A model generated the notes under the pieces. That model worked only from the letters and a program-made list of their open reading frames with translations, made no database searches and had not been told where the DNA came from. A program made the translations under genes and the position numbers. Below, in pieces: positions 1 to 64,000 of a stretch of DNA of 64,000 nt. Numbering within the stretch: the stretch's first letter is position 1; every line of letters begins with the position of its first letter. Origin of the DNA: Niabella ginsenosidivorans (GTDB lineage Bacteria; Bacteroidota; Bacteroidia; Chitinophagales; Chitinophagaceae); contig NZ_CP015772.1 of assembly GCF_001654455.1 (NCBI RefSeq), forward strand, positions 744,001 through 808,000, written 5' to 3'.

Positions 1-82
1 GCCCTCCGGCATGCTACCCAAGCGTTCGGCTGTCTGGGATCTCCGTCTGATCCGATTGTATCAACAATAAAAATACTTCCAA

Positions 83-1381
83 ATGAAATTAATGATATAC
101 ACCCTGGCCGGTCTTTTCCTCTCAAATTGCCTGTATGCGCAGTCCGCTGAAGAAAGTGTTGTCAAAACAAAAATAGGCAGTGTTGCGCTGCCGGCTCCCA
201 ATCAGGCTGCATCTAAAACGAAGTTCAGTAAAGTGATCGGCTGGCCCGGAGACAAAACCCCGGTAGCGCCGGAAGGGTTTAAGGTGAACCGTTTTGCAGA
301 GGGTATGAAGAGCCCCCGGAACATCATTCTTACACCCGACGGAGATGTGCTGGTAGCGCTTTCCAATTCCCAGCGAACAAAAAAAGAAGTGCAGCAAAAT
401 GAACGATCGGGGAAGGCCGGATCTGAGGTGCCGGGTAAAAGTGTGAATGAGATCCTGCTTTTGCGGGATGCAGATAAGGATGGCGTTGCAGAAACCAGAA
501 CGCTTTTTCTTTCGGGGCTGAACCAGCCTTTCGGAATGCTGATCCGCGGCAACCGGTTTTTTGTGGCCAATACAGATGGCGTTTGGGTATATCCCTATAA
601 GAGGGGAGACACGGTCATCAGGGGAGAAGGAAAAAAGATCATTGACCTGCCGGCAGGCGGGTATAACAATCACTGGACGCGCAACCTGATTCTAGACCCT
701 GTAAAGAACAAACTGTATGTTTCTGTGGGTTCCGGAAGCAATGCGGCAGAGCATGGGATCGGCAATGAAAAAAGAAGGGCAAATATCCTGGAGTTAAACC
801 CCGATGGAACAGGAGAGCGCATTTACGGAGCCGGGCTCCGCAACCCTGTTGGGCTGGCCTGGGCGCCGGGCACGCATACGTTATGGACCGCCGTAAATGA
901 AAGGGACAACCTGGGCGATGACCTGGTGCCCGACTATATCACCAGTGTAAAACCCGGAGGTTTCTATGGCTGGCCCTGGTATTATTTTGGCCAGCATGAA
1001 GATCCGCGCCTGGCAGGCCAGCGGCCGGATCTGAAAAATAAAGTTTTAATACCGGATGTGCCGATGGGTGCGCATACAGCCTCATTAGGCTTGCTGTTTT
1101 ATACCGGCAGCCAATTTCCCGCAAAATACCGGGGAGGTGCCTTTGTAGGCCAGCACGGCTCCTGGAACCGGTCTGAATTTTCCGGTTACAGGGTGGCCTT
1201 TGTTCCCTTTAAGAACGGACAACCGGCAGGGCCTCCGGAAGACTTTTTAACCGGGTTTGTTGTGGATAAGGAAAGCCGGAATGTTTACGGGCGCCCCGTA
1301 ATGCCCCTGCAACTGCCGGATGGTTCCTTACTGGTAACAGATGATGTCAGCGGCATCATCTGGAGGGTCAGCGCACGATAA
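83..1381 (+). CDS. PQQ-dependent sugar (sorbosone-type) dehydrogenase
   Basis: A secreted six-bladed beta-propeller enzyme of the sorbosone/soluble glucose dehydrogenase family, which oxidises sugars with PQQ in the periplasm. The N-terminus is a signal peptide ending near residue 20 (..LYAQ). Family motifs seen in order are GLNQPFGM, GAGLRNPVGLAW (mid-protein), QHGSWNRSEFSGYRV and a final GSLLVTDDVSGIIWRV blade. The 432 residues fit the usual length. The gene stands alone, convergent with the LOG gene. The substrate cannot be read from the sequence. Confidence 0.85.
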   Translation: MKLMIYTLAGLFLSNCLYAQSAEESVVKTKIGSVALPAPNQAASKTKFSKVIGWPGDKTPVAPEGFKVNRFAEGMKSPRNIILTPDGDVLVALSNSQRTKKEVQQNERSGKAGSEVPGKSVNEILLLRDADKDGVAETRTLFLSGLNQPFGMLIRGNRFFVANTDGVWVYPYKRGDTVIRGEGKKIIDLPAGGYNNHWTRNLILDPVKNKLYVSVGSGSNAAEHGIGNEKRRANILELNPDGTGERIYGAGLRNPVGLAWAPGTHTLWTAVNERDNLGDDLVPDYITSVKPGGFYGWPWYYFGQHEDPRLAGQRPDLKNKVLIPDVPMGAHTASLGLLFYTGSQFPAKYRGGAFVGQHGSWNRSEFSGYRVAFVPFKNGQPAGPPEDFLTGFVVDKESRNVYGRPVMPLQLPDGSLLVTDDVSGIIWRVSAR

Positions 1382-1439
1382 GCAATTTTATTACAGATCA
1401 AGACAAAGCATTGCGCCTTATAAGGGTGTGCGGCGGCCG

Positions 1440-1988
1440 TTATTGAACAAGCGCTGAGAAGCAAAGAATATCCTCTGGCTCATTCAGCACTTTGATCTTC
1501 AGGGAAGGATCTTCATATAAAAAACCGGCCTCGTACATTTTTTGGATGTGCATTAATAAATGCGTATAAAAGCCATTCGTGTTTAAAACAAAGATCATCT
1601 TATCATGGATCGCTAAATTATTCCAGGTGATCATTTCAAAAAACTCGTCCAGTGTTCCATAACCACCAGGTAAGATCACCGCGGCGTCGCACAGCTCATA
1701 CATCCTTTTTTTGCGCGTGTGCATATCCGGAACAATTTCCAGTTGCGTCAATCCTTTGTGTGAGCGTTCCCTGTCTACCAGCAGTTGCGGAATCACCCCG
1801 GTTGCTTCGCCGCCGCCGCCCAGCACCGCATCTGCTATAACCCCCATCTGGCCTACATTTCCGCCACCATACACCAGCTGGATGTTGTGCCGGCTCATGA
1901 TGACACCCAGTTGCCGGGTATGTTCTGTAAATAACGGATCCCTTCCTTCTTTTGACCCGCAAAAAACCGCTAATGCTTTTATTGGCAT
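1440..1988 (-). CDS. LOG family phosphoribohydrolase
   Basis: A Rossmann-fold LOG/TIGR00730 protein. These release the free base from nucleoside 5'-monophosphates (cytokinin-type riboside monophosphates are the known substrates). The family signature PGGYGTLDEFFE is intact, and VYGGGNVGQMGVIADAV supplies the nucleotide-binding loop. The reading frame opens 11 codons earlier (2021), but MPIKALAVFCGSKEG at 1988 matches the family N-terminus and is the preferred start. It faces away from the toxin-antitoxin pair and symporter. In bacteria the physiological substrate is uncertain. Confidence 0.85.
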   Translation of the reverse strand: MPIKALAVFCGSKEGRDPLFTEHTRQLGVIMSRHNIQLVYGGGNVGQMGVIADAVLGGGGEATGVIPQLLVDRERSHKGLTQLEIVPDMHTRKKRMYELCDAAVILPGGYGTLDEFFEMITWNNLAIHDKMIFVLNTNGFYTHLLMHIQKMYEAGFLYEDPSLKIKVLNEPEDILCFSALVQ

Positions 1989-2032
1989 CTTTAAATAACT
2001 TTTGTTGCAAAAGGAAATCAAATTTTCCTATC

Positions 2033-2068
2033 TTCAAAAAGTAATTTGGCATTTAACACAAGCATCAT
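2033..2068 (+). repeat. Left direct repeat flanking toxin-antitoxin cassette
   Basis: It contains TTTAACACAAGCATCAT (2052-2068), repeated exactly at 2948-2964. The similarity extends upstream imperfectly to a shared TTCAAAAA. The two copies bracket the antitoxin and toxin genes. Confidence 0.8.
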
Positions 2069-2100
2069 ACAGGGGGGAGTTGCTGAGATGGTTATTTTAT

Positions 2101-2131
2101 TTGACAACTTGACAAGAAAAAGGTATTTTTA
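2101..2131 (+). promoter_or_regulatory. Candidate promoter of the antitoxin-toxin operon
   Basis: TTG (2101-2103), 20 bp, then TATTTTTA (2124-2131), one base from the Bacteroidota -7 consensus TAnnTTTG. Transcription would begin about 10 bp before the antitoxin ATG at 2148. Spacing fits the group; there is no experimental support. Confidence 0.5.
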
Positions 2132-2147
2132 CTGAAAAATAATCAGA

Positions 2148-2381
2148 ATGGAAACTATGAGCGTCGGAGATTTTAAAACGCATTTTTCAGAAGTGCTGAA
2201 AAAAGTAATGGCCGGAAAAGAAATTGGCATTGCGTACGGTAAGAAAAAGGAAATTGTTGCCAAACTGGTACCCAGGACCCAATCACAACAAAAAAGAAAG
2301 ATCGGGATCCTGGAAGGAAAAGCCAGGGTTACATTTGCGAGGAATGCAAAGCTGTCTGAAGCTGAATTTATAGGCTTATGA
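2148..2381 (+). CDS. Phd/YefM-type antitoxin
   Basis: A 77-residue antitoxin-like protein. Its N-terminal half (MSVGDFKTHFSEVLKKV) has the Phd/YefM DNA-binding fold pattern, followed by the short beta strand typical of type II antitoxins (EIVAKLVP) and a basic, probably disordered tail that would wrap the toxin. Its stop overlaps the toxin start by 4 bases (ATGA at 2378-2381), the translational coupling usual for such operons. The protein would neutralise the PIN toxin and autoregulate the promoter at 2101-2131 (inference). The cassette lies between direct repeats. Confidence 0.8.
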   Translation: METMSVGDFKTHFSEVLKKVMAGKEIGIAYGKKKEIVAKLVPRTQSQQKRKIGILEGKARVTFARNAKLSEAEFIGL

Positions 2382-2773
2382 CGTATTTGCTGGATACTCA
2401 TTACGTACTTTGGGCAATTGCCGAAACAAAAAAGATACCCGCACGGGTTAAAATGGTACTGACAGATCCTGAAAATACAATTCTGGTAAGCGCCGTCAGT
2501 TTCTGGGAAATAGCGCTGAAGTCCAGGTTGGGAAAATTAACCCTGAACGGGTTTCAGCCACAAGATACTCCCTTACTTTGTGAGCAAATGGGTTTTGAAT
2601 GTATTCCATTAGCTGCGGCTGTTAGCAGCAGCTATCATCAGCTGGCAGGAGATCATCACAAAGATCCGTTTGACCGCATGCTGATATGGCAGGCGATCAG
2701 CAACAATTATATTTTAATAAGCTCTGATAAAGCAGTAAAAAAATACGCTAATGCAGGGCTGAGTGTTTTATGA
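2378..2773 (+). CDS. PIN-domain toxin (VapC-like ribonuclease)
   Basis: A 131-residue PIN protein, expected to be a Mg-dependent RNase. The first acidic residue is in YLLDTHYVLWA, the second in VSFWEIALKSRLGKL, and the later acidic pair in DPFDRMLIWQA and SSDKAVKKY. This layout matches the VapC subgroup annotated as 'type II toxin-antitoxin system VapC family toxin'. It overlaps the antitoxin by 4 bp. Length and all catalytic positions look complete, so it is probably active. Confidence 0.85.
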   Translation: MTYLLDTHYVLWAIAETKKIPARVKMVLTDPENTILVSAVSFWEIALKSRLGKLTLNGFQPQDTPLLCEQMGFECIPLAAAVSSSYHQLAGDHHKDPFDRMLIWQAISNNYILISSDKAVKKYANAGLSVL

Positions 2774-2855
2774 CTTATACCTACTGTTTCGTCAACAACA
2801 CAATTTCTATAAGAACTGTCAGGCTGAATCTGACGGAGCCGTTTCGTAGTCAGTT

Positions 2856-2872
2856 CCGATAGGAGCAATCGG
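2856..2872. repeat. Palindromic intergenic repeat, CCGAT/ATCGG type
   Basis: CCGAT (2856-2860), 7-base loop, ATCGG (2868-2872). The same core recurs at 20387-20402 and 30082-30099. A nearby GTTTCGTAGT string (2841-2850) has a counterpart GTTTCGTAGTTTT near the second copy. This is consistent with a REP-like dispersed element. Confidence 0.5.
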
Positions 2873-2927
2873 GGCTGGCTGGACGGAAAAACTACGTTAG
2901 CTTATATGTGACAGGGTACTACCATGT

Positions 2928-2964
2928 TTCAAAAAATAAAATTTTAGTTTAACACAAGCATCAT
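2928..2964 (+). repeat. Right direct repeat flanking toxin-antitoxin cassette
   Basis: The second copy of TTTAACACAAGCATCAT lies at 2948-2964, directly before the symporter ATG (2967). The region between the two copies is about 0.9 kb and carries only the toxin-antitoxin pair and a REP-like hairpin. Confidence 0.8.
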
Positions 2965-2966
2965 TT

Positions 2967-4445
2967 ATGAACGCAGGTATTTTGTTTGCCATCATTATTT
3001 TTTATTTCTTATTGCTGCTTACTGTTGCATGGAAAACCGGTAAGAACAGCAATAATGAGTCGTTCTTTATCGGGAACAGGAACAGTAACTGGATGCTGGT
3101 GGCTTTTGGAATGATCGGCACCTCGCTCAGTGGCGTTACTTTTGTAAGCGTGCCCGGTGCGGTTGGTAAAGATGCTTTTGGCTATATGCAGGTGGTGCTG
3201 GGCTATATGATCGGGTATCTGCTGATCGCTTATGTACTGCTGCCCCTTTATTACCGGCTTCAGTTAACCTCCATTTACGGTTATCTGAAAACCCGTATGG
3301 GCAACCTGTCTTATAAAACGGGGGCATGGTTCTTCATCATCTCCCGCCTGGTAGGCGCCACGGCAAGATTGTACCTGGTGGTGCATATTCTGCAGATCAC
3401 CATACTGGATAGCTTTGGTGTTCCGTTCTGGGTTTCCACGCTCATCATCCTGGTAATGATCATCCTGTATACCTTTGAAGGCGGTGTAAAGACCATTGTA
3501 TGGACAGACACCCTGCAAACCACCTGTATGCTGCTGGGCCTGGTTATTTGTACCGTTTATCTGTTGCAGCACATGCATATGGGGGTGGGGGAAAGTCTGG
3601 ATGCGATGCGTGAAAAAGGGCTTTCAAGGATTTTTAATACAGATGTGAGCTCCAGCGGCTATTTTATAAAACAGATCCTTGCCGGTATGTTCATTACCTT
3701 AAGCATGACGGGTATTGACCAGGAAATGATGCAGAAAAGCATTTCCGTAACCAACCTGAAAGACTCCCGGAAGAATATGGTTTCACTGGCGTTTATTATG
3801 GTGGTGGTTATTGGCCTGTTCCTTTATTTGGGAGGCCTGCTGCATTTGTATGCAGGGCAGGAAAACTTAACTGCCCGGGGGGATGCGCTGTTCCCGGATG
3901 TAGCGATCCATCATATGCCGGCTTATATTTCCATCATTTTTATTGTGGCGCTGATCTCGGCACTGTTTCCAAGCGCCGATGGGGCCATGACGGCGCTGAC
4001 CTCTTCCTTCTGCATAGACATTGCCGGCCTGCAACGCCGCACCGATATGGCCGAGCCGGAAAAGAAGAAATTCCGCCAGAAAGTGCATTTACTGGTTGCT
4101 TTATCCTTTTTAATACTGGTAATGGTCTTTTACTGGATCAATGACAACAGCATGATCGGCATTATTCTGAAGCTGGCCGGTTATACATACGGACCTTTGT
4201 TAGGTTTGTTTGCCTTTGGTATTTTTACCAAACGGCGCCCGGATGATCGCCTGGTGCCCATTGTTTGTTTTATAGCGCCGGTAATCTGCTTCCTTATTGA
4301 TTATTACCAGGCGGCTCTTTTTGGAGATTTTAAAATCGGGCTGGAGCTGATACTAATTAATGCAGCTTTAACGTTTATAGGATTACTGATAATTTCGAAG
4401 CCTGTTGCAGACCTTTCCCAACTGGAGCAGGATTCCGTACACTAA
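2967..4445 (+). CDS. Sodium:solute symporter (SSS family)
   Basis: An inner-membrane Na+-coupled symporter of the SSS family, 492 residues with about 13 hydrophobic spans. Diagnostic stretches are the N-terminal FIGNRNSNWMLVAFGM and GTSLSGVTFVSVPG, then GIDQEMMQKSISV and ALFPSADGAMTALTSSF, which contribute to the sodium and substrate sites. The substrate is not predictable; this branch carries sugars, sialic acids, amino acids or vitamins. The O-methyltransferase follows 17 bp downstream and may be co-transcribed. Confidence 0.88.
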   Translation: MNAGILFAIIIFYFLLLLTVAWKTGKNSNNESFFIGNRNSNWMLVAFGMIGTSLSGVTFVSVPGAVGKDAFGYMQVVLGYMIGYLLIAYVLLPLYYRLQLTSIYGYLKTRMGNLSYKTGAWFFIISRLVGATARLYLVVHILQITILDSFGVPFWVSTLIILVMIILYTFEGGVKTIVWTDTLQTTCMLLGLVICTVYLLQHMHMGVGESLDAMREKGLSRIFNTDVSSSGYFIKQILAGMFITLSMTGIDQEMMQKSISVTNLKDSRKNMVSLAFIMVVVIGLFLYLGGLLHLYAGQENLTARGDALFPDVAIHHMPAYISIIFIVALISALFPSADGAMTALTSSFCIDIAGLQRRTDMAEPEKKKFRQKVHLLVALSFLILVMVFYWINDNSMIGIILKLAGYTYGPLLGLFAFGIFTKRRPDDRLVPIVCFIAPVICFLIDYYQAALFGDFKIGLELILINAALTFIGLLIISKPVADLSQLEQDSVH

Positions 4446-4462
4446 AACAGCAGAACCGGCAA

Positions 4463-5101
4463 ATGGAGCTATTACCCGTTGAATTAGAACAGTTTGCAGC
4501 CAGGTATACCACAAAAGTAGACCCACTGCGGCAGGAAGTGGATGATTTTACCCAAAAAAATCACCAGGAAGCGCATATGCTCAGCGGTCCGGTACAGGGC
4601 AAGCTGCTGGAAATGATCAGCCATATGCTGCGCCCGCGCCGCATACTGGAAATAGGCACTTTTACCGGTTACAGCGCACTGAGCCTGGCAGAAGGGCTTA
4701 CAGAAGACGGGTTGCTGCATACCCTTGAATTAAGGGAAGAAACGGCAGAAATCGCCCGGAATTTCTTCAGCAGGTCGCCTTTAAAAAATAAGATCCGGCT
4801 GCATGTGGGCAATGCAGCGGAGCTACTTCCCACCCTTAATGAAACCTGGGACCTGGTCTTTATTGATGCGGATAAGCCGGGCTATATTTCCTATTTTGAA
4901 ACAATTATTGGGCAGATTCGGAAAAATGGCTTTATCTTAGCCGATAACATTTTTTTCCACGGCCAGATTTTTGATGAAAACCCCAGGGGAAAAAGTGCCA
5001 GAGCCATTCAGGCATTTAACGATTTTATCAACCGGAGAAATGATATTGACAAGCTGGTGTTAACCATCCGCGACGGACTTTATTTAATGCGAAAACTGTA
5101 A
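4463..5101 (+). CDS. SAM-dependent O-methyltransferase (COMT-like)
   Basis: A class I methyltransferase of the bacterial catechol/caffeoyl-CoA O-methyltransferase type (Methyltransf_3), 212 residues. The SAM-binding loop ILEIGTFTGYSALSLAE is clear. The divalent-metal region is LVFIDADKPGY, with the second metal ligand in LADNIFFHG. It lies 17 bp after the symporter and directly before the glucosaminidase gene. The natural acceptor is unknown. Confidence 0.87.
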   Translation: MELLPVELEQFAARYTTKVDPLRQEVDDFTQKNHQEAHMLSGPVQGKLLEMISHMLRPRRILEIGTFTGYSALSLAEGLTEDGLLHTLELREETAEIARNFFSRSPLKNKIRLHVGNAAELLPTLNETWDLVFIDADKPGYISYFETIIGQIRKNGFILADNIFFHGQIFDENPRGKSARAIQAFNDFINRRNDIDKLVLTIRDGLYLMRKL

Positions 5102-5109
5102 TTTTTTTG

Positions 5110-6075
5110 ATGATGCGCAGATCTTTTTTGGCCCTAATCCTTTTTATAACGATTACGGCTTCCGCTCAGCAATCAGATAAGATAGTTGCTTATATTAACC
5201 AGTACCGGATAATTGCTGTTGAAGAGATGCAGCGGACCGGCGTGCCCGCTGCCATAAAACTGGCGCAGGCTATCCTGGAATCCAGCGCCGGTGACGGGGA
5301 ATTGTGCAAACGGTCCAATAACCACTTTGGCATTAAGTGTAAAACAGGCTATACCGGCCCTTATGTGTTATATGACGATGACCGGCCCCGGGAGCGGTTT
5401 GTAAAATATGAGCACCCGGAATCCTCCTTCAGGGATCATTCTGATTTCCTGAAGAACCGCGATCGGTATGCGTTTCTTTTCAGGCTGGATCCTACTGATT
5501 ATAAAGCCTGGGCCTACGGGCTGAAACAGGCCGGCTATGCCACCAATCCCCAATACCCGCAGCTGATCATCGGGTTAATTGAACGGTATAACCTTGAAGA
5601 GTATACGCTCATTGCGCTGGGCAAAAAAGAAATGCCGGAAGATATGAAAGCATTAATGGCGGCTGAAAAAGAGGAACTAACGCCCCCTCAGCCGGCTAAG
5701 CTGTACCCCAGCGGGGATTTTATGATCAATCAGACAAAAGTGATCTTTGCAAGAAAAGGTACGGACTATGCAGCTATTGCGCAGCAATACAATGTTCCTG
5801 TAGCAAGGCTATACCTTTATAATGACCTGCCTGAAAACCAGCCGCCCCGGAAAGATGCCCTGGTATTTTTGCAACTGAAAAGAACAGAAGGGCAAAAAGC
5901 ACTGCATGAGGTAGCAGCGGGAGAAACCCTTCATGATATAGCCCAGGAAGAAGGCATTCGCCTGGAATCCTTATTAAAATACAATAACCTTACAAAATTT
6001 GCTTCTCCGGCAATCGGTGCTAAACTATATTTGCAGGATATGAGCGCTGAAAAGAATTCAGTAGCGCATAATTAA
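5110..6075 (+). CDS. Secreted glucosaminidase with LysM domain
   Basis: A peptidoglycan hydrolase with a signal peptide (cleavage near TASAQ). The flagellar-J/endo-beta-N-acetylglucosaminidase domain covers about residues 25-160, with the catalytic glutamate in KLAQAILESSAGDGELC and the family motif NNHFGIKCK. A LysM-like peptidoglycan-binding repeat lies near the C-terminus (HEVAAGETLHDIAQEEG), with a weaker LysM-like segment before it. Three consecutive start codons occur (TTG 5107, ATG 5110, ATG 5113); an ATG is preferred. It starts 8 bp after the methyltransferase stop. Confidence 0.85.
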   Translation: MMRRSFLALILFITITASAQQSDKIVAYINQYRIIAVEEMQRTGVPAAIKLAQAILESSAGDGELCKRSNNHFGIKCKTGYTGPYVLYDDDRPRERFVKYEHPESSFRDHSDFLKNRDRYAFLFRLDPTDYKAWAYGLKQAGYATNPQYPQLIIGLIERYNLEEYTLIALGKKEMPEDMKALMAAEKEELTPPQPAKLYPSGDFMINQTKVIFARKGTDYAAIAQQYNVPVARLYLYNDLPENQPPRKDALVFLQLKRTEGQKALHEVAAGETLHDIAQEEGIRLESLLKYNNLTKFASPAIGAKLYLQDMSAEKNSVAHN

Positions 6076-6088
6076 TCCTTCAAATAGC

Positions 6089-6634
6089 ATGACAGACATT
6101 CAGGTACATGATAAGCGGTTCTCTATTTACTTGACAGAAGCAGTACTGCAAAAAAGAATCAAAGAGCTGGCAGATGCTGTCAATAAGGATTATTCCGGAA
6201 AAAAAGTGTACTTCATTGCCATCCTGAACGGCTCCTTTATGTTTGCTGCCGATTTTTTCAAGTACCTGACCATTGACAGCGAGATCTGCTTTATAAAGCT
6301 GGTTTCCTATAAAGGCACCAAGTCTACCGGCAATGTGACCACTGCCATTGGCCTGGAAGATGATCTTCATGGAAAGGACGTGATCATCCTTGAAGATATT
6401 ATTGATACCGGCAAAACACTGCACTACTTTTTACCGCAACTGCAGCACCAGCAGCCCCGTTCCCTGAAAATTGTTGCCCTGCTGCACAAATCGGAAATGA
6501 CCCGGTATGAAGTGCCTATTGATTATACCGGTTTTGTAATTCCCAACAAATTTGTGGTAGGCTATGGTTTGGATTATGACGGGCTGGGCAGGAACTATAA
6601 AAATATTTACCAGCTGGCTGAAGAAGTATCCTGA
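6089..6634 (+). CDS. hpt: Hypoxanthine phosphoribosyltransferase
   Basis: A purine-salvage enzyme converting hypoxanthine or guanine plus PRPP to IMP or GMP. The PRPP-binding signature is ILEDIIDTGKTL (near residues 95-110). The flexible-loop and base-binding regions are KLVSYKGTKSTG and DYTGFVIPNKFVVGYGLDY. Its 181 residues are typical of the 6-oxopurine enzymes. It begins 13 bp after the glucosaminidase gene. Confidence 0.93.
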   Translation: MTDIQVHDKRFSIYLTEAVLQKRIKELADAVNKDYSGKKVYFIAILNGSFMFAADFFKYLTIDSEICFIKLVSYKGTKSTGNVTTAIGLEDDLHGKDVIILEDIIDTGKTLHYFLPQLQHQQPRSLKIVALLHKSEMTRYEVPIDYTGFVIPNKFVVGYGLDYDGLGRNYKNIYQLAEEVS

Positions 6635-6801
6635 CAGGGGTTGTTGCCGGTCCTGGCAGTCATAAAAAGGTTTCAGGAAGGTTTAAAGAAAGGAACACAG
6701 GCATATTGCTGCGGTTACCAATGATTACCGGAGCGGTTTATTAATGATCAGGATTCCTTTCTGCCAAAACACCGATTTTTGCGGAATTAAATAAAGCAAG
6801 A

Positions 6802-9800
6802 TTGCGTCTTTTAAAGGGCATACTATTTTTTATCTGTATTCTTTATTGGGGAAACCAGGCAAAGGGGCAGGAACCGCTTCCTGTAAGACTCTTATCCAAC
6901 CTCCGTACAAAAATCATTTCAACCCAGTTCCCGCAGATCCTGTTGGATACACTCAGCATCATCCCGTCAAGCTTTGGAATAGAAGGCATTGATTCAGCGG
7001 CTTACCGGCTGGATTATGTAAATGCCCGCTTATACTGGAAAAAGAAACCGCCGGCACAGGAAGTAAGGGTTACTTACCGCGTTTTTCCAATGAAGCTGAA
7101 TGCACCAGTGCAGCGGATGGATTTTGACAGCCTTGTAATGAACTCTGCTGCGCCTTTACCCGCGCCTGTTGGCCCGGATCGTACAACAAGGCCATTGATC
7201 AATTTTGGGAACATCAATGCGCAGGGAAGCTTTGGCCGGCAGGTAGGGTTTGGAAATAATCAAAGCCTGGTGCTGAATTCCAACCTCAACGTGCAACTGA
7301 ACGGAATGCTTGCGGACAGTATTGAGCTGCAGGCGGCTATTACCGATAATAATATTCCTATTCAGCCGGAGGGAAATACACAGCAGCTGAACCAGTTTGA
7401 TGAGGTCTATATCCGCTTTAAAAAAAAGGACTGGCAGCTGAATCTGGGGGATATTGACCTGCGGGAAAACCGGAGCTATTTTCTGAATTTCTATAAGCGC
7501 CTTCAGGGGCTGTCGTTCCAGACCATTACTGGTCTTTCAAAAAGTGTTCAATCCAATACACTGGTAAGCGGTTCCATTGCCAAAGGAAAATTTAACCGCA
7601 ATGTGTTCCAGGGGCTGGAAGGCAACCAGGGGCCTTACAGGCTGCAGGGGGCCAATAATGAATTATTCTTTATTGTGCTGGCCAATACAGAACGCGTATT
7701 CATTGACGGGGAACTGCTGCAGCGCGGGGAAGACCAGGATTACGTGATCGACTATAATACTGCTGAAATAACCTTTACGCCCAAAAGGATGATCACAAAA
7801 GACAGCCGTATACAGGTAGAGTTTGAGTATGCCGACCGGAATTACCTGAACACGAATATTTATGCAATGCAGGAAGTGAGCTTTAAGGACCGTGTAAAGA
7901 TAAGGGTAGGGTTTTATAATAACAGTGATGCCCGGAACGCTCCCATTAACCAGGTGCTGGACAATAAGCAAAAGCAGTTCCTGTCGCAAATAGGCGATAG
8001 CATTCAGAATGCATTATACCCTTCCGCTGTACTGGATACCTTTGCAGCAGGCAAGATCCTTTATGAAAAAGTATACGTGCAGAACGGCAATGCCCTGGAT
8101 TCTTTTTACCGGTATTCCACAAATCCTGATTCTGCAAAATACAATGTGGCTTTTACAGAGGTAGGCTTTGGGAATGGCGATTATATAACAGATAACAGCA
8201 ATGCCAATGGGAAAGTATTCCAGTATGTGCCGCCGGCAGACGGAAAAAAGCAGGGAAATTATGCAGCTGTTGCGCTCCTGGTTACTCCCAAAAAGCAGCA
8301 GATCCTTACCCTGGGCGTTGATTATGCCATCAATAAAAGTACGCTGCTGAAAACGGAAGTGGCCGCAAGTGATTATGATGTAAACACCTATTCCCGGTCG
8401 GGCAGCGGCCAGAAAGGGTTTGCCGCAAAAGTGAACCTTTCCAATACAACACAGTTGCGGCAAAAAAACAAACTGCAGCTGATCTCCTCGCTGGATTATG
8501 AAATGGTGCAGGCCCGGTTTCAGCCGGTAGAGCGGTTACGGAGCGTGGAGTTTACGCGCGACTGGGGCTTACCGCTGGTTACAAACCCCGCAGACGAAAA
8601 CATCATAAAGGCTTCTGCCGGCTTGGCCGATGATAAAGGCAACAAACTGGTCTACAATTTTACTAATTACAACCGGAGCGATCATTACAACGGCTTTCAG
8701 AATTCATTGACCCAGTTTGCACAATGGCGCAACTGGATCTTTAATAATGATTTTACGATCACGAATTATACAGGTGTTCTGAACAAAGGCTATTTCCTGA
8801 GGCCAACAATCGACATCAGCAAAAAAATGCCGGCGCTGGATAACTGGAGCATTGGCGCCCGGTATACGCTGGAGCAAAATGCGGATCGTGATGTGCAAAC
8901 AGATACCCTGAACGCAACGGCTTACTCTTTTGATACCTATACGTTCTTTTTGAAATCCGATGAATCCCGGCAAAACCGCTATGGAATTAATTTTTATACC
9001 AGGAATGACCGGTATCCCGTAAACAGCGGATTTGGAAAGGGCGACAAAAGCTATAACCTGAATTTTAATGCAGCGCTTTTGGCCAATAAGAACCGGCAGC
9101 TTTATTTTAATACAACGCTTCGGAAATTAAAAGTGCTGAACACCAACATCAGCCATGAGCAGGAAGAGAATTCGATCTTATCCCGGATCGAATATAACAT
9201 GAACGAGCTTAAGGGGTTTGTGACCGGTAATGTATTATATGAAGTAGGGTCCGGGCAGGAGCAGAAAAGAGCCTATGCCTATATGGAAGTGCCGGCAGGA
9301 ACAGGACAATATGCCTGGATCGACCTGAACCACGACAGTATCCAGCAGTTGAATGAATTTGAGCTGGCAGCGTTTCCGGATCAGGCAAAGTTCATCCGCA
9401 TCAATACGCCCACCAATGAATATATAAAGGCTAATTACAATACGCTCAATTACAGTCTGGGACTGAATCCTAAGCTTCTTTGGAATGATAAGGCGCTCAG
9501 CCATCTTCAGCAATTAATAGCCCGGTTCAATTTAACAAGCTCCCTGCAGGTATCCCGTAAGGCCCAGGCTACAGGGCTGGTAGAACTGAACCCCTTCCGG
9601 TACAACTTAAATGACACCAGCCTCATCAGCATGAGCTCAGTTCTGGTAAACACGCTTTCATTCAACCGTCAGAGTACGGTATGGGGCATTGACATCAGTA
9701 ATTTGCAGAACATCGGTAAATCCTTGCTTACCTATGGATATGAAACAAGAAAAACAACAGAATGGTCTGTAAAATACCGGCAGTTCTTTGGCAGCAGTTT

Positions 9801-10290
9801 TACTTTTAACCTGGATGCCCGTAATGGTTTGCAGTTGCTGAACTCAGACAATGCCCAGTTTGATAACCGGAATTACCTGATTCATAAAAGCAGCGCCGCT
9901 CCATCCGTAAGCTATATCAGCGGAACCACTTTCCGCGTTACGGGGGGGTATAAATACGAGGTCAAAAAGAACAAAGACATTTACGGTGGTGAAAGAGCCG
10001 TGTCCAATGAGCTTAACGCAGAGACCAAGTATAATATTTTACAGAGCGCTTCCATAACAGCACGTTTTACCTTCAATAACCTTGGGTATAGCGGGGCCAA
10101 TGACAATACCACCACCATTAGCTATACAATGCTGGATGGATTGCTTCCCGGTAAAAATTACCTGTGGAACATTATGCTTACGAAACGCTTGCTCAGTAAC
10201 CTTGAGCTGAACTTCCAGTATGACGGGCGCAAGCCCGGTAATTCCAAAACGGTGCATACCGGTAAGGCATCGCTGACAGCGCTATTTTAA
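6802..10290 (+). CDS. Large predicted outer-membrane beta-barrel protein, function unknown
   Basis: A 1162-residue exported protein I do not recognise by name. The N-terminus is a signal peptide (cleavage near AKGQ). Residues 130-260 form a glycine/asparagine-rich region (FGRQVGFGNNQSLVLNSN, DIDLRENRSYFLNFYKRL). From about residue 330 onward, alternating polar/hydrophobic strands with frequent aromatic ends suggest a multi-strand barrel. The C-terminus ends in an aromatic residue (..KASLTALF), a usual outer-membrane assembly signal. The only start giving a signal peptide is TTG at 6802. A weak -7-like GATTTTTG sits at 6774-6781. Confidence 0.7.
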   Translation: MRLLKGILFFICILYWGNQAKGQEPLPVRLLSNLRTKIISTQFPQILLDTLSIIPSSFGIEGIDSAAYRLDYVNARLYWKKKPPAQEVRVTYRVFPMKLNAPVQRMDFDSLVMNSAAPLPAPVGPDRTTRPLINFGNINAQGSFGRQVGFGNNQSLVLNSNLNVQLNGMLADSIELQAAITDNNIPIQPEGNTQQLNQFDEVYIRFKKKDWQLNLGDIDLRENRSYFLNFYKRLQGLSFQTITGLSKSVQSNTLVSGSIAKGKFNRNVFQGLEGNQGPYRLQGANNELFFIVLANTERVFIDGELLQRGEDQDYVIDYNTAEITFTPKRMITKDSRIQVEFEYADRNYLNTNIYAMQEVSFKDRVKIRVGFYNNSDARNAPINQVLDNKQKQFLSQIGDSIQNALYPSAVLDTFAAGKILYEKVYVQNGNALDSFYRYSTNPDSAKYNVAFTEVGFGNGDYITDNSNANGKVFQYVPPADGKKQGNYAAVALLVTPKKQQILTLGVDYAINKSTLLKTEVAASDYDVNTYSRSGSGQKGFAAKVNLSNTTQLRQKNKLQLISSLDYEMVQARFQPVERLRSVEFTRDWGLPLVTNPADENIIKASAGLADDKGNKLVYNFTNYNRSDHYNGFQNSLTQFAQWRNWIFNNDFTITNYTGVLNKGYFLRPTIDISKKMPALDNWSIGARYTLEQNADRDVQTDTLNATAYSFDTYTFFLKSDESRQNRYGINFYTRNDRYPVNSGFGKGDKSYNLNFNAALLANKNRQLYFNTTLRKLKVLNTNISHEQEENSILSRIEYNMNELKGFVTGNVLYEVGSGQEQKRAYAYMEVPAGTGQYAWIDLNHDSIQQLNEFELAAFPDQAKFIRINTPTNEYIKANYNTLNYSLGLNPKLLWNDKALSHLQQLIARFNLTSSLQVSRKAQATGLVELNPFRYNLNDTSLISMSSVLVNTLSFNRQSTVWGIDISNLQNIGKSLLTYGYETRKTTEWSVKYRQFFGSSFTFNLDARNGLQLLNSDNAQFDNRNYLIHKSSAAPSVSYISGTTFRVTGGYKYEVKKNKDIYGGERAVSNELNAETKYNILQSASITARFTFNNLGYSGANDNTTTISYTMLDGLLPGKNYLWNIMLTKRLLSNLELNFQYDGRKPGNSKTVHTGKASLTALF

Positions 10291-10395
10291 CCTGGCTATT
10301 GTGGTTCAAACGGTGGCATTCGCCTGACCTGCAGTCAGGAATTTACAGGTGTTCCTGAGAGCGCGGTTATTGCACCTTTTTATGCTGTGGAAGTA

Positions 10396-10403
10396 TAATT
10401 TTG
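10396..10403 (+). promoter_or_regulatory. Candidate -7 promoter element for the MpaB-type gene
   Basis: TAATTTTG matches TAnnTTTG exactly, 36 bp before the ATG at 10440. No well-spaced TTG was found upstream. Confidence 0.4.
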
Positions 10404-10439
10404 TAAGCATTTAAACAATCTGTGCAAATACCTGTTTCA

Positions 10440-11627
10440 ATGAATGTGAACCATCCGCGCCGGTACCAGATCAATACAACCTCCTTTGAGCATTACTGGA
10501 AAAAAGGGGCGGGAGTGCTGCTTTTAAAAAAGCTGGGATTTACGCCGGATATCCGCAATGCAGATCCGTTCAAACCCTATTTATTTGAGTTTGACCGGGA
10601 GGGAGATAAGGTGATAGAACAACTGTATGAGCCCATCGGTTTTCAACGTGCCCATGAAGTCTTAAAGGCCTATATGAACCATCAGCCGATATGCCGGGAG
10701 CACCAGGATATCCTGGATGCTTTTTTCAAAACGGTTGAGCTGGACCCTCCTTGGCTGGATCATCAGAAAATAGATAAAGGCATTGAATTGAGCCAGCGAT
10801 CAGGTGTTCCCGGCCTGCTGGTATTAAGAGATTATTGCCTGATGGGAGGATATGAATCAGCGGCGATTAATAAACCCCTTATTTATACCGGTATCTTAAA
10901 GAAGGGGGCTGCAAAGCGGCTTACAGATACAACTGTTTTTTGGGTCAATATTACCCGCACCGGCGCCTTCCGGAAAGAAGGTCAGGGATTATGGCATGTC
11001 ATCAGTACCCGGCTCATCCATTCCTTTTCAAGAACAGGTATTTTAAAAAAAACGGATTGGAAGATTGAACAATGGGGCATTCCGCTGAATACCTGGGATA
11101 TGCTGGCTACGCAATTAGGTTTTTCATTGGTATTCCTTACCGGGTTAAGGCGCATGGGTTTCAACCCTTCAGAAGAGGAAGTAGCAGGGCTTTTTCACTT
11201 ATGGAAGTATATAGGCTATCTGCTGGGGATCCCATTGGAGCTGTTGCCTGAAAATGAACACCAGGCAATTGAGGCGCTTTATTACTGGACAATGACACAA
11301 GCGCCCGGTGATGCCGACTCTGTTGCGCTGGCAGACGCCTTAATGAGAGAAACAATGGAATCCGGCTTCCCCAGGTCATGGTTCGCCCGCAAATTAATGC
11401 AGCAGATGCACCTGTTCTATAATCATTATTTTTTAGGCCGCTACTCCTGCCGGCTGCTGCGGATCCCAAAGCCTTTTGTCAGAGGAATTTTCCGTATTTT
11501 CTTATGGCGTATTAAAAGACTGGAAAGAAAAATGAGTAACCGGAAACTCCGTGCAAAAGCGATCCTTGACGGAGGGGCGCGGCAGCTCAGTGCCCTGAAT
11601 ATTTATTTAAAATACAAATATCATTAA
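10440..11627 (+). CDS. MpaB/rubber-oxygenase family protein (DUF2236)
   Basis: A member of the MpaB/latex-clearing-protein oxygenase family, which uses a b-type haem or related iron centre. Family-typical segments are SGVPGLLVLRDYCLMGGY, VFWVNITRTGAFRKEG and the histidine-containing GLWHVISTRLIHSFSR, followed by the helical GFNPSEEEVAGLFHLWKY region. A GTG at 10422 would add six residues; ATG 10440 is preferred. It is a single gene convergent with the PaiB-like gene (ends 4 bases apart, overlapping). The substrate is unknown. Confidence 0.8.
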   Translation: MNVNHPRRYQINTTSFEHYWKKGAGVLLLKKLGFTPDIRNADPFKPYLFEFDREGDKVIEQLYEPIGFQRAHEVLKAYMNHQPICREHQDILDAFFKTVELDPPWLDHQKIDKGIELSQRSGVPGLLVLRDYCLMGGYESAAINKPLIYTGILKKGAAKRLTDTTVFWVNITRTGAFRKEGQGLWHVISTRLIHSFSRTGILKKTDWKIEQWGIPLNTWDMLATQLGFSLVFLTGLRRMGFNPSEEEVAGLFHLWKYIGYLLGIPLELLPENEHQAIEALYYWTMTQAPGDADSVALADALMRETMESGFPRSWFARKLMQQMHLFYNHYFLGRYSCRLLRIPKPFVRGIFRIFLWRIKRLERKMSNRKLRAKAILDGGARQLSALNIYLKYKYH

Positions 11628-12244
11628 TCCTTCAGCTCCTGTTGCATATAGGCCGCAACCAACTGCTCCATTGTGTTACGGCTGCCGGCAAGTGTGTGGA
11701 TGATCTGCTCCTGCTCCTTCCTTGTTTTATTCTGACTGAGTTTTTTCTTGGCCTGGATGTCTGTTACGTCAACTTTAAAAGCAACGATCCCGTTCATCAT
11801 CTTTGTTTTGAAATTTTCCGGCAATGCCGCATGTTTCGCTTTTTGGGCAGGTTCATAAGTTTCAATAGTCTGATTCAGCAGATCGGTTACCTGCTGTTGC
11901 CCGGTAATCAGTTCACCCCGGCCATAGAGATGTACAGCTATATAATTCCATGTAGGAACGTTTAGTTCCTTCTCATAGTTGGATGGGGAAATATAGGCAT
12001 GCGGCTCGCTGAAGATTACGAGGATGTTTTCGTTCTGTCCGATCGTTTTCCATTGGGGATTGGCTTTTGCAAAATGAGACAGGAGCGTGAGGCCATTATC
12101 CTTTTCTTCTGCTAAAAAGGGCAGATGAGTGGCTGCAGGCCTGCCTGCTGCATTCATAGTAACAACCATTCCAAATGAGAACCGTTTGATAAAAGAAAGG
12201 ATCTCTTCCTTATCGGTCATTTTATTAAAAGCGGGTATATACAT
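11624..12244 (-). CDS. PaiB-like FMN-binding split-barrel protein
   Basis: A PaiB family protein (FMN-binding 'negative transcriptional regulator'), about 206 residues. It has the split-barrel core (FGMVVTMNAAGRPAATHLPF), then PQWKTIGQNENILVIFSEPHAY and NVPTWNYIAVHLYGRG, and the C-terminal GIVAFKVDVTDIQAKKKLSQN typical of the family. The frame is open 45 codons further upstream, but MYIPAFNKMTDKEE at 12244 matches family starts. Its last codons overlap the tail of the MpaB-type gene on the other strand. Confidence 0.87.
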   Translation of the reverse strand: MYIPAFNKMTDKEEILSFIKRFSFGMVVTMNAAGRPAATHLPFLAEEKDNGLTLLSHFAKANPQWKTIGQNENILVIFSEPHAYISPSNYEKELNVPTWNYIAVHLYGRGELITGQQQVTDLLNQTIETYEPAQKAKHAALPENFKTKMMNGIVAFKVDVTDIQAKKKLSQNKTRKEQEQIIHTLAGSRNTMEQLVAAYMQQELKD

Positions 12245-12477
12245 TCTGTTCTCTTTACGGGTATCCGTTGATAACCATCCAAAAATACGATCATTCAATG
12301 CATTCCCGCCTGAAAAGTTTTCCGTAGAGAGGCAGGTATTTTCACGCAGACTTTGCGGACCAGCGCAGAGAAAGGGCATAAATCATCAGCGAATTCTGTG
12401 CATTTCGCGGGAGATCTCCCGTGTAGCGGATTATCCTTAATTTAGATGACCATACAATCAGTTATTTAAATATCCTA

Positions 12478-13182
12478 ATGATGAAGCAGCAACCACAGTT
12501 AGAAGAGCATTATATAAACAGGAGCGGCTGGCTAAGGGCAGCGGTTTTAGGTGCCAACGATGGCATCCTGTCTACATCCAGTTTGGTAATAGGGATTGCC
12601 GCAGCTACCGATCTGAGAAGCCCGATCGTTCTGGCAGCCCTTGCAGGAATTGTTGCCGGTGCTTTTTCAATGGCAGCAGGGGAATATGTTTCCGTAAGTT
12701 CCCAATCCGATATAGAATCAGCAGACCTTAAAAGAGAAAAGAAGGAATTGGAAACCATGCCCGACATTGAGCTGGGTGAGCTTGCCAGAATTTATGAAGG
12801 CCGCGGGCTTCAGCCAGCGCTGGCACTGGAGGTAGCAAAAGCATTAACAGCGCATGATGCCCTGGAGGCCCACGCAAAAGATGAGCTGGGGATCAACGAA
12901 ATAACCCAGGCAAAACCGCTTCAGGCAGCATTGGCATCCGGGGCTTCTTTTATTTCCGGGGGGCTGCTGCCCTTATTGGTGGCTTTTTTTGCTCCTGTAA
13001 AAAGTATGGTATTGTTTGAATATGGCTGCGCCATTCTGTTTCTGGCGGTGGCCGGCATGGTGGCTGCCCGCGCCGGCGGATCAAATGTTGTAAAAAGCGT
13101 GGTCAGGGTTTGCTTCTGGGGAACGCTTGCCATGGCCGCAACAGCGCTGGTAGGCTATTTATTTGGCGTACATGCCATCTGA
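12478..13182 (+). CDS. VIT1/CCC1 family Fe2+/Mn2+ transporter
   Basis: A membrane protein of the vacuolar iron transporter family, 234 residues with five predicted spans. Family hallmarks are LGANDGILSTSSLVIGIAAA and FSMAAGEYVSVSSQSDIES, followed by the cytosolic metal-binding helix region (ELARIYEGRGLQPALA, HDALEAHAKDELGI) and GASFISGGLLPLL. It would export or sequester Fe(II)/Mn(II). The 3' end overlaps the convergent NAD(P)-binding gene by 24 bp. Confidence 0.9.
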   Translation: MMKQQPQLEEHYINRSGWLRAAVLGANDGILSTSSLVIGIAAATDLRSPIVLAALAGIVAGAFSMAAGEYVSVSSQSDIESADLKREKKELETMPDIELGELARIYEGRGLQPALALEVAKALTAHDALEAHAKDELGINEITQAKPLQAALASGASFISGGLLPLLVAFFAPVKSMVLFEYGCAILFLAVAGMVAARAGGSNVVKSVVRVCFWGTLAMAATALVGYLFGVHAI

Positions 13183-13833
13183 TGTTTCCTGGGTAGCAGC
13201 CGGCGATTCCTGTAGTGAGATTATCTTTTGAGAATTATGAGTACCGGGCTGAAGCTGGAATAAAATAAACCGTGCTGTTTTCCGGGCTGCAGTCATTTGC
13301 CCGGTTTTTCTTTCAGGGGGCACAGCCGGGAATTTACCGGCCGTTGCAGATTGCCGGGATATTACCGGCGAACGTACAATGGTCCAGTTTAGTGAGCTAT
13401 GCCCGATGATGTGTTCCAGCTCATGATGCATTTTATTGGTTTTTCTTCTGGCGCCGGATAATTTGTGAATGAGTTGTTTGACCGTGGAGAACGGGTGCTC
13501 TTTATCCGGTATAAAAGAAGTATGGCAGAGCAAACGGTTTACGCCGGCAACCGTCATCGCGTTGATGATATGCCGGGTGCCCTGTACCCTGACTTTATGC
13601 AGGCGATGACTGCCCTCGATTACATTAATGACAATATCTTTGCTTTTTATGGCTTTCAGGACTGCATCCGCATTCATGATATCATCCTGAAAAAAGCTGA
13701 GATGATTCTGCCTGAGGTGATTGATTTTTTCAACGCTTCTTGTAAAAGCGGTTACATAATGCCCTTCCTGCAATGCAAGCTGGGTTATTTCCTGTCCAAT
13801 GCAACCGGAAGCTCCAAAGATCAGAATGTTCAT
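13159..13833 (-). CDS. NAD(P)-binding Rossmann protein (NmrA/SDR-like)
   Basis: An atypical short-chain dehydrogenase/NmrA-like protein of about 224 residues. The dinucleotide-binding motif is ILIFGASGCIGQEI at the N-terminus; the TRS of AFTRSVEKI would favour NADP. A later region (NRLLCHTSFIPDKE) replaces the classical YxxxK pair, so a quinone-reductase-like or purely regulatory role is possible. Start ATG 13833 is chosen because the nucleotide-binding motif begins there. It lies 72 bp after the AraC-type gene on the same strand, so the two are probably linked. Confidence 0.8.
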   Translation of the reverse strand: MNILIFGASGCIGQEITQLALQEGHYVTAFTRSVEKINHLRQNHLSFFQDDIMNADAVLKAIKSKDIVINVIEGSHRLHKVRVQGTRHIINAMTVAGVNRLLCHTSFIPDKEHPFSTVKQLIHKLSGARRKTNKMHHELEHIIGHSSLNWTIVRSPVISRQSATAGKFPAVPPERKTGQMTAARKTARFILFQLQPGTHNSQKIISLQESPAATQETSDGMYAK

Positions 13834-13853
13834 TTTTGAGGGTGTTTGAATTA

Positions 13854-13861
13854 CAAACTTA
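13854..13861 (-). promoter_or_regulatory. Candidate -7 element for the NAD(P)-binding gene
   Basis: On the minus strand it reads TAAGTTTG, an exact TAnnTTTG match, about 20 bp before the ATG at 13833. It supports the internal start and suggests a promoter separate from the AraC gene. Confidence 0.5.
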
Positions 13862-13905
13862 GTGACGAGGTTGATGAATCCCTTGAACAAAACCGACAAA
13901 AAAAG

Positions 13906-14682
13906 CTATAGTGATCGTCTTTTTAAAAGAAACCCTGTGGGCGATTGCCCGGTGAACCGCTTGATGGTTCTTGAAAAATGGGCCGGATCTGCAAAGCCTT
14001 TTTCATACGCAATGTCAGCAATCCTCTTCTGATCTTCGGTTGTAAGTGTTTGAAAAGCATAGTGAAAATGAATAATCCTTGCAAAACGTTTGGGAGGAAT
14101 GCCCATTTCAGCAAGAAAGTAGCGCTGTAAAGTACGCTCAGACAGGTTGAATGCTTCCCGCAGCTCTTTCATGGAAATAGTACCATGCTTTTTAATGATC
14201 AGCTGAGTGCATTTTTTTACAATTTCATGAATTTTGTGCCCATTGGTATTAGTGCATTCTTTAATGAATTGCTGCAATATCCGGATAATGGCTTTTGAGT
14301 TTTTTGCATCATTGAGTTTTGCAAGAACAGCGGGGAAATCCTGCTCAATAGACATGCAATAAGGCCCTATTTCTTTAGAGGTAATCGCAAACATGTTTTT
14401 TAATGCATAGGGCCTGAGCTTTGCAGCGATCCATATAAACCTCCCCGGTATCTTGATAAATGTGGGATGCATGTTTTGCCCGGAAATATAAAAGCAGGTC
14501 GGCTGTTGCACAGGAGGGGTCTGATAAATGCCGTTATCTCCTTTAAAAAAAATGATCCCCGGATGCCCGTCGGGGAAAACCGATATATGAGTGCTGGCCT
14601 GTTTATTCTTTGTTTCATAAACCAGAAAATGTTGTATATATTCAGTCAGTTGCTTATCTGGTAAAATCACCTGAGGGTTCAT
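13906..14682 (-). CDS. AraC family transcriptional regulator
   Basis: About 258 residues. The N-terminal half is a cupin-like sensing domain of the DUF6597 type (HISVFPDGHPGIIFF, TFIKIPGRFIWIAAKLRP). The C-terminal 100 residues carry the double helix-turn-helix (SMKELREAFNLSERTLQRYF, then RIADIAYEKGFADPAHFSRT). It is upstream of the NAD(P)-binding gene on the same strand, which is the obvious candidate target. The start is the ATG at 14682; a TTG at 14700 is also possible. Confidence 0.88.
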   Translation of the reverse strand: MNPQVILPDKQLTEYIQHFLVYETKNKQASTHISVFPDGHPGIIFFKGDNGIYQTPPVQQPTCFYISGQNMHPTFIKIPGRFIWIAAKLRPYALKNMFAITSKEIGPYCMSIEQDFPAVLAKLNDAKNSKAIIRILQQFIKECTNTNGHKIHEIVKKCTQLIIKKHGTISMKELREAFNLSERTLQRYFLAEMGIPPKRFARIIHFHYAFQTLTTEDQKRIADIAYEKGFADPAHFSRTIKRFTGQSPTGFLLKRRSL

Positions 14683-14797
14683 AAGCTGAAATCTTTTCAA
14701 TAAGTTAAAAATAAGCGTACGGGTCTCTGAGCCGGCGCTGTGCTATACAGGTCCCCTGGCCGGCAGTACACCGGTACAAATAAGCACTCCATACCGG

Positions 14798-14817
14798 TTG
14801 TAATGTATACAATACAA
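14798..14817. promoter_or_regulatory. Operator-like 20-bp palindrome upstream of the AraC gene
   Basis: TTGTAATGTA followed by TACAATACAA, two half-sites matching at 9 of 10 positions. It lies about 115 bp upstream of the AraC-type start. Regulator unknown. Confidence 0.3.
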
Positions 14818-14837
14818 CTGTACAGGCTGTAACCAGG

Positions 14838-14858
14838 ATGCACCTGCATCCGGTGCAT
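14838..14858. repeat. Short inverted repeat in the AraC upstream region
   Basis: ATGCACC, 7-base loop, GGTGCAT. The 446-bp stretch 14683-15128 otherwise has no gene I can support. Confidence 0.35.
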
Positions 14859-15095
14859 TAAAAGCAGTAAAGGGTTTCGTGGGTTTTATAGATGCTGAAG
14901 CTGGCATTGATTCTTTATAATATAGAACAGGTTGGCTGTTGAAATAAATCCGTTTCCCTGTTGATACAGACAGTATTGGCGAAAAGGAATAGGCCGACTG
15001 ACCGCTGTATAATCGGGAGGCTTAAAATTTTTAACAGGCAATTCAATGATTGTGTGTGTTTCAAATGCAACAATTTATTCTTTTTGAAATTAACG

Positions 15096-15120
15096 ATTAA
15101 CTTTTAAAATAAAAGTTAAT
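15096..15120 (-). terminator. AT-rich hairpin downstream of the aminotransferase gene
   Basis: Perfect 11-bp arms (ATTAACTTTTA and TAAAAGTTAAT) around an AAA loop, 9 bp past the stop of the minus-strand aminotransferase. There is no long U-tract, so a 3'-end processing hairpin is as likely as an intrinsic terminator. Confidence 0.4.
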
Positions 15121-15128
15121 AAATTATT

Positions 15129-16277
15129 CTATAAATCCGAAAGAATTTTTACAGCAGCATTTAAAACGGCATCATTTTTTGCAAAACTGAGCCTTATCTG
15201 AGGAATGTGAGGCTGAGTTTTGTAGAAGGCACTAAGGGGTATAGTAGCTACCTTATGGTTGATCGTCAGCCATTGGGCAAATTTCACATCCGGCAGCGGA
15301 CTGAGTGTGCTGTAATCAAATAGCTGGAAATAGCTTCCCTGTGTGGTAAAACGGGATCGGAATTTTGAGCCGGCCAGCCCGTTCAGGAGCAGATCCCGTT
15401 TTTCCTGAAGAAACAGGGATGCTTCGTTGTCAGCCTTCGGTAAATTGATATAGGCTGCCAGTGCATATTGGGCAGGAGTGTTTACACTAAAGCTAAGGTA
15501 TTGGTGAACAGACCGGAAAGCGGCGGTAATGGCAGCACCGGCAATGCAGAAACCGATTTTCCACCCGGTAATATGGTGCATCTTTCCAAATGAATAAACA
15601 GAGATGATCTTTTCCTGCAAATCTTCCTGCAAATAGCCGGGAATATGCCGGTGCCCGTCAAAGAGAATGGTGTTGTACACTTCGTCCGCAACAACATAAA
15701 TGTCTTTCTGACCAATGATGCCGGCAAGCTGATCCCAGTCTTCCTGCTGCCATACCCTTCCGGTTGGGTTATGCGGTGTGTTAATAAGAATGGCTTTTGT
15801 TTTTGAAGTGATGGCGTCTTGTATTCGTTGCCAATCCACTTCAAAATTCTTTTTTTCATCCAGTCGCACACAAACAGGAATGCCCCCGTTTATTTCAATG
15901 GCCGGCACATAGCAGTCAAAAGCCGGCTCCAGATAAATGACTTCATCTCCTTTTTCCAGGAGGGCGGCAAAAGCGGTAAAGATACCATAAGTAGCGCCGG
16001 GGATAATAGTAATATTGTGCTCCGTGCAGTAATCCGACTGGTAAATACGGTTAAAGTAAGTGGCAATACTTTGCCGTAATTCCATAAGACCGGGCATGGG
16101 GGCATATTGATTGTATCCTTTTGCAACGGCTTCCTGTAGTAATGTGCCCAGCTCCGGTGCAACAGGATAATCCGGCAGCCCCTGGGATAGGTTATAGGCC
16201 TGCGTTTCCTTTGCCAGGGAAGACATGGTTGTAAAAATATTCAAGGGTGCGGCGGAATGTTTTGCTTTAAGTGTCAT
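15129..16277 (-). CDS. PLP-dependent methionine/kynurenine-type aminotransferase
   Basis: A class I/II aminotransferase of 382 residues, closest in pattern to the YbdL methionine aminotransferase/kynurenine aminotransferase branch. The PLP lysine sits in SVYSFGKMHHITGWKIGF. The conserved NTPHNPTGRVW, VVADEVYNTILFDG and the N-terminal LSQGLPDYPVAPEL are all present. It follows the HD hydrolase by 12 bp on the same strand and is likely co-transcribed. It would act in methionine salvage or aromatic amino-acid transamination (family knowledge). Confidence 0.9.
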   Translation of the reverse strand: MTLKAKHSAAPLNIFTTMSSLAKETQAYNLSQGLPDYPVAPELGTLLQEAVAKGYNQYAPMPGLMELRQSIATYFNRIYQSDYCTEHNITIIPGATYGIFTAFAALLEKGDEVIYLEPAFDCYVPAIEINGGIPVCVRLDEKKNFEVDWQRIQDAITSKTKAILINTPHNPTGRVWQQEDWDQLAGIIGQKDIYVVADEVYNTILFDGHRHIPGYLQEDLQEKIISVYSFGKMHHITGWKIGFCIAGAAITAAFRSVHQYLSFSVNTPAQYALAAYINLPKADNEASLFLQEKRDLLLNGLAGSKFRSRFTTQGSYFQLFDYSTLSPLPDVKFAQWLTINHKVATIPLSAFYKTQPHIPQIRLSFAKNDAVLNAAVKILSDL

Positions 16278-16289
16278 GCATGATTTTTT

Positions 16290-16946
16290 TCAACGTTCAC
16301 CATTCCATTCTGCCAGGAACTGTTCTGTAAATCCTTCCATATAACGATGGCGGTCTTCAGCCAGCTGCCTTCCGGTTGCTGTGTTCATTTTATCCTTTAG
16401 GAGGAACAGCTTTTCATAAAAATGATTCAGCGTAGGGGCTTCATTTTTTTTGTAAGCTGCTGCTGTTTGGTAGGCAACCGGTTTTATTACCGGGTCATAG
16501 AGCTTCCGGTTCTTAAACCCTCCGTAATTAAAGGCCCTGGCAATGCCAATGGCGCCCATGGCGTCTAACCGGTCAGCATCCTGCACAATATCCAGCTCGG
16601 GTGTTTTGTAAGATGAGCCGTTATAGCTTCCTTTAAAGGAAATGTGTCTGATAATATTTTCAACTGCGCTAATCGTCGCCTCATCTACCTGTTCTTTTTC
16701 CAGGAACGCTCTTGCCCGTTTCGGGCCCACTGTTTCATCACCATTATGGAATTTTGCATCGGCAATATCATGGAGCAATGCGCCCAGTTCTACTATCAAC
16801 CGGTTGGCCTTTTCATGGGCTGCTATATGTCTGGCCGTTTTCCAAACGCGCTCAACATGAAACCAGTCATGCCCGCCCTCGGCATCCTGTAACTGCTGTT
16901 GTACAAAAGTGGCTGTATGATTAATGATTTGTTGCTCCCGTTCCAT
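16290..16946 (-). CDS. HD-domain phosphohydrolase
   Basis: A YedJ-like HD hydrolase of about 218 residues. Metal ligands are visible as GHDWFHVERVWKTARHIA (first His) and LGALLHDIADAKFHNGDE (HD pair), with the downstream aspartate in DIVQDADRLDAMGAIGIARA. Start MEREQQIINHTATF (16946) is preferred over the upstream ATG at 16976. It is the first gene of a two-gene unit with the aminotransferase. The substrate (a nucleotide or other phosphate ester) is not predictable. Confidence 0.87.
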   Translation of the reverse strand: MEREQQIINHTATFVQQQLQDAEGGHDWFHVERVWKTARHIAAHEKANRLIVELGALLHDIADAKFHNGDETVGPKRARAFLEKEQVDEATISAVENIIRHISFKGSYNGSSYKTPELDIVQDADRLDAMGAIGIARAFNYGGFKNRKLYDPVIKPVAYQTAAAYKKNEAPTLNHFYEKLFLLKDKMNTATGRQLAEDRHRYMEGFTEQFLAEWNGER

Positions 16947-17259
16947 TGTGTTCAATTCCTCAACGAATATATTCATTTCAGGGCAAAGCCGCCGGGGGTG
17001 AACGCATCAATTTATTTTCACTGTGACTGGCCACTAATAATGTTCATTATATAAAGAACACGGATAAATGCCATTTGGCGCTTTTTCGTGTTCATTTTGA
17101 AAATAAAGAATAGTCTTTTATTCATTCATGCCTGCCTGCACCGGAGTTTCGGTCCGATCAGGCGGGTATCCGTGGCAAAATATCTTACAGATTTATGTGC
17201 TCACACTGCAACCAGCCGGTGATATTGAAAACAAACCTTATTTTTATAAGGGATAAAAT
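16947..17259. other. Intergenic region with an inverted repeat
   Basis: No gene is supported in this divergent spacer. It holds GAACACG (17056-17062) and CGTGTTC (17087-17093), inverted copies 24 bp apart, and a TATTTTTA -7-like string just before the M20 gene at 17260. Confidence 0.4.
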
Positions 17260-18453
17260 ATGGATAATTTAAAAAGTTTAATAAAAGAAGCAGCATTTTC
17301 TGTAAAGGAATGGGTGCTGGCCAACCGGCGGCACCTGCACCAACATCCTGAGCTTTCTTTCAGGGAATGGAATACCTGCGCTTTTATAAAAACCCAACTG
17401 GATGCGCTGGGAGTAAATTGGGAACCGGTTGCTGATACAGGCGTTATAGCGGTTATAAAAGGAGAACATCCTTCAGAAAAGGTAATAGCGCTGCGTGCAG
17501 ATATTGACGCGCTGCCTATTACGGAGGAAAATACGGTGCAGTACCGGTCCTGTAACGAAGGGGTGATGCATGCCTGCGGGCATGATGTGCATACGGCTTC
17601 CTTATTGGGGGTAGCCAGGATACTTCAGTTCCTCCGGAAAGAATTTGCAGGAACGGTGAAGCTCATTTTTCAGCCGGGCGAGGAAATGCTGCCGGGAGGC
17701 GCTTCAAAGATCATTGCAGCCGGTGGTCTGAAAAACCCCGATGTGCAGGCAGTGCTGGGGCAGCATGTAATGCCGGCGATCCCTGCGGGAAAGATCGGGG
17801 TACGGTTGGGATTGTTTATGGCATCCATGGACGAAATAAAAATAGAAGTGACCGGAAAAGGAGGGCACGGGGCGGAACCGCATAAATGCATTGACCCGGT
17901 AATGATCACCTGTACCTTGCTGCAGGCTTTGCAGCAACTGGTAAGCCGGAATGCAGATCCGCTGATGCCTTCGGTGCTTTCTTTTGGAAAGCTAAGAGCA
18001 GATGGGGCTATCAATATTATTCCTGATAAAGTGCTGATAGAAGGTACGTTCAGGACCCTGAATGAAGGCTGGCGGGATGAAGCGCATAAAAAAATAAAAG
18101 AGCTGGCTACAGCACTGGTTGCCGGAATGGGAGGGGAGTGCCTGGTTGAGATACGTAAGGGATACCCGCATTTAAAAAATAATGAGGCCTTCGGGGATGC
18201 GATAACCGGCTACCTGGGTGAATATGCCGGCAGGGAAAACATTGTTCCTCTGGAGGTATGGATGGCTGCGGAAGATTTTGCTTATTATGCACAGGAGCTT
18301 CCTGCGTTCTTTTATTTACTGGGAGTGGGCAATGCGGCAAAGAACCTTACTTCATCCCTGCATACAGCTACTTTTAATATTGATGAAGCGGTGCTGGAGC
18401 TGAGCTGCGGCGGAATGAGCTATGCTGCCCTGCGGTGGCTGGGCAATCAGTGA
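17260..18453 (+). CDS. M20 family amidohydrolase (hippurate/N-acyl-amino-acid type)
   Basis: A binuclear-zinc peptidase-fold amidohydrolase of 397 residues. Metal-binding motifs are MHACGHDVHTASLLG and the catalytic glutamates in LIFQPGEEMLPGGA. The dimerisation-domain histidine motif GKGGHGAEPHKCIDP and the final SSLHTATFNIDE ligand are intact. It removes acyl groups from N-acylated amino acids or cleaves indole conjugates. No export signal is seen, so it is cytoplasmic. It is convergent with the GNAT gene, with 1 bp between stops. Confidence 0.9.
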   Translation: MDNLKSLIKEAAFSVKEWVLANRRHLHQHPELSFREWNTCAFIKTQLDALGVNWEPVADTGVIAVIKGEHPSEKVIALRADIDALPITEENTVQYRSCNEGVMHACGHDVHTASLLGVARILQFLRKEFAGTVKLIFQPGEEMLPGGASKIIAAGGLKNPDVQAVLGQHVMPAIPAGKIGVRLGLFMASMDEIKIEVTGKGGHGAEPHKCIDPVMITCTLLQALQQLVSRNADPLMPSVLSFGKLRADGAINIIPDKVLIEGTFRTLNEGWRDEAHKKIKELATALVAGMGGECLVEIRKGYPHLKNNEAFGDAITGYLGEYAGRENIVPLEVWMAAEDFAYYAQELPAFFYLLGVGNAAKNLTSSLHTATFNIDEAVLELSCGGMSYAALRWLGNQ

Positions 18454-18454
18454 C

Positions 18455-19006
18455 CTATTCTAATGTCAACCCCATTATGTGGTTATCCGTAAAGCTGCCG
18501 TTGGTTTCCCGGATGAAATTTCGCTGAACACCTGCGTCTGTGAATCCCATTTTCCTGTATAAAGCAATGGCCGGTTCATTGGTTGCATGCACATTCAGCC
18601 AGATGTTTTTTAAAATGCATTTTTCTTTTGCCCACCGTATAGCAGTTTGCATCAGTGCCGTTCCCAGTCCCACCCGCTGCCATTCCTTGCGTATTGCAAT
18701 GCCCAGTATGGCATTATGCCGCACTTTTGTTCTGGCTTCACCTCTCAGGTCCAGGCTCCCCACTATTTTTGAATGGGCAACCGCCACGATCAGGAGGCCG
18801 TTCTCACGCTCATTTAATGAGCGGATCCAGGCTTCCTCCTGTTGTTTTGTAAAGTTGAACTCGTCAGCCATAGTGATCAGGAACTCGCTTTCCTTCAGGT
18901 AACGCCAGCCAACATCCAGCAGGGCTGCTGCATCTGTCTTTACTGCGGCTCTTATCTGAACGGTAATCCTGTTCTTTAAAGTAACCGTTACGGGATCCAT
19001 TTTCAT
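18455..19006 (-). CDS. GNAT family N-acetyltransferase
   Basis: A GCN5-related acetyltransferase of about 183 residues. The acetyl-CoA loop region is AIRKEWQRVGLGTALMQTAIRWA, followed by the conserved NVHATNEPAIALYRKMGFTD. The start is taken at the ATG at 19006 (MKMDPVTV); an upstream TTG at 19012 would add two residues. It is divergent from the DUF3810 gene. The substrate is unknown. Confidence 0.87.
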   Translation of the reverse strand: MKMDPVTVTLKNRITVQIRAAVKTDAAALLDVGWRYLKESEFLITMADEFNFTKQQEEAWIRSLNERENGLLIVAVAHSKIVGSLDLRGEARTKVRHNAILGIAIRKEWQRVGLGTALMQTAIRWAKEKCILKNIWLNVHATNEPAIALYRKMGFTDAGVQRNFIRETNGSFTDNHIMGLTLE

Positions 19007-19144
19007 GCTCAAACCTACGTGAAATTTCTTAATTCAAGATTCCGGGGAAAAAAAGGAGCCGGAGCCGTATGGCCTAAAAATGCTTCCCGGAAATTTAATA
19101 GATCCCTATTAATGAAAACTGATTTAATCAATACATTTGTCTGG

Positions 19145-20242
19145 ATGAAGCTGATCAGGTTTGTCAGAAAACATAGGGCATGGGTCATAATAGCTGTGCT
19201 GGCTGTAGTGATCAAAGTAGTTTCCTTTTTTCCGGATGTTGTTGAAAAATATTACGCGCACGGTGTCTATATTTTCATATCCAGACTGCTGCGTTTTTTG
19301 TTTGGCTGGCTCCCCTTCAGCATCGGGGATATTGTTTATGCAGGTGTTATCACAGGACTGATCATCTATATTGTCCGGGTTATAAAAAGGCTGTTCAAAA
19401 AGAAGGCGCACCTCATCCGGTGGAAAAAATACCTGGCGGCATGCCTGTTTACGATCCTGTGCATTTATGTGATCTTCTATTCTTTCTGGGGGCTCAACTA
19501 CAGCCGGCAGAGCATTGAAGAACAGTTTGGGTTAAATACAAAAAACATTACAGCCCGGGATCTGGATACCCTTGCACAACTGCTGCATGACCGTATTAAC
19601 AGGGAAGCATCGGAAATGTCGCTAGCCGGCAGGGATTCTTTGCTGGATAATGATTTTCTTTTTAAGCAAAGTCAGGATGCCTACCGGCTGGCGCAGCAGC
19701 AATACCCGTTTCTGAACAGCCGGCCGGCCTCTGTTAAGTCTTCTTTGTTTGGCGAGCTGATGAATTATTCAGGGCTTCAGGGCTATTACAATCCTTTTTC
19801 CGGGGAGGCCCAGGTCAATACAACGATCCCCGTTTTTTTGCTGCCCTCTATAGTAACACACGAGATGGGGCACCAGGTGGGATATGCAAAAGAAAGCGAA
19901 GCAAATTTTTTAAGCTTTTTAACCAGCCATACATATCCTTCTGTTCATTTCCGGTATTCAACAGATTTTGTAATGTATGCATATGCGGTTAATGAGCTGT
20001 ACCTGTATGACTCCATGAAAGTGAAAGCATACGACAGCACGCTGCATCCCAGGGTTAAAAGGGATTTTCAGACCTACCGGGAATTTTACAGGAAATATGA
20101 AAACCGTATAGAGCCGGTCATTCACTGGATTTACGGAAATTACCTGCGCGCGAATAACCAGCCTTCCGGCAACCGTTCTTATGACGAGGTGGTGATCTGG
20201 CTTATCGGCTGGTACAGGAAATACGGGCGGGCGGCGATATGA
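19145..20242 (+). CDS. DUF3810 membrane protein with HExxH-like motif
   Basis: A DUF3810 family membrane protein. Three hydrophobic helices occupy the first ~110 residues. A long extracytoplasmic domain then contains PSIVTHEMGHQVGYAKESEA, a zincin-type HEMGH with a downstream glutamate, so a metallopeptidase activity is likely but unproven. The frame is open from a GTG at 19019 with further ATGs at 19112 and 19145. The start at 19145 is preferred because TACATTTG (19132-19139), a -7 match, lies just before it, but 19112 cannot be excluded. Confidence 0.75.
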   Translation: MKLIRFVRKHRAWVIIAVLAVVIKVVSFFPDVVEKYYAHGVYIFISRLLRFLFGWLPFSIGDIVYAGVITGLIIYIVRVIKRLFKKKAHLIRWKKYLAACLFTILCIYVIFYSFWGLNYSRQSIEEQFGLNTKNITARDLDTLAQLLHDRINREASEMSLAGRDSLLDNDFLFKQSQDAYRLAQQQYPFLNSRPASVKSSLFGELMNYSGLQGYYNPFSGEAQVNTTIPVFLLPSIVTHEMGHQVGYAKESEANFLSFLTSHTYPSVHFRYSTDFVMYAYAVNELYLYDSMKVKAYDSTLHPRVKRDFQTYREFYRKYENRIEPVIHWIYGNYLRANNQPSGNRSYDEVVIWLIGWYRKYGRAAI

Positions 20243-20386
20243 AGTAGGATTAAGGAATAAAAAATTTGAACTAAGGAATAAGGAAGGAGTGGCTCTTTTA
20301 CATTGAAAGGATAGGTACTGACTGAGCACTGATAACTGAATACTGAAATTTACCCGTTAATTCCGATGTCCAGATCTCAATCCTTA

Positions 20387-20402
20387 TCCGATAGGTATCG
20401 GA
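20387..20402. repeat. Palindromic intergenic repeat, CCGATA/TATCGG type
   Basis: Perfect 7-bp arms TCCGATA and TATCGGA around a GG centre. It shares its core with 2856-2872 and 30082-30099. It lies in the 267-bp spacer after the DUF3810 gene. Confidence 0.5.
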
Positions 20403-20485
20403 CTGCAGCCGCATCCTGAAAGGTTTCGTAGTTTTAAAGCTTTGCAAAGATTTTCAATTTGACTTTATTTCAACATCTGATTCTT

Positions 20486-20493
20486 TAAATTTG
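20486..20493 (+). promoter_or_regulatory. Candidate -7 element for the YhbS-like gene
   Basis: TAAATTTG, an exact TAnnTTTG match, 16 bp before ATG 20510. An upstream TTG at 20459-20461 is spaced 24 bp away, slightly long. Confidence 0.45.
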
Positions 20494-20509
20494 ATAAAAT
20501 TTCAGATCG

Positions 20510-21031
20510 ATGGACGTATTGATTCGGGCAGAACGGACAGAAGATTTTGAGGCCATTGCTCATGTAAACGAAGAAGCCTTTGGCAGAACAGAGGAGGCGA
20601 TGCTGATCGATCAGCTCAGAAGCAGCGAAGCCTTTGTTCCTGAGCTTTCTTTGGTAGCAACAAAAGGCACTGAAATTTTTGGGCATATCTTATTTACAAA
20701 AATCAAGATCATTGACAGCCTGAGCCATTGCTATGAAAGTCTTGCATTAGCGCCCATTGCTGTGCGCACTGCTTACCAGCACCAGGGCATTGGTTCTGCA
20801 CTGATACGGGAAGGGCTGCACCGCGCAAGGGAAATAGGATATCTTTCCGCCATTGTTTTGGGGCATGATGATTATTATCCACGCTTTGGGTTTACGCCTG
20901 CATCGCACTGGAATATTACAGCGCCTTTTGACGTACCGGATGAGGCTTTTATGGCTGTTGAGCTGGTGGAGAACGGGCTCAAAAATGTTTCGGGCATAGT
21001 TATCTATGCCAAAGAATTTGAAGCAGTATAA
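20510..21031 (+). CDS. YhbS-like GNAT N-acetyltransferase
   Basis: A COG3153-type acetyltransferase of 173 residues. The family pattern includes IAHVNEEAFGRTEEAMLID at the N-terminus, LALAPIAVRTAYQHQGIGSA with the acetyl-CoA pyrophosphate loop, and VLGHDDYYPRFGFTPA. The substrate is unknown; homologues act on small molecules or tRNA-related targets. It stands alone between repeat-rich spacers. Confidence 0.87.
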   Translation: MDVLIRAERTEDFEAIAHVNEEAFGRTEEAMLIDQLRSSEAFVPELSLVATKGTEIFGHILFTKIKIIDSLSHCYESLALAPIAVRTAYQHQGIGSALIREGLHRAREIGYLSAIVLGHDDYYPRFGFTPASHWNITAPFDVPDEAFMAVELVENGLKNVSGIVIYAKEFEAV

Positions 21032-21096
21032 GGCTCTTTATTGTTCTTTTTCCATAAACAGATACAGACAGGGCAGGTTCCTACATATTTCAGGCA

Positions 21097-21115
21097 CCGG
21101 GGTCTTATTCCCCGG
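21097..21115. repeat. Hairpin of the CCGGGG/CCCCGG type
   Basis: CCGGGG, loop TCTTATT, CCCCGG. It resembles the hairpins at 42374-42395 and 44779-44800. It lies between two convergent units and lacks a U-tract on either side. Confidence 0.4.
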
Positions 21116-21128
21116 GCATTAAAAACTG

Positions 21129-21447
21129 TTAGAACCGCAGTGCAACAGTAGCCGTTATATTTCTTAGCGGCTGTGGGTTTGCTGTAAAGGACTGCGACCA
21201 ATATTTCTTATTGGCAATGTTGTTCAGCGGGCTTTACGTTTTTAAGCAGGTATGCTCTTTGTTCATTAGTTTCTGTAAACCGTTCCCGTTTATCTTCCTG
21301 AAGCCGGATGGTTAGATAGGCAACCGGTTTTCCATCGGTAGTGGTCACCCTGTCTTTTACAGCACCACCGGTAATATCAAAAGTCAGCACGTGGTTGGCA
21401 CAAACAGTTATCATCAGCAACAACAGGTACTTTATCTTTTTATGCAT
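21129..21447 (-). pseudogene. TonB-dependent receptor reduced to its two ends by internal deletion
   Basis: On the minus strand ATG 21447 opens a signal peptide (MHKKIKYLLLLMITVCANH) and the start of a carboxypeptidase-regulatory-like domain (DGKPVAYLTIRLQED, LLKNVKPA). The frame then stops at 21208. In a neighbouring frame, directly adjoining, is the C-terminal end of a TonB receptor: LNNIANKKYWSQSF then NPQPLRNITATVALRF and a stop at 21129-21131, with the usual terminal Phe. Plug and most of the barrel are missing. The junction lies near 21225-21240 and also shifts the frame. This looks like an iron-siderophore receptor lost by deletion. Confidence 0.8.
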
Positions 21448-21609
21448 GTCCGTTTTTGGGCGCAAAGTTGCTGCCGGAAAGAACCTGTATGATTACGAGA
21501 TACGGAATTGCTGTTTTCGATATGCGGAATTTGTAATCTTGACAATAGGGCCTGCAGCTTAAAGTTTGAGGTTTCAGCCCCGGATCTCAATTCCCAATGA
21601 TGTACAGGC

Positions 21610-23178
21610 TCACCGGGCCTGCTGTGTAAAATAAGCTTCCCAGAATTGAAAACGCTGGTCTGAAGGAACTGTTTTTTTGCTGTTGGTGTTGATGTTCATT
21701 ACCGGTGGCTGCTCCTCATTGGCCTTTACAGCGGGCCATTCCGGTAGTCCTTTGCCATTGGGATCGCTGCTTTTAATAAAGTTGGCAAAATAGTTCAGGA
21801 AGGTTTCAGATGTTTTGTAGTCCTCTACGGTCCATTTTATTTGGGGCAGCAGGTACAGGTTACCCATACAATAGGGGATATCGCTGGCATGGCTGGCGCC
21901 GATAGGCTGTTTGTCTGCCGGAAGGTTGTTGGGGTTTATTTTACTGAAAAGATACCGGTATACTTTCTGGTTACTGTTTTTCCGGTGCAGGTCGAACCAT
22001 TTCCAGGTACTGTAAACAATAAAGCGGTCGGATGCAATGTTGGCGGCGGATTGCCTGATTTCATCGGCGTTATTATGCGGAAAAACAGAAAGCACTTTTT
22101 CAAAATCAGCAGGGAAGTTTTCCTTCACTGCATTCGTGAAATTTTCTTTTGTTGGCGGCAGGCCTTTCAGAAATGCCCCTTCACCCGTTTCGGCTGAGTT
22201 CCAGCCCACCAGCAGCGGCACCATTGCCTGCCGGCGTGCTTCAAAAACCTGGGGCAGGGTATTGGGCAGAAAATAACCATCCAGTACCACCGGGAACCCG
22301 AAGCGGTGGGCGTCATTATACAACTGGAACAGCGCTGCTGTTGAAAGGCTCCGCAGCTCTTTTAGGGTCGGGTAACCTGCCTGATCGGCAAAGGTTTTCC
22401 CGATGGCCTCCGCGGAGTCCAGCGGAACGGGCGGCAGTGTAGGGTAGATGGCTGCGCCGCTTTCCCCGATAGCTCCGGCAAACAGACCCTTTGATAAGGG
22501 AGAAGCCATTTGCGCGCTTACAGAAATAGCGCCTGCAGATTCCCCGGCAATTGTAACGCGGTCAGGGTCACCACCAAATGCAGCAATGTTGTCATGTACC
22601 CATTGCAGCGCAGCCTGCTGGTCCAGCAGCCCGTAATTGCCGGATGCTTTGTAGTCTGCTTCCCTGCTCAGTTCCGGGTGGGCAAAGAAACCAAATATAT
22701 TCAGGCGATAGTTAACGGTAATCGCTATAATTCCCTTTTGAGCCATTGCAGCACCATCATAACGTGGCTCGGATGACTCCCCTGCAACAAAACCGCCGCC
22801 ATAAAAATAAACCAGCACCGGCAGCCGGCTGCCCTTATTATAGGGCGCCCAGATGTTTAAATACAGGCAGTCCTCGCTCATACTGTCGGAACGGTAGATC
22901 ATGTCTCCGAAAACATTGGTCTGCACCGGCCTTGGCCCGAATTTTTTTGCAGAGCGCGTTCCGGTCCAGTTGTGCAGGGGTTGCGGCGCCTTCCATCTCA
23001 GATCACCTGTGGGCGGTTGTGCAAAGGGAACGCCCAGGAAAATATTCAGGCCCGTTTTTGCATCGCGGTAGCCTTCCAGCGTTCCATTCTTTACAGTGGT
23101 CAATACCGGTGGCTGCTGTGCAGATAATGCGGCCGTAAGAATCAAAAAAGAAAGGAGCACAGAAATATTTTTGAACAT
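21610..23178 (-). CDS. Secreted type-B carboxylesterase
   Basis: An alpha/beta-hydrolase of the carboxylesterase/para-nitrobenzyl esterase family, 522 residues. A signal peptide ends near ALSAQ. The EDCLYLNIWAP signature and oxyanion-hole YFYGGGFVAGE are clear; the nucleophile serine is in TIAGESAGAISVSAQ, with the acidic and histidine members further on (e.g. GASHASDIPY). It acts on carboxylic esters in the periplasm or outside the cell. It is a single gene preceded by a long gene-poor spacer. Confidence 0.92.
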   Translation of the reverse strand: MFKNISVLLSFLILTAALSAQQPPVLTTVKNGTLEGYRDAKTGLNIFLGVPFAQPPTGDLRWKAPQPLHNWTGTRSAKKFGPRPVQTNVFGDMIYRSDSMSEDCLYLNIWAPYNKGSRLPVLVYFYGGGFVAGESSEPRYDGAAMAQKGIIAITVNYRLNIFGFFAHPELSREADYKASGNYGLLDQQAALQWVHDNIAAFGGDPDRVTIAGESAGAISVSAQMASPLSKGLFAGAIGESGAAIYPTLPPVPLDSAEAIGKTFADQAGYPTLKELRSLSTAALFQLYNDAHRFGFPVVLDGYFLPNTLPQVFEARRQAMVPLLVGWNSAETGEGAFLKGLPPTKENFTNAVKENFPADFEKVLSVFPHNNADEIRQSAANIASDRFIVYSTWKWFDLHRKNSNQKVYRYLFSKINPNNLPADKQPIGASHASDIPYCMGNLYLLPQIKWTVEDYKTSETFLNYFANFIKSSDPNGKGLPEWPAVKANEEQPPVMNINTNSKKTVPSDQRFQFWEAYFTQQAR

Positions 23179-23614
23179 GAGCGCAGGTGTTATAATGGCT
23201 ATGAAGATACATTATTTTTACCAGGCTGCAGTGGGTGCATCTTTATAAATGGTTGTAAAAATTTATCTTTGAGCGGTTAACACAGGTACAATGCGGTCCT
23301 GTTAACAAACCTTGAACAAGATCATTACTCAGAAAGAAAAGAGGGTTGTTATAAAAGAGCTTCCCGTTATTACGGGGGCAGACGGGTCTGCCACAGTGAG
23401 CCGTATCTTATAAGAATCGTTTGTGTCGCAGATCTGCAGGGAAAAGATCGGGAGCTTTTATATGAGCTTTCCAACAAATAAGCAGGTACAAGGCCATATT
23501 CCAGCCTGCATTCTGTTTTCAGGTGTGCGTTCTGTTTTGTCAATATACCTGAAAGGAAAAATTAAAATGAGGGCACTGGAAAAAGCATCGTATTGAGAAG
23601 TAAAAATAAGATAA
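23179..23614. other. Gene-poor spacer with possible decayed coding fragments
   Basis: No intact gene is supported. On the plus strand, 23312-23413 (TTG start) encodes a 33-residue peptide containing KRVVIKELPVITGADGSA. A neighbouring frame, 23407-23481, continues as RIVCVADLQGKDRELLYELS. Together they look like one broken coding sequence, family not recognised. TATCTTTG (23264-23271) is an exact -7 match upstream of them. Confidence 0.3.
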
Positions 23615-24139
23615 ATGCAACGTTTAATCGTGGATATGGATGGTGTGCTGGCAGATGTTTATAGTCAGTTCCGGAAATATGAAAAAGAAGAATCGGGTAT
23701 AAACCAGGAGCCCCATGCGATTATAGGGAAAAAAGAGGGGGAAGCCTATAAAAATGTGCGTATTTATGTAAATACGCCGGGATTTTTTCTGGAGGCGCCG
23801 GTAATACCCGGGAGCATTGAAGTGATGGAGCAGCTGAACAGGGAGTATGAATTGTTTATTGTTTCTTCTGCGATGGAGTTTCCGCTGAGCCTTTATGAAA
23901 AATACCAGTGGCTGCAACAGCATTTTCCGTTTTTAAGCTGGCAGCAGCTGGTATTATGTGGTTCCAAGAAAGTGGTTTCCGGTGATATTATGCTGGATGA
24001 TCATTTTAAAAACCTGGATCATTTTAACGGTAAAACTATTTTGTTCACACAGCCGCATAATCAGCTGGCTGATCCCGGCAGGCACGAACGGGTGAATAAC
24101 TGGAAGGAAGTGGCGGAACTGTTGCTGCCACAGTGGTAG
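23615..24139 (+). CDS. 5'(3')-deoxyribonucleotidase-like HAD phosphatase
   Basis: A HAD-superfamily protein of the NT5C (5'(3')-deoxyribonucleotidase) type, 174 residues. The catalytic Asp pair lies in LIVDMDGVLADVYSQF. Motif II is in ELFIVSSAMEFPLS, and motif III/IV contains DIMLDDHFKNLDHF. It dephosphorylates deoxynucleoside monophosphates and may balance dNTP pools together with the nearby deoxynucleoside kinase (inference from family). It is convergent with cinA. Confidence 0.87.
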   Translation: MQRLIVDMDGVLADVYSQFRKYEKEESGINQEPHAIIGKKEGEAYKNVRIYVNTPGFFLEAPVIPGSIEVMEQLNREYELFIVSSAMEFPLSLYEKYQWLQQHFPFLSWQQLVLCGSKKVVSGDIMLDDHFKNLDHFNGKTILFTQPHNQLADPGRHERVNNWKEVAELLLPQW

Positions 24140-24165
24140 GATATCAAAACACCTGTCAGCAGCTG

Positions 24166-25431
24166 TTATTCTTTTCCCAGGATCACCTTTCTTAATAGCA
24201 GGAGTGCCTGTATGGTGGCAATTTCAATATTCTGTTCACGCTCAAAACGGAGCTGCAATAAACGGGTCACTATTTTTTCTTCATTGCCCGCTGCGATCCA
24301 TACGGTGCCCACAGGTTTACGGTCGCTGCCCCCGTCCGGCCCCATAATACCGGATGTGGCTACGGCATAATCCGTTCCTAGTTGTTGCAGGGCTCCCTTT
24401 ACCATTGCTTCCACGGTTTCACTGCTTACAGCACCCTGCGCCTGTAATATGCCTGCCGGCACCTGCAGCAATGCTTCCTTTATGGTATTGTCATAAGATA
24501 CAATACTGCCCCTGTAATATTTTGAGGAACCGGGTATGCGCGTAATGGCATGGGCAATATTGCCCCCGGTGCAGCTTTCGGCGGTTGCCATTGTTTTTCC
24601 CTGTTGCAGCAGCAGGTGACCGATAACCGCTTCAACCGGCTCATCTTTTTTTGAAAGCAGGATGTCTTGCAGGAGGAATGTCATTTCCTCAAACAGCAGG
24701 TCTGTTTCTTCTTCCATCTTCCGGATATGGGTACCCTGGCAGGTGAGCCGCAGTTTTACCATTCCGTAGCTGGGCAGGTAGGCCAGCTTTATCTGTTTGG
24801 GGAGTTTTGCCTCAAAGTCAATTAACCGTTCGGCCACATAAGATTCACCCATGCCTGCGGTCACTGCTGTACGGTGAAGGATATGTGGGAATTTAAAATG
24901 CTGTAATAATCGGGGGATGACCTCATCTGAGAGCAGTCCCTTCATTTCATGCGGAACGCCGGGCAGTGCAATAAAAACGGTTTTCCTGTTGTTAATCATT
25001 TTCTCAAACCACATACCCGGCGCAGAACCGTTTGCGTTATGCAATACCTTTGCCACGTCCGGTACTTCCGCCTGTTTTTTATTTCTTTCCGAAATAGGCC
25101 CCGGCCTCCGGTAAACTTCCCGGAAAAGGTATTCAATGTGTTTGGCCACACCGGGATCAATGACCATTTTACCGTTAAAATAGTGATTCAGCAAAGGTTT
25201 GGTAATATCGTCAGCGGTCGGTCCCAGACCGCCTGTAAGGATAATGATTTGTGATTGCTGCGCCTCCTCATCCAGGGCATGCTCAATATCTGCAGCCACA
25301 TCGCCGACGGCAACACGGCGTTTCACCCAAATGCCCACCTTATTAAATTCCTGCGCAATAAAAGCGCTGTTGGTATCAATGGTCTGGCCGATCAGTAATT
25401 CATCTCCTATCGTAATAATGGATGCGTTCAT
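24166..25431 (-). CDS. cinA: CinA, competence/damage-inducible protein
   Basis: A two-domain protein of 421 residues. The N-terminal molybdopterin-binding-like (COG1058) domain contains ITIGDELLIGQTIDTNSA and ILTGGLGPTADDIT, linked to ADP-ribose pyrophosphatase activity. The C-terminal CinA domain contains TAESCTGGNIAHAITRIPG and VATSGIMGPDGG and hydrolyses nicotinamide mononucleotide amide. Both domains are complete, so it should function in NMN recycling. It starts at ATG 25431. Confidence 0.94.
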   Translation of the reverse strand: MNASIITIGDELLIGQTIDTNSAFIAQEFNKVGIWVKRRVAVGDVAADIEHALDEEAQQSQIIILTGGLGPTADDITKPLLNHYFNGKMVIDPGVAKHIEYLFREVYRRPGPISERNKKQAEVPDVAKVLHNANGSAPGMWFEKMINNRKTVFIALPGVPHEMKGLLSDEVIPRLLQHFKFPHILHRTAVTAGMGESYVAERLIDFEAKLPKQIKLAYLPSYGMVKLRLTCQGTHIRKMEEETDLLFEEMTFLLQDILLSKKDEPVEAVIGHLLLQQGKTMATAESCTGGNIAHAITRIPGSSKYYRGSIVSYDNTIKEALLQVPAGILQAQGAVSSETVEAMVKGALQQLGTDYAVATSGIMGPDGGSDRKPVGTVWIAAGNEEKIVTRLLQLRFEREQNIEIATIQALLLLRKVILGKE

Positions 25432-25613
25432 AATTGTTGTTCAATGAGGAGCAAATATCCTGAATTTATTCGATTTGAAGGATGTCTGGTGCAGTAATGG
25501 AAACTTTTGGGATGGCACAAAAGTAAATCATCAGCTGTTTTCTCAAAATCAGCAGTATTGAGGGCTGAAGATGTATTTATAGCTTCTGTCAGCCTTTATT
25601 TTAGCATAGCGGA

Positions 25614-26138
25614 TCAGCTTCGGGTCTGCAGGTTATGAGCTCTCAGGTCTTTTATCAGGCCAGGTGTTTTCAGTTTTTTATTTTTTATTAAATATTCAAG
25701 ATCATATTTGTTGTCGATCATTATCTGTTTGACATAATAATTGATATACTCAAGAATCCCCATCAGGTTAGCGATGATTCCATACGCGGTTAAATTTTTT
25801 GAGAGTAGCGTCCGGCCGGAATAATAGAGCTGAATTGATAAAATGACCGGTATAAAACAGATGAGCAGTAAATTGGTTTGTCTGGCCCTTTTGAACAGCG
25901 CAAGATTTTTTGCCTGTTGAATCTTAACCCCCTTTAAACTTCTTAGTTTTAATTTCCAGTAATGCTGTCCCTGCCACAGGATAAATGAGAACAGGAAAAG
26001 CCCGTAAAGAAGAAAGAGCGCATTTACAACAGGAAACAGAGTAAGAACAAGAAGAAAACAACATGAAAAAGTAATGGCTCCGGAAAGCTCTGCCGGATAA
26101 TACCAGGTTAATCGTTTTATGAGTCTTCTTTTTGTCAT
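25614..26138 (-). CDS. Hypothetical membrane protein
   Basis: 174 residues, family not recognised. Two hydrophobic spans lie at about residues 18-58 and another near 90-106, separated by a basic segment (KLKLRSLKGVKIQQAKN). The C-terminus is soluble and lysine-rich. It lies downstream of the MFS gene on the same strand, separated by a hairpin, and has no obvious partner. The long open frame and consistent start support a real gene. Confidence 0.55.
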   Translation of the reverse strand: MTKRRLIKRLTWYYPAELSGAITFSCCFLLVLTLFPVVNALFLLYGLFLFSFILWQGQHYWKLKLRSLKGVKIQQAKNLALFKRARQTNLLLICFIPVILSIQLYYSGRTLLSKNLTAYGIIANLMGILEYINYYVKQIMIDNKYDLEYLIKNKKLKTPGLIKDLRAHNLQTRS

Positions 26139-26194
26139 TCGTAAGCGTATCCGGTTTATATGCTTATACTCTTTATAATTCTTAAAGTGGTGTA

Positions 26195-26229
26195 TGCCTG
26201 CCGGGAAATCGCGTTCTGCCCGGCAGGCA
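26195..26229. repeat. Long perfect hairpin 3' of the MFS gene
   Basis: 11-bp arms TGCCTGCCGGG and CCCGGCAGGCA around a 13-base loop. The right part contains CTGCCCGGCAGGCAA, found again at 32419-32433. There is no U-tract on either strand, so REP-like rather than a standard terminator. Confidence 0.5.
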
Positions 26230-26270
26230 ATAGCACTATTCGTGCATTCGCGGCAGCTTTACCGGCGATA

Positions 26271-27533
26271 TCAGTACTCAAATTTTCTCAGTGTGGGCGC
26301 CTTGAACCAGGTGGTAGCTACAACGGCTATGGTCATGCACCCGCCAAACAGCACAGAGGGGATCACGCCCATAAGGCGGGACATAACGCCACTCTCAAAC
26401 TGGCCCAGCTCATTGCTGCTGGTTACAAACATACCGCTGACACTGCTGACACGCCCCCGCATATGATCTGGCGTCAGCAACTGCATTACAGTGCCTCTTA
26501 CCACTACACTGATGCCATCCAGGATGCCCGAGATCATCAGCGCAAAGAAGGAGAGCAGGAACCATTTTGAACTGCCAAAAAGGATGATGCAGACCCCGTA
26601 ACCTGCAACAGCGATCAGCATTTTTTTGCCCTGGGCTTTTTTCATAGGCGACAAGGTAAGAATGATTACGATAATGATCGCGCCGATATCTGAGGCTGCA
26701 TTGAGCCATCCAAACCCGATCGGGCCGATCTTTAAGATATCACTGGCAAATACGGGTATCAGGGCAACGGCACCCCCGAAGAGTACAGCAAACATATCCA
26801 GGGCCATGGCCGCCAGCAATGCCTTTGTACTGAATACAAACTTCAGCCCTTCTTTAACGCTTTCCCAGGTTTTCTTTTCAAAATTGCCTTTAAATGGTGG
26901 CTTGGGCTTTAACTGGGTAAGCGCCAGCAAAGCCAGCAGGATAAAAGTGGCTATTACTGCCAACGTATTGCTGATGCCAACAAATGCTATTAAAAAACCG
27001 CCCAGTGCATGCCCTGTAACAGAGGCAGAAAGCCAGGTGCCCTGGTTCCAGGTGGTGGCATTCTGTAATAGTTTTTTGGGCACGATGGTAGCGATCATTG
27101 AGGTAAAAGAAGGCCCCACAAATGATCTTAAGATACCGGTGCAGAAGAAGGTTCCGTAAATGAACCACTCAATATGCCTGGTATGAAAAACGGCCTTTGC
27201 GGAGCCGGAAGAAAGAAATAATAAGAAACAGGCCGCCGCAAAATATCCGGAAATAGAACGAAGCAGCAACTTTTTTTTATCGCTGATATCCACCTTGTGG
27301 CCGGAATACAGCGCCAGCGATAAGGCTGGTATCACTTCAGACAGGCCGATGAGTCCGATTGCCAGCGGATCCCTGGTTAACTGGTAGATCCACCAGCCCA
27401 CAACCGTTGTGATCATACGCATAGCGCATACGAATAAAAATCTTCCGGTCATCAGATTCCTGTATTCAGGGATGCGTACCGCAGCCAGCGGGTCATTTGT
27501 TATTTGTATTGAGGGTTGTTGTTCTTCTTCCAT
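26271..27533 (-). CDS. MFS transporter (EntS-like exporter)
   Basis: A twelve-span major facilitator protein of about 420 residues, closest in pattern to the enterobactin exporter/DHA3 type: YRNLMTGRFLFVCAMRM, RDPLAIGLIGLSEVIPAL, the loop signature YSGHKVDISDKKKLLL, and LLTPDHMRGRVSSVSGMF. It may export a siderophore or drug; substrate unknown. GTG 27542 would add three residues, but the promoter at 27542-27571 places transcription start near ATG 27533. Upstream dNK ends only 30 bp away. Confidence 0.88.
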   Translation of the reverse strand: MEEEQQPSIQITNDPLAAVRIPEYRNLMTGRFLFVCAMRMITTVVGWWIYQLTRDPLAIGLIGLSEVIPALSLALYSGHKVDISDKKKLLLRSISGYFAAACFLLFLSSGSAKAVFHTRHIEWFIYGTFFCTGILRSFVGPSFTSMIATIVPKKLLQNATTWNQGTWLSASVTGHALGGFLIAFVGISNTLAVIATFILLALLALTQLKPKPPFKGNFEKKTWESVKEGLKFVFSTKALLAAMALDMFAVLFGGAVALIPVFASDILKIGPIGFGWLNAASDIGAIIIVIILTLSPMKKAQGKKMLIAVAGYGVCIILFGSSKWFLLSFFALMISGILDGISVVVRGTVMQLLTPDHMRGRVSSVSGMFVTSSNELGQFESGVMSRLMGVIPSVLFGGCMTIAVVATTWFKAPTLRKFEY

Positions 27534-27541
27534 CGGGGCCA

Positions 27542-27571
27542 CAAAATTAGGAATTGTCCGTCTTATGGCAA
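27542..27571 (-). promoter_or_regulatory. Bacteroidota-type promoter for the MFS gene
   Basis: On the minus strand TTG (27571-27569), 19 bp, TAATTTTG (27549-27542): exact consensus and spacing. The -7 element ends 8 bp before the ATG at 27533, so the transcript would be leaderless or nearly so. The -33 part lies within the end of the deoxynucleoside kinase gene. Confidence 0.65.
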
Positions 27572-28195
27572 GTAAATAGGGTGGATGCCGCGGTCATAGG
27601 TCTGATCAAGCGCATCAATGATCACAGTCAAATGCCGGTCGGTATTGATAAAATCGGCATGTGATGCATCTATAAATAAAATGGGAAATGGCAGCTGTTT
27701 TATGTATTGCAAATAGGTTTCCTGGATATTATATAAATAATCATCAGGAATTTTCTGTTCATAGGAGCGTTGTCTCTTTTTTATGTTTTCCTGCAGCTTT
27801 CTTACCGGGGCGTGCAGATAGATCAGCAGCTGCGGCTGAACCAACTGCTGCTGTACAATTTCAAATAAACGCTGGTATAATTTATATTCGTCTTCAGACA
27901 GGGTCACTTTTGCAAACAGCAAAGACTTTGTGAACAGATAATCGCTGATGGTAAGCTTTTGGAAAATGCTTCTTTGCGCCAGCAGCTCCTGTAACTGCTT
28001 ATACCGCTCTGCCATAAAGAACAGTTCCAGGGGAAAGGCATATTGCTGCGGATGTTCATAAAATTTGGGCAGGAATGGGTTGTCTGCAAAAGCTTCCAAA
28101 ACCAAACGGGCATTTAGCTTTTTGCTTAAAGCGGTAGCCAGCGTTGTTTTGCCGGCGCCGATGTTGCCCTCTATGGTTATGAAATCATACTGCAT
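27563..28195 (-). CDS. Deoxynucleoside kinase
   Basis: A deoxyadenosine/deoxyguanosine kinase family protein, 210 residues. The P-loop is IEGNIGAGKTTLATAL. The substrate-site acidic/arginine region is FFMAERYKQLQELLAQRS, and the LID region IKKRQRSYEQKIPDDYL supplies arginines. It phosphorylates salvaged deoxynucleosides. FolK lies 35 bp upstream on the same strand, so the two may be co-transcribed. Confidence 0.9.
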   Translation of the reverse strand: MQYDFITIEGNIGAGKTTLATALSKKLNARLVLEAFADNPFLPKFYEHPQQYAFPLELFFMAERYKQLQELLAQRSIFQKLTISDYLFTKSLLFAKVTLSEDEYKLYQRLFEIVQQQLVQPQLLIYLHAPVRKLQENIKKRQRSYEQKIPDDYLYNIQETYLQYIKQLPFPILFIDASHADFINTDRHLTVIIDALDQTYDRGIHPIYLP

Positions 28196-28230
28196 AATAA
28201 GCGGTGCAAGGTACCTACAAATTTGAAACC

Positions 28231-28710
28231 TTACTGTTTTTTTACAAAAGAAGTATCCGGGCAGGCTTCCAGCAACCGGCTGACGGATTGATGAAGGAGC
28301 GGGTGCATTTTATCCGGGGCGATTTCATGCAGGGGCTCCAGCACAAATCTTCTTTCCGGAATGCGGGGATGGGGAATGGATACAATATTGCTGTTATAAA
28401 CGAGATCATTATACAGTAGCAGATCGATATCAATGATCCTGGGGCCATACCGTTCCCTCCTTATACGGCCCATCTCATTTTCTATACCCAATAAGGCGCG
28501 CATTAACGGTTCCGGCTGCAGCTCCGTTGTTACCAAAAGAACCTGGTTGTAAAAGTCCGGCTGATCAGTAATGCCCCAGGCTTCGGTTTCATAAACAGAG
28601 GAGGCCCGTACAATCGGACCGATCCGCTCACCGGTCAAAATCCGTGCTTTTTCCAGGTTTTTTGACCGGTTACCTAAATTTCCACCAATTAATAAGTACG
28701 CTTCATTCAT
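28231..28710 (-). CDS. folK: 2-amino-4-hydroxy-6-hydroxymethyldihydropteridine pyrophosphokinase
   Basis: HPPK of folate biosynthesis, 159 residues, transferring pyrophosphate from ATP to 6-hydroxymethyl-dihydropterin. Signatures are LLIGGNLGNRSKNLEKA at the N-terminus, the metal-binding RYGPRIIDIDLLLYND, and IPHPRIPERRFVLEPLHEI. It is the first gene of a folK-dNK unit and divergent from the ABC-2 permease gene. Confidence 0.95.
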   Translation of the reverse strand: MNEAYLLIGGNLGNRSKNLEKARILTGERIGPIVRASSVYETEAWGITDQPDFYNQVLLVTTELQPEPLMRALLGIENEMGRIRRERYGPRIIDIDLLLYNDLVYNSNIVSIPHPRIPERRFVLEPLHEIAPDKMHPLLHQSVSRLLEACPDTSFVKKQ

Positions 28711-28737
28711 TTATGTAATATGGAGGCCAAATATCTT

Positions 28738-28745
28738 TAATTTTG
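28738..28745 (+). promoter_or_regulatory. Candidate -7 element for the ABC-2 permease gene
   Basis: TAATTTTG, an exact consensus match, 44 bp before ATG 28790. No clear TTG at the expected distance. Confidence 0.45.
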
Positions 28746-28789
28746 GCGTTTCATCAAAGGATGTAATACTAAAGAATAAAAGATAGAGG

Positions 28790-29881
28790 ATGCAGTATAG
28801 CCAGTCAAGAGCTTTGTGGGCCATTACCAAGGCAAGTTTTAAAGCCATTTTCAGTCAGCCGTCATCAATTTTTTTCAGCTTGCTTTTTCCCATTGTTTTT
28901 ATTCTGATCTTTGGGGCTTTTGGCGACAGAGCACCGTCACCGGCTAAAGTAGCGGTCGATCCATCCAGTGATACCACTGTGGCTATTTTTGACAGCCTGA
29001 AACACAGCGCTTTTATGAAATTTGTAGCGTATGCGGATACGGCCTCAAGAAATGCTGATTTGCGCAAGGGAAAGCTGGATGCTGTCATGCTTATTAAGAA
29101 AAGTGCTGATACAATGCATCCTGTACAGGTACTGTTGCAATCGACCGAAGCCAGCGCCGGCGCTTTGCAGGGTTTAACGCATTCCATAGATTATGCAGCA
29201 CTGCGCATGCAGCTGAAAGAGGCGCATATGAACCGGGAATATACGATCAGCACAGCAATAATCCCCGGCAAAAAATACCGGTCTATTGATTTTGTGCTTC
29301 CGGGACAATTGGGTTTCTCTGTCCTGTTCTCTACATTGTTTGGTATTGCGTTTATTTTCTTCAATCTGCGGGAGCAGTTGGTGCTAAAGCGCTTTTATGC
29401 CTCGCCGGTAAAAAAGATCAATATCCTGATTGGGATTGGCGCCAGCCGTTTATTCTTTCAACTGATCAACCTGGTTGTGCTGATCCTTCTGGGGCATTTC
29501 TTTTTGAACTTTACACTGGTTCACGGAGCGCTTACCTTTTTTGAGATGTTGCTGCTGTCCGTTATTATGCTCTTCCTCTTGATGGGAGTGGGCCTCATCA
29601 TCAGCAGTATTGCAAAAAATGATACCATGATCCCGCTGATGATTAATGTATTCGGATTTCCGCAAATGCTGCTGGCAGGCACTTTCTTTCCTATAGAGGT
29701 ATTTCCCGGCTGGATGCAGACGCTCTGCGAATTATTACCGCTGACCCAGTTCAATGATGCTATGCGGAAGATCTCTTTTGAAGGGCTGCATTTATACGAC
29801 TGCTGGAGGGAGATCGGTTACCTGGGTATATGGATCGTTGTAACGTATTTTATTGTTTCAAAAACCATGCGGTGGGAGTAA
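28790..29881 (+). CDS. ABC-2 type transporter permease
   Basis: A membrane protein of 363 residues with one N-terminal span (FFSLLFPIVFILIFGAF), an extracytoplasmic domain of roughly 150 residues, and five C-terminal spans. This is the ABC2_membrane_3/YhhJ-like arrangement. Conserved segments are GIAFIFFNLREQLVLKRFYA, INVFGFPQMLLAGTFFPIEV and LLPLTQFNDAMRKI. No ATP-binding subunit is adjacent, so the partner must be encoded elsewhere. It probably exports a lipid, peptide or drug. Confidence 0.87.
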   Translation: MQYSQSRALWAITKASFKAIFSQPSSIFFSLLFPIVFILIFGAFGDRAPSPAKVAVDPSSDTTVAIFDSLKHSAFMKFVAYADTASRNADLRKGKLDAVMLIKKSADTMHPVQVLLQSTEASAGALQGLTHSIDYAALRMQLKEAHMNREYTISTAIIPGKKYRSIDFVLPGQLGFSVLFSTLFGIAFIFFNLREQLVLKRFYASPVKKINILIGIGASRLFFQLINLVVLILLGHFFLNFTLVHGALTFFEMLLLSVIMLFLLMGVGLIISSIAKNDTMIPLMINVFGFPQMLLAGTFFPIEVFPGWMQTLCELLPLTQFNDAMRKISFEGLHLYDCWREIGYLGIWIVVTYFIVSKTMRWE

Positions 29882-30081
29882 GGTATGTAAAATAATAAAT
29901 AAGAAAGAGTGGAAATGGTAAAATGTAGCATATTGGATCAGGAATGCAGAATGGAAGGGACTGAATTGTGGTTGATGGTTTATTCCAATGCTGATGACTG
30001 CGTCTGAAAACTGATAATAATAAATTAAGAATGAAGAGATCATTGTGGAAACAGGACGTACTATGTGAATCTGAAAACTGA

Positions 30082-30099
30082 TCCCGATAGCCATCGGGA
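30082..30099. repeat. Palindromic intergenic repeat, CCGAT/ATCGG type
   Basis: TCCCGAT, loop AGCC, ATCGGGA; the third copy of the element seen at 2856 and 20387. It is 14 bp before the SRPBCC gene. Confidence 0.5.
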
Positions 30100-30112
30100 C
30101 TGAAGACTTATA

Positions 30113-30628
30113 ATGAAATATATCCGGTTATTACTGATCAGTATTGTTGCGCTGGCATTTTGCATGTGTGGCGTTACGCTGCTTTTACCCTCAAACGTAA
30201 AAGTGTCCAGGGCCATAAATCTGTATGCAGGCTCCGATGCTGTTTTGAACAACATCAGCGATCTTTCAAAATGGAAAAACTGGTACCCGGGGTTTGACAG
30301 TCTGGAGCTGACAAATACGGAAAGCCGTAACGGGAAAATGATAACAGCGGAGGTAAAAGGCGTCCGGCTTCGGATAATAACAGATAATGATTCCCTGGTA
30401 ACGGTTGAAATGAAAAAAGGCGCCCGGCCGGTATATAATAACTGGAGACTGATCCGTTATACGGCTTCTGATTCGCTAACCTTGCAGAATTATATGGATT
30501 TCCATTTTAAATGGTATCCCTGGGAACGCTTTTCGGGCCTGTTGCTGGACCGGTCATACGGGGCAACCATGGAGCAGGGGTTAAAAAATTTAAAGACACT
30601 TTATGATAAAACGGCAGCGCTCCGGTAA
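30113..30628 (+). CDS. SRPBCC-like protein with N-terminal membrane anchor
   Basis: 171 residues: one N-terminal hydrophobic helix (LLLISIVALAFCMCGVTLLL), then a START/polyketide-cyclase-like domain recognisable from SRAINLYAGSDAVLNNISDL and KWKNWYPGFDSLEL, with a C-terminal helix (GATMEQGLKNLKTLYDKT). Such proteins bind hydrophobic ligands; no specific function can be given. It is a single gene, convergent with queG. Confidence 0.75.
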   Translation: MKYIRLLLISIVALAFCMCGVTLLLPSNVKVSRAINLYAGSDAVLNNISDLSKWKNWYPGFDSLELTNTESRNGKMITAEVKGVRLRIITDNDSLVTVEMKKGARPVYNNWRLIRYTASDSLTLQNYMDFHFKWYPWERFSGLLLDRSYGATMEQGLKNLKTLYDKTAALR

Positions 30629-30650
30629 AACCGGTCATCAGGGAAGGTTG

Positions 30651-31580
30651 TTATAATTCTATAAATTTCAGGTTCCTTTGTAAGCCCTTTAATTTGGCCC
30701 TTTTAATGGGAGAGTGTTTGAATATTCTGCGGAACTGCTCCTCGGAAAATTGTTCCCATTCTTTTGTGGAAAAGTTCAGTACTTCCGGCAATGGCTGGAA
30801 GTCCGCTTCCTGTGTAGGTTTGCTAAACCGGTTCCAGGGGCATACATCCTGGCATACATCGCAGCCAAAGGCCCAGTTATCAAACCGGCCCTGCATTTCA
30901 CCGGGAATGAGCGCATCTTTCAATTCAATGGTAAAATAGGAAATGCATTTACTGCCGTCTATAACTTTATCGGGCAATATTGCATTTGTGGGGCATGCAT
31001 TGATGCACCGGGTACAGGTGCCGCAAAAATCCTTTGCATAAGGATCATCATACAGCAATGTCAGATCCGTGATCAGGGTTGCAATAAAAAAGAAGGAGCC
31101 GGCATCCCGGGTAAGGAGGTTGCCGTTCTTGCCGATCCATCCCAGCCCGCTTTTTTTTGCCCAGGCTCTTTCCAGTACGGGGGCGGAATCAACAAACCCC
31201 CTTCCCTGCACCTCACCGATGTTTTCATTGATCAATGCCAGCAAGGTTTTCAGCCGGCCACGGATCACTTCATGATAATCATTTCCATAGGCATATTTGG
31301 AAATTTTAGGCCCGTCTGTTTGCTGTTGTTGCCCGGGAAAATAATTCATCAGCAGCGTAATGACCGACCGGGCACCGGGCACCAGCCTGGTAGGGTCAAT
31401 TCTTAGCTCAAAATGGTTTTCCATATAACCCATCTGGCCATGCATTCCCTTTGACAGCCATTTTTCCAGCCGCCGGGCATCTTCATCCAGCCGTTCCGCT
31501 TTTGCAATACCGCAATAATCAAAACCCAGCTCTTTGCTGAAGCGTTTAATCAGTTGTGTATAGTGCAAAGCTGTGTTCAC
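30651..31580 (-). CDS. queG: Epoxyqueuosine reductase QueG
   Basis: The iron-sulfur, cobalamin-dependent enzyme of the last step of tRNA queuosine synthesis, 309 residues. Signatures are [44 protein letters not shown] and two [4Fe-4S] clusters: [16 protein letters not shown] and [13 protein letters not shown]. The C-terminal HEAT-like extension of long QueG forms is absent, as in many Bacteroidota. The start is a GTG (31580) because no ATG precedes the conserved region. Confidence 0.93.
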
Positions 31581-31649
31581 CCGGTAAAATTAATTGCTTG
31601 ATTTTAATTACGGGGTTAAATTTACTCTGAGAAAAATGCAGTATATAAG

Positions 31650-32093
31650 GTGTTAATGGGGCCGGGGCTCTTTTACCGAATATTATGCTATGGATTTCAG
31701 TGACGACGTGGTGCTGATGGGCACGACGGGCCGGATCATACAGCCATAGCCGAAGGGAAGATTGTTGTGTGTAGTATATCATGGAAAAGCAGGAAAAGGG
31801 TTATCTGTTGAAATGAGTGTAAAGCATGGCCCTGTAAAGCTGTTGTCGGTTTTGGAAACAAAAGACGGAAAATTAAAATTACTGGTAGCTGAGGGCGCAT
31901 CTGCGCCCGGGCCTGTATTAAAGATCGGGAATACCAACAGCCGGTATCGGTTTCCGATTGGCGCAAAGAGTTTTGTAAACGGATGGAATACCAATGGACC
32001 GGCACACCACTGTGCTGTGGGAGTAGGGCATATTGCTTCAAAAATAAAAAAAACGGGCGCTTGCTGAATATAGAGGTCACCAAAGTATGCTGA
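31650..32093 (+). pseudogene. Decayed C-terminal part of an L-arabinose/L-fucose-isomerase-like gene
   Basis: Three plus-strand frames together give one protein end. First SFTEYYAMDFSDDVVLMG (about 31660-31715), then HDGPDHTAIAEGKI in the next frame, then YHGKAGKGLSVEMSVKHG, LKIGNTNSRYRFPIGAK and GPAHHCAVGVGHIASKI (from about 31777). After an A-rich run the frame shifts again to RLLNIEVTKVC with a stop at 32091-32093. These match the C-terminal third of COG2160-type sugar isomerases as I know them. At least three frameshifts and no N-terminal two-thirds: a dead fragment. The family name is less certain than the decay. Confidence 0.65.
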
Positions 32094-32710
32094 GATACCG
32101 GAATACAGGCCGGCTATTGCTGCGGACCATGCACCTGCTTGTGAACTGTAAATTCGGGAACAGGTCCCGGGTTACCGTTTTTATCAAATGCAAAAATAGT
32201 GCGCAGCCCCTGTTGGGCCTCACTGATTACTATTCAGTTCTTATTTTATTACAGGATACCGGTTCCACAGGGTGCAAAAGATTATCATAAAACCGGCATC
32301 TGTTGGCAATATAACATCCGGCAGGCATCCTTTAAATTCCCTTATGACACTATAGTAAGCAACTGAAAATTAAAGATGGACGTTTCAGATTCCTGCAAAC
32401 ACGGGCGCCCCGTATTTCCTGCCCGGCAGGCAACATCCTGTACGTGTAGGAGCCGGGCTGACACCCGGTACAAACCGGATGAGGTTAAGACGCAGGACAC
32501 TCATTTAATAAACCTGCTAATTTTTCATAAATCATTTATAATTACTGAATTATAGTCATGCTGATATGAGGCGAACTGACAAATTTTCCTAAAAATCCGG
32601 CCTGGATTTTGATTTGCTATAAAGATACCGGATACAGGCAACTGATCCGGGATGCCAGAGGCATTCAGAATCCAAAATCAGTAAACCTGTAACTACTAAC
32701 AAATACAATT
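32094..32710. other. Gene-poor spacer upstream of clpB
   Basis: No intact gene is supported. A minus-strand stretch 32114-32230 reads as a possible 3' fragment (QQGLRTIFAFDKNGNPG) ending at a stop at 32114. Two hairpins occur, at 32419-32433 and 32453-32468 (CCGGG, loop CTGACA, CCCGG). The promoter of clpB must lie near 32520-32700, but I see no CIRCE element and no exact TAnnTTTG. Confidence 0.3.
32419..32433. repeat. 15-bp repeat shared with 26216-26230
   Basis: CTGCCCGGCAGGCAA is identical to the right arm of the hairpin at 26195-26229. Here it contains its own palindrome CCTGCC-C-GGCAGG. Confidence 0.5.
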
Positions 32711-35314
32711 ATGAATTTAGGAAATTTTACAATTAAAGCAGCGGAGGCATTTCAACAGGCCCAGCAGTTGGCTTTTAATGCTAAGAACCCGAATATAGAA
32801 ACAGAACATATTTTAAAAGCATTATTAGAACAGGAAGATTCCCCGGTGGATTTCCTGCTGAAGAAAAATAATGTGACGGTTAACCTCGTCCGCAATAAGC
32901 TGGATGAGCTGATCCACAAACTGCCCACTACCAGCGGAGAGCCCGCACAGCAGATCAGCAGGGAGGCCAATAATGTGGTTTTAAGGGCCGGGGCAGATCT
33001 GAAGCAGTTCAACGATGAGTTTATTACGCCGGAACATTTGCTTTTGGCCATTGTTCAGGGAAATGATGTGGTTGCCAAACTGCTCAAAGACGCAGGGCTT
33101 ACAGAAAAGGGCCTTGTTACAGCCATCAAAGATCTCAGAAAAGGAGGCAGCGTTTCTTCCCAGACCCAGTCGCAGGAGTTCAATGCCTTGAATAAATATG
33201 CAAAGAACCTGAATGAACTGGCCCGCCAGGGAAAGCTGGATCCCGTTATCGGGCGTGATGAAGAGATCCGCCGTACCCTGCACATATTAAGCCGCCGTAC
33301 AAAAAATAACCCCATTCTGGTAGGTGAGCCGGGCGTAGGTAAAACCGCCATTGTAGAGGGGCTGGCCCATCGTATTATAAACGGTGACGTGCCGGAAAAT
33401 CTGAAATCCAAGGTGATCTTTGCCCTGGATATGGGCTTGCTGATTGCCGGTGCAAAATATAAAGGAGAATTTGAGGAACGCCTGAAAGGAGTGGTGAAAG
33501 AGGTAAGCAGCAGTGACGGGGAAATTATTTTGTTTATTGACGAGATCCATACCCTGGTAGGCGCCGGGGGCGGAGAAGGCGCCATGGATGCAGCCAATAT
33601 CCTGAAACCGGCTCTGGCCCGCGGCGAACTGAGAGCTGTTGGGGCCACCACCTTAAATGAATACCAGAAATTTTTTGAAAAAGATAAGGCCCTGGAACGC
33701 CGTTTTCAGAAAGTTACAGTAGATGAGCCTTCAGTGGAAGATGCCATTTCTATTTTACGCGGGTTAAAGGATAAATATGAAACGCATCACCATGTGCGCA
33801 TTAAAGATGAGGCAATTATAGCTGCGGTTGAATTGTCGCACCGGTACATAACAGACCGTTACCTGCCGGACAAGGCCATTGACCTTGTAGATGAAAGCGC
33901 GGCCAAGCTGCGCCTGGAAATGAACTCAATGCCGGAAGAGCTGGACCGGCTGAACCGCCATATCCGCCAGCTGGAAATTGAAAGGGAAGCCATTAAGCGC
34001 GAAAATGATGAAGATAAGCTCAGACAACTGAATACGGATATAGCCAACCTGGCCGTTGAACGTGATACCATAACAGCCAAATGGCAGGAAGAAAAAGAAC
34101 TGGTAGAAAAGATCCAGAACGGAAAAGCACAGATTGAACAGTTAAGGGTGGAGGCAGAGAAGGCAGAACGGAATGGTGATTATGGCCGGGTAGCCGAAAT
34201 CCGCTATGGTAAGATCAAGGAAGAAGAAGAAAACATTGTGAAATACACCAAAGAGCTGAACGAGACTACGGAAAGCAGGCTGCTGAAAGAAGAGGTAGAT
34301 GCTGAAGACATTGCAGAAAGTGTGGCAAAGGCAACCGGCATTCCTGTAACCAAAATGCTGCAAAGCGATAAGGAGCGTTTATTGCACCTGGAAGACCATT
34401 TGCACCAGCGGGTCATAGGGCAGGATGAAGCCATAACAGCAGTAGCTGATGCGGTGCGCAGAAGCAGGGCCGGTCTTCAGGATCCCCGCAAGCCCATCGG
34501 CTCCTTTATCTTCCTGGGCACAACGGGCGTGGGAAAGACAGAGCTGGCTAAAGCGCTGGCAGAATTCCTGTTTGATGATGAAAGTATGATGACGCGCATT
34601 GATATGAGTGAATACCAGGAAAAACATACAGTGAGCCGTCTGGTGGGCGCCCCTCCGGGATATGTGGGGTATGAGGAAGGCGGCCAGCTGACGGAAGCGG
34701 TGCGCAGGAAGCCCTACAGCGTGGTATTGCTGGATGAAATTGAGAAAGCGCACCCTGATGTATGGAATGTGCTGCTCCAGGTGCTGGATGACGGCCGGCT
34801 GACGGATAATAAAGGCCGGGTGGTAAACTTTAAAAATACCATCATCATTATGACCAGCAATATCGGAAGCCATTTGATACAAAGTGCTTTTGAAGGGGTT
34901 TCTGAGAAAAATGTGGATGAAGCAGCTGAAAAAGCCAGGGTAGAGGTAATGAGCCTGCTGCGTGAAACCATCCGCCCCGAGTTCCTGAACCGGGTAGATG
35001 AGATCATCATGTTCCATCCATTACTGAAAAGAGATATTGTGGCCATTGTAAAGCTCCAGTTGAACGACCTTAAAAAGCTGGTGGCACAGAACGGGATCCA
35101 GCTGGAATTCAGCGATTATCTGCTTGAGTTCCTGGCAGACCAGGGGTATGACCCACAGTTTGGGGCCCGTCCGCTGAAAAGGCTCATTCAGAAGGAAATT
35201 GTGAATCAGCTGAGCAAGCGGATCTTACAGGGAGACCTGGATCGGAGCAAGCCGGTTCTGGTGGATGTATTTGATAATAATGTGGTCTTTAGAAATGAGC
35301 AAAAGACCGCTTAA
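32711..35314 (+). CDS. clpB: ATP-dependent disaggregase ClpB
   Basis: The Hsp100 chaperone that rescues aggregated protein with DnaK, 867 residues. In order: Clp N-domain repeats (residues 1-145), AAA1 with Walker A GEPGVGKT (~205) and Walker [12 protein letters not shown], the long middle coiled-coil (about 400-530, rich in charged heptads), AAA2 with Walker [15 protein letters not shown] (~603), and the C-terminal domain ([20 protein letters not shown]). The complete M-domain separates it from ClpA/ClpC. It is monocistronic with its own terminator. Confidence 0.97.
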
Positions 35315-35330
35315 ATAAAGTGCAGGAAAG

Positions 35331-35354
35331 ATCCCCGGAACACGGGGATTTTTC
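35331..35354 (+). terminator. Intrinsic terminator of clpB
   Basis: ATCCCCG, loop GAACA, CGGGGAT followed by TTTTTC, 17 bp after the clpB stop. Confidence 0.85.
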
Positions 35355-35565
35355 TTATAAAGGGTTGCAGGGGGGCAGTTTTTAAACTATTGCCGGTCAG
35401 TGGCTTGAAGGGATGGCTTTTTGAACCGGAAGAAAAAATTTGTCAGATCAAAAAAAAAATTATCTTCAACCGCTTTTTTGAAATTTTTGTTGTATTTATG
35501 TGTTGATTTTTAAAAGTTTAAAGTTGAAAGCACTCCCCTCTAAACCAGAAAAATGAATTAATAGT

Positions 35566-36186
35566 ATGAGCGTTAAAAAAGATGCTGAGGAAATAATTGA
35601 ACCCAAAGATGTGTTTGTGGGCAAAAAAGATGCGCCCATAACCCTGATGGAATTTGGAGAATATGAAAGCGAAGAATGTGCCAAAGCAAATGAAGTTGTG
35701 AAGCAGATCCTGGAGGCTTATGAAGGAAAAGTAAAATTCAATTTCCGGCATTTTCCACAAACAAGAATTCATCAGAGAAGCCTGAAGGCAGCTGAGTCTG
35801 CCATTGCCGCCGCCCAGGAGGGAAAATTCTGGGAAATGCATAACGTGCTGTTCCAAAACAGGAGGAACCTCGGCACTACCAGTTTAAAATTGCATTCCAA
35901 GGATGCAGGCGTAAAGAATAAAAATTTCCTGGAGGAACTGGTGAATGGTACTTATGGCTGGCAGGTGCAGGATGATTTAAAATATGGTTTGGATCTGGGG
36001 GTAAAAGAGGTGCCTACCTTCTTTATAAACGGAGTAATGATAAAAGGCAAAACCACTTATGCGCTGTTGAGCGGAGCCATTGAAGAAGCATTAAAAGGAG
36101 TAAAGAAAAAAGCAGCCGCAAAAACAAAAGCAAAGCCTAAAACTGCTGCAAAAACACCAGCAAAGACTAAAGCAAAATCAAAGTAA
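35566..36186 (+). CDS. DsbA-family thioredoxin-fold protein with SxxC site and basic tail
   Basis: 206 residues of the Thioredoxin_4/DsbA group. The strand-loop LMEFGEYESEECAKANEVV occupies the active-site position: Ser35-Glu-Glu-Cys38 replaces the usual CxxC, so only the second cysteine remains. The helical insert and cis-proline loop EVPTFFINGVMIKG are intact. There is no signal peptide, so it is probably cytoplasmic. The last ~30 residues are an Ala/Lys/Pro repeat tail (KTKAKPKTAAKTPAKTK) like histone H1 or bacterial HU-like tails, suggesting nucleic-acid contact. Its reductase or isomerase role is uncertain. Confidence 0.8.
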   Translation: MSVKKDAEEIIEPKDVFVGKKDAPITLMEFGEYESEECAKANEVVKQILEAYEGKVKFNFRHFPQTRIHQRSLKAAESAIAAAQEGKFWEMHNVLFQNRRNLGTTSLKLHSKDAGVKNKNFLEELVNGTYGWQVQDDLKYGLDLGVKEVPTFFINGVMIKGKTTYALLSGAIEEALKGVKKKAAAKTKAKPKTAAKTPAKTKAKSK

Positions 36187-36282
36187 GTATCTGGTAAAAG
36201 ATTAAATGCCAGATGTTTTATTGCGCTATATATCTTAAGCGTCACAATAGCATCATTAAATTGTAAACTTTTTTATACGTCT

Positions 36283-36318
36283 CGTGAAACCCTTTGCTGT
36301 AAAGGGTTTCACGCTTTT
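36283..36318 (+). terminator. Strong hairpin terminator after the DsbA-like gene
   Basis: Perfect 13-bp arms CGTGAAACCCTTT and AAAGGGTTTCACG around a 5-base loop, followed by CTTTTAT. Confidence 0.75.
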
Positions 36319-36579
36319 ATATACCCCGGCCTGCCGCTTAACTATTAAGCAAACGGCTGTTGTTCCGCCCGGTGCCGGGTATAAAAAATAAGAGAACGAG
36401 GCGAAAAGATTTTTTTTCTGCATACGAAAAAAAAATAGCGGATTAAATTTTTTTTATGTTGAATAAATGTGGATATTCGCTGTCCCGCGAAACCTTTTTT
36501 GTCACTATAGAGAAAATGATTTTTGCCGGACCTTTAAGAGAAACTTATCTAAATGAACATATAAATTACGTAACTTCTG
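36319..36579. other. AT-rich region upstream of dnaA
   Basis: It has several A and T runs (e.g. 36412-36460) and one DnaA-box-like TGTGGATAT at 36468-36476 (8 of 9 to the reverse of TTATCCACA). One near-match is too little to call oriC; it could serve dnaA autoregulation. No coding sequence. Confidence 0.35.
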
Positions 36580-38013
36580 ATGGAGAAAAATGTCGAAAAA
36601 ATCTGGTCTAATTGCTTAAAGATTATAAAAGACATTGTTGAATGGCAGCACTACAAAACATGGTTTGAACCTATTAAAGCGATCTCATTAAAAAATAATG
36701 TACTGGTCATTCAGGTGCCCAGTCAATTCTTTTTTGAATATCTTGAAGAACATTACGTAAATTTATTGGCAAAGACATTAAAACGTGAGCTAGGAAAAGA
36801 AGCACGCCTGGAATACCGGATAATGGTAGACAGTGGTAACAGCAAAAACAAACCGCTGACAATGGACGTAACAGGCACTGGTTACAAAACCTATTCTAAT
36901 AACGAAATGGACTTTCCACTCGTGATTAATAATCCTGTAAAAAATCCGTTTGTTATTCCCGGCATTAAAAAAATGCAGATTGACCCCCAGTTGAACATCA
37001 ACTATACGTTTGATGCTTATATTGAGGGGGATTGTAACCGTGTGGCCCGCCGTGCTGGTAAAACGGTTGCCGAAAAGCCGGGCGCGAACTCTTTTAACCC
37101 GTTGGTCGTATACGGCGGGGTGGGGCTTGGAAAAACACACCTGGTGCAGGCCATTGGGAATGAGGTAAAGAAAATGCACCCTAATAAGATCGTACTTTAT
37201 GTAAGCTCTGAAAAGTTCATCAACCAGTTTATGGATCATAGCCGAAACAACGCGATCAATGATTTTATTCATTTTTACCAGTTGATCGATGTTCTGATCG
37301 TGGATGATGTACAGTTTTTCAATAAAGCTGAAAAGTCGCAGGATGCTTTTTTTGCCATCTTTAACCATTTGCACCAGTCCGGAAAACAACTGATCCTTAC
37401 TTCAGATAAATCTCCCAAAGACCTGGAAGGGGTACAGGAGCGCCTGCTGAGCAGGTTTCGTTGGGGCTTAAGTGCTGATTTACAGATACCGGATTATGAA
37501 ACGCGTATTGAGATCCTGGAGCGCAAGATGAAGGCCGACGGACTGGAAATGCCCAGGGAGGTGGTGAAGTATATTGCTTATAATATTAATAGTAATGTAA
37601 GGGAACTGGAAGGAGCTTTGATCTCTTTGTTAGCACAATCTTCGCTGAACAGGAGGGAAATTGATCTTGACCTGGCAAAGAAGGTCTTACGCAATTTCAT
37701 CAAGTCATCCAGCAAGGAGATCACCATAGACACCATCCAGAAAATGGTGTGCGATTATTTCAATGTGCCCTATGATAAACTGCTGCAGAAAACCCGTAAA
37801 CGGGAAATTGTGCAGGCCCGCCAGATCACTATGTACCTGGCCAAGTCATTTACCAAGAACAGCCTTAAAACAATCGGGGAGCATTTTGGCGGAAGAGATC
37901 ATACAACCGTGATCCATTCCTGCCAGACGGTAAAGGACCTGATGGATACAGATGCTGTTTTCCGTGAAAATGTGCTGGAACTGCATCAGAAAGTACAGTT
38001 AGCGGCTATGTAA
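36580..38013 (+). CDS. dnaA: Chromosomal replication initiator DnaA
   Basis: 477 residues. Domain I (residues 1-80) begins with EKIWSNCLKIIKDIV, followed by a short linker. The AAA+ domain has Walker A GGVGLGKTHLVQAIGNE (~180), Walker B VLIVDDVQFF and the sensor/arginine region LLSRFRWGLSADLQIPDYE. The C-terminal DNA-binding domain carries the DnaA signature GGRDHTTVIHS. It recognises DnaA boxes and opens the origin. No dnaN follows; instead tRNA-Ser lies 104 bp downstream. Confidence 0.98.
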   Translation: MEKNVEKIWSNCLKIIKDIVEWQHYKTWFEPIKAISLKNNVLVIQVPSQFFFEYLEEHYVNLLAKTLKRELGKEARLEYRIMVDSGNSKNKPLTMDVTGTGYKTYSNNEMDFPLVINNPVKNPFVIPGIKKMQIDPQLNINYTFDAYIEGDCNRVARRAGKTVAEKPGANSFNPLVVYGGVGLGKTHLVQAIGNEVKKMHPNKIVLYVSSEKFINQFMDHSRNNAINDFIHFYQLIDVLIVDDVQFFNKAEKSQDAFFAIFNHLHQSGKQLILTSDKSPKDLEGVQERLLSRFRWGLSADLQIPDYETRIEILERKMKADGLEMPREVVKYIAYNINSNVRELEGALISLLAQSSLNRREIDLDLAKKVLRNFIKSSSKEITIDTIQKMVCDYFNVPYDKLLQKTRKREIVQARQITMYLAKSFTKNSLKTIGEHFGGRDHTTVIHSCQTVKDLMDTDAVFRENVLELHQKVQLAAM

Positions 38014-38086
38014 TAAAAGCACCGTTCTTTTTAAAATTATTTTCCTGAATTCGGGGTATTTTTTAGTTTATATAATTGAGTTTCTC

Positions 38087-38094
38087 TATTTTTG
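38087..38094 (+). promoter_or_regulatory. -7 promoter element of tRNA-Ser
   Basis: TATTTTTG, an exact TAnnTTTG match, 23 bp upstream of the mature tRNA 5' end. It is followed by CAACCC, where transcription would start. Confidence 0.65.
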
Positions 38095-38117
38095 CAACCC
38101 CTGTAAGGAATTCAGCC

Positions 38118-38206
38118 GGTGAGGTGGATGAGTGGCTGAAATCAGTAGTTTGCTAAACTGCCGTACGGGTTAAACTGTACCGCGGGTTCGAATCCCGCCC
38201 TCACCG
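38118..38206 (+). tRNA. tRNA-Ser(GCT)
   Basis: A complete cloverleaf of 89 nt. The acceptor GGTGAGG pairs with CCTCACC (38199-38205) and the discriminator is G38206. The anticodon stem is GTAGT/ACTGC with loop TTGCTAA, anticodon GCT at 38152-38154. A long variable arm (about 38162-38181) marks a class II tRNA. The T arm is GCGGG-TTCGAAT-CCCGC. CCA is not encoded. An integrase remnant follows about 250 bp downstream. Confidence 0.95.
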
Positions 38207-38230
38207 CAATTAAGATGATCAAATCTTTGT

Positions 38231-38268
38231 AAAAAGCTCGGAAATGCAGTGTTTTCGGGCTTTTTTCT
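38231..38268 (+). terminator. Terminator of tRNA-Ser
   Basis: AAAAAGCTCGGAAA, 7-base loop, TTTTCGGGCTTTTTT: a 14-bp stem with two G-U pairs and a T-run, 25 bp after the tRNA. Confidence 0.75.
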
Positions 38269-38321
38269 TTTCCTGCCCTATCAAAATTGCATAAAAAATC
38301 TCTATTTTAAAGCGCGTAAAT

Positions 38322-38357
38322 CGTTGAGTCTTTGAACCTCCAAAAAAGTACTCAACG
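38322..38357. repeat. Inverted repeat between tRNA-Ser and integrase remnant
   Basis: CGTTGAGT (38322-38329) and ACTCAACG (38350-38357), 20-bp spacer. It may be an arm-type or att-region element given the integrase remnant downstream, but this is inference. Confidence 0.35.
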
Positions 38358-38456
38358 GATTCGGCGCAAACCCGCTCCCGGTAAGGGTTCAGCGGATGAA
38401 CATCTTGTTTTGGAAAGAGCTCATTTCGACATTTGTAAACCTTAAAATGAGCAATT

Positions 38457-38663
38457 ATGTTAGAAAAAGGTACCAGGCTGTTTTTCTTATTAAAAAAGCC
38501 CCCAAATTGCCAGAAAGGTAATTCCAAAAACGTTTATTTAAAAATTACAGTAGATGGCATTCCCAAAGAGCTTTCCTGTAAGCGGAAATGAGGCCCCCGG
38601 CGCTGGAATGTGCATGCTGGCCGGGCCTCTGGTACTTGTACACTTTGCAAACGATGCCTTTGA
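38457..38663 (+). pseudogene. N-terminal remnant of a tyrosine recombinase (integrase)
   Basis: ATG 38457 encodes 44 residues: MLEKGTRLFFLLKKPP, then KNVYLKITVDGIPKELS and CKRK before a TGA at 38589-38591. In the same frame it continues GPRRWNVHAGRASGT. This is the arm-DNA-binding domain of Bacteroidota site-specific integrases, whose pattern is KRxW-x-P-x-RWN-x-x-AGRAxGT; the TGA falls exactly where the conserved Trp codon (TGG) should be. Beyond SGT the homology ends, so the catalytic domain is lost. The position just after tRNA-Ser fits a tRNA-targeting element. Confidence 0.75.
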
Positions 38664-38884
38664 TCCAAAGGGTAATTGCCGGATCGTGGAAAAATGGTAA
38701 CAGCCATCGTCATTCATGACGAGATTATTGTGGGGAAGAACATCGCCGGAAATTGCAGCTTCACCAGATGCGATCTCCAGGATTGGCGCTTAATTTGTTT
38801 TGATCTTAACAATATCCCCGTTCTTATTTCTTGAACTAGTTCAAGAGAGATAATGTGGCGAGTAAATAACTTGCATGAAAAATT
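38664..38884. other. Spacer between integrase remnant and dioxygenase gene
   Basis: No gene is supported. It carries the palindrome at 38831-38844 (separate entry) and a weak -7-like TAACTTG at 38867-38873. Confidence 0.4.
38831..38844. promoter_or_regulatory. Crp/Fnr-type palindrome upstream of the dioxygenase gene
   Basis: TTGAA-CTAG-TTCAA, extended to a perfect 16-bp palindrome by flanking C and G. Its centre is about 41-42 bp upstream of the start predicted from TAACTTG (38867-38873), the class II activator position for Crp. Related sites: 42257-42270 and 44664-44677. Confidence 0.45.
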
Positions 38885-39814
38885 ATGAATAATCAAATAC
38901 TGGGCCTGCATCATATTACTGCGATCGCCGGTAATGCAAAAAGGAACCTGGATTTCTATACCAGGGTGTTGGGCATGCGCCTGGTCAAAAAAACGGTGAA
39001 TTTTGACGATCCGGGCACCTACCACTTTTATTTTGGTAATGAAACTGGTACGCCTGGGACATTGCTGACATTTTTTCCCTGGGAGAACGCAGGACCGGGA
39101 TCACCTGGCGACGGTATGGCTACACATATTGGTTATGCTGTTCCTGTCAGCAGCCTTGGATTTTGGAAGAAGCGGCTGAAAGAATATGGTACTCATTTTG
39201 AAGAAGCAGAGGTCTTTGGTGAAAAGCTGATTGAGTTTAAAGATCCGGATGGCCTTCAATTACAATTTATAGAACCGGGCAAACCGGATCCCAGGACAGC
39301 ATGGCTGGTAAACGGTATTGATGAAAGTACGGCCTTAAAGGGGTTTCATAACGTGACGTTGACACTTCGAAGATCAGATGCCACTGCAAGGGTTTTGACA
39401 GATATTCTCGGGTATCAGCTAATGCAGCAGGAGGCGAACCGCTACCGGTTTGTAACAGCTGCCATTGATACGGCCGGTATAGTAGATATTATCGAAGACG
39501 CGAATGCTCCTTACGGTCGCAGTGCTGTGGGAACGAATCATCATATCGCATTCAGGGTAAAGAATGAGGATGTTCTAATGGAATACCGTGAAAAAGTAGT
39601 TGCCGCCGGCTTAAACATCACTCCAAAGATTGACCGGGACTACTTCTTTTCACTATATTTCCGGGAACCGGGTGGGGTGCTCTTCGAAATAGCAACTGAT
39701 AATCCCGGATTTACCCGGGACGAACCGCTGGAGGCATTGGGAACCCGGTTAAAGCTGCCAAAGCAGTATGAGCTGATGCGCGCAGAGATTGAGCGGGCGC
39801 TGCCGGATTTATAG
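38885..39814 (+). CDS. Ring-cleaving dioxygenase (VOC superfamily)
   Basis: A glyoxalase/bleomycin-resistance/dioxygenase protein of 309 residues with two tandem VOC modules (about 5-140 and 150-290), like MhqO/MhqA of quinone resistance. Metal ligands are His in LGLHHITAIAGNAKRN, His in GTNHHIAFRV and Glu in PGGVLFEIATDNPGF; a further VOC strand is YHFYFGNETGTPGTLLTFF. It would open a hydroquinone or catechol-type ring. It is the first gene of the accessory region after the tRNA, with a Crp-like palindrome in its promoter. Confidence 0.88.
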   Translation: MNNQILGLHHITAIAGNAKRNLDFYTRVLGMRLVKKTVNFDDPGTYHFYFGNETGTPGTLLTFFPWENAGPGSPGDGMATHIGYAVPVSSLGFWKKRLKEYGTHFEEAEVFGEKLIEFKDPDGLQLQFIEPGKPDPRTAWLVNGIDESTALKGFHNVTLTLRRSDATARVLTDILGYQLMQQEANRYRFVTAAIDTAGIVDIIEDANAPYGRSAVGTNHHIAFRVKNEDVLMEYREKVVAAGLNITPKIDRDYFFSLYFREPGGVLFEIATDNPGFTRDEPLEALGTRLKLPKQYELMRAEIERALPDL

Positions 39815-39937
39815 AACGTGCACCGCCGGATTCTATCAGTAAATTTGAAAAAGGAGAGCGCGTTCAGTTCAGCGCTGTTTATAGTAAGATTTACAAAATG
39901 ATTCATCTGTTAAATATCAGGCCTGCCGGCGCCTACC

Positions 39938-40129
39938 TTGAAAAAGCGAAGAAGTGCAGATCCGGCTTCACGGCCAGGGGCTGTTGCCACAGATGTACTT
40001 GGAGTAGCACCGTTCCTGAATGTAAAGCGGTATACGCTGCTGAATGCGGCGGTTATAGAAAAAGTATATAAGGGTGTGGCGCACGCGACCATTACGGATG
40101 AGATTGAACAACCCAAAAATCATTTTTAA
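39938..40129 (+). CDS. Possible small or fragmentary protein
   Basis: A 63-codon frame with a TTG start and no in-frame ATG, ending 8 bp before the cupin gene. It reads VATDVLGVAPFLNVKRYTLL and AVIEKVYKGVAHATITDE, which looks like real protein but matches no family I know. Immediately before, another frame (39837 onward) gives KFEKGERVQFSAVYSKIY. The two could be pieces of one broken gene within 39815-40137. Low confidence. Confidence 0.3.
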   Translation: MKKRRSADPASRPGAVATDVLGVAPFLNVKRYTLLNAAVIEKVYKGVAHATITDEIEQPKNHF

Positions 40130-40137
40130 GTAAGATT

Positions 40138-40488
40138 ATGAAAATAACCCGGATTTATTCTGACGAGCAGGGGCATTCATATTTTGAAGATGTGGAAATT
40201 CCTTTGGAATACCAGGGAGCGATCGGCTCGCTTTCGGAGAGATTCCCCGTAAAGATATTACAGTTTAGAAAAGTTCCTGCGGATTATGATTATACCTTTC
40301 ATTGTGCACCGCAGCGGCAGTACATTGTATTATTAGACGGCGGAGTAGAAATAGAAACATCGTTGGGTGAAAAAAGACGGTTCCATACCGGTGAAATTTT
40401 GTTGGTGGAAGATACGGAAGGCCGGGGACATAAAACCAGGAATCTTGAAAACAGGGAAAGGACTTCTTTGTTTATTCACCTGGATTAA
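40138..40488 (+). CDS. Cupin-domain protein
   Basis: A single-domain cupin of 116 residues. Beta-barrel motifs are ADYDYTFHCAPQRQYIVLLDG (motif 1 region with His and Gln) and GEILLVEDTEGRGHKTRN (motif 2 with the terminal His). Similar proteins are annotated as cupin/AraC-N-like small-molecule binders. It sits between the ring-cleaving dioxygenase and the M17 N-domain gene. The substrate is unknown. Confidence 0.8.
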   Translation: MKITRIYSDEQGHSYFEDVEIPLEYQGAIGSLSERFPVKILQFRKVPADYDYTFHCAPQRQYIVLLDGGVEIETSLGEKRRFHTGEILLVEDTEGRGHKTRNLENRERTSLFIHLD

Positions 40489-40723
40489 AACCGGTGGATT
40501 ATTGCTGACAGCAAAAGTACTTGGTTAAGGCACGGAAAGCTGCTCTTACTATCGGGAGTATCATTTCTGTTATATGAACCGTTTTGTTTCCCGGAATACA
40601 GGCATATGCAATCTTGAAAACTTCCGGTTTCATTAATGAGGTTATTCCTGATCATAAAGATGCGTTATTTCATTAATTCAAGGCTGGCAATCAGATGCTG
40701 ATTCATGGTTTAAATGTATAGTT

Positions 40724-41470
40724 ATGAAAAATAAACAATTCCTGTTTGTCAGAAATGGAATACTGGCATTAGTATTAGCAGCTTTTACAACAGTTGGTTT
40801 TGCACAGCAACCCACCACTGCAACAACTACGGCAACCGGCACTTCTAAAACCTGGGGTACCGTTGACGGCGTAAAACTGACTGGATGGGTTCAGGGGCCT
40901 GCTGCTGCAGCTGCCGATTTACAGATTGCCTGTGTGTTTGAATATACCGAAGGTGATATTTTCAATTCGCCACCGGCCTTACCCCCAGCCTTAAACGGAT
41001 TGATACATTTGGACAGGGCCTTGAAAGGGCAATTAACCAAAATCAGGAAAAGCGGAAAATTTGACGGGCATTATCTGGAAACGTTTTACCTCAATCTTTC
41101 CAAAGGAACCATTGCCGGAAGAAAATTATTGTTGATTGGTTTAGGAAACCGAAGCAATTTTAATGAAGATATTATGATAGCCGTCGGCAAAGTAGCTACA
41201 AGAGAAGCCTTGAAGTTGGGTGTAAAAAATTTTGCATTTGCCAGCGATATTAAAGATGCCGGAATTGACTCCAAAACAGCTGTCGTTGCGGGAAATGTTG
41301 CTAGAGGTGTTATCAACGAATACAAAGCACAGAACCTGTTGAAATCACAGGGGCTTACCAAATTCAAGCCTTTGAAAGAAGTGTTCCTGTTGGCTGGCCC
41401 GTCCTTTTTTGAAGTAGCCGGTGCCGGTATTTCTGAGGCAATAACAGAGGCAGATAAAATGGTTAATTAA
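40724..41470 (+). CDS. Exported M17-peptidase N-terminal-domain protein
   Basis: 248 residues. A signal peptide ends at VGFAQ; a threonine-rich linker follows. The rest resembles only the N-terminal, macro-like domain of leucyl aminopeptidases (KLLLIGLGNRSNFNED, MIAVGKVATREALKLGVKNF, AGNVARGVINEYKAQ). The catalytic di-zinc domain is absent although the ORF is intact, so it is not a peptidase in the normal sense. A 15-bp palindrome (AATCAG-ATG-CTGATT, 40689-40703) lies 21 bp upstream. The hydrolase gene follows 49 bp later. Confidence 0.75.
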   Translation: MKNKQFLFVRNGILALVLAAFTTVGFAQQPTTATTTATGTSKTWGTVDGVKLTGWVQGPAAAAADLQIACVFEYTEGDIFNSPPALPPALNGLIHLDRALKGQLTKIRKSGKFDGHYLETFYLNLSKGTIAGRKLLLIGLGNRSNFNEDIMIAVGKVATREALKLGVKNFAFASDIKDAGIDSKTAVVAGNVARGVINEYKAQNLLKSQGLTKFKPLKEVFLLAGPSFFEVAGAGISEAITEADKMVN

Positions 41471-41519
41471 CCCGGATACTGTTTAAATAAAATCTATCTT
41501 ATAATTTAAATTTTTTAAA

Positions 41520-42152
41520 ATGAGCAGCATTAAACCCATCAGAGATCCCAAAACAGACCATTTGATCTCACCTGAAAATTCGGCGCTTATCCTTATTGAC
41601 TACCAGCCTTTACAGGTAAACTCGGTAAGGTCTATGGATCACGTGGAATTGGTAAAGAATATAGTAACCGTTTCTAAACTGGCCAAAGGATTTAATATTC
41701 CCATTATTCTTACTACGGTGAATGTAGAAAGCGGTATCAATAAACCTACTATCAAACACATCAAAGAGATTTTGCCGGATATTAAAGAAATAGACAGAAC
41801 CACGGTAAATTCCTGGGAAGACAAAGAATTTCAGGATGCCGTAAAAGCATTGGGCAAAAAGAAATTGGTTATTTGTGCATTGTGGACAGAAGTATGTTTA
41901 TGCTTTCCTGCTTTAGACCTTATTAAAGAAGGATATGAGGTTTATACCCTTGTAGATGCAGTTGGCGGCACTTCTGCCATTGCTCACGAAACGGCATTAC
42001 GCAGAATGGAACAGGCTGGAGTACAGCTGTCTTCAGTAACACAATATGCATGCGAACTGCAAAGAGACTGGAATCGACTGAATACCAAACCCGTATTCTT
42101 TGACGCGTTAATGGAAAACGGATCTTTCTTTGTAGAAACCCTGCGTTGGTAA
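41520..42152 (+). CDS. Isochorismatase-like cysteine hydrolase
   Basis: A YcaC/isochorismatase-fold hydrolase of 210 residues. The catalytic Asp is in SALILIDYQPLQVN, the Lys region precedes LVICALWTEVCLCFPALDL, which supplies the nucleophile Cys and its cis-peptide. VDAVGGTSAIAHETALRRME is typical of YcaC-type enzymes. Substrate unknown (amide or imide of small molecules). It is probably co-transcribed with the M17-domain gene and followed by the palindrome at 42257. Confidence 0.88.
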   Translation: MSSIKPIRDPKTDHLISPENSALILIDYQPLQVNSVRSMDHVELVKNIVTVSKLAKGFNIPIILTTVNVESGINKPTIKHIKEILPDIKEIDRTTVNSWEDKEFQDAVKALGKKKLVICALWTEVCLCFPALDLIKEGYEVYTLVDAVGGTSAIAHETALRRMEQAGVQLSSVTQYACELQRDWNRLNTKPVFFDALMENGSFFVETLRW

Positions 42153-42256
42153 TATTGCTGCTGTATTTTGATGTCTGTGGTTGCAGCGGGCCTGATAAGT
42201 GAAGATTGTTATCGGTTCGCCTGATCCGGAGCATCTTTATTTTATAGGGTCTTTTA

Positions 42257-42270
42257 TTGAACCAGTTCAA
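42257..42270. promoter_or_regulatory. Crp/Fnr-type palindrome (second site)
   Basis: TTGAA-CCAG-TTCAA, within a longer inverted repeat (42251-42276) whose 12-bp arms include TTTTA on the left and TAAAA on the right. It lies 105 bp after the hydrolase stop and 317 bp before the Crp/Fnr gene. It could also act as a hairpin terminator of the hydrolase unit. Confidence 0.4.
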
Positions 42271-42334
42271 TAAAAGGGCCTGTATGCACTGTTTTTTTTA
42301 TGAAAAGCGATCTTATTTCGTCATTCTATTTACC

Positions 42335-42396
42335 TTGGTACAAGAAGTACTGTATAGTACGGTTAGAGAGCAAGGCTGGGGTGTCTACCTCAGCCA
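42335..42396 (+). repeat. Intergenic repeat element, copy 1, with GGCTGGGG hairpin
   Basis: Starts TTGGTAC and ends with hairpin GGCTGGGG-TGTCTA-CCTCAGCC (42374-42395). It aligns over about 60 bp with 44741-44801. In both copies a TTGAA-N4-TTCAA palindrome lies 63-64 bp upstream. The rest of the 434-bp spacer 42153-42586 has no supported gene. Confidence 0.6.
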
Positions 42397-42586
42397 GTAG
42401 GAGAAATAATATTTAATTTTAATATTCTTACGCGTATGAAATGTTTTGAGGCCTTTGTTTTTGAGAAATGGAACTTTTTATTAAATTGAGCCATACAACA
42501 GTGGCCGCCCTTTTCAAAATTAATCACCCTGGTTTTCTGTTCAGAACATCATAACAGACCTCTTCTTATCGCAATGTTTAAATGCT

Positions 42587-43183
42587 ATGTTTAAGAACAT
42601 CATCAAAAATGCGAGTAAATGGATTCACCTCGACAGTGATGAAAAAGAGCTGTTCATCAATTTTTTGCAGCCGGCTTTTGTGCCCAAAAAAACGGTACTG
42701 TTGCGGGAAGGTGAGATTTGCAATTTTGAAGCGTATATTCAAAGAGGATGCGTGCGCACTTATTATGTGGATCAATATAAAACCGAAGTTACACTGCAGT
42801 TTGCGGTAGAAGATTGGTGGGTGAGTGACATTGCGTCCTTTCATGAGCATCGCCCGTCCAAAATGTTTATTGAAACGATCGAGGACTGCACCTTATATAT
42901 GTTATCTCCCAAATCGAAAGAGGAGTTGCTTCGGCAAATACCGAAATTTGAAAGGGTATTCCGGATGCTCGTACAACGGAACCTGTCTACCTATCAGTTT
43001 CGCCTGTTCAATATGGCAACACAGGATACGGTGGATAGATACCTGAATTTTATCAGTCTCTATCCGACCATACCTGAGCGGGTACCTCAATATCATATTG
43101 CCTCTTACCTGGGTGTTTCACCTGAGATGGTCAGTAAAGCAAGAAAAAAAATTGCCAAGAGACGAACAGGAAGATCTCAGTAA
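42587..43183 (+). CDS. Crp/Fnr family transcriptional regulator
   Basis: 198 residues. The cyclic-nucleotide-binding-type beta roll spans about residues 10-125 (KKTVLLREGEICNFEAYIQRG, SDIASFHEHRPSKMFIE, DCTLYMLSPKSKEELL). The C-terminal winged-helix recognition region is YHIASYLGVSPEMVSKARK. No iron-sulfur cysteine cluster is seen, and the cNMP pocket is not conserved, as in most Bacteroidota members, so the ligand is unknown. Three palindromes of Crp/Fnr spacing lie nearby (38831, 42257, 44664). It is convergent with the surface protein gene. Confidence 0.9.
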   Translation: MFKNIIKNASKWIHLDSDEKELFINFLQPAFVPKKTVLLREGEICNFEAYIQRGCVRTYYVDQYKTEVTLQFAVEDWWVSDIASFHEHRPSKMFIETIEDCTLYMLSPKSKEELLRQIPKFERVFRMLVQRNLSTYQFRLFNMATQDTVDRYLNFISLYPTIPERVPQYHIASYLGVSPEMVSKARKKIAKRRTGRSQ

Positions 43184-43190
43184 TTACCGG

Positions 43191-44573
43191 TTATTCGTCT
43201 ATGAGCACTTTTACTACCTTTGAGTAGGACCGGGTACCTTCTTTATCTACCTGAACGATTCTTATGTATTGACGCTCGCCCTGCCTGGCACTGATATCCT
43301 TAGTGCCCTTATTACAGGCAGCCAGCGTAATGATATACAACGCAAACAGCCATTGTGGCAAAGATGTTTTTCTGCCGGATCTTGAGAAGCCGGTTAACAG
43401 AACCGCCATCAGAACGGAGGCTGTAAGTATCACATCGTATGGCTTGTTGTACGAATAGGACAGGGGGGTATCTGAGGAGCCGTCAATGGCTTTGGACGGA
43501 ACACTTGCCAGCCATTGAAATTGCCTTCCATCCCCGGAAGTTTCGATTTCAAAGTGATCGTTATTTTTTTCAGTGAGGGTCGTCCATGATACCTGTAGCT
43601 GGTTATTGCGGACGAGTCCCCGGATCACGCCAAAGGATACCGGTAAAGCAATATCACAGGAGGCTGGTGGTGCTGTTCCGGGTGTGCCCCCACCGATATT
43701 GCCTCCTGCACCTGTGCTGTTGATATTATAAACAATGTTGCCGGCTCCGGCACTGATCAATGCATTGCCGTCACCGATCAGCACGTCTCTGATTTCAATA
43801 TAGCCGCTCCCGTCCAGCGGCGGCGCTTCTGATTGCACATTGAATGTATCTGAAATGATGGCGCCACAATCCAGGATAATTCCTGGTTCATGGAACATGA
43901 TCATGCCGGAGGCTTCAACAGTTCCGGCAATGGTCGAATTGGCGTGATGGAAATGCAGGTCCCCGGTAACTGTTACCAGGCTTCCCGCATCCATAAACAG
44001 GCTTCCGCCATTGAGGTTCACAAAACCACTCGCAACGATTTTGGCGTCTTTTTCAAGATGCAGCGTGGAACCGTTGGTTGCAACGATGTTATTATTATAT
44101 CCTTTCGGTAAATTAGAGGTGGCACCTTCTCTGAGTGTTACATTTACATCCGACACGTTCAGTAAACTGTTTACAGTTAAGACAGAATATTTTCCGAGAT
44201 CTCTCGGCCCGTTGAAGGCTACATGATCAGAAGCATTAATCGTAAATCTGGCACTGTCGCCAAGGGTAAGGTATCCCCCATAAACGAGTTCTACCGCGTT
44301 AAGGCCATTGAGGGTCAGCGTTCCGTTCACCAGCAGGGCATAACCGGTCATATTGGATTGTGTGGATGTGATCGTTACGGTTTCACCTTTTGGAATGGTA
44401 AGTGTAACACCATATCCCCATCCCTGGGCTGTGTAATCTCCTGAATAAAGGGTCCTGTCCGAACTGATGTATCCCAGATCAGTCTGCGGGAAACAATTAA
44501 CCGGACCGATAAAGCAAAACAGCAAGGTCAGGTATGCGAGGCAGGCGCGGGGCTGAGGTAGATCGTTCTGCAT
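43191..44573 (-). CDS. Exported surface protein with membrane helices inserted in a C-terminal beta-sandwich
   Basis: 460 residues. A signal peptide ends near NCFPQ. Residues ~35-280 are repetitive, parallel-beta-helix-like (LLVNGTLTLNGLNAVELVYG, STLHLEKDAKIVASGFVNL). A C-terminal fibronectin-like domain begins at VSFGVIRGLVRNNQLQVSW, is interrupted by two hydrophobic helices (ILTASVLMAVLLTGF and LFALYIITLAACNKG), then resumes as YIRIVQVDKEGTRSYSK. Start ATG 44573 is preferred to TTG 44618 because the signal peptide begins there. Function unknown. Confidence 0.7.
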   Translation of the reverse strand: MQNDLPQPRACLAYLTLLFCFIGPVNCFPQTDLGYISSDRTLYSGDYTAQGWGYGVTLTIPKGETVTITSTQSNMTGYALLVNGTLTLNGLNAVELVYGGYLTLGDSARFTINASDHVAFNGPRDLGKYSVLTVNSLLNVSDVNVTLREGATSNLPKGYNNNIVATNGSTLHLEKDAKIVASGFVNLNGGSLFMDAGSLVTVTGDLHFHHANSTIAGTVEASGMIMFHEPGIILDCGAIISDTFNVQSEAPPLDGSGYIEIRDVLIGDGNALISAGAGNIVYNINSTGAGGNIGGGTPGTAPPASCDIALPVSFGVIRGLVRNNQLQVSWTTLTEKNNDHFEIETSGDGRQFQWLASVPSKAIDGSSDTPLSYSYNKPYDVILTASVLMAVLLTGFSRSGRKTSLPQWLFALYIITLAACNKGTKDISARQGERQYIRIVQVDKEGTRSYSKVVKVLIDE

Positions 44574-44663
44574 GGCTATAGCGTTTAAAGAGGATGATTG
44601 ATGATGTAAACCTAACAAAAAGGCGGAAGATATATTTGTGTATGGCCATAGGTATCCTTTTTA

Positions 44664-44677
44664 TTGAAATAGTTCAA
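44664..44677. promoter_or_regulatory. Crp/Fnr-type palindrome upstream of the surface protein gene
   Basis: TTGAA-ATAG-TTCAA, extended to 9-bp arms TTTATTGAA and TTCAATAAA (44660-44681), about 90 bp upstream of ATG 44573 (minus strand). Third member of the set at 38831 and 42257. Confidence 0.4.
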
Positions 44678-44740
44678 TAAATTTCCATTTGAAGATTGTT
44701 TTTCCTTAAAAACTGGGTGTAATTGAAAGTAGTGTTTAAT

Positions 44741-44801
44741 TTGGTTCCCGAAAGTAGTATAGGACTTAGAGACTTTAGGGCCGGGGTGTCTACCCCGGCC
44801 A
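44741..44801 (+). repeat. Intergenic repeat element, copy 2, with GGCCGGGG hairpin
   Basis: Starts TTGGTTC and ends with the perfect hairpin GGCCGGGG-TGTCTA-CCCCGGCC (44779-44800). Same orientation as copy 1 at 42335-42396. Confidence 0.6.
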
Positions 44802-44828
44802 CATTTTTGAATGAAGAGCTATGTGGTT

Positions 44829-45617
44829 TTACTGATCCTGCTGGTGGCGGAGCGCCTGGGCATACTTAACCAGTTCTTTCTCCTTTTTCAGCGCAGATCC
44901 TTTAAGGGCTTTAAGTAGCTGCCACCTGTCTTTGTTTTTTTGTAAGACCAGTACTTCGTTTCTGGCGTTAGAAATGACGCACAGATCCGGTTCGTTATCC
45001 GAACTATAGAAAGCAAAATGATATTCGGTGTTGCCTATTTCTTTATCAGCAGTGATTTCTTCAGCCGGTTGTTCCTCTGTATCTTTTGTAACTTTTTCTT
45101 TTTCCGGCTTTAACCGTACCCCGGTTCTTTTAGGAGCATGCAACTTAACTGAATCCGGATCATAATCCGGCACCATCAGACTGATCGTCCTGGTCAGATC
45201 TCTGCCCAAAACATCTTCTTCCTTCGCATATTTGTCTTTAAATTTCTGAAGCACTGTTCCCGCGGAAGTTTGTTTGATAATAAACCGGCCTTTAAGCCGC
45301 TTCCCATTAAGAATGAATGAGAAAGACTTTTTCTTTACCCCCTCTTTCAGCTTTTTTTCAGTATCAGCCTTGTCATCGTCTTTGTTTACAGTATAAGTGC
45401 CTTTATCGTAAATGTTGGGTATTTGTTTCGGTATGATCGCTTTCAGCCGGGTAACCTTACGTGCAAACCGGTTATCCTGCGTTGGCGGGTAGTTGCCCGA
45501 CCAGATATAATAAACAGTGCCGGCTTCCAGGCAGATACAGAACTCCTTTGGATTGGGTTGGTAAACAATAAACTGTGCCTGGTCTTTCTTTGACCGGGTC
45601 TTACTTTTAGGAGCCAT
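44829..45617 (-). CDS. Degenerate LigD 3'-phosphoesterase-like protein
   Basis: About 262 residues, start MAPKSKTRSKKDQAQF. The region to about residue 130 follows the LigD phosphoesterase layout: FCICLEAGTVYYIWSGNYPP, DNRFARKVTRLKAI, then YDKGTYTV and EGVKKKSFSFILNGKRLKG. The N-terminal histidine/aspartate set of active enzymes (HxxxxxxYDxR) is absent, so catalysis is unlikely. The second half is a charged linker and a domain with HFAFYSSDNEPDLCVISNA. It is divergent from a DNA glycosylase, so a DNA-repair accessory role is possible. Confidence 0.55.
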   Translation of the reverse strand: MAPKSKTRSKKDQAQFIVYQPNPKEFCICLEAGTVYYIWSGNYPPTQDNRFARKVTRLKAIIPKQIPNIYDKGTYTVNKDDDKADTEKKLKEGVKKKSFSFILNGKRLKGRFIIKQTSAGTVLQKFKDKYAKEEDVLGRDLTRTISLMVPDYDPDSVKLHAPKRTGVRLKPEKEKVTKDTEEQPAEEITADKEIGNTEYHFAFYSSDNEPDLCVISNARNEVLVLQKNKDRWQLLKALKGSALKKEKELVKYAQALRHQQDQ

Positions 45618-45865
45618 CCTGCTGTAATGCAAGAACTATTCCATCCCTGTACATCCGGGCTTTTGGTAAGGAACCTGTAAGCATCTTCAATTAAAGATGG
45701 CTTCTTGCACAGTATTTGCAGCCATTAACAAGCCCGGCATGACAAAAAAGAAAGACTGATTTTCAAAACAATAACACATCTGTCATTGGCAGGCATTAAA
45801 GCGTTGGGGAATGACCGGCATAAAACAAAACAATAGCGTATTTAACCTTAAACAAACGGTAAACC

Positions 45866-46645
45866 ATGCCAGAGCTACCCGATCTTCAGGCTTTTAGCCG
45901 CAATCTGACCAGGTCATTAAAAGGTAAAATTGTAGAAAATATTACCCTTACCGTTGACCGGAGAACTAATGTGTCTGAAAAAGACTTAAAAGCAGCCCTT
46001 AGTGGTAAAAAATTAAAGCAGGTTGAACGAATCGGAAAACAACTATGCTGGGATTTCGGCAAGAACGCCCGGCTTTGCATGCATCTGATGTTGCATGGAA
46101 AGCTTGTTTTAATGAAAGACAATGAAGACCCGCCCAAAAATAGAATCGCCTCACTCAAATTTGACGACCAGACATTATATCTTACCGATTTTCAAAAGGC
46201 GGCTCACCTGATCCTGAATCCGCCCGAATCCGGGGCTGTAGACGCTCTGTCCGCACAAATTACCGGAAACTGGCTCGCCGGGCAACTGAAAGGCAGCCGC
46301 GCAAAGATTAAGGCTGTTTTGATGGACCAGCACATGATCGCAGGTATTGGTAATGCCTATGCAGATGAGATCCTGTGGGAGGCGGGGATTGCCCCGCAGT
46401 CCATTGCAGGGAAGATTCCCCCGGCGGCGGTTAACAAACTGGCTAAATCAATTGGTAAAGTGCTCAGGGATGCAGAAAAGCAAATCCTGAAGTCAACTCC
46501 TGATATAATTGCCGGAGAAATACGCGATTTTTTAAAAATTCACAATGCTAAAAAGGATAAAAGCCCTGGTGGCAGCAAGATTCTTAATACAACCCTGGGT
46601 GGCAGAACTACTTATTACACAGAAGAGCAGATCCTGTATAAGTAG
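45866..46645 (+). CDS. Fpg/Nei family DNA glycosylase, zincless
   Basis: A base-excision glycosylase/AP lyase of 259 residues. The catalytic Pro2 and Glu3 are intact in MPELPDLQAFSRNL (Asp6 instead of the usual Glu6). The H2TH region is GSRAKIKAVLMDQHMIAGIGNAYADE with its lysine and IGN motif. The C-terminus has no CxxC pairs; GGSKILNTTLGGRTTYYTEE forms a zincless finger with the conserved Arg. It probably removes oxidised bases. It is divergent from the LigD-phosphoesterase-like gene. Confidence 0.9.
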   Translation: MPELPDLQAFSRNLTRSLKGKIVENITLTVDRRTNVSEKDLKAALSGKKLKQVERIGKQLCWDFGKNARLCMHLMLHGKLVLMKDNEDPPKNRIASLKFDDQTLYLTDFQKAAHLILNPPESGAVDALSAQITGNWLAGQLKGSRAKIKAVLMDQHMIAGIGNAYADEILWEAGIAPQSIAGKIPPAAVNKLAKSIGKVLRDAEKQILKSTPDIIAGEIRDFLKIHNAKKDKSPGGSKILNTTLGGRTTYYTEEQILYK

Positions 46646-46845
46646 CCCGGTCTTTTTTTCCACCAATGCTGTTTTATCCGGTACCTGTTAACATAAGCTG
46701 TTTTATCCTTTGCGAATGCTGGCGCGAACCGGTCTTTCTTTTGTTTTAACAGATTGACAATGTTGAGCGGAACTTCAGGACTGGTTTTTGTGCCTGTATG
46801 AATAGAGATATTTTCTATAATTGTTGAACCACAAAAAATAAATTT

Positions 46846-47394
46846 ATGAAAAAAAGAATTGCCATCCTTGCCACGCATGGCTTTGAAGAAAGTGAACTGA
46901 AATCGCCTAAAGAACATCTGGAACAACAGGGCTGGGAAGCTTTGATCATCAGTCCCGAAGCCGGTACCATCAAAGCATGGGCGGAAAAGAATTGGGGAAA
47001 AGAATACCCGGTAGATCAAACGGTTGGCGAAGCTGATGCCTCCGGGTTTGATGCCCTGGTATTGCCCGGAGGAGTTATGAACCCGGATAAATTACGCACC
47101 AACGAAGAGGCGCTGGACTTTATCCGCGACTTTTTTGATCAGCAAAAACCTGTAGCTGCTATTTGTCATGGTCCGCAGCTACTGATCAATGCAGGTGTGG
47201 TGGACGGCCGGAGAATGACATCTGTGGCCGCGATCCGCGTAGATCTGGTCAACGCTGGTGCTGATTGGGTAGATGAGGAAGTTGTGGTTGACAATGGCCT
47301 GGTAACCAGCCGCACGCCGAAAGATTTACCTGCGTTTAATAAAAAAATTGTAGAGGAGATCCAGGAGGGCATACACGCAGGTCAGGCCTCATAA
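46846..47394 (+). CDS. DJ-1/PfpI family protein (YhbO/YraA-like)
   Basis: 182 residues with the class I glutamine-amidotransferase fold. The nucleophilic elbow is PVAAICHGPQLLINAGVVDG, with the supporting glutamate in the N-terminal THGFEESELKSPKEHLE and ALVLPGGVMNPDKLR completing the site. Homologues act as stress-response deglycases or glyoxalases. A good hairpin terminator follows (47459). It ends the accessory region. Confidence 0.9.
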   Translation: MKKRIAILATHGFEESELKSPKEHLEQQGWEALIISPEAGTIKAWAEKNWGKEYPVDQTVGEADASGFDALVLPGGVMNPDKLRTNEEALDFIRDFFDQQKPVAAICHGPQLLINAGVVDGRRMTSVAAIRVDLVNAGADWVDEEVVVDNGLVTSRTPKDLPAFNKKIVEEIQEGIHAGQAS

Positions 47395-47458
47395 AGCCGG
47401 CAAAGAACCTCCGGGTTATCCGGCTCAGGACTGAAGGGGCCAGAAAACCATTGATTTT

Positions 47459-47484
47459 AAGGCGGGCTACAGCTCGCCTTTTTA
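47459..47484 (+). terminator. Terminator after the PfpI gene
   Basis: AAGGCGGGCT and AGCTCGCCTT pair over 10 bp (one G-U) with a short loop, followed by TTTTAG. Confidence 0.75.
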
Positions 47485-47556
47485 GCAGTTATGTCCTAAT
47501 GGAATGCTATAAATCCTTTCTGTACTTACTTCTTTTGAAATAGTGATTCCGGCTGG

Positions 47557-48744
47557 TTACACTTTATACATCCTGTTGGCGGAATTGATATACTCCAGCG
47601 GGTCAAATGTTTTGTCGAATGATTCCTGTAATTCCTTCATCTTGATCTCAAGATCCTTGATCCGGCTTCCCAGCTGAGGATCTGCCCTGTATTTGTCAAA
47701 AAGGTCTTTGTATTTCAGCAGGTTCTGGCTGATGCGGAAAGTGACCTGCCCAAAGCGTTGTTTTAAAGACTGCACATCGTTCATCTGGATATATGCAGTC
47801 TGGCGCCAGTCTTTGGGGTTTTTGATTTTTTCATTGGCTACGAACTGCGCGGCAGCGTCCCTTAACTTGGTCAGGTACTGGTATCTTTTATCAGCATCAT
47901 TCTCTTTTGAAAAATTACTTTCAAAGTCAGCCTGTGCCACTTTTATAATTGCCAGGTTTTCTTTCAGAGATTTTTCATATTTGCCCTGCAGGTCTTTCAA
48001 TTCTGTGGTAATGGATTCCCACTCATTCTCGATCTGGTTATTGTCATAATTGAACTGGCTTATCTTCATAGTAAGCGTAAGCATTTCCTGGCTTTGCTCC
48101 TTTAATGCCTTTTCTTTTTTACCGATATTATCAATATAGGTAGTCATGCTGGTGAACAGGGCCGAGGTAATAGGTCCTGTAACGGGCACGCCTTTACTAA
48201 AACCGCTTGCAAAGTTGAGGAGGTTATTGGTTACATTTAAAACCGGGCTTTCTGCTTTTTTTTCTTTTACAAAAGCCGTAAAGGAATTGTACCATTTGGT
48301 AAAACCGTCATAATTCATCGGGTTTCCTGTTTCGCTCAGAGAATTAAAAAACGCCTTGGTGGAATTAAACAACATAAGAGGTTTGATTTCCCGGTCCATT
48401 GAAACAAGGTTGACCATTGCAGACTGGTAATTGGCCTGGAAGATGTTCAGCTCATTTTGTTCAATAGCCTTTTGCTTTTCTTCAACCGCCTGTACACGCT
48501 GTACCAGTTTATCCGCCTTTTCCCTGACGTCTTTCGACTCATTGATCGATTTGTCCAGAGCAGACATCCGCTGATCCAGTTGGGTAACCGTGGAATCGAA
48601 TGATTTTGTTTTCAGCGCAAAATTCTTCTGGATATCGTCCAGCACTTTGTCTTTTAATGATTGGACCTGTACGGTTTGCGTATCCTGCGCCTGTATTGCC
48701 ATCATTGAGCACAGCATTCCCGTCAAAAAAAACAATTGTTTCAT
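47557..48744 (-). CDS. Exported coiled-coil protein, function unknown
   Basis: About 395 residues. Signal peptide MKQLFFLTGMLCSMMAIQAQ (start at 48744 chosen for this; the frame is open to 48825). The mature part is almost entirely helical with heptad-like patterns (LDDIQKNFALKTKSFDSTV, KADKLVQRVQAVEEKQKAIE, ELKDLQGKYEKSLKENLA). A glycine-containing segment near the middle (FASGFSKGVPVTGPITSA) may be a hinge. I recognise no family. It is convergent with PfpI and located beside the signalling module. Confidence 0.65.
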   Translation of the reverse strand: MKQLFFLTGMLCSMMAIQAQDTQTVQVQSLKDKVLDDIQKNFALKTKSFDSTVTQLDQRMSALDKSINESKDVREKADKLVQRVQAVEEKQKAIEQNELNIFQANYQSAMVNLVSMDREIKPLMLFNSTKAFFNSLSETGNPMNYDGFTKWYNSFTAFVKEKKAESPVLNVTNNLLNFASGFSKGVPVTGPITSALFTSMTTYIDNIGKKEKALKEQSQEMLTLTMKISQFNYDNNQIENEWESITTELKDLQGKYEKSLKENLAIIKVAQADFESNFSKENDADKRYQYLTKLRDAAAQFVANEKIKNPKDWRQTAYIQMNDVQSLKQRFGQVTFRISQNLLKYKDLFDKYRADPQLGSRIKDLEIKMKELQESFDKTFDPLEYINSANRMYKV

Positions 48745-48932
48745 CTGTATAATTAAGATTTTTTTGAAAGACCTCAGTTGTAACCGGTTCCTGATCCTCA
48801 TAAAAGGATCTGCCCATAAAAACACAAATAACCCGCCAGTTTTAGGTGTTTTTAAGAAAAAATAATCAAAATAAACCAGGCTGATCTGAAAATCAATCGT
48901 TTATATAAAGGTAGGAAAAAAGCAGCATTTTG

Positions 48933-49403
48933 TTAAGACAGTAATGACTGTCTTAATATAAATTCCATTTGCCGGTTGTTTTCTTCCAGCTTTTCGGCAA
49001 TTTCCTTTTTGGTCTTATTGAGGGTATACAGTTCCAGCCCCTCCAGAATGGTTTGTCTCAGCTGGTCTTCCTGCCAGGGCTTTTGGATGTATTTGAACAC
49101 CTGCCCTTTATTGATGGCATCAATGACTGCCGCTATATCTGCATAGCCTGTCAGCAGCATTCTTACAGGTTCAGGATGGTCTTTAATAATGGATTCCAGA
49201 AATTCAATGCCTGTAGTTTCAGGCATCCGCTGATCTGTAATGATTAGATGAATTTCCTGTTCATTTAAAATCTTCAGGCCTTCTGCTACATTCGTAGCTG
49301 TAAAGACTTTGAAGTCTCTTCTGAAACAGGCTTTAAAGGAATTCAGATTATGAATTTCGTCATCAACATACAAAACATTGTAATATTGAAGAGTTTTTGA
49401 CAT
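48933..49403 (-). CDS. Single-domain response regulator with helical tail
   Basis: About 156 residues. The receiver domain has NVLYVDDEIHNLNSF, the phospho-acceptor in IHLIITDQRMPETTGIEFL and MLLTGYADIAAV with KYIQKPWQ. The last ~30 residues form a helix (KKEIAEKLEENNRQMEFILR), no DNA-binding domain. The receiver is clearly similar to the N-terminus of the hybrid at 53523. Start 49403 is preferred over 49463; the promoter at 49451-49458 would give a 40-nt leader. Divergent from the E1-like gene. Confidence 0.88.
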   Translation of the reverse strand: MSKTLQYYNVLYVDDEIHNLNSFKACFRRDFKVFTATNVAEGLKILNEQEIHLIITDQRMPETTGIEFLESIIKDHPEPVRMLLTGYADIAAVIDAINKGQVFKYIQKPWQEDQLRQTILEGLELYTLNKTKKEIAEKLEENNRQMEFILRQSLLS

Positions 49404-49429
49404 AAATGTAATTGGAATTAATATTTCAG

Positions 49430-49437
49430 TAAGTTTG
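49430..49437 (+). promoter_or_regulatory. Candidate -7 element for the E1-like operon
   Basis: TAAGTTTG, exact consensus, 31 bp before ATG 49469. The nearest TTG (49412-49414) is spaced only 15 bp away. Confidence 0.5.
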
Positions 49438-49450
49438 TAAGAAACAAAGT

Positions 49451-49458
49451 CAAAAATA
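49451..49458 (-). promoter_or_regulatory. Candidate -7 element for the response regulator gene
   Basis: On the minus strand TATTTTTG, exact consensus, about 47 bp before the ATG at 49403. It is interleaved with the plus-strand element at 49430-49437. Confidence 0.5.
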
Positions 49459-49468
49459 CTCATTATTT

Positions 49469-50605
49469 ATGAGAAAAGATGCAACTGCTGATAATTTCGA
49501 AAACATAACGGCAATTCAATCATTACAGCACCCCTATCGCCCGGTTTTTTTGAGACTGGAGAACCCGGATGATAAAAACACCTATGATTTTATAAAAGAA
49601 AATATGGCGGGGGTTGAAGTTATAGATACTATTTTACGGCAGCTTAAGGAATTAATAAAAATAAGGAACGCCGGTATCCGGACAGAAGAAGCGCTCAACC
49701 GGTTATTAAAAGAGCAGTCAGAGCAGCTCATTCTGGAAGAATATGGTGTATGGGTTTTTTATCCCTGGTCAAAAAAATTAGTTCATTTACTTGATAAAGA
49801 AGATTTTATAGAGGTCCGAACCAACCGGAACCTGTATAAAATTACCCCGGAAGAGCGGCAGGTGCTGCGATCAAAGACCATCGGGGTTATTGGTTTGTCT
49901 GTTGGGCAGTCAGTGGCCTTTATGCTGGCATTGGAAAGGGTATGCGGGGCATTGCGGCTGGCCGATTTTGATACGATAGATCTAAGCAATATGAACAGGC
50001 TTGCCGTTGGTGTACAGGATATTGGTGTTAATAAAGCCATTCTGGCCGCCCGTAAAATAGCAGAGCTGGATCCTTATATTGACATAACTTGCTATACGGA
50101 TGGGCTAACAGACGGGAATATAGATGATTTTTTTACAGGAGGTCAGCGGCTGGATCTGCTGGTTGAGGAATGCGATAGCCTGCCGGTCAAGATCAAAAGC
50201 AGGATAAAGGCCCGCAGCCTGAAGATTCCGGTAATAATGGATACGAATGATAAGGGGCTGCTGGATGTAGAGCGGTTTGATCTTGAGCCTGACCGCCCGG
50301 TTTTGCATGGCAGAATGAAATTGTTTGAAGGGCTGACCGATGAAGCCGCGGTTGCAAAACTGGATCAGTTAACGCCCCGGGAGCGTTTTGACACAACCAT
50401 TGATATTGTGGGAGCAGAAAATATTTCAGAAAGAATGAAGCAATCATTAAAAGAGATTGGCATTAGCATTACGGGCTGGCCGCAATTAGGGTCTGCCGTT
50501 GGCCTTGGAGGCGCCATGGTAACGGATGTCAGCAGAAGGATCCTGTTGGGACAATACAACGCATCCGGCCGCTATCATGTTGATTTTTATGACCTGATAA
50601 ATTAG
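49469..50605 (+). CDS. E1-like (ThiF/HesA/MoeB) family protein, Rv1355c type
   Basis: 378 residues. A 100-residue N-terminal extension (PYRPVFLRLENPDDKNTYDF) is followed by the ThiF Rossmann fold: IGVIGLSVGQSVAFMLAL (nucleotide loop), LRLADFDTIDLSNMNRLA (magnesium/ATP region), LVEECDSLPVKIKSRIKARS and VIMDTNDKGLLDVERFD. No CxxC zinc pairs or obvious catalytic Cys at the usual E1 position. Family members adenylate a carboxylate, either of a small-molecule or of a protein tag. The next gene starts 8 bp downstream, pointing to an operon with the acyltransferase-like gene. Confidence 0.8.
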   Translation: MRKDATADNFENITAIQSLQHPYRPVFLRLENPDDKNTYDFIKENMAGVEVIDTILRQLKELIKIRNAGIRTEEALNRLLKEQSEQLILEEYGVWVFYPWSKKLVHLLDKEDFIEVRTNRNLYKITPEERQVLRSKTIGVIGLSVGQSVAFMLALERVCGALRLADFDTIDLSNMNRLAVGVQDIGVNKAILAARKIAELDPYIDITCYTDGLTDGNIDDFFTGGQRLDLLVEECDSLPVKIKSRIKARSLKIPVIMDTNDKGLLDVERFDLEPDRPVLHGRMKLFEGLTDEAAVAKLDQLTPRERFDTTIDIVGAENISERMKQSLKEIGISITGWPQLGSAVGLGGAMVTDVSRRILLGQYNASGRYHVDFYDLIN

Positions 50606-50612
50606 TTTCCCA

Positions 50613-51338
50613 TTGATAAGCAAGATACAGATAAGAGTGTTCAGGGCCGTTGATGATCCGGAAGCCTGTGAAAAATTCATTTACGGGCATCGCAAGATAC
50701 TGGAAATCTATTATGGTATTATTAAGATCACTTCCGACAATAACGCCTGGGTAAAAGACCCGAATACCGTGGTGATCGTTGCGGAAGACCCGGAAACAAA
50801 AAAAGTTTATGGAGGCGCAAGAGTGCAGGTATTTGATGGCCAGACACCCTTACCTATAGACAGCGCGGTGAGCAAGTATGATCAGTCGGTAACCGATTAT
50901 ATACAGAATGAATATAAGAGAGGAGGCACCTGCGAACTGTGCGGGGTTTGGAATTCAAAAGAGATTGCCGGCATGGGTGTAGGCAGCCATATACTTACCA
51001 AAGTGGCTGTTGCCATAACCAGCCAGCTGCATGTAAAAAGCATATTTGTGCTTTGTGCCCCCGGCACAGTAAGGATTGCTAAAAAGCATGGATTTGAGGT
51101 TGTTACTTTTTTAGGGAATAACGGGTTATTCTATTATCCGAAAGATGATTTTGTTGCTACCGTAATGGAATTTAAAGATGTTTTTGATTTTCAGAATGTT
51201 CAGGAACCCGAATTGAGCAAGATCCTTCTGCTGAGAAATAACCCTGATATTGTTGTAAATGAAGCTGGGCCAAAAGGAACCTTTGAGGTCATCTATCTTA
51301 TGAATGTAGCTAACTGGGAAAAACTACCTGCAAAATAA
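50613..51338 (+). CDS. GNAT-fold (N-acyltransferase-like) protein
   Basis: 241 residues resembling the N-acyl amino-acid synthase/GNAT superfamily: VVIVAEDPETKKVYGGARVQV, CELCGVWNSKEIAGMGVGSH (CoA-loop GMGVGS), ILTKVAVAITSQLHVKSIFV, GTVRIAKKHGFEVVTFLG. The fold is the one also used by acyl-homoserine lactone synthases, but the substrate cannot be read. The start is a TTG at 50613, eight bases after the E1-like stop. The 7TMR-DISM kinase gene begins 24 bp after this one, in the same direction. Confidence 0.7.
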   Translation: MISKIQIRVFRAVDDPEACEKFIYGHRKILEIYYGIIKITSDNNAWVKDPNTVVIVAEDPETKKVYGGARVQVFDGQTPLPIDSAVSKYDQSVTDYIQNEYKRGGTCELCGVWNSKEIAGMGVGSHILTKVAVAITSQLHVKSIFVLCAPGTVRIAKKHGFEVVTFLGNNGLFYYPKDDFVATVMEFKDVFDFQNVQEPELSKILLLRNNPDIVVNEAGPKGTFEVIYLMNVANWEKLPAK

Positions 51339-51362
51339 TCAAAAAAATAAACAGAGGTAAAA

Positions 51363-53510
51363 GTGGCGGGCAGCACATATCATAGACATCTATTTCTATT
51401 ATGTCTTTATCTCATTGCCCTGGCTGGAAAGCTGTCAGCGCAGATAGCGCCAGGGCCGGATACTTCGGGAATTACTACCGTTTGGGATTTTGAGGTGTTT
51501 GAAGACAAAACCAATAGCTACCAGATTGACCAGGTTATAAACTCCGGCGGGTTGTTTAGGAAAAGCAACGGGAACAGCCTTCCGGTAGCCAATGCAACCT
51601 TCTGGCTTAAGATCAGATTAAAGAATTACCTGAAGCCCTGGCCGCTTTTTTTACAGGTGGAGAATCCATCGCTGCAGCGTGTATTTTTTTATTCAGCAGT
51701 ACAGGGGCGCGTCATTGATTCCATACACATGGGCAGGGAGTACCAGACAAAATATACGGTGGATGAGTTTGTAAATTTTACCTATAAGATCCCTTTTCCT
51801 GCCACTGATGCTACGGTGGTTTATATTAAGATCAAATCGGTATCCCAGATGCAGATCCCGATCCTGATCGGGTCAAAGGACCGCTTTTATGAAAAGGAAA
51901 ACCTGGCCAGTCTTTTTTTCGGGATCTATGCGGGCATTTTTGCAATAATGGTTTTATATCATGTGGTCATCAGCTTCAGTGTAAAAGATAAAAGCTATGT
52001 TTATTATGTATTTTTTATTTTCTTTGTCGGGCTTACGCAGGTTGTTCTAAAAGGATACGGGGCTGTTTATTTATGGCCTGATAACCGGTTTATATTAATG
52101 AACAGCACTGCGTTGAGTGGCTTTCTGTCCGGGGTTGCCACACTTGTCTTTACCCAGAATTTTTTGCATACCCGGCTCAATACGCCGCGGGGGCATAAAA
52201 TCATAAACGGGATCATTGTATGCTTCGTTATTGCAATGGGCATTTACTTTTTAGGAAATGAGTACCTGGCCTTTAATATCATTAATTTTCTTGCGCTTTC
52301 CGGTTCTATTATTGTGCTCATAATAGGGATGGCCGCTTATAAGAATAAAGTGCCTACCTCTTTTTATTTTTTGCTTGCTTTTTCTATTTTTTTAGGGGCT
52401 GTAGTGATCTATGTGCTGCGGTCGAACGGGTTTGTTGCTTATAACCTGCTAACGGCTAATATTCTTGAGATCGGTTCTTCTATTGAAATTGTGCTGCTTT
52501 CCCTGGCACTGGCAGATAAAATCAATATTTACCGGAAAAACCAGGAAATAGCCCGGAAAGAGGCGTTGCGGGTATCAACGGAAAATGAACGGTTGATCAA
52601 AGAGCAGAATATTATTCTTGAAAAAGAGGTCCGGAGCAGAACAGAAGAGCTGCAGTATGCCAATGAGGAGCTGCAGGAAGCCATGAACCAGATAAAGAAC
52701 ACCCAGGCAAAGCTGGTTGAAACGGAGAAAATGGCGTCGCTGGGCCAGCTTACGGCCGGTATTGCGCATGAGATCAATAATCCTATTAACTTTGTTACGT
52801 CTAACATCCGCCCCCTGGAGGCGGATGTGGCAGACCTGACTGAGGTCATTAAAATGTACGAAGGGCTTGATCTTTCTAAAGACATCAAGCCGCAGATCGA
52901 TCAGATTGAGCAATTCAAAAAAGATATCGACCTGAATTACCTGAACGAAGAGATTACTACTCTTTTATCAGGCATAAAAGAAGGGGCCAGCCGCACCTCC
53001 GAAATTGTAAGAGGGCTCAGGAGTTTTGCCCGTGTTGATGAGGCCAACTGGAAACATGTAAACATCAATGATGGCCTTGAGTCAACCATTCTGCTGGTTA
53101 AAAATTCATTCCCTAAAAACTTTGAGTTGATCAAACAACTGGGGGATATACCCAAGATTGAATGCGCCGCAGGCAGTATCAATCAGGTGTTTATGAATAT
53201 TATAACGAACGCGGTTCAGGCAATTAAAGAGGAACAGCAAAAAAGCAATAAAACCGGCCGCCTTGAAGTTACAACAGCTGTAGAGGATGCATTTGTGGTC
53301 ATAAAGATCAGAGATAATGGCCCGGGCATGCCAGAGGAAGTGAAAAGCAAGATCTTTGATCCGTTTTTTACTACCAAGGATGTGGGAGAGGGAACCGGTC
53401 TTGGTCTGTCGATTGTACAGGGGATCATTGAAAAACATAATGGCTTCATTGAAGTAGTAACCGGGTTAGGAGAAGGAACTACCTTTATAATCGGGCTGCC
53501 GGTCCGTTAA
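51363..53510 (+). CDS. 7TMR-DISM sensor histidine kinase
   Basis: 715 residues. Signal peptide (to about LSAQ), then a periplasmic 7TMR-DISMED2 carbohydrate-binding-like domain (residues ~30-175: FWLKIRLKNYLKPWPLFLQ), a seven-helix 7TMR-DISM membrane unit (~180-385), a coiled coil (EKEVRSRTEELQYANEELQE), the dimerisation helix with the phosphoacceptor in ASLGQLTAGIAHEINNPINF (~His 469), and the HATPase domain (IITNAVQAIKEE, RDNGPGMPEEV, GEGTGLGLSIVQG). GTG start. It senses an unknown external ligand and phosphorylates partner receivers. Confidence 0.92.
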   Translation: MAGSTYHRHLFLLCLYLIALAGKLSAQIAPGPDTSGITTVWDFEVFEDKTNSYQIDQVINSGGLFRKSNGNSLPVANATFWLKIRLKNYLKPWPLFLQVENPSLQRVFFYSAVQGRVIDSIHMGREYQTKYTVDEFVNFTYKIPFPATDATVVYIKIKSVSQMQIPILIGSKDRFYEKENLASLFFGIYAGIFAIMVLYHVVISFSVKDKSYVYYVFFIFFVGLTQVVLKGYGAVYLWPDNRFILMNSTALSGFLSGVATLVFTQNFLHTRLNTPRGHKIINGIIVCFVIAMGIYFLGNEYLAFNIINFLALSGSIIVLIIGMAAYKNKVPTSFYFLLAFSIFLGAVVIYVLRSNGFVAYNLLTANILEIGSSIEIVLLSLALADKINIYRKNQEIARKEALRVSTENERLIKEQNIILEKEVRSRTEELQYANEELQEAMNQIKNTQAKLVETEKMASLGQLTAGIAHEINNPINFVTSNIRPLEADVADLTEVIKMYEGLDLSKDIKPQIDQIEQFKKDIDLNYLNEEITTLLSGIKEGASRTSEIVRGLRSFARVDEANWKHVNINDGLESTILLVKNSFPKNFELIKQLGDIPKIECAAGSINQVFMNIITNAVQAIKEEQQKSNKTGRLEVTTAVEDAFVVIKIRDNGPGMPEEVKSKIFDPFFTTKDVGEGTGLGLSIVQGIIEKHNGFIEVVTGLGEGTTFIIGLPVR

Positions 53511-53522
53511 ATCAGTTTGGTT

Positions 53523-54617
53523 ATGTCAGCAATTAATGTGCTTTATGTTGATGATGAACAGCAGAACCTGAATTCGTTCATGGCTGCGTTCAGAAGAAAA
53601 TGCAGGGTTTTTTTGGCCACCTCTGTATTGGCCGCCTTTGAAATCCTGCAGAAGGAAGAGATCCATGTACTGATCTCTGACCAGCGCATGCCTGAAATAA
53701 CCGGTGTTGAATTTTTAAAACAGGCAAAAGAAAAATATCCGGATATTCCCCGTATCCTCTTAACAGGCTATACAGATATTGAGGTTTTGGCGGATGCTGT
53801 TAACCAGGGCGATATTTACCGTTATATTACAAAACCCTGGAATGAACTGGAACTGCTGAATGGTATTCTGAATGCATATGATCAATACAGGGCGGGCAAA
53901 GCATTAAAAGAAAAAGTAGAAGAGCTGCAAAAGACCAATGACGGGCTCAACCGGTTTGTATACAGTATATCTCATGAGCTAAGGGCTCCGATAGCCTCGG
54001 CAAAAGGCATAATGGACCTGGTGAAGATGGAAGGCTTTTACGAGGAATCGGACGGGTACTGGAAACTGATGAATGCCTGCATACAAAAGCTGGACTATTA
54101 TGTGACCCAGACGGTACAGTTTTATAAGACGCTCCGGTTTAACGTGAGTTATGAACAGATCCGGTTTAAAGAAATGGTCAACACGCTGATCAGCCTGTAC
54201 CGCACCTCGGCTAATGCAAAAGACATCCATTTTAACATAGCCATAAATGAGCAGCAACCGTTTTGGGGAGATGCTTTCAGGCTGGAAATTATCATTGCCA
54301 ACCTTTTATCCAATGCCATCAAATGCCAGCGTGCAGATGAGCCGGATAAATGGGTTGAAGTGAGCATTACTACCACCCCGCAGGAGGCTTTGATCACTGT
54401 TGCAGATAATGGTATTGGAATAGCCGGAGAAGATCTTGGAAGGATCTTTGATCAGTTCTTCAAAGGTGCAAATCTGGATGGCCTGGGTCTTGGTTTGTAT
54501 ATTCTCAAGGAATCGCTGGATAAGCTAAACGGCACTATTGATGTGCAGTCTGGCCTGGGTAAAGGAAGCGTTTTTAAAGTAACGGTTCCTAATAAAGAGT
54601 CTGCTATGAATACCTGA
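53523..54617 (+). CDS. Receiver-histidine kinase hybrid
   Basis: About 364 residues. An N-terminal receiver (INVLYVDDEQQNLNSF, phospho-Asp in HVLISDQRMPEITGVEF, LLTGYTDIEVLAD, KPWNELELL) is followed by a HisKA helix with SISHELRAPIASAKGIMDLV and an HATPase domain (ANLLSNAIKCQRADEPD, TVADNGIGIAGEDLG, LGLGLYILKES). It is soluble with no membrane segment. It lies 12 bp after the DISM kinase and may accept phosphate from it. The TTG at 53517 is an alternative start. Confidence 0.93.
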   Translation: MSAINVLYVDDEQQNLNSFMAAFRRKCRVFLATSVLAAFEILQKEEIHVLISDQRMPEITGVEFLKQAKEKYPDIPRILLTGYTDIEVLADAVNQGDIYRYITKPWNELELLNGILNAYDQYRAGKALKEKVEELQKTNDGLNRFVYSISHELRAPIASAKGIMDLVKMEGFYEESDGYWKLMNACIQKLDYYVTQTVQFYKTLRFNVSYEQIRFKEMVNTLISLYRTSANAKDIHFNIAINEQQPFWGDAFRLEIIIANLLSNAIKCQRADEPDKWVEVSITTTPQEALITVADNGIGIAGEDLGRIFDQFFKGANLDGLGLGLYILKESLDKLNGTIDVQSGLGKGSVFKVTVPNKESAMNT

Positions 54618-54665
54618 AATAATGCGGCCTGTTCCGTTCATTTACAATTCTAAAAATTGAATCTT

Positions 54666-56810
54666 ATGAAATTGCATTTTATTCCATTTATTGCTATCTT
54701 AATCATTACATCCTGTAATATGCCAAACAGTTCTACCAACCAGCCAGGCACAGCCGATACGGACAACCCTCTATTAAAAGAAAGTACATTGCCTTATCAG
54801 ACGATCCCTTTTGATAAGATCAAAGAAAAGGATTTTGTTCCTGCTTTTGAGCAGGGAATGAAGGAAGAAATGATGGCCATAGATAGTATTGCCAATAACC
54901 CCGAGGCTCCTACATTTGAGAACACCTTTGTAGCGCTGGAAAAATCAGGGCAGCTATTGCACAGGGCCAGCCATGCATTTAATGCACTGACAAGCGCCAA
55001 TACCAACGACCAGTTGCAAAAGATACAGGAGGAAATGGCGCCAAGGCTTTCTGCTCATTCTGATTCCATTTTTATGAATGCAAGGCTGTTCCATAGGGTG
55101 GATACCCTTTATAAGCAACTGGATCAGCTGTCGCTTGACCCTGAATCAAAACGGCTGATAACGTACTACCACCAGCAGTTTATGATGAGCGGCGCCGCGC
55201 TTCCGGATTCAAGCAAGGACAAGCTCAGGAAATTAAATGAAGAAGAAGCCACTTTAAGCACCCGGTTCAGCAATCAGCTACTGGCAGCCGCCAAACAGGG
55301 CGCGCTGGTGGTTGATTCCAAAGACCAGCTTGCAGGGCTCACTGATGCAGAAACAGAAGCGGCAGCAGAAGCCGGGAAAACAGGCGGGCATGAAGGAAAA
55401 TACGTGCTTCCCCTGACGAATACAACACAGCAGCCCGCATTGCAATCCCTTAAAAACAGGGAGGTACGCAGCCGCCTTTTTGAAGCTTCCTGGACAAGAG
55501 CTGAAAAAGGCGATTCCAATGATACCCGTAAAAATATCCTGCGCATTGCACAGATCCGTAAGGAAAAAGCGCTGCTTTTGGGGTTTCCCAATTATGCTGC
55601 CTGGAAATTACAGGACCAGATGGCAAAGACACCTGCTGCGGTAACTGCTTTTTTAAACAAACTGGTGCCCCCTGCTCTTGCAAAAGCAGCTTCCGAAGCG
55701 CAGGATATCAAAACAATGAAATTACAGGAAAAAGACACAACAGCATTAGAACCTTACGATTGGGATTTTTACGCGGAGAAAGTGCGCAAGGCAAAATATG
55801 ACCTGGATGAAGCACAGGTAAAACCTTATTTTGTACTGGATAGTGTTCTGAAAAATGGTGTTTTCTTTGCCGCTAACCAGTTGTATGGGATCACTTTTAA
55901 AGAGCGTACGGATATTCCGGTTTACCAGGAAGATGTAAAGGTGTATGAAGTGTTTGACAAAGACGGTACCCCGATGGCCTTGTTTTATACTGATTATTTC
56001 AAACGGGATAATAAAAGCGGTGGCGCCTGGATGGATAATTTGGTAACACAATCGAAGCTGCTGAACACCAAACCGGTCATTGTAAATGTTTGCAACTTTC
56101 CAAAACCTGTAAAGGGGCAACCGGCACTGCTGAGTTTTGATGATGTTACCACCATGTTCCATGAATTTGGTCATGCTTTGCACGGGCTGTTTGCCAGCCA
56201 GAAGTATCCTTCTTTATCCGGTACCAGTGTGTCAAGAGATTTTGTGGAAATGCCGTCCCAGTTCAATGAGCACTGGGCGCTGGATTCAGCGGTGCTTAAA
56301 AATTATGCAAAAGATTATAAGACCGGGAAACCAATTCCCCAGGAACTGGTAGATAAAATTAAAAATGCCGCTACGTTTAACCAGGGCTATGCCATGACAG
56401 AGCTGCTGGCTGCTGCAGAACTGGATATGCAATGGCATTTGCTGGGCGCCAGGGACAGCACGGTAGCGGATGCAGATGCCTTTGAGCAAAAAGCCCTTGA
56501 GAAAACAGGTACGGCTGTTTCTTATGTACCGCCGAGATACCGGTCTTCTTATTTCCTGCATATCTGGGCTAACGGCTATTCCGCCGGGTATTATGCGTAC
56601 AGCTGGGCTGAAATGCTGGATCATGATGCTTTTGCATGGTTTAAAGAGAACGGGGGGCTCAAAAGGGAAAACGGTCAGCGTTTCAGGGATATGATCTTAT
56701 CAAAAGGTAACTCAGAAGACCTTGCAACCCTTTACAGGGCATTCAGAGGCAAAGAGCCAAGTATTACCCCGTTGCTGGAGAACAGGGGGCTGATTCCACC
56801 GAAGAAATAA
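54666..56810 (+). CDS. M3 family oligopeptidase lipoprotein (Dcp/OpdA type)
   Basis: A zinc metallopeptidase of about 714 residues. The N-terminus has a lipoprotein signal (IAILIITSCNMPNSS), so it is membrane-anchored, probably in the periplasm. The zincin motif is TMFHEFGHALHGLFASQ (near residue 497), with the third ligand glutamate some 25 residues later (VEMPSQFNEHW). Family-typical ends are RYRSSYFLHIWANGYSAGYY and LATLYRAFRGKEPSI. Cleaves short peptides. Start taken at ATG 54666; TTG 54657 is in frame. Confidence 0.92.
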   Translation: MKLHFIPFIAILIITSCNMPNSSTNQPGTADTDNPLLKESTLPYQTIPFDKIKEKDFVPAFEQGMKEEMMAIDSIANNPEAPTFENTFVALEKSGQLLHRASHAFNALTSANTNDQLQKIQEEMAPRLSAHSDSIFMNARLFHRVDTLYKQLDQLSLDPESKRLITYYHQQFMMSGAALPDSSKDKLRKLNEEEATLSTRFSNQLLAAAKQGALVVDSKDQLAGLTDAETEAAAEAGKTGGHEGKYVLPLTNTTQQPALQSLKNREVRSRLFEASWTRAEKGDSNDTRKNILRIAQIRKEKALLLGFPNYAAWKLQDQMAKTPAAVTAFLNKLVPPALAKAASEAQDIKTMKLQEKDTTALEPYDWDFYAEKVRKAKYDLDEAQVKPYFVLDSVLKNGVFFAANQLYGITFKERTDIPVYQEDVKVYEVFDKDGTPMALFYTDYFKRDNKSGGAWMDNLVTQSKLLNTKPVIVNVCNFPKPVKGQPALLSFDDVTTMFHEFGHALHGLFASQKYPSLSGTSVSRDFVEMPSQFNEHWALDSAVLKNYAKDYKTGKPIPQELVDKIKNAATFNQGYAMTELLAAAELDMQWHLLGARDSTVADADAFEQKALEKTGTAVSYVPPRYRSSYFLHIWANGYSAGYYAYSWAEMLDHDAFAWFKENGGLKRENGQRFRDMILSKGNSEDLATLYRAFRGKEPSITPLLENRGLIPPKK

Positions 56811-56850
56811 AGGTTTACAACCGGTTTTTTCATGGAAGAGTGGTTTCCGC

Positions 56851-56858
56851 TACCTTTG
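56851..56858 (+). promoter_or_regulatory. Candidate -7 element for the acyl-CoA dehydrogenase gene
   Basis: TACCTTTG, exact consensus, 22 bp before ATG 56880. It lies inside the open frame that extends upstream to 56832, which supports the internal start. Confidence 0.55.
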
Positions 56859-56879
56859 TTTTCTTTCAAATTTTTAGTT

Positions 56880-58064
56880 ATGTCAGTGAAAGCCGATTTG
56901 TTCCAAAGCCCGGATTATTTTAAAGTAGATGAGCTTTTAACAGAGGAGCATCTGATGATCCGTGATGCGGTGCGCTCCTATGTAAAAAAAGAAATCAGCC
57001 CCATTATTGAAAAGTATGCCCAGGAAGCCACGTTCCCGGAGCATATTGTAAAGCAACTGGGGGCATTGGGCTGCTTTGGGCCAACGGTTCCTGTGGCATA
57101 CGGTGGCGGCGGCTTAGACTATATCAGCTACGGGCTGATGATGCAGGAGCTGGAAAGGGGCGACAGTGGCATTCGTTCCACGGCATCTGTACAGGGCTCG
57201 CTGGTCATGTTTCCCATTTACGCTTACGGCAGTGAAGAACAAAAACAAAAATACCTTCCCAGGCTTGCCAGTGGCGAATGGCTGGGCTGCTTTGGTTTAA
57301 CAGAGCCGGATCATGGCAGTGACCCGTCCAGTATGGTAACGCATTTTGAGGAAGACGGGGATCATGTTATTTTAAATGGGGCTAAAATGTGGATCAGTAA
57401 TGCGCCCTTCTCCCAGGTCGCAGTAGTATGGGCAAAAAATGAGGAGGGTGTGGTGCAGGGCCTGATCGTAGAACGTGGAATGGAGGGATTTTCAACACCC
57501 ACCACACACGGTAAATGGAGCCTGAGGGCTTCTGCAACCGGGGAGCTGGTTTTTGATAACGTACGCGTTCCCAAACAAAACATCCTGCCAGGTGTTAAAG
57601 GAATGAAAGGCCCGTTAAGCTGTCTGAATAAGGCGCGTTATGGAATTGCATGGGGGGTGGTTGGCGCTGCTATGGATTGCTATGATACTGCATTGCGGTA
57701 TGCAAAAGAACGGACTCAGTTTGGGAAGCCCATTGCAGGATTTCAGCTGCAGCAGAAAAAGCTGGCAGAGATGATCACGGAAATTACCAAGGCGCAGCTG
57801 TTGAACTGGCGGCTGGGTGTGTTGATGAATGAAGGAAAAGCTACCCCGCAGCAGGTAAGCATGGCTAAAAGAAATTCCTGTTATATTGCCACGCAAATTT
57901 GCAGGGATGCGCGTCAGATGCTGGGCGGAATGGGCATTACAGGAGAGTATCCGGTAATGCGGCATATGATGAACCTGGAAAGTGTGATCACTTATGAAGG
58001 TACTCATGATGTGCACCTGCTGATAACCGGCATGGATGTTACCGGGATCAATGCTTTTAAATAA
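56880..58064 (+). CDS. Acyl-CoA dehydrogenase, glutaryl-CoA dehydrogenase type
   Basis: 394 residues, FAD-dependent. The pattern IRSTASVQGSLVMFPIYAYG, GCFGLTEPDHGSDPSSM, MLGGMGITGEYPVMRH and the catalytic glutamate in VITYEGTHDVHLLIT fits the glutaryl-CoA dehydrogenase subgroup. It would decarboxylate glutaryl-CoA to crotonyl-CoA in lysine/tryptophan degradation; other short acyl-CoAs are possible. Start MSVKADLFQSPDYF at 56880 agrees with the promoter at 56851. Confidence 0.9.
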   Translation: MSVKADLFQSPDYFKVDELLTEEHLMIRDAVRSYVKKEISPIIEKYAQEATFPEHIVKQLGALGCFGPTVPVAYGGGGLDYISYGLMMQELERGDSGIRSTASVQGSLVMFPIYAYGSEEQKQKYLPRLASGEWLGCFGLTEPDHGSDPSSMVTHFEEDGDHVILNGAKMWISNAPFSQVAVVWAKNEEGVVQGLIVERGMEGFSTPTTHGKWSLRASATGELVFDNVRVPKQNILPGVKGMKGPLSCLNKARYGIAWGVVGAAMDCYDTALRYAKERTQFGKPIAGFQLQQKKLAEMITEITKAQLLNWRLGVLMNEGKATPQQVSMAKRNSCYIATQICRDARQMLGGMGITGEYPVMRHMMNLESVITYEGTHDVHLLITGMDVTGINAFK

Positions 58065-58244
58065 GGAATAAGAAATGAGCAATAAGAGGTGAAATGAATT
58101 ATAGCGCAGACAGGGAAAGGAGGAATCAGCAGTTCGTTGATAAATGGCAGGAGCGTTGTTTTTGAGGATTTTGTAAGAGCCACCGATAGCGATGCGGACA
58201 AAGATGCTACCTGTATTGCAGGCAATAAAAAATACAGAAGAAAC

Positions 58245-58751
58245 ATGCGGGTTTATTTGATCGGGTTTATGGGTGCCGGAAAAACACATTGGGGAAAAAT
58301 TCTAAGCAAAAAGCTGGAACTGCCTTATTATGACCTGGATGACCTGGTGATCCAATCTGAAGGGAAATCCATTGCCAGAATTTTTGAGGAAGACGGCGAA
58401 GAATACTTCCGGGTAAAAGAAAAAGAGATCCTTTATATGATCACAGACAGCCATCCCAATTTATTGCTTTCCTGTGGTGGGGGCGCTCCCTGCTATTTTA
58501 ATAACATTGATTACATGAACCGGCATGGCAGCACAGTTTGGCTGAATACGCCTCTTGATATTTTACTGGGCAGGTTACGGCAGCAGAAAGCGCACCGGCC
58601 TTTATTAAAGGACCTGGATGATGAACAATTAAAAGCCTATATTGTTAAAAAAAACAATGACCGGCGTATTTATTACGAGCAGGCACGGCTAAAAGTGAAC
58701 GATACCCATATTCAACCGGAAGAATTTGTAAAAAAGATCATCGATGCATAA
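58245..58751 (+). CDS. aroK: Shikimate kinase
   Basis: 168 residues. P-loop LIGFMGAGKTHWGKIL, shikimate-binding YYDLDDLVIQ (Asp pair) and FRVKEKEIL (Arg), the glycine-rich LLSCGGGAPCYFNN, and the LID arginine in RQQKAHRPLL. It catalyses the fifth step of aromatic amino-acid synthesis. The frame is open to a TTG at 58137, but MRVYLIGFMG at 58245 is the family start. Its last 8 bases overlap DUF423. Confidence 0.93.
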   Translation: MRVYLIGFMGAGKTHWGKILSKKLELPYYDLDDLVIQSEGKSIARIFEEDGEEYFRVKEKEILYMITDSHPNLLLSCGGGAPCYFNNIDYMNRHGSTVWLNTPLDILLGRLRQQKAHRPLLKDLDDEQLKAYIVKKNNDRRIYYEQARLKVNDTHIQPEEFVKKIIDA

Positions 58752-59127
58752 ATTATATCTGAGCGCAGGAGCAGCAATTGCAGGTTTAGGCGTTATCCTG
58801 GGTGCCTTTGGCGCTCATAAATTAAAAGAGATTGCACCGGATACGGTACCTGTTTTTCAAACGGGTGTCCAATATCAGATATATCATGCCATTGCCCTTA
58901 TTTTGGTAGCAATCGTTTATGAACGCTTCCCTGTAAAAATGCTGTCATGGGCGGGTGTCCTGTTTTTGATCGGTATTCTTTTTTTCTCCGGGTCTCTTTA
59001 TGCGTTAACGGCTTTAAAAGCCACGGGTAAAGTGGGTTTGGGCGGTGTAGGCATTATTACGCCAATCGGTGGGCTGTTTTTTATAGCCGGCTGGATCTGC
59101 TTTTTACTGGGCGTGCTGAAAAAATAA
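58744..59127 (+). CDS. DUF423 membrane protein
   Basis: A small inner-membrane protein of 127 residues with four helices. The DUF423 pattern is LGVILGAFGAHKLKEIAPD, FQTGVQYQIYHAIALILVA and GVGIITPIGGLFFIAGWI. It overlaps the shikimate kinase stop, so translation is coupled. Function unknown for the whole family. Confidence 0.9.
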   Translation: MHKLYLSAGAAIAGLGVILGAFGAHKLKEIAPDTVPVFQTGVQYQIYHAIALILVAIVYERFPVKMLSWAGVLFLIGILFFSGSLYALTALKATGKVGLGGVGIITPIGGLFFIAGWICFLLGVLKK

Positions 59128-59420
59128 AAAAGAAATATTCCTTTTTAATGGTTGTGGGTGCACAAATAAACCTGCCGGCCGGTCACCGGTGGAGAAGTGG
59201 GGCTGCTCTATGGAATGACAAATAAGCCGGACATTATTAAAAGCAAATGTCACGGTGATCCTGACGAACCATAATTCGATTGTAATTTTACCCTTCGTCA
59301 AGCTGCCAATGACAGATGTATTATTGTTTTGAAAATCAATCTCTCTTTTTGTCATCGCCTCATTGATTAGGCTCAAAAACTCAGAGCGACATACCTTCTC
59401 CTGGTGCCATTTAAAATCTA

Positions 59421-60473
59421 TTATTCAGCAGCGTGTATTGTTTTATAAATTACAATCAGTTCGTTAATGATGGCTTCTGTAGGTTTGGCAGGAGCGTATC
59501 TTGCATTTTGCCCGGCCCAGAAATTCATAAAACCGGCATCTCCATGCTGTTTGGCCAGTTCCCGCATTTTCGTTGTAAGTAGATTCTGAATCGGGTAATC
59601 AGGAATCGGAAGCTGGCTGTTTTCAATCAACTCCATAAAATTATTTCTTATACCACGTGCCCAGCGTCCCGTATAGCTCCGGGTTAATTGCGTAGCTGTA
59701 TCAGTAGCCCTTTTTAATAAATTACGGTAAACGTCCGTAGCGAGGCTCTCTTCAGCATTTATAAAATAACTGCCGATCTGTACAGCGCCGGCCCCAAGAT
59801 TGAAAGCTGCCTGCATGGTTCTCTGGTCACAGATGCCGCCTGAAGCAATCACGGGGATCTTTACCGCATCAGCAATCTGGGGAACAAGAGCAAAAAGACC
59901 TGTTTGTGGTAGTGCTCCCGGCAAAAAAGTGCCCCGGTGACCACCCGCTTCAATCCCCTGGGCCACCACTGTATCCACACCTGATTTTTCAAGCATAACT
60001 GCTTCACTGACACTGGTGGCGGTTCCTGTTAATATAATTCCATTTGATTTTAGCTTTTGAATACATTCATCATCGGGTACTCCAAATGTAAAACTAACAA
60101 AACGAATGTCTTCTTCAATGATCAGGTCGATCAGGTCCTGGTAGGGATAGAACTGATAACAGAACCCGGTATTTTCTGCCCAGTTCTTTTTCTTCAGTAT
60201 ATTTTGAATAAAAAGCAGCATCTGGCCGGTTGCCTCTTTATTTTTTTCTACATCAGGAGCGGTATTTGCAAAAAAGTTCACCGCAAATGTTTTACTGGTC
60301 AGCTGCCTGGTTTTCCGGATCAGCTTCCGGGAGGCTTCAACAGAAAGACCGCCTAAAGGTAATGACCCCAGTCCGCCCGCTTCGGCAACCGCAGCCACCA
60401 TCTCCGGTGTTACCACGCCTAACATGGGTGCAAGAATAATCGGATACTGTGTGTATGAAATTACCGGGTTCAT
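59421..60473 (-). CDS. Nitronate monooxygenase (2-nitropropane dioxygenase family)
   Basis: An FMN-dependent TIM-barrel enzyme of about 350 residues. PIILAPMLGVVTPEMVAAVA opens the barrel; DTVVAQGIEAGGHRGTF, KIPVIASGGICD and GAGAVQIGSYFINAEES bind FMN phosphate. It detoxifies propionate-3-nitronate and related nitronates. The frame is open to 60764, but MNPVISYTQY (60473) is the real N-terminus by homology. Divergent from ftsK. Confidence 0.9.
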   Translation of the reverse strand: MNPVISYTQYPIILAPMLGVVTPEMVAAVAEAGGLGSLPLGGLSVEASRKLIRKTRQLTSKTFAVNFFANTAPDVEKNKEATGQMLLFIQNILKKKNWAENTGFCYQFYPYQDLIDLIIEEDIRFVSFTFGVPDDECIQKLKSNGIILTGTATSVSEAVMLEKSGVDTVVAQGIEAGGHRGTFLPGALPQTGLFALVPQIADAVKIPVIASGGICDQRTMQAAFNLGAGAVQIGSYFINAEESLATDVYRNLLKRATDTATQLTRSYTGRWARGIRNNFMELIENSQLPIPDYPIQNLLTTKMRELAKQHGDAGFMNFWAGQNARYAPAKPTEAIINELIVIYKTIHAAE

Positions 60474-60684
60474 AAAGAAATATGTTTTAAAGCTGCGGAC
60501 CGCTTTTCTTTTCAAAATTATAAAAAGGAACGAAATGCCGGCTGCCGGTCTGATCTCAACAATAAAAGCACCAGGAAAACGATGGGTGTTTTTCCATTCC
60601 GTTGCTTCAGAAGCCTTTGGCTTTGCCCCGGTTCCGGGATAAATATTCGTTTCCGGAGGTTCATTTTTCTCCGGGGGTAAATAG

Positions 60685-60692
60685 TATCTTTG
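60685..60692 (+). promoter_or_regulatory. -7 element immediately before ftsK
   Basis: TATCTTTG, exact consensus, ending 4 bp before ATG 60697. A transcript from it would be leaderless or start just inside the gene. Confidence 0.5.
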
Positions 60693-60696
60693 CCCC

Positions 60697-63261
60697 ATGG
60701 CGAATAAGAGTAAATCGAAGAACAAAAGACCAACAGCCCGGACAAACACAAAGAAAGCCGCCACAGGAACCTGGAAGGTTGAAAAAGAAGAAAAAGTACA
60801 GCTAAAGGCGCTGGCAAAGGATGAACGTACCTGGAAAATTGCAGGAACAACCTTTCTGCTGGTTGCTGTTTTTTTAATTATTTCTTTTGTATCCTATTTT
60901 TTTACCTGGAAACAGGATTTTACACAAATATCCAGAGGCAGTGCCATCCTTTGGGACTTTGATGTAAGCGTCAACAACCTGCTTGGAAAATTAGGAGCGC
61001 TTGCTGCTCACTTCTTTATCTATAAATTATTTGGTGTTGCTGCTGTTCTGATCTGCACGTTCTTTTTTGTGGTAGGGGTAAACCTTATGTGGCGGCGCAG
61101 GGTTTTTTCTGTTTGGAGAAACCTGAAATATGTAACGCTGGGAATGCTGGCCGGGTCGGCCATCCTGGCCTATTTACTGCCCAATGAAGAGTTTCGTTAT
61201 GGAGGAGGAGTAGGAAATATGATCGTGCACTGGCTGGTGGCATCATTAGGACAGATCGGTGCCGGCGCTGTTTTGGGATTGATCGTGATCGCCTACTTTA
61301 TCTGGCAGTTTAACCCTGTGTTCAGCTTTCCCGGGAAGCTGAAACGCGTGAATGGCGCTCCTCCTCCGGAACCGGTAACTGCCGGAGCCGGAGATGAGCC
61401 GGAAGTAAAAGAACCGGAAGCCGTAGAAAAAATAGCCCCGGTACAGGAAGGCGCAAAGCTGATCATAGATGTTGACGTTGAAAAGCCAAAATATGATATT
61501 AAGCTGGTGAATAAAGAACCGGAGGTGCACGCAAAAGAAGAAGAGGAAGGGTACGAACGTATAACCGTTTTAAAACCCGGCATAAAAAAGCCGGACCCGG
61601 TTATTGAAAAGGCTGATGCTGCCGCTGCTCAGGAGCTGAACATACCGGCTGCCGAAAAAACAGGCTCTGTAAAGCAGGAAGAGGATCTGAAGCTGGAGAT
61701 CAACTCAGACCCGATTGCCCCGGTACAGCCCGCTGTGGCAGATGAAAAAAAGAAGCCTTATGAACCCGCGCTGAATCTGCGTAATTATAAAAAACCCACC
61801 ACCGATTTACTGGAAACGCATGGGAGTGAAAAAGTGGTGCAGGATCCGAATGAGCTGGAAAATAATAAGAACCAGATCATTCAAACGCTGCGGAATTATG
61901 ATATCGAGATCCAGAAAATAAGCGCTACCGTTGGGCCAACTGTAACCCTTTATGAGATTGTGCCCGCGGCGGGAGTGCGAATTTCCAAGATCAAGAACCT
62001 GGAGGATGATATAGCGCTGAGCTTATCAGCATTGGGCATCCGCATTATTGCGCCCATACCCGGCCGGGGCACTATTGGTATTGAAGTGCCCAACGCGCGG
62101 AAGACCATTGTAAGCATGAAGACCCTGCTGGCTTCTGAAGAATTTACAAAAAGCAGTCATTCTTTGCCCATTGCATTGGGAAAGAGGATCGATAATAAAA
62201 ACTTTATAGTAGACCTTGCTACCATGCCCCACCTGTTAATGGCGGGCGCTACCGGCCAGGGGAAGTCTGTTGGCATTAATGCGATCCTTGTTTCATTATT
62301 GTACAGCAAGCATCCCTCGCAATTAAAGTTTGTTCTGGTCGATCCGAAAAAAGTAGAACTGAGCGTTTACAGCCAGATCGTGAACCATTTCCTGGCGCGG
62401 TTGCCAAACGAGGAAGATGCTATTATTACAGACACCAAAAAGGTGATCAATACATTGAACGCGCTTTGTATAGAAATGGATAACCGGTATGATCTTTTAA
62501 AAGACGCAGGTTGCCGGAATATAAAGGAGTACAATGCAAAATTTGCTGCGCGCAAGCTGAACCCGGAAAGAGGGCATATGTTTATGCCGTTTATTGTACT
62601 GGTAGTAGATGAATTTGCGGATCTGATCATGACAGCAGGTAAAGAAGTGGAAATGCCGATTGCGCGCCTGGCCCAGCTGGCACGTGCGGTGGGCATACAC
62701 CTTATTATTGCCACGCAGCGCCCGTCAGTAAATATAATTACGGGCATTATTAAAGCCAATTTTCCCGCACGTATTGCCTTTAAGGTGAGCAGTAAGATTG
62801 ACAGCCGTACGATACTGGATGCCGGCGGGGCTGATCAGTTGATTGGTAAAGGGGATATGCTGATCAGCCTGAACGGGGAGATCTCCCGTTTACAATGCGC
62901 GTTTGTAGATACCCCGGAAGTGGATAAAGTGGTGGACTTTATTGCATACCAGGAAGGCTACCCCGAACCTTTCCTGCTGCCGGAATATATAGATGAAAAG
63001 GACCTGGAAGCTGCCGGTGATTTTGATCCGGATGACCGGGATTCTTTATTTGAGGATGCCGCCCGATTAATTGTTGCCAACCAGATCGGTTCTACCTCTT
63101 TGCTGCAGCGCAGGATGAAGCTGGGCTATAACAGGGCTGGCAGGTTGATGGATCAGTTGGAACAGGCAGGTATTGTTGGCCCCAACCAGGGCAGCAAGGC
63201 CAGGGAGGTGCTGATAAAGACAGAGGCGGAATTGCAGCAGCACCTGGACATGCTGGGTTAA
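60697..63261 (+). CDS. ftsK: DNA translocase FtsK/SpoIIIE
   Basis: 854 residues. Four membrane helices lie in the first ~190 residues, then a charged, proline-rich linker (to ~360), then the motor: alpha-beta subdomain (NELENNKNQIIQTLRNYDI), Walker A MAGATGQGKSVGINAI (~518), Walker B FIVLVVDEFADLIMT, and ATQRPSVNIITGIIKANFP. The gamma winged helix (TSLLQRRMKLGYNRAGRLMDQLE) reads KOPS-like sites. It coordinates chromosome segregation with septation. Confidence 0.96.
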   Translation: MANKSKSKNKRPTARTNTKKAATGTWKVEKEEKVQLKALAKDERTWKIAGTTFLLVAVFLIISFVSYFFTWKQDFTQISRGSAILWDFDVSVNNLLGKLGALAAHFFIYKLFGVAAVLICTFFFVVGVNLMWRRRVFSVWRNLKYVTLGMLAGSAILAYLLPNEEFRYGGGVGNMIVHWLVASLGQIGAGAVLGLIVIAYFIWQFNPVFSFPGKLKRVNGAPPPEPVTAGAGDEPEVKEPEAVEKIAPVQEGAKLIIDVDVEKPKYDIKLVNKEPEVHAKEEEEGYERITVLKPGIKKPDPVIEKADAAAAQELNIPAAEKTGSVKQEEDLKLEINSDPIAPVQPAVADEKKKPYEPALNLRNYKKPTTDLLETHGSEKVVQDPNELENNKNQIIQTLRNYDIEIQKISATVGPTVTLYEIVPAAGVRISKIKNLEDDIALSLSALGIRIIAPIPGRGTIGIEVPNARKTIVSMKTLLASEEFTKSSHSLPIALGKRIDNKNFIVDLATMPHLLMAGATGQGKSVGINAILVSLLYSKHPSQLKFVLVDPKKVELSVYSQIVNHFLARLPNEEDAIITDTKKVINTLNALCIEMDNRYDLLKDAGCRNIKEYNAKFAARKLNPERGHMFMPFIVLVVDEFADLIMTAGKEVEMPIARLAQLARAVGIHLIIATQRPSVNIITGIIKANFPARIAFKVSSKIDSRTILDAGGADQLIGKGDMLISLNGEISRLQCAFVDTPEVDKVVDFIAYQEGYPEPFLLPEYIDEKDLEAAGDFDPDDRDSLFEDAARLIVANQIGSTSLLQRRMKLGYNRAGRLMDQLEQAGIVGPNQGSKAREVLIKTEAELQQHLDMLG

Positions 63262-63350
63262 AATCTGTTAAAATCTGTTAAAGGCTGCAACTATGCACCA
63301 TAGCTGACGTCTAACCGATGTAATAATTATCAAAACAAATTCAATACAAC

Positions 63351-63998
63351 ATGAAGAAATTATATGTAAGCGCATTTTTTTTATTAGTAGCGGTATGTTC
63401 ATTTGCACAGCAAAGGGACGCGAGGGCAAAGGCGATACTTGATGAAGTAAGCGCAAAATTTAAAACCTACCAGACCGTTACGGCCAATTTTGCTTATTCT
63501 ATCCAGAATGCACAGGGCAAGATACTATCAAAAAAGACGGGTATTGTCAATATGAAAGGGCCAAAGTTCAATATCTCTTTCGGTAGTAATAAAATTATCA
63601 GCGACGGAAATACAGTATGGAACTATGATCCTTCCACCAAAGAAGTTACAGTAAACAATGCCAATAAATCAGAGAGCACCATTACTCCTCAAAAACTGTT
63701 TACCGATTTCTATAATAAAGACTTTATGTATGTAATGGGCAATGAATCAACAGTAAACGGCAAGCCCGTAAGCGTGATCATTATGCAGCCCATTGATAAG
63801 AACAAACCGTTTAGCCGGTTATATGTAGCTGTTGATAAAGCCTCCAAAACAATAGTAAGCACAACCGTTGTAGAAAAAGGCGGTAACCGGTATGTATATA
63901 TGGTAAGCCGGCTGAAGCCGAATGCACCTATACCTGATGACCAGTTTACATTTGATAAAGCAAAGTATCCGGGGGTAGAAGTGGTGGACTTAAGATAA
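63351..63998 (+). CDS. lolA: LolA-like outer-membrane lipoprotein carrier
   Basis: A periplasmic chaperone of 215 residues with a signal peptide (cleavage near CSFAQ). The LolA-like beta sandwich is recognisable from TVTANFAYSIQNAQGKILS, GIVNMKGPKFNISF, NTVWNYDPSTKEV and IPDDQFTFDKAKYPGVEVVD. It ferries lipoproteins from the inner to the outer membrane. Location after ftsK is the usual Bacteroidota order. The ORF is complete at the window end. Confidence 0.92.
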   Translation: MKKLYVSAFFLLVAVCSFAQQRDARAKAILDEVSAKFKTYQTVTANFAYSIQNAQGKILSKKTGIVNMKGPKFNISFGSNKIISDGNTVWNYDPSTKEVTVNNANKSESTITPQKLFTDFYNKDFMYVMGNESTVNGKPVSVIIMQPIDKNKPFSRLYVAVDKASKTIVSTTVVEKGGNRYVYMVSRLKPNAPIPDDQFTFDKAKYPGVEVVDLR

Positions 63999-64000
63999 TG

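Follow-up and report, generated by a model that had tools for sequence, protein, structure and literature searches.

N-acyl oxazolones and related compounds provide the closest described chemistry for the locus reported here. In mycobacteria, TrzS, a member of the Rv1355c family, and the acyltransferase TrzA make N-acyl tryptazolones (PMC12856293). OxzAB constitutes another N-acyl oxazolone pathway (de Rond 2021, as described in citing papers), and FeeM and BjaI were reported as structural templates for TyzA (PMC10404671). The physiological role of N-acyl oxazolones has been called a major unresolved question (PMC12856293). The clusters for stieleriacine, kyonggic acid and thalassotalic acid combine an N-acyl amino acid synthase with a ThiF protein and a nitroreductase, with a methyltransferase in Stieleria; the accessible sections of that report describe no sensory kinase (PMC12479983). 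In terms of signalling layout, the nearest counterpart is phcBSRQ of Ralstonia, in which PhcR and PhcQ are a receiver-kinase and a lone receiver, the latter similar to the receiver domain of the hybrid (PMC8578825, PMC6989110).

The Niabella locus

The ORF calls and Pfam matches confirmed all five genes in the Niabella genome (Bacteroidota), within the 64,000-nucleotide stretch of DNA analysed here (the window; Table 1). The gene set of the preliminary description was thus borne out, but the span of 49403-54617 assigned to it leaves the receiver almost wholly outside, as position 49403 is the start codon of that minus-strand gene. An alternative in-frame ATG lies at 49463; the start at 49403 is favoured, since it fits the length of most intact relatives (150-160 aa). 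The plus-strand genes are separated by 7, 24 and 6 bp, close to the 8, 24 and 12 bp given before, and the last gap widens to 12 bp with the second Met of the hybrid taken as its start.

Table 1. Genes of the cassette, with positions in the window and supporting matches
Feature	Position	Strand	Evidence
Lone receiver (RR), ~156 aa	48933..49403	-	Pfam Response_reg 1.8e-20; NF053512 159 bits, below cut-off
ThiF/E1-type adenylating enzyme, Rv1355c (TrzS) family, cyclase half only	49469..50605	+	ThiF 9.2e-18; NF005901 454 bits
GNAT-fold acyltransferase, proposed N-acyl amino acid (autoinducer-type) synthase	50613..51338	+	AlphaFold2 model, Foldseek; Acetyltransf_1 0.014 (under the Pfam cut-off)
7TMR-DISM sensor histidine kinase, proposed receptor	51363..53510	+	7TMR-DISM_7TM 4.7e-43; 7TMR-DISMED2 1e-16; HATPase 1.8e-24
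Soluble receiver-histidine kinase hybrid (Rec-HisKA-HATPase)	53517..54617	+	Pfam Response_reg and HATPase; covariation with the DISM kinase domain

A FeeM/BjaI-like acyltransferase adjoining a ThiF cyclase is the arrangement of TrzAS (Rv1356c-Rv1355c), TyzACB and OxzAB. The earlier statement that no described system has this composition therefore holds for the whole cassette, which was reported in none of the matches listed in our literature searches (titles and abstract openings, with few subscription papers covered), but not for the enzyme pair, known from these oxazolone systems.

The adenylating and acyltransferase enzymes

The E1-like protein matched the NCBIfam model NF005901, the family that also holds TrzS, over model positions 6-339 of 722. 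Its score of 454 bits falls just under the cut-off of 476, with the oxidase half absent from the window protein; fused relatives (loci L043, L058 and L059) reach 787-806 bits across nearly the full model. Other ThiF models scored at most 60 bits on the same protein. Asp236 and other ATP-site positions are invariant, and the ATP-site Asp is also conserved in actinobacterial Rv1355c-family proteins. From the family and the conserved active-site residues, we propose that this enzyme takes an N-acyl amino acid, activates its carboxylate and cyclises or caps that group.

The flavin oxidase, fused to ThiF in 46 of the 80 named relatives, is a further likeness between the Bacteroidota cassettes and the oxazolone pathways. 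The window version differs: while the synthase fold (in the predicted model) and the adjacent TrzS-type cyclase are both present, no Acg-type flavin oxidase (NF047509) was found in the window protein or in the Niabella genome at E 0.001. The characterised unsaturated oxazolones are consequently unlikely in this genome and, with the flavin desaturase half missing, the product here probably differs from the known oxazolones.

Structure prediction for both enzymes, suggested as a check in the preliminary description, agreed with the initial fold assignments. The ThiF model (pLDDT 87) matched ThiF/E1 folds, with AclA of Tenacibaculum discolor, of which no account was traced in the literature searched, as the best Foldseek match. 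The AlphaFold2 model of the GNAT-fold protein had a mean pLDDT of 92. Its best Foldseek match in the PDB was FeeM (E 1.1e-7; VIA Z 17.0), followed by BjaI (VIA Z 15.9), RpaI and TofI, with LasI also among the matches. Synthases of N-acyl amino acids or AHLs filled the first twelve rows, and drug acetyltransferases ranked lower. When solved structures were searched with a profile of the GNAT alignment, nothing significant was returned (best 0.21). The assignment therefore depends on the predicted fold, from which we propose that the protein is an N-acyl amino acid (autoinducer-type) synthase. The fold likewise agrees with LuxI, but membership of that family was rejected at the sequence level, as the Pfam family Autoind_synth was absent from the 29 GNATs scanned at E 0.1. 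Moreover, no LuxR-type Pfam domain occurs among the five proteins; unlike in LuxI/LuxR systems, detection in the cassette would be by a kinase.

On a Streptomyces plasmid, GNAT and ThiF are fused in one protein; its ThiF part shares 50% identity with the window ThiF, and its GNAT half is unmatched by the cassette GNAT profile. A protein beside a Rhodococcus Rv1355c-family gene gave a weak match to that profile (2.9e-5, with 11 sequences searched), and GGDEF genes lie near the Rhodococcus plasmid homologues. Whereas trzAS adjoins c-di-GMP genes (PMC12856293), the cassette is tied to a membrane kinase and receivers.

Linkage to the sensor kinase and receivers

Conservation of the gene order beyond close relatives, on which the original proposal depended, was confirmed in 28 loci from as many genera. 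The GNAT gene occurs together with a 7TMR-DISM kinase in all 28, and only 24 of the 378 locus pairs share any flanking gene. Among 119 relatives, 37 genomes were GNAT-positive. In 34 of these, a full-length 7TMR-DISM match lay no more than a few kb from GNAT; in the remaining three (G001, G003 and G116), the DISM match was fragmented or truncated at the end of a contig. In an even sample of the phylum (296 genomes), the cassette was sparse (ThiF in 11 genomes, GNAT in 12), and the GNAT gene was at most one gene away from a DISM kinase in 12 of 12. The linkage is not absolute, and elsewhere the two enzymes occur as a pair with no kinase. In seven of the 80 named loci, a DISM gene was missing within a distance of six genes. 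Of these seven, three (L085, L126 and L136) stop at a contig edge; for L112, L116, L137 and L140 neighbouring sequence was available and held no DISM gene, with L137 carrying ThiF-FDO and GNAT. Some 7TMR-DISM protein was present in 79 of the 119 relatives, other subtypes being common without the cassette. Among the atypical loci scanned, two have a methyltransferase in the E1 slot, of the ICMT family in L157 and of the class I SAM type in L048, with GNAT and DISM retained in both.

The DISM kinase comprises an extracellular DISMED2 domain, seven transmembrane segments, HisKA and HATPase, and is the only 7TMR-DISM_7TM match in the Niabella genome at E 1e-5. The two receivers had been described as homologous, and indeed they share the best NCBIfam model, NF053512 (159 and 151 bits, both below the cut-off of 400). 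The lone receiver consists of a receiver domain and a short C-terminal tail, and its gene is antisense to the operon in 102 of 105 placements from three partly overlapping locus sets. Pfam detected no DNA-binding or transcription-factor domain in the lone receiver or the hybrid; we therefore propose that both act via protein contacts.

In layout, the cassette resembles Ralstonia phcBSRQ: a signal enzyme, a sensor kinase, a soluble receiver-kinase without a DNA-binding domain and a lone receiver. As in Phc, a receiver-kinase and a lone receiver, neither with a DNA-binding domain, stand beside a membrane sensor kinase. The signal enzyme of the cassette, however, would be a GNAT plus an E1 and not a methyltransferase, with no PhcB-type methyltransferase among the five window proteins (Pfam); L048 and L157 do carry a methyltransferase, in the E1 slot. 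The sensor also differs in being of the 7TMR-DISM type, and many relatives have an extra receiver.

Covariation was computed over 86 loci as partial correlations with 500 permutations. The extracellular domain of the DISM kinase correlated with ThiF (partial 0.23, 0/500 permutations) and GNAT (0.12, 3/500), and did not track the hybrid (0.02, 143/500). Between the hybrid and the kinase domain of the DISM protein, r was 0.85 (partial 0.78). This division of labour is blurred, as the effects are small, GNAT tracks the kinase domain (partial 0.49) and the 7TM part (0.23) more, and covariation with the 7TM part extends to the hybrid (0.16, 0/500).

Possible function and competing explanations

The families, folds, gene order, distribution and lack of an Acg-type desaturase are established directly here, and on balance we think it probable that the cassette is a self-contained synthase-and-sensor system, possibly for chemical communication. 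Given the Rv1355c/TrzS family of the E1 and the FeeM-like fold of the GNAT, the likeliest role of the two enzymes is to make an N-acyl amino acid whose carboxylate is then cyclised or capped. Judging by its fold, the GNAT would use acyl-CoA or acyl-ACP to acylate an amino acid. The E1-like enzyme, according to its family and conserved active-site residues, would adenylate the free carboxylate with ATP and close an oxazolone or a related neutral product, which the fused flavin oxidase of many relatives would desaturate. The constant linkage and the covariation suggest that the product may leave the cell and be sensed by the 7TMR-DISM kinase. From there, phosphate would pass to the hybrid and the lone receiver, as the Phc-like anatomy implies. 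The families, the fold, the gene order, the exchange in the E1 slot and the Phc-like relay thus favour the initially proposed acylated signal sensed by the kinase. An extracellular signal is not favoured by the reports that oxazolones hydrolyse readily and that tryptazolones are more abundant inside cells (PMC12856293).

The extracellular domains of 7TMR-DISM proteins are often thought to bind carbohydrates. This fits an alternative in which the N-acyl amino acid or oxazolone has a job of its own, as an antibiotic or as a membrane or stress lipid, and the kinase controls its production in response to an unrelated external stimulus, for example a glycan or envelope stress. Stress or antimicrobial roles of oxazolones have been discussed (PMC12856293), and L116 and L137 (L112 by eye only) carry ThiF-FDO and an acyltransferase with no nearby kinase. 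We nevertheless regard this explanation as unlikely: no transcription-factor domain was found in either receiver protein, the kinase subtype and GNAT remain linked in loci of 28 genera and where the second enzyme is swapped, and the extracellular domain covaries, albeit weakly, with the enzymes and not with the hybrid.

ThiF/E1 and GNAT folds also both serve in protein modification, so that the enzymes might acylate the kinase, a receiver or some other protein, or attach a ubiquitin-like tag, and thereby tune signalling. Weak PADLOC E1-E2 matches (best 3.7e-9) point the same way, yet the family scores favour Rv1355c, a small-molecule cyclase in mycobacteria, by 454 bits to at most 60 for other ThiF models. 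Unlike bacterial E1-E2 defence and ubiquitin-like systems, the five proteins include no ubiquitin-like, E2 or JAB-type Pfam family at E 0.1. Together with these scores, the missing partners led us to set aside E1-E2 defence and the tag put forward in the preliminary description. A methyltransferase in the E1 slot and the FeeM/AHL synthase fold also argue for a small molecule, making protein modification improbable. GNAT enzymes often acylate drugs, drug acetyltransferases are among the Foldseek matches and the cassette is sparsely distributed in the phylum, as might be expected of a quenching or resistance operon that detects an acylated signal or toxin of foreign origin and inactivates it. 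Against this stand the synthases in the twelve best Foldseek rows and the biosynthetic precedent of the family, and we consider it very improbable. A chance neighbourhood of unrelated genes is untenable, since the genes remain together in both orders, ThiF-GNAT and GNAT-ThiF, across many genera with mostly unrelated flanks.

If the synthase-and-sensor reading is true, the cassette would represent a new Bacteroidota signal synthase-sensor pair, and 7TMR-DISM kinases would gain a natural ligand class. Because many Bacteroidota genera link related enzymes to one receptor kinase, the question of the oxazolone role becomes directly testable in culturable, non-pathogenic genera. More tentatively, as a conjecture we are not quite ready to favour, Bacteroidota may possess a quorum-sensing-like system based on N-acyl amino acids, with a constant GNAT and DISM receptor, a swappable carboxylate-capping enzyme (E1 cyclase, E1-flavin oxidase fusion, carboxyl methyltransferase or other methyltransferase), lineage-specific signals of differing chemistry and a fast-evolving sensory domain to read them; such a system would lend oxazolone-type compounds a signalling role and provide 7TMR-DISM kinases with an autoinducer as ligand.

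Bacteroidota-type promoters have the motif TTG-N17-22-TAnnTTTG. A scan of 81 divergent RR/operon regions for this motif gave no usable signal (one forward and five reverse matches, compared with 1.4 and 2.1 in mononucleotide shuffles), with none matched in the window. The sole Rfam match in the window was a tRNA.

Conservation of the cassette and linkage to the kinase

The five genes claimed in the preliminary description were all present, as a lone receiver gene and an operon identified from gene calls and family matches (table below).

Features of the window and of individual loci from related genomes
Feature	Location	Coordinates	Strand	Remark
Lone receiver gene	Window	48933-49403	-	Adjoins operon, antisense
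Operon, ThiF to hybrid	Window	49469-54617	+	
422-aa protein	Window	47557-48825	-	Coiled-coil-like by eye; adjoins receiver gene
M3-type peptidase and acyl-CoA dehydrogenase genes	Window	54657-58064	+	3' of operon; identified by eye
Fused E1	L057	9289-11367		
ThiF-flavin oxidase fusion	L112	8129-11307		No nearby kinase; 263-aa ORF acyltransferase-like by eye
ThiF-flavin oxidase fusion	L116	1720-5150		No nearby kinase; GNAT upstream (PF00583)
ThiF-flavin oxidase fusion	L137	8911-12006		No nearby kinase; cassette-type GNAT
ThiF-flavin oxidase fusion	L140	1577-3823		No nearby kinase; GNAT/acyltransferase-like ORF absent too
GNAT-ThiF fusion region	L161 (Streptomyces plasmid)	7122-10036		Followed and overlapped by beta-ketoacyl-ACP synthase III gene

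Among 296 evenly drawn Bacteroidota genomes, ThiF (E 1e-30) was found in 11 and the GNAT (E 1e-8) in 12; ThiF stood beside the GNAT in 11 of 11 (one ThiF cut by a contig end), and the DISM kinase was at most one gene from the GNAT in 12 of 12. The GNAT was also present in 37 of 119 relatives. With 148 bits as the minimum for a full 7TM match, a value chosen once the list had been seen, 34 of the 37 had such a match within a few kb of the GNAT gene. In G001, G003 and G116, the kinase was interrupted by a contig end or lay in pieces. Of 38 matches reaching this level, four were not part of the cassette; they came from G031, G044, G079 and, as a second match, G116. 7TMR-DISM proteins belonging to other subtypes scored lower and were common, with some DISM protein in 79 of the 119 genomes. 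The window genome had a single 7TMR-DISM protein at E 1e-5.

A set of one locus per genus, chosen by the GNAT, covered 28 genera after a 29th (L067), whose contig ends within the GNAT, was dropped. It contained the GNAT in 28 (by selection), the DISM kinase in 28 (truncated in one of them by the edge of the contig), the hybrid in 24, ThiF in 23, the lone receiver in 20 and an extra receiver in 12. Among up to eight flanking genes, a homologue was common to 24 of the 378 locus pairs. In the best 80 of 542 candidate loci, a choice biased to similarity, the GNAT (74), DISM kinase (73), lone receiver (63) and hybrid (60) lay within six genes, all four together in 50. Of the seven without DISM, three were contig ends (L085, L126, L136), and the kinase was truly absent from L112, L116, L137 and L140. 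L112, whose 263-aa ORF had no Pfam match, belongs to Dyadobacter sp. CY347, which also carries a full cassette (L115).

The two enzyme genes, arranged as ThiF-GNAT or GNAT-ThiF, preceded DISM and the hybrid, after which a further lone receiver was often present. In 102 of 105 placements, a count that pools three sets overlapping in some genomes, the first receiver was antisense, at either end of the cassette.

The E1-like and GNAT-fold enzymes

The best NCBIfam model for the window ThiF was NF005901 (Rv1355c family), matched at 454 bits over positions 6-339 of 722, under the cut-off of 476 bits; all remaining ThiF models gave at most 60 bits. The second half of the model, a flavin oxidase, is missing from the window protein. 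Fused relatives (L043, L058, L059) reached 787-806 bits across almost the entire model. For the fused E1 of L057 (504 bits), the match did not extend past residue 478 of 693, and the C-terminal flavin-oxidase half of this protein therefore looks degenerate. Within the best 80 of 542 candidates, ThiF was fused to the oxidase in 46 and unfused in 34.

According to PMC12856293, Rv1355c is TrzS, which together with the acyltransferase TrzA yields N-acyl tryptazolones, and whose D217A variant is deficient in cyclase activity. The window ThiF was aligned with one Bacteroidota fusion and, from actinobacteria, with three fusions of the Rv1355c family and two Streptomyces ThiF proteins. Asp236 (ECD/VCD motif) was identical in all six, as were Gly142 and Gly146 of the glycine loop, Asp166/168, Asn174/176, Arg177 and Lys189. 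We infer that Asp236 corresponds to Asp217 of M. smegmatis TrzS. The AlphaFold2 model of ThiF (pLDDT 87) matched AclA, ThiF, MoeB and further E1 enzymes.

The window GNAT is almost invisible to sequence profiles: it matched Acetyltransf_1 (Pfam) at E 0.014, and 7 of 29 members of its family were detected at E 0.1. Structural re-alignment of its model gave Z 17.0 with FeeM (rmsd 2.6, 179 aligned) and Z 15.9 with BjaI; two small GNATs scored 16.2 and 15.8, so ranking by Z alone is not decisive. For TyzA, too, the two structures that PMC10404671 names are FeeM and BjaI.

The second-enzyme slot varied. A class I SAM methyltransferase (Methyltransf_25, 9.3e-20) lay between GNAT and DISM in G017 (L048), and an ICMT-family protein (1.5e-19; second match PEMT, 4e-16) in G238 (L157). 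The GNAT directly preceded DISM, with ThiF absent, in L052 and L055; the contig of L053 ends upstream of the GNAT. A carboxylate-adenylating E1 and a putative carboxyl methyltransferase may be alternative ways of neutralising one and the same group, the carboxylate of an N-acyl amino acid.

In actinobacteria, a 622-aa Streptomyces plasmid protein carried a GNAT-like region fused to a ThiF 50% identical to that of the window. This region matched Acetyltransf_1 (0.0041) and FeeM (0.036), both below cut-off, and was not matched by the cassette GNAT profile. On another Streptomyces plasmid, ThiF and a GNAT of different type overlapped by 4 bases. The synthase III gene at L161 hints at a dedicated acyl supply. 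On Rhodococcus plasmids (L163, L166, L167), the Rv1355c-family gene adjoined a GGDEF gene and one for a protein of 259-260 aa, a neighbourhood resembling the c-di-GMP neighbourhood of trzAS; in the two loci examined, L163 and L166, this protein weakly matched the cassette GNAT profile.

Relay layout and likely product

The cassette resembles phcS/phcR/phcQ in having a kinase, a soluble receiver-kinase and a lone receiver, with related receivers. As described in PMC8578825 and PMC6989110, the Phc system signals with a fatty acid methyl ester, and both of its receiver proteins lack a DNA-binding domain. The cassette probably joins synthase genes to a sensor kinase relay, with a mode of action suggested by this Phc-like layout.

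Covariation was calculated over 86 loci in which all four genes lie near one another, after removal of identical GNATs. The DISM kinase domain tracked the hybrid (r 0.85, partial 0.78). The extracellular domain, fast-evolving at 25% mean identity versus 55% for the kinase part, tracked ThiF (partial 0.23, 0/500 permutations) and GNAT (partial 0.12, 3/500), and did not track the hybrid (partial 0.02, 143/500). These values partly fit a division of labour within the DISM kinase, shared ancestry being left in the test. Against a neat division, however, the GNAT had its highest partial correlation (0.49) with the kinase domain, and GNAT (0.23), hybrid (0.16) and ThiF (0.15) all covaried alike with the 7TM part.

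Neither an Acg-type oxidase (E 0.001) nor the flavin oxidase domain was found in the window genome; judged from sequence, the product should be saturated or otherwise distinct from described oxazolones. The N-acyl amino acid itself could be an outside signal.

The enzyme chemistry, and synthase-plus-kinase signalling as a kind, are already known; the literature searched contained no description of their combination with a 7TMR-DISM kinase and an interchangeable second enzyme. In PMC12856293, a signalling role is raised for tryptazolones from structural likeness and c-di-GMP gene neighbours. The cassette is a tighter genetic link to signalling than those neighbours.

Flanking genes

Homologues of both the peptidase and the dehydrogenase followed the operon in L032, L036, L039, L042, L044 and L047, and of the peptidase alone in L041 and L046; neither was seen in the remaining loci compared. 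The extra receiver, found 3' of the hybrid in many relatives, was absent where these genes trail the operon. Several Niabella loci had ORFs of 393-416 aa in the position and orientation of the 422-aa gene, as compared by length and placement. In three Niabella assemblies (L060, L063, L066), cassette frames were broken, with GNAT, ThiF or kinase in pieces, through either sequencing error or decay.
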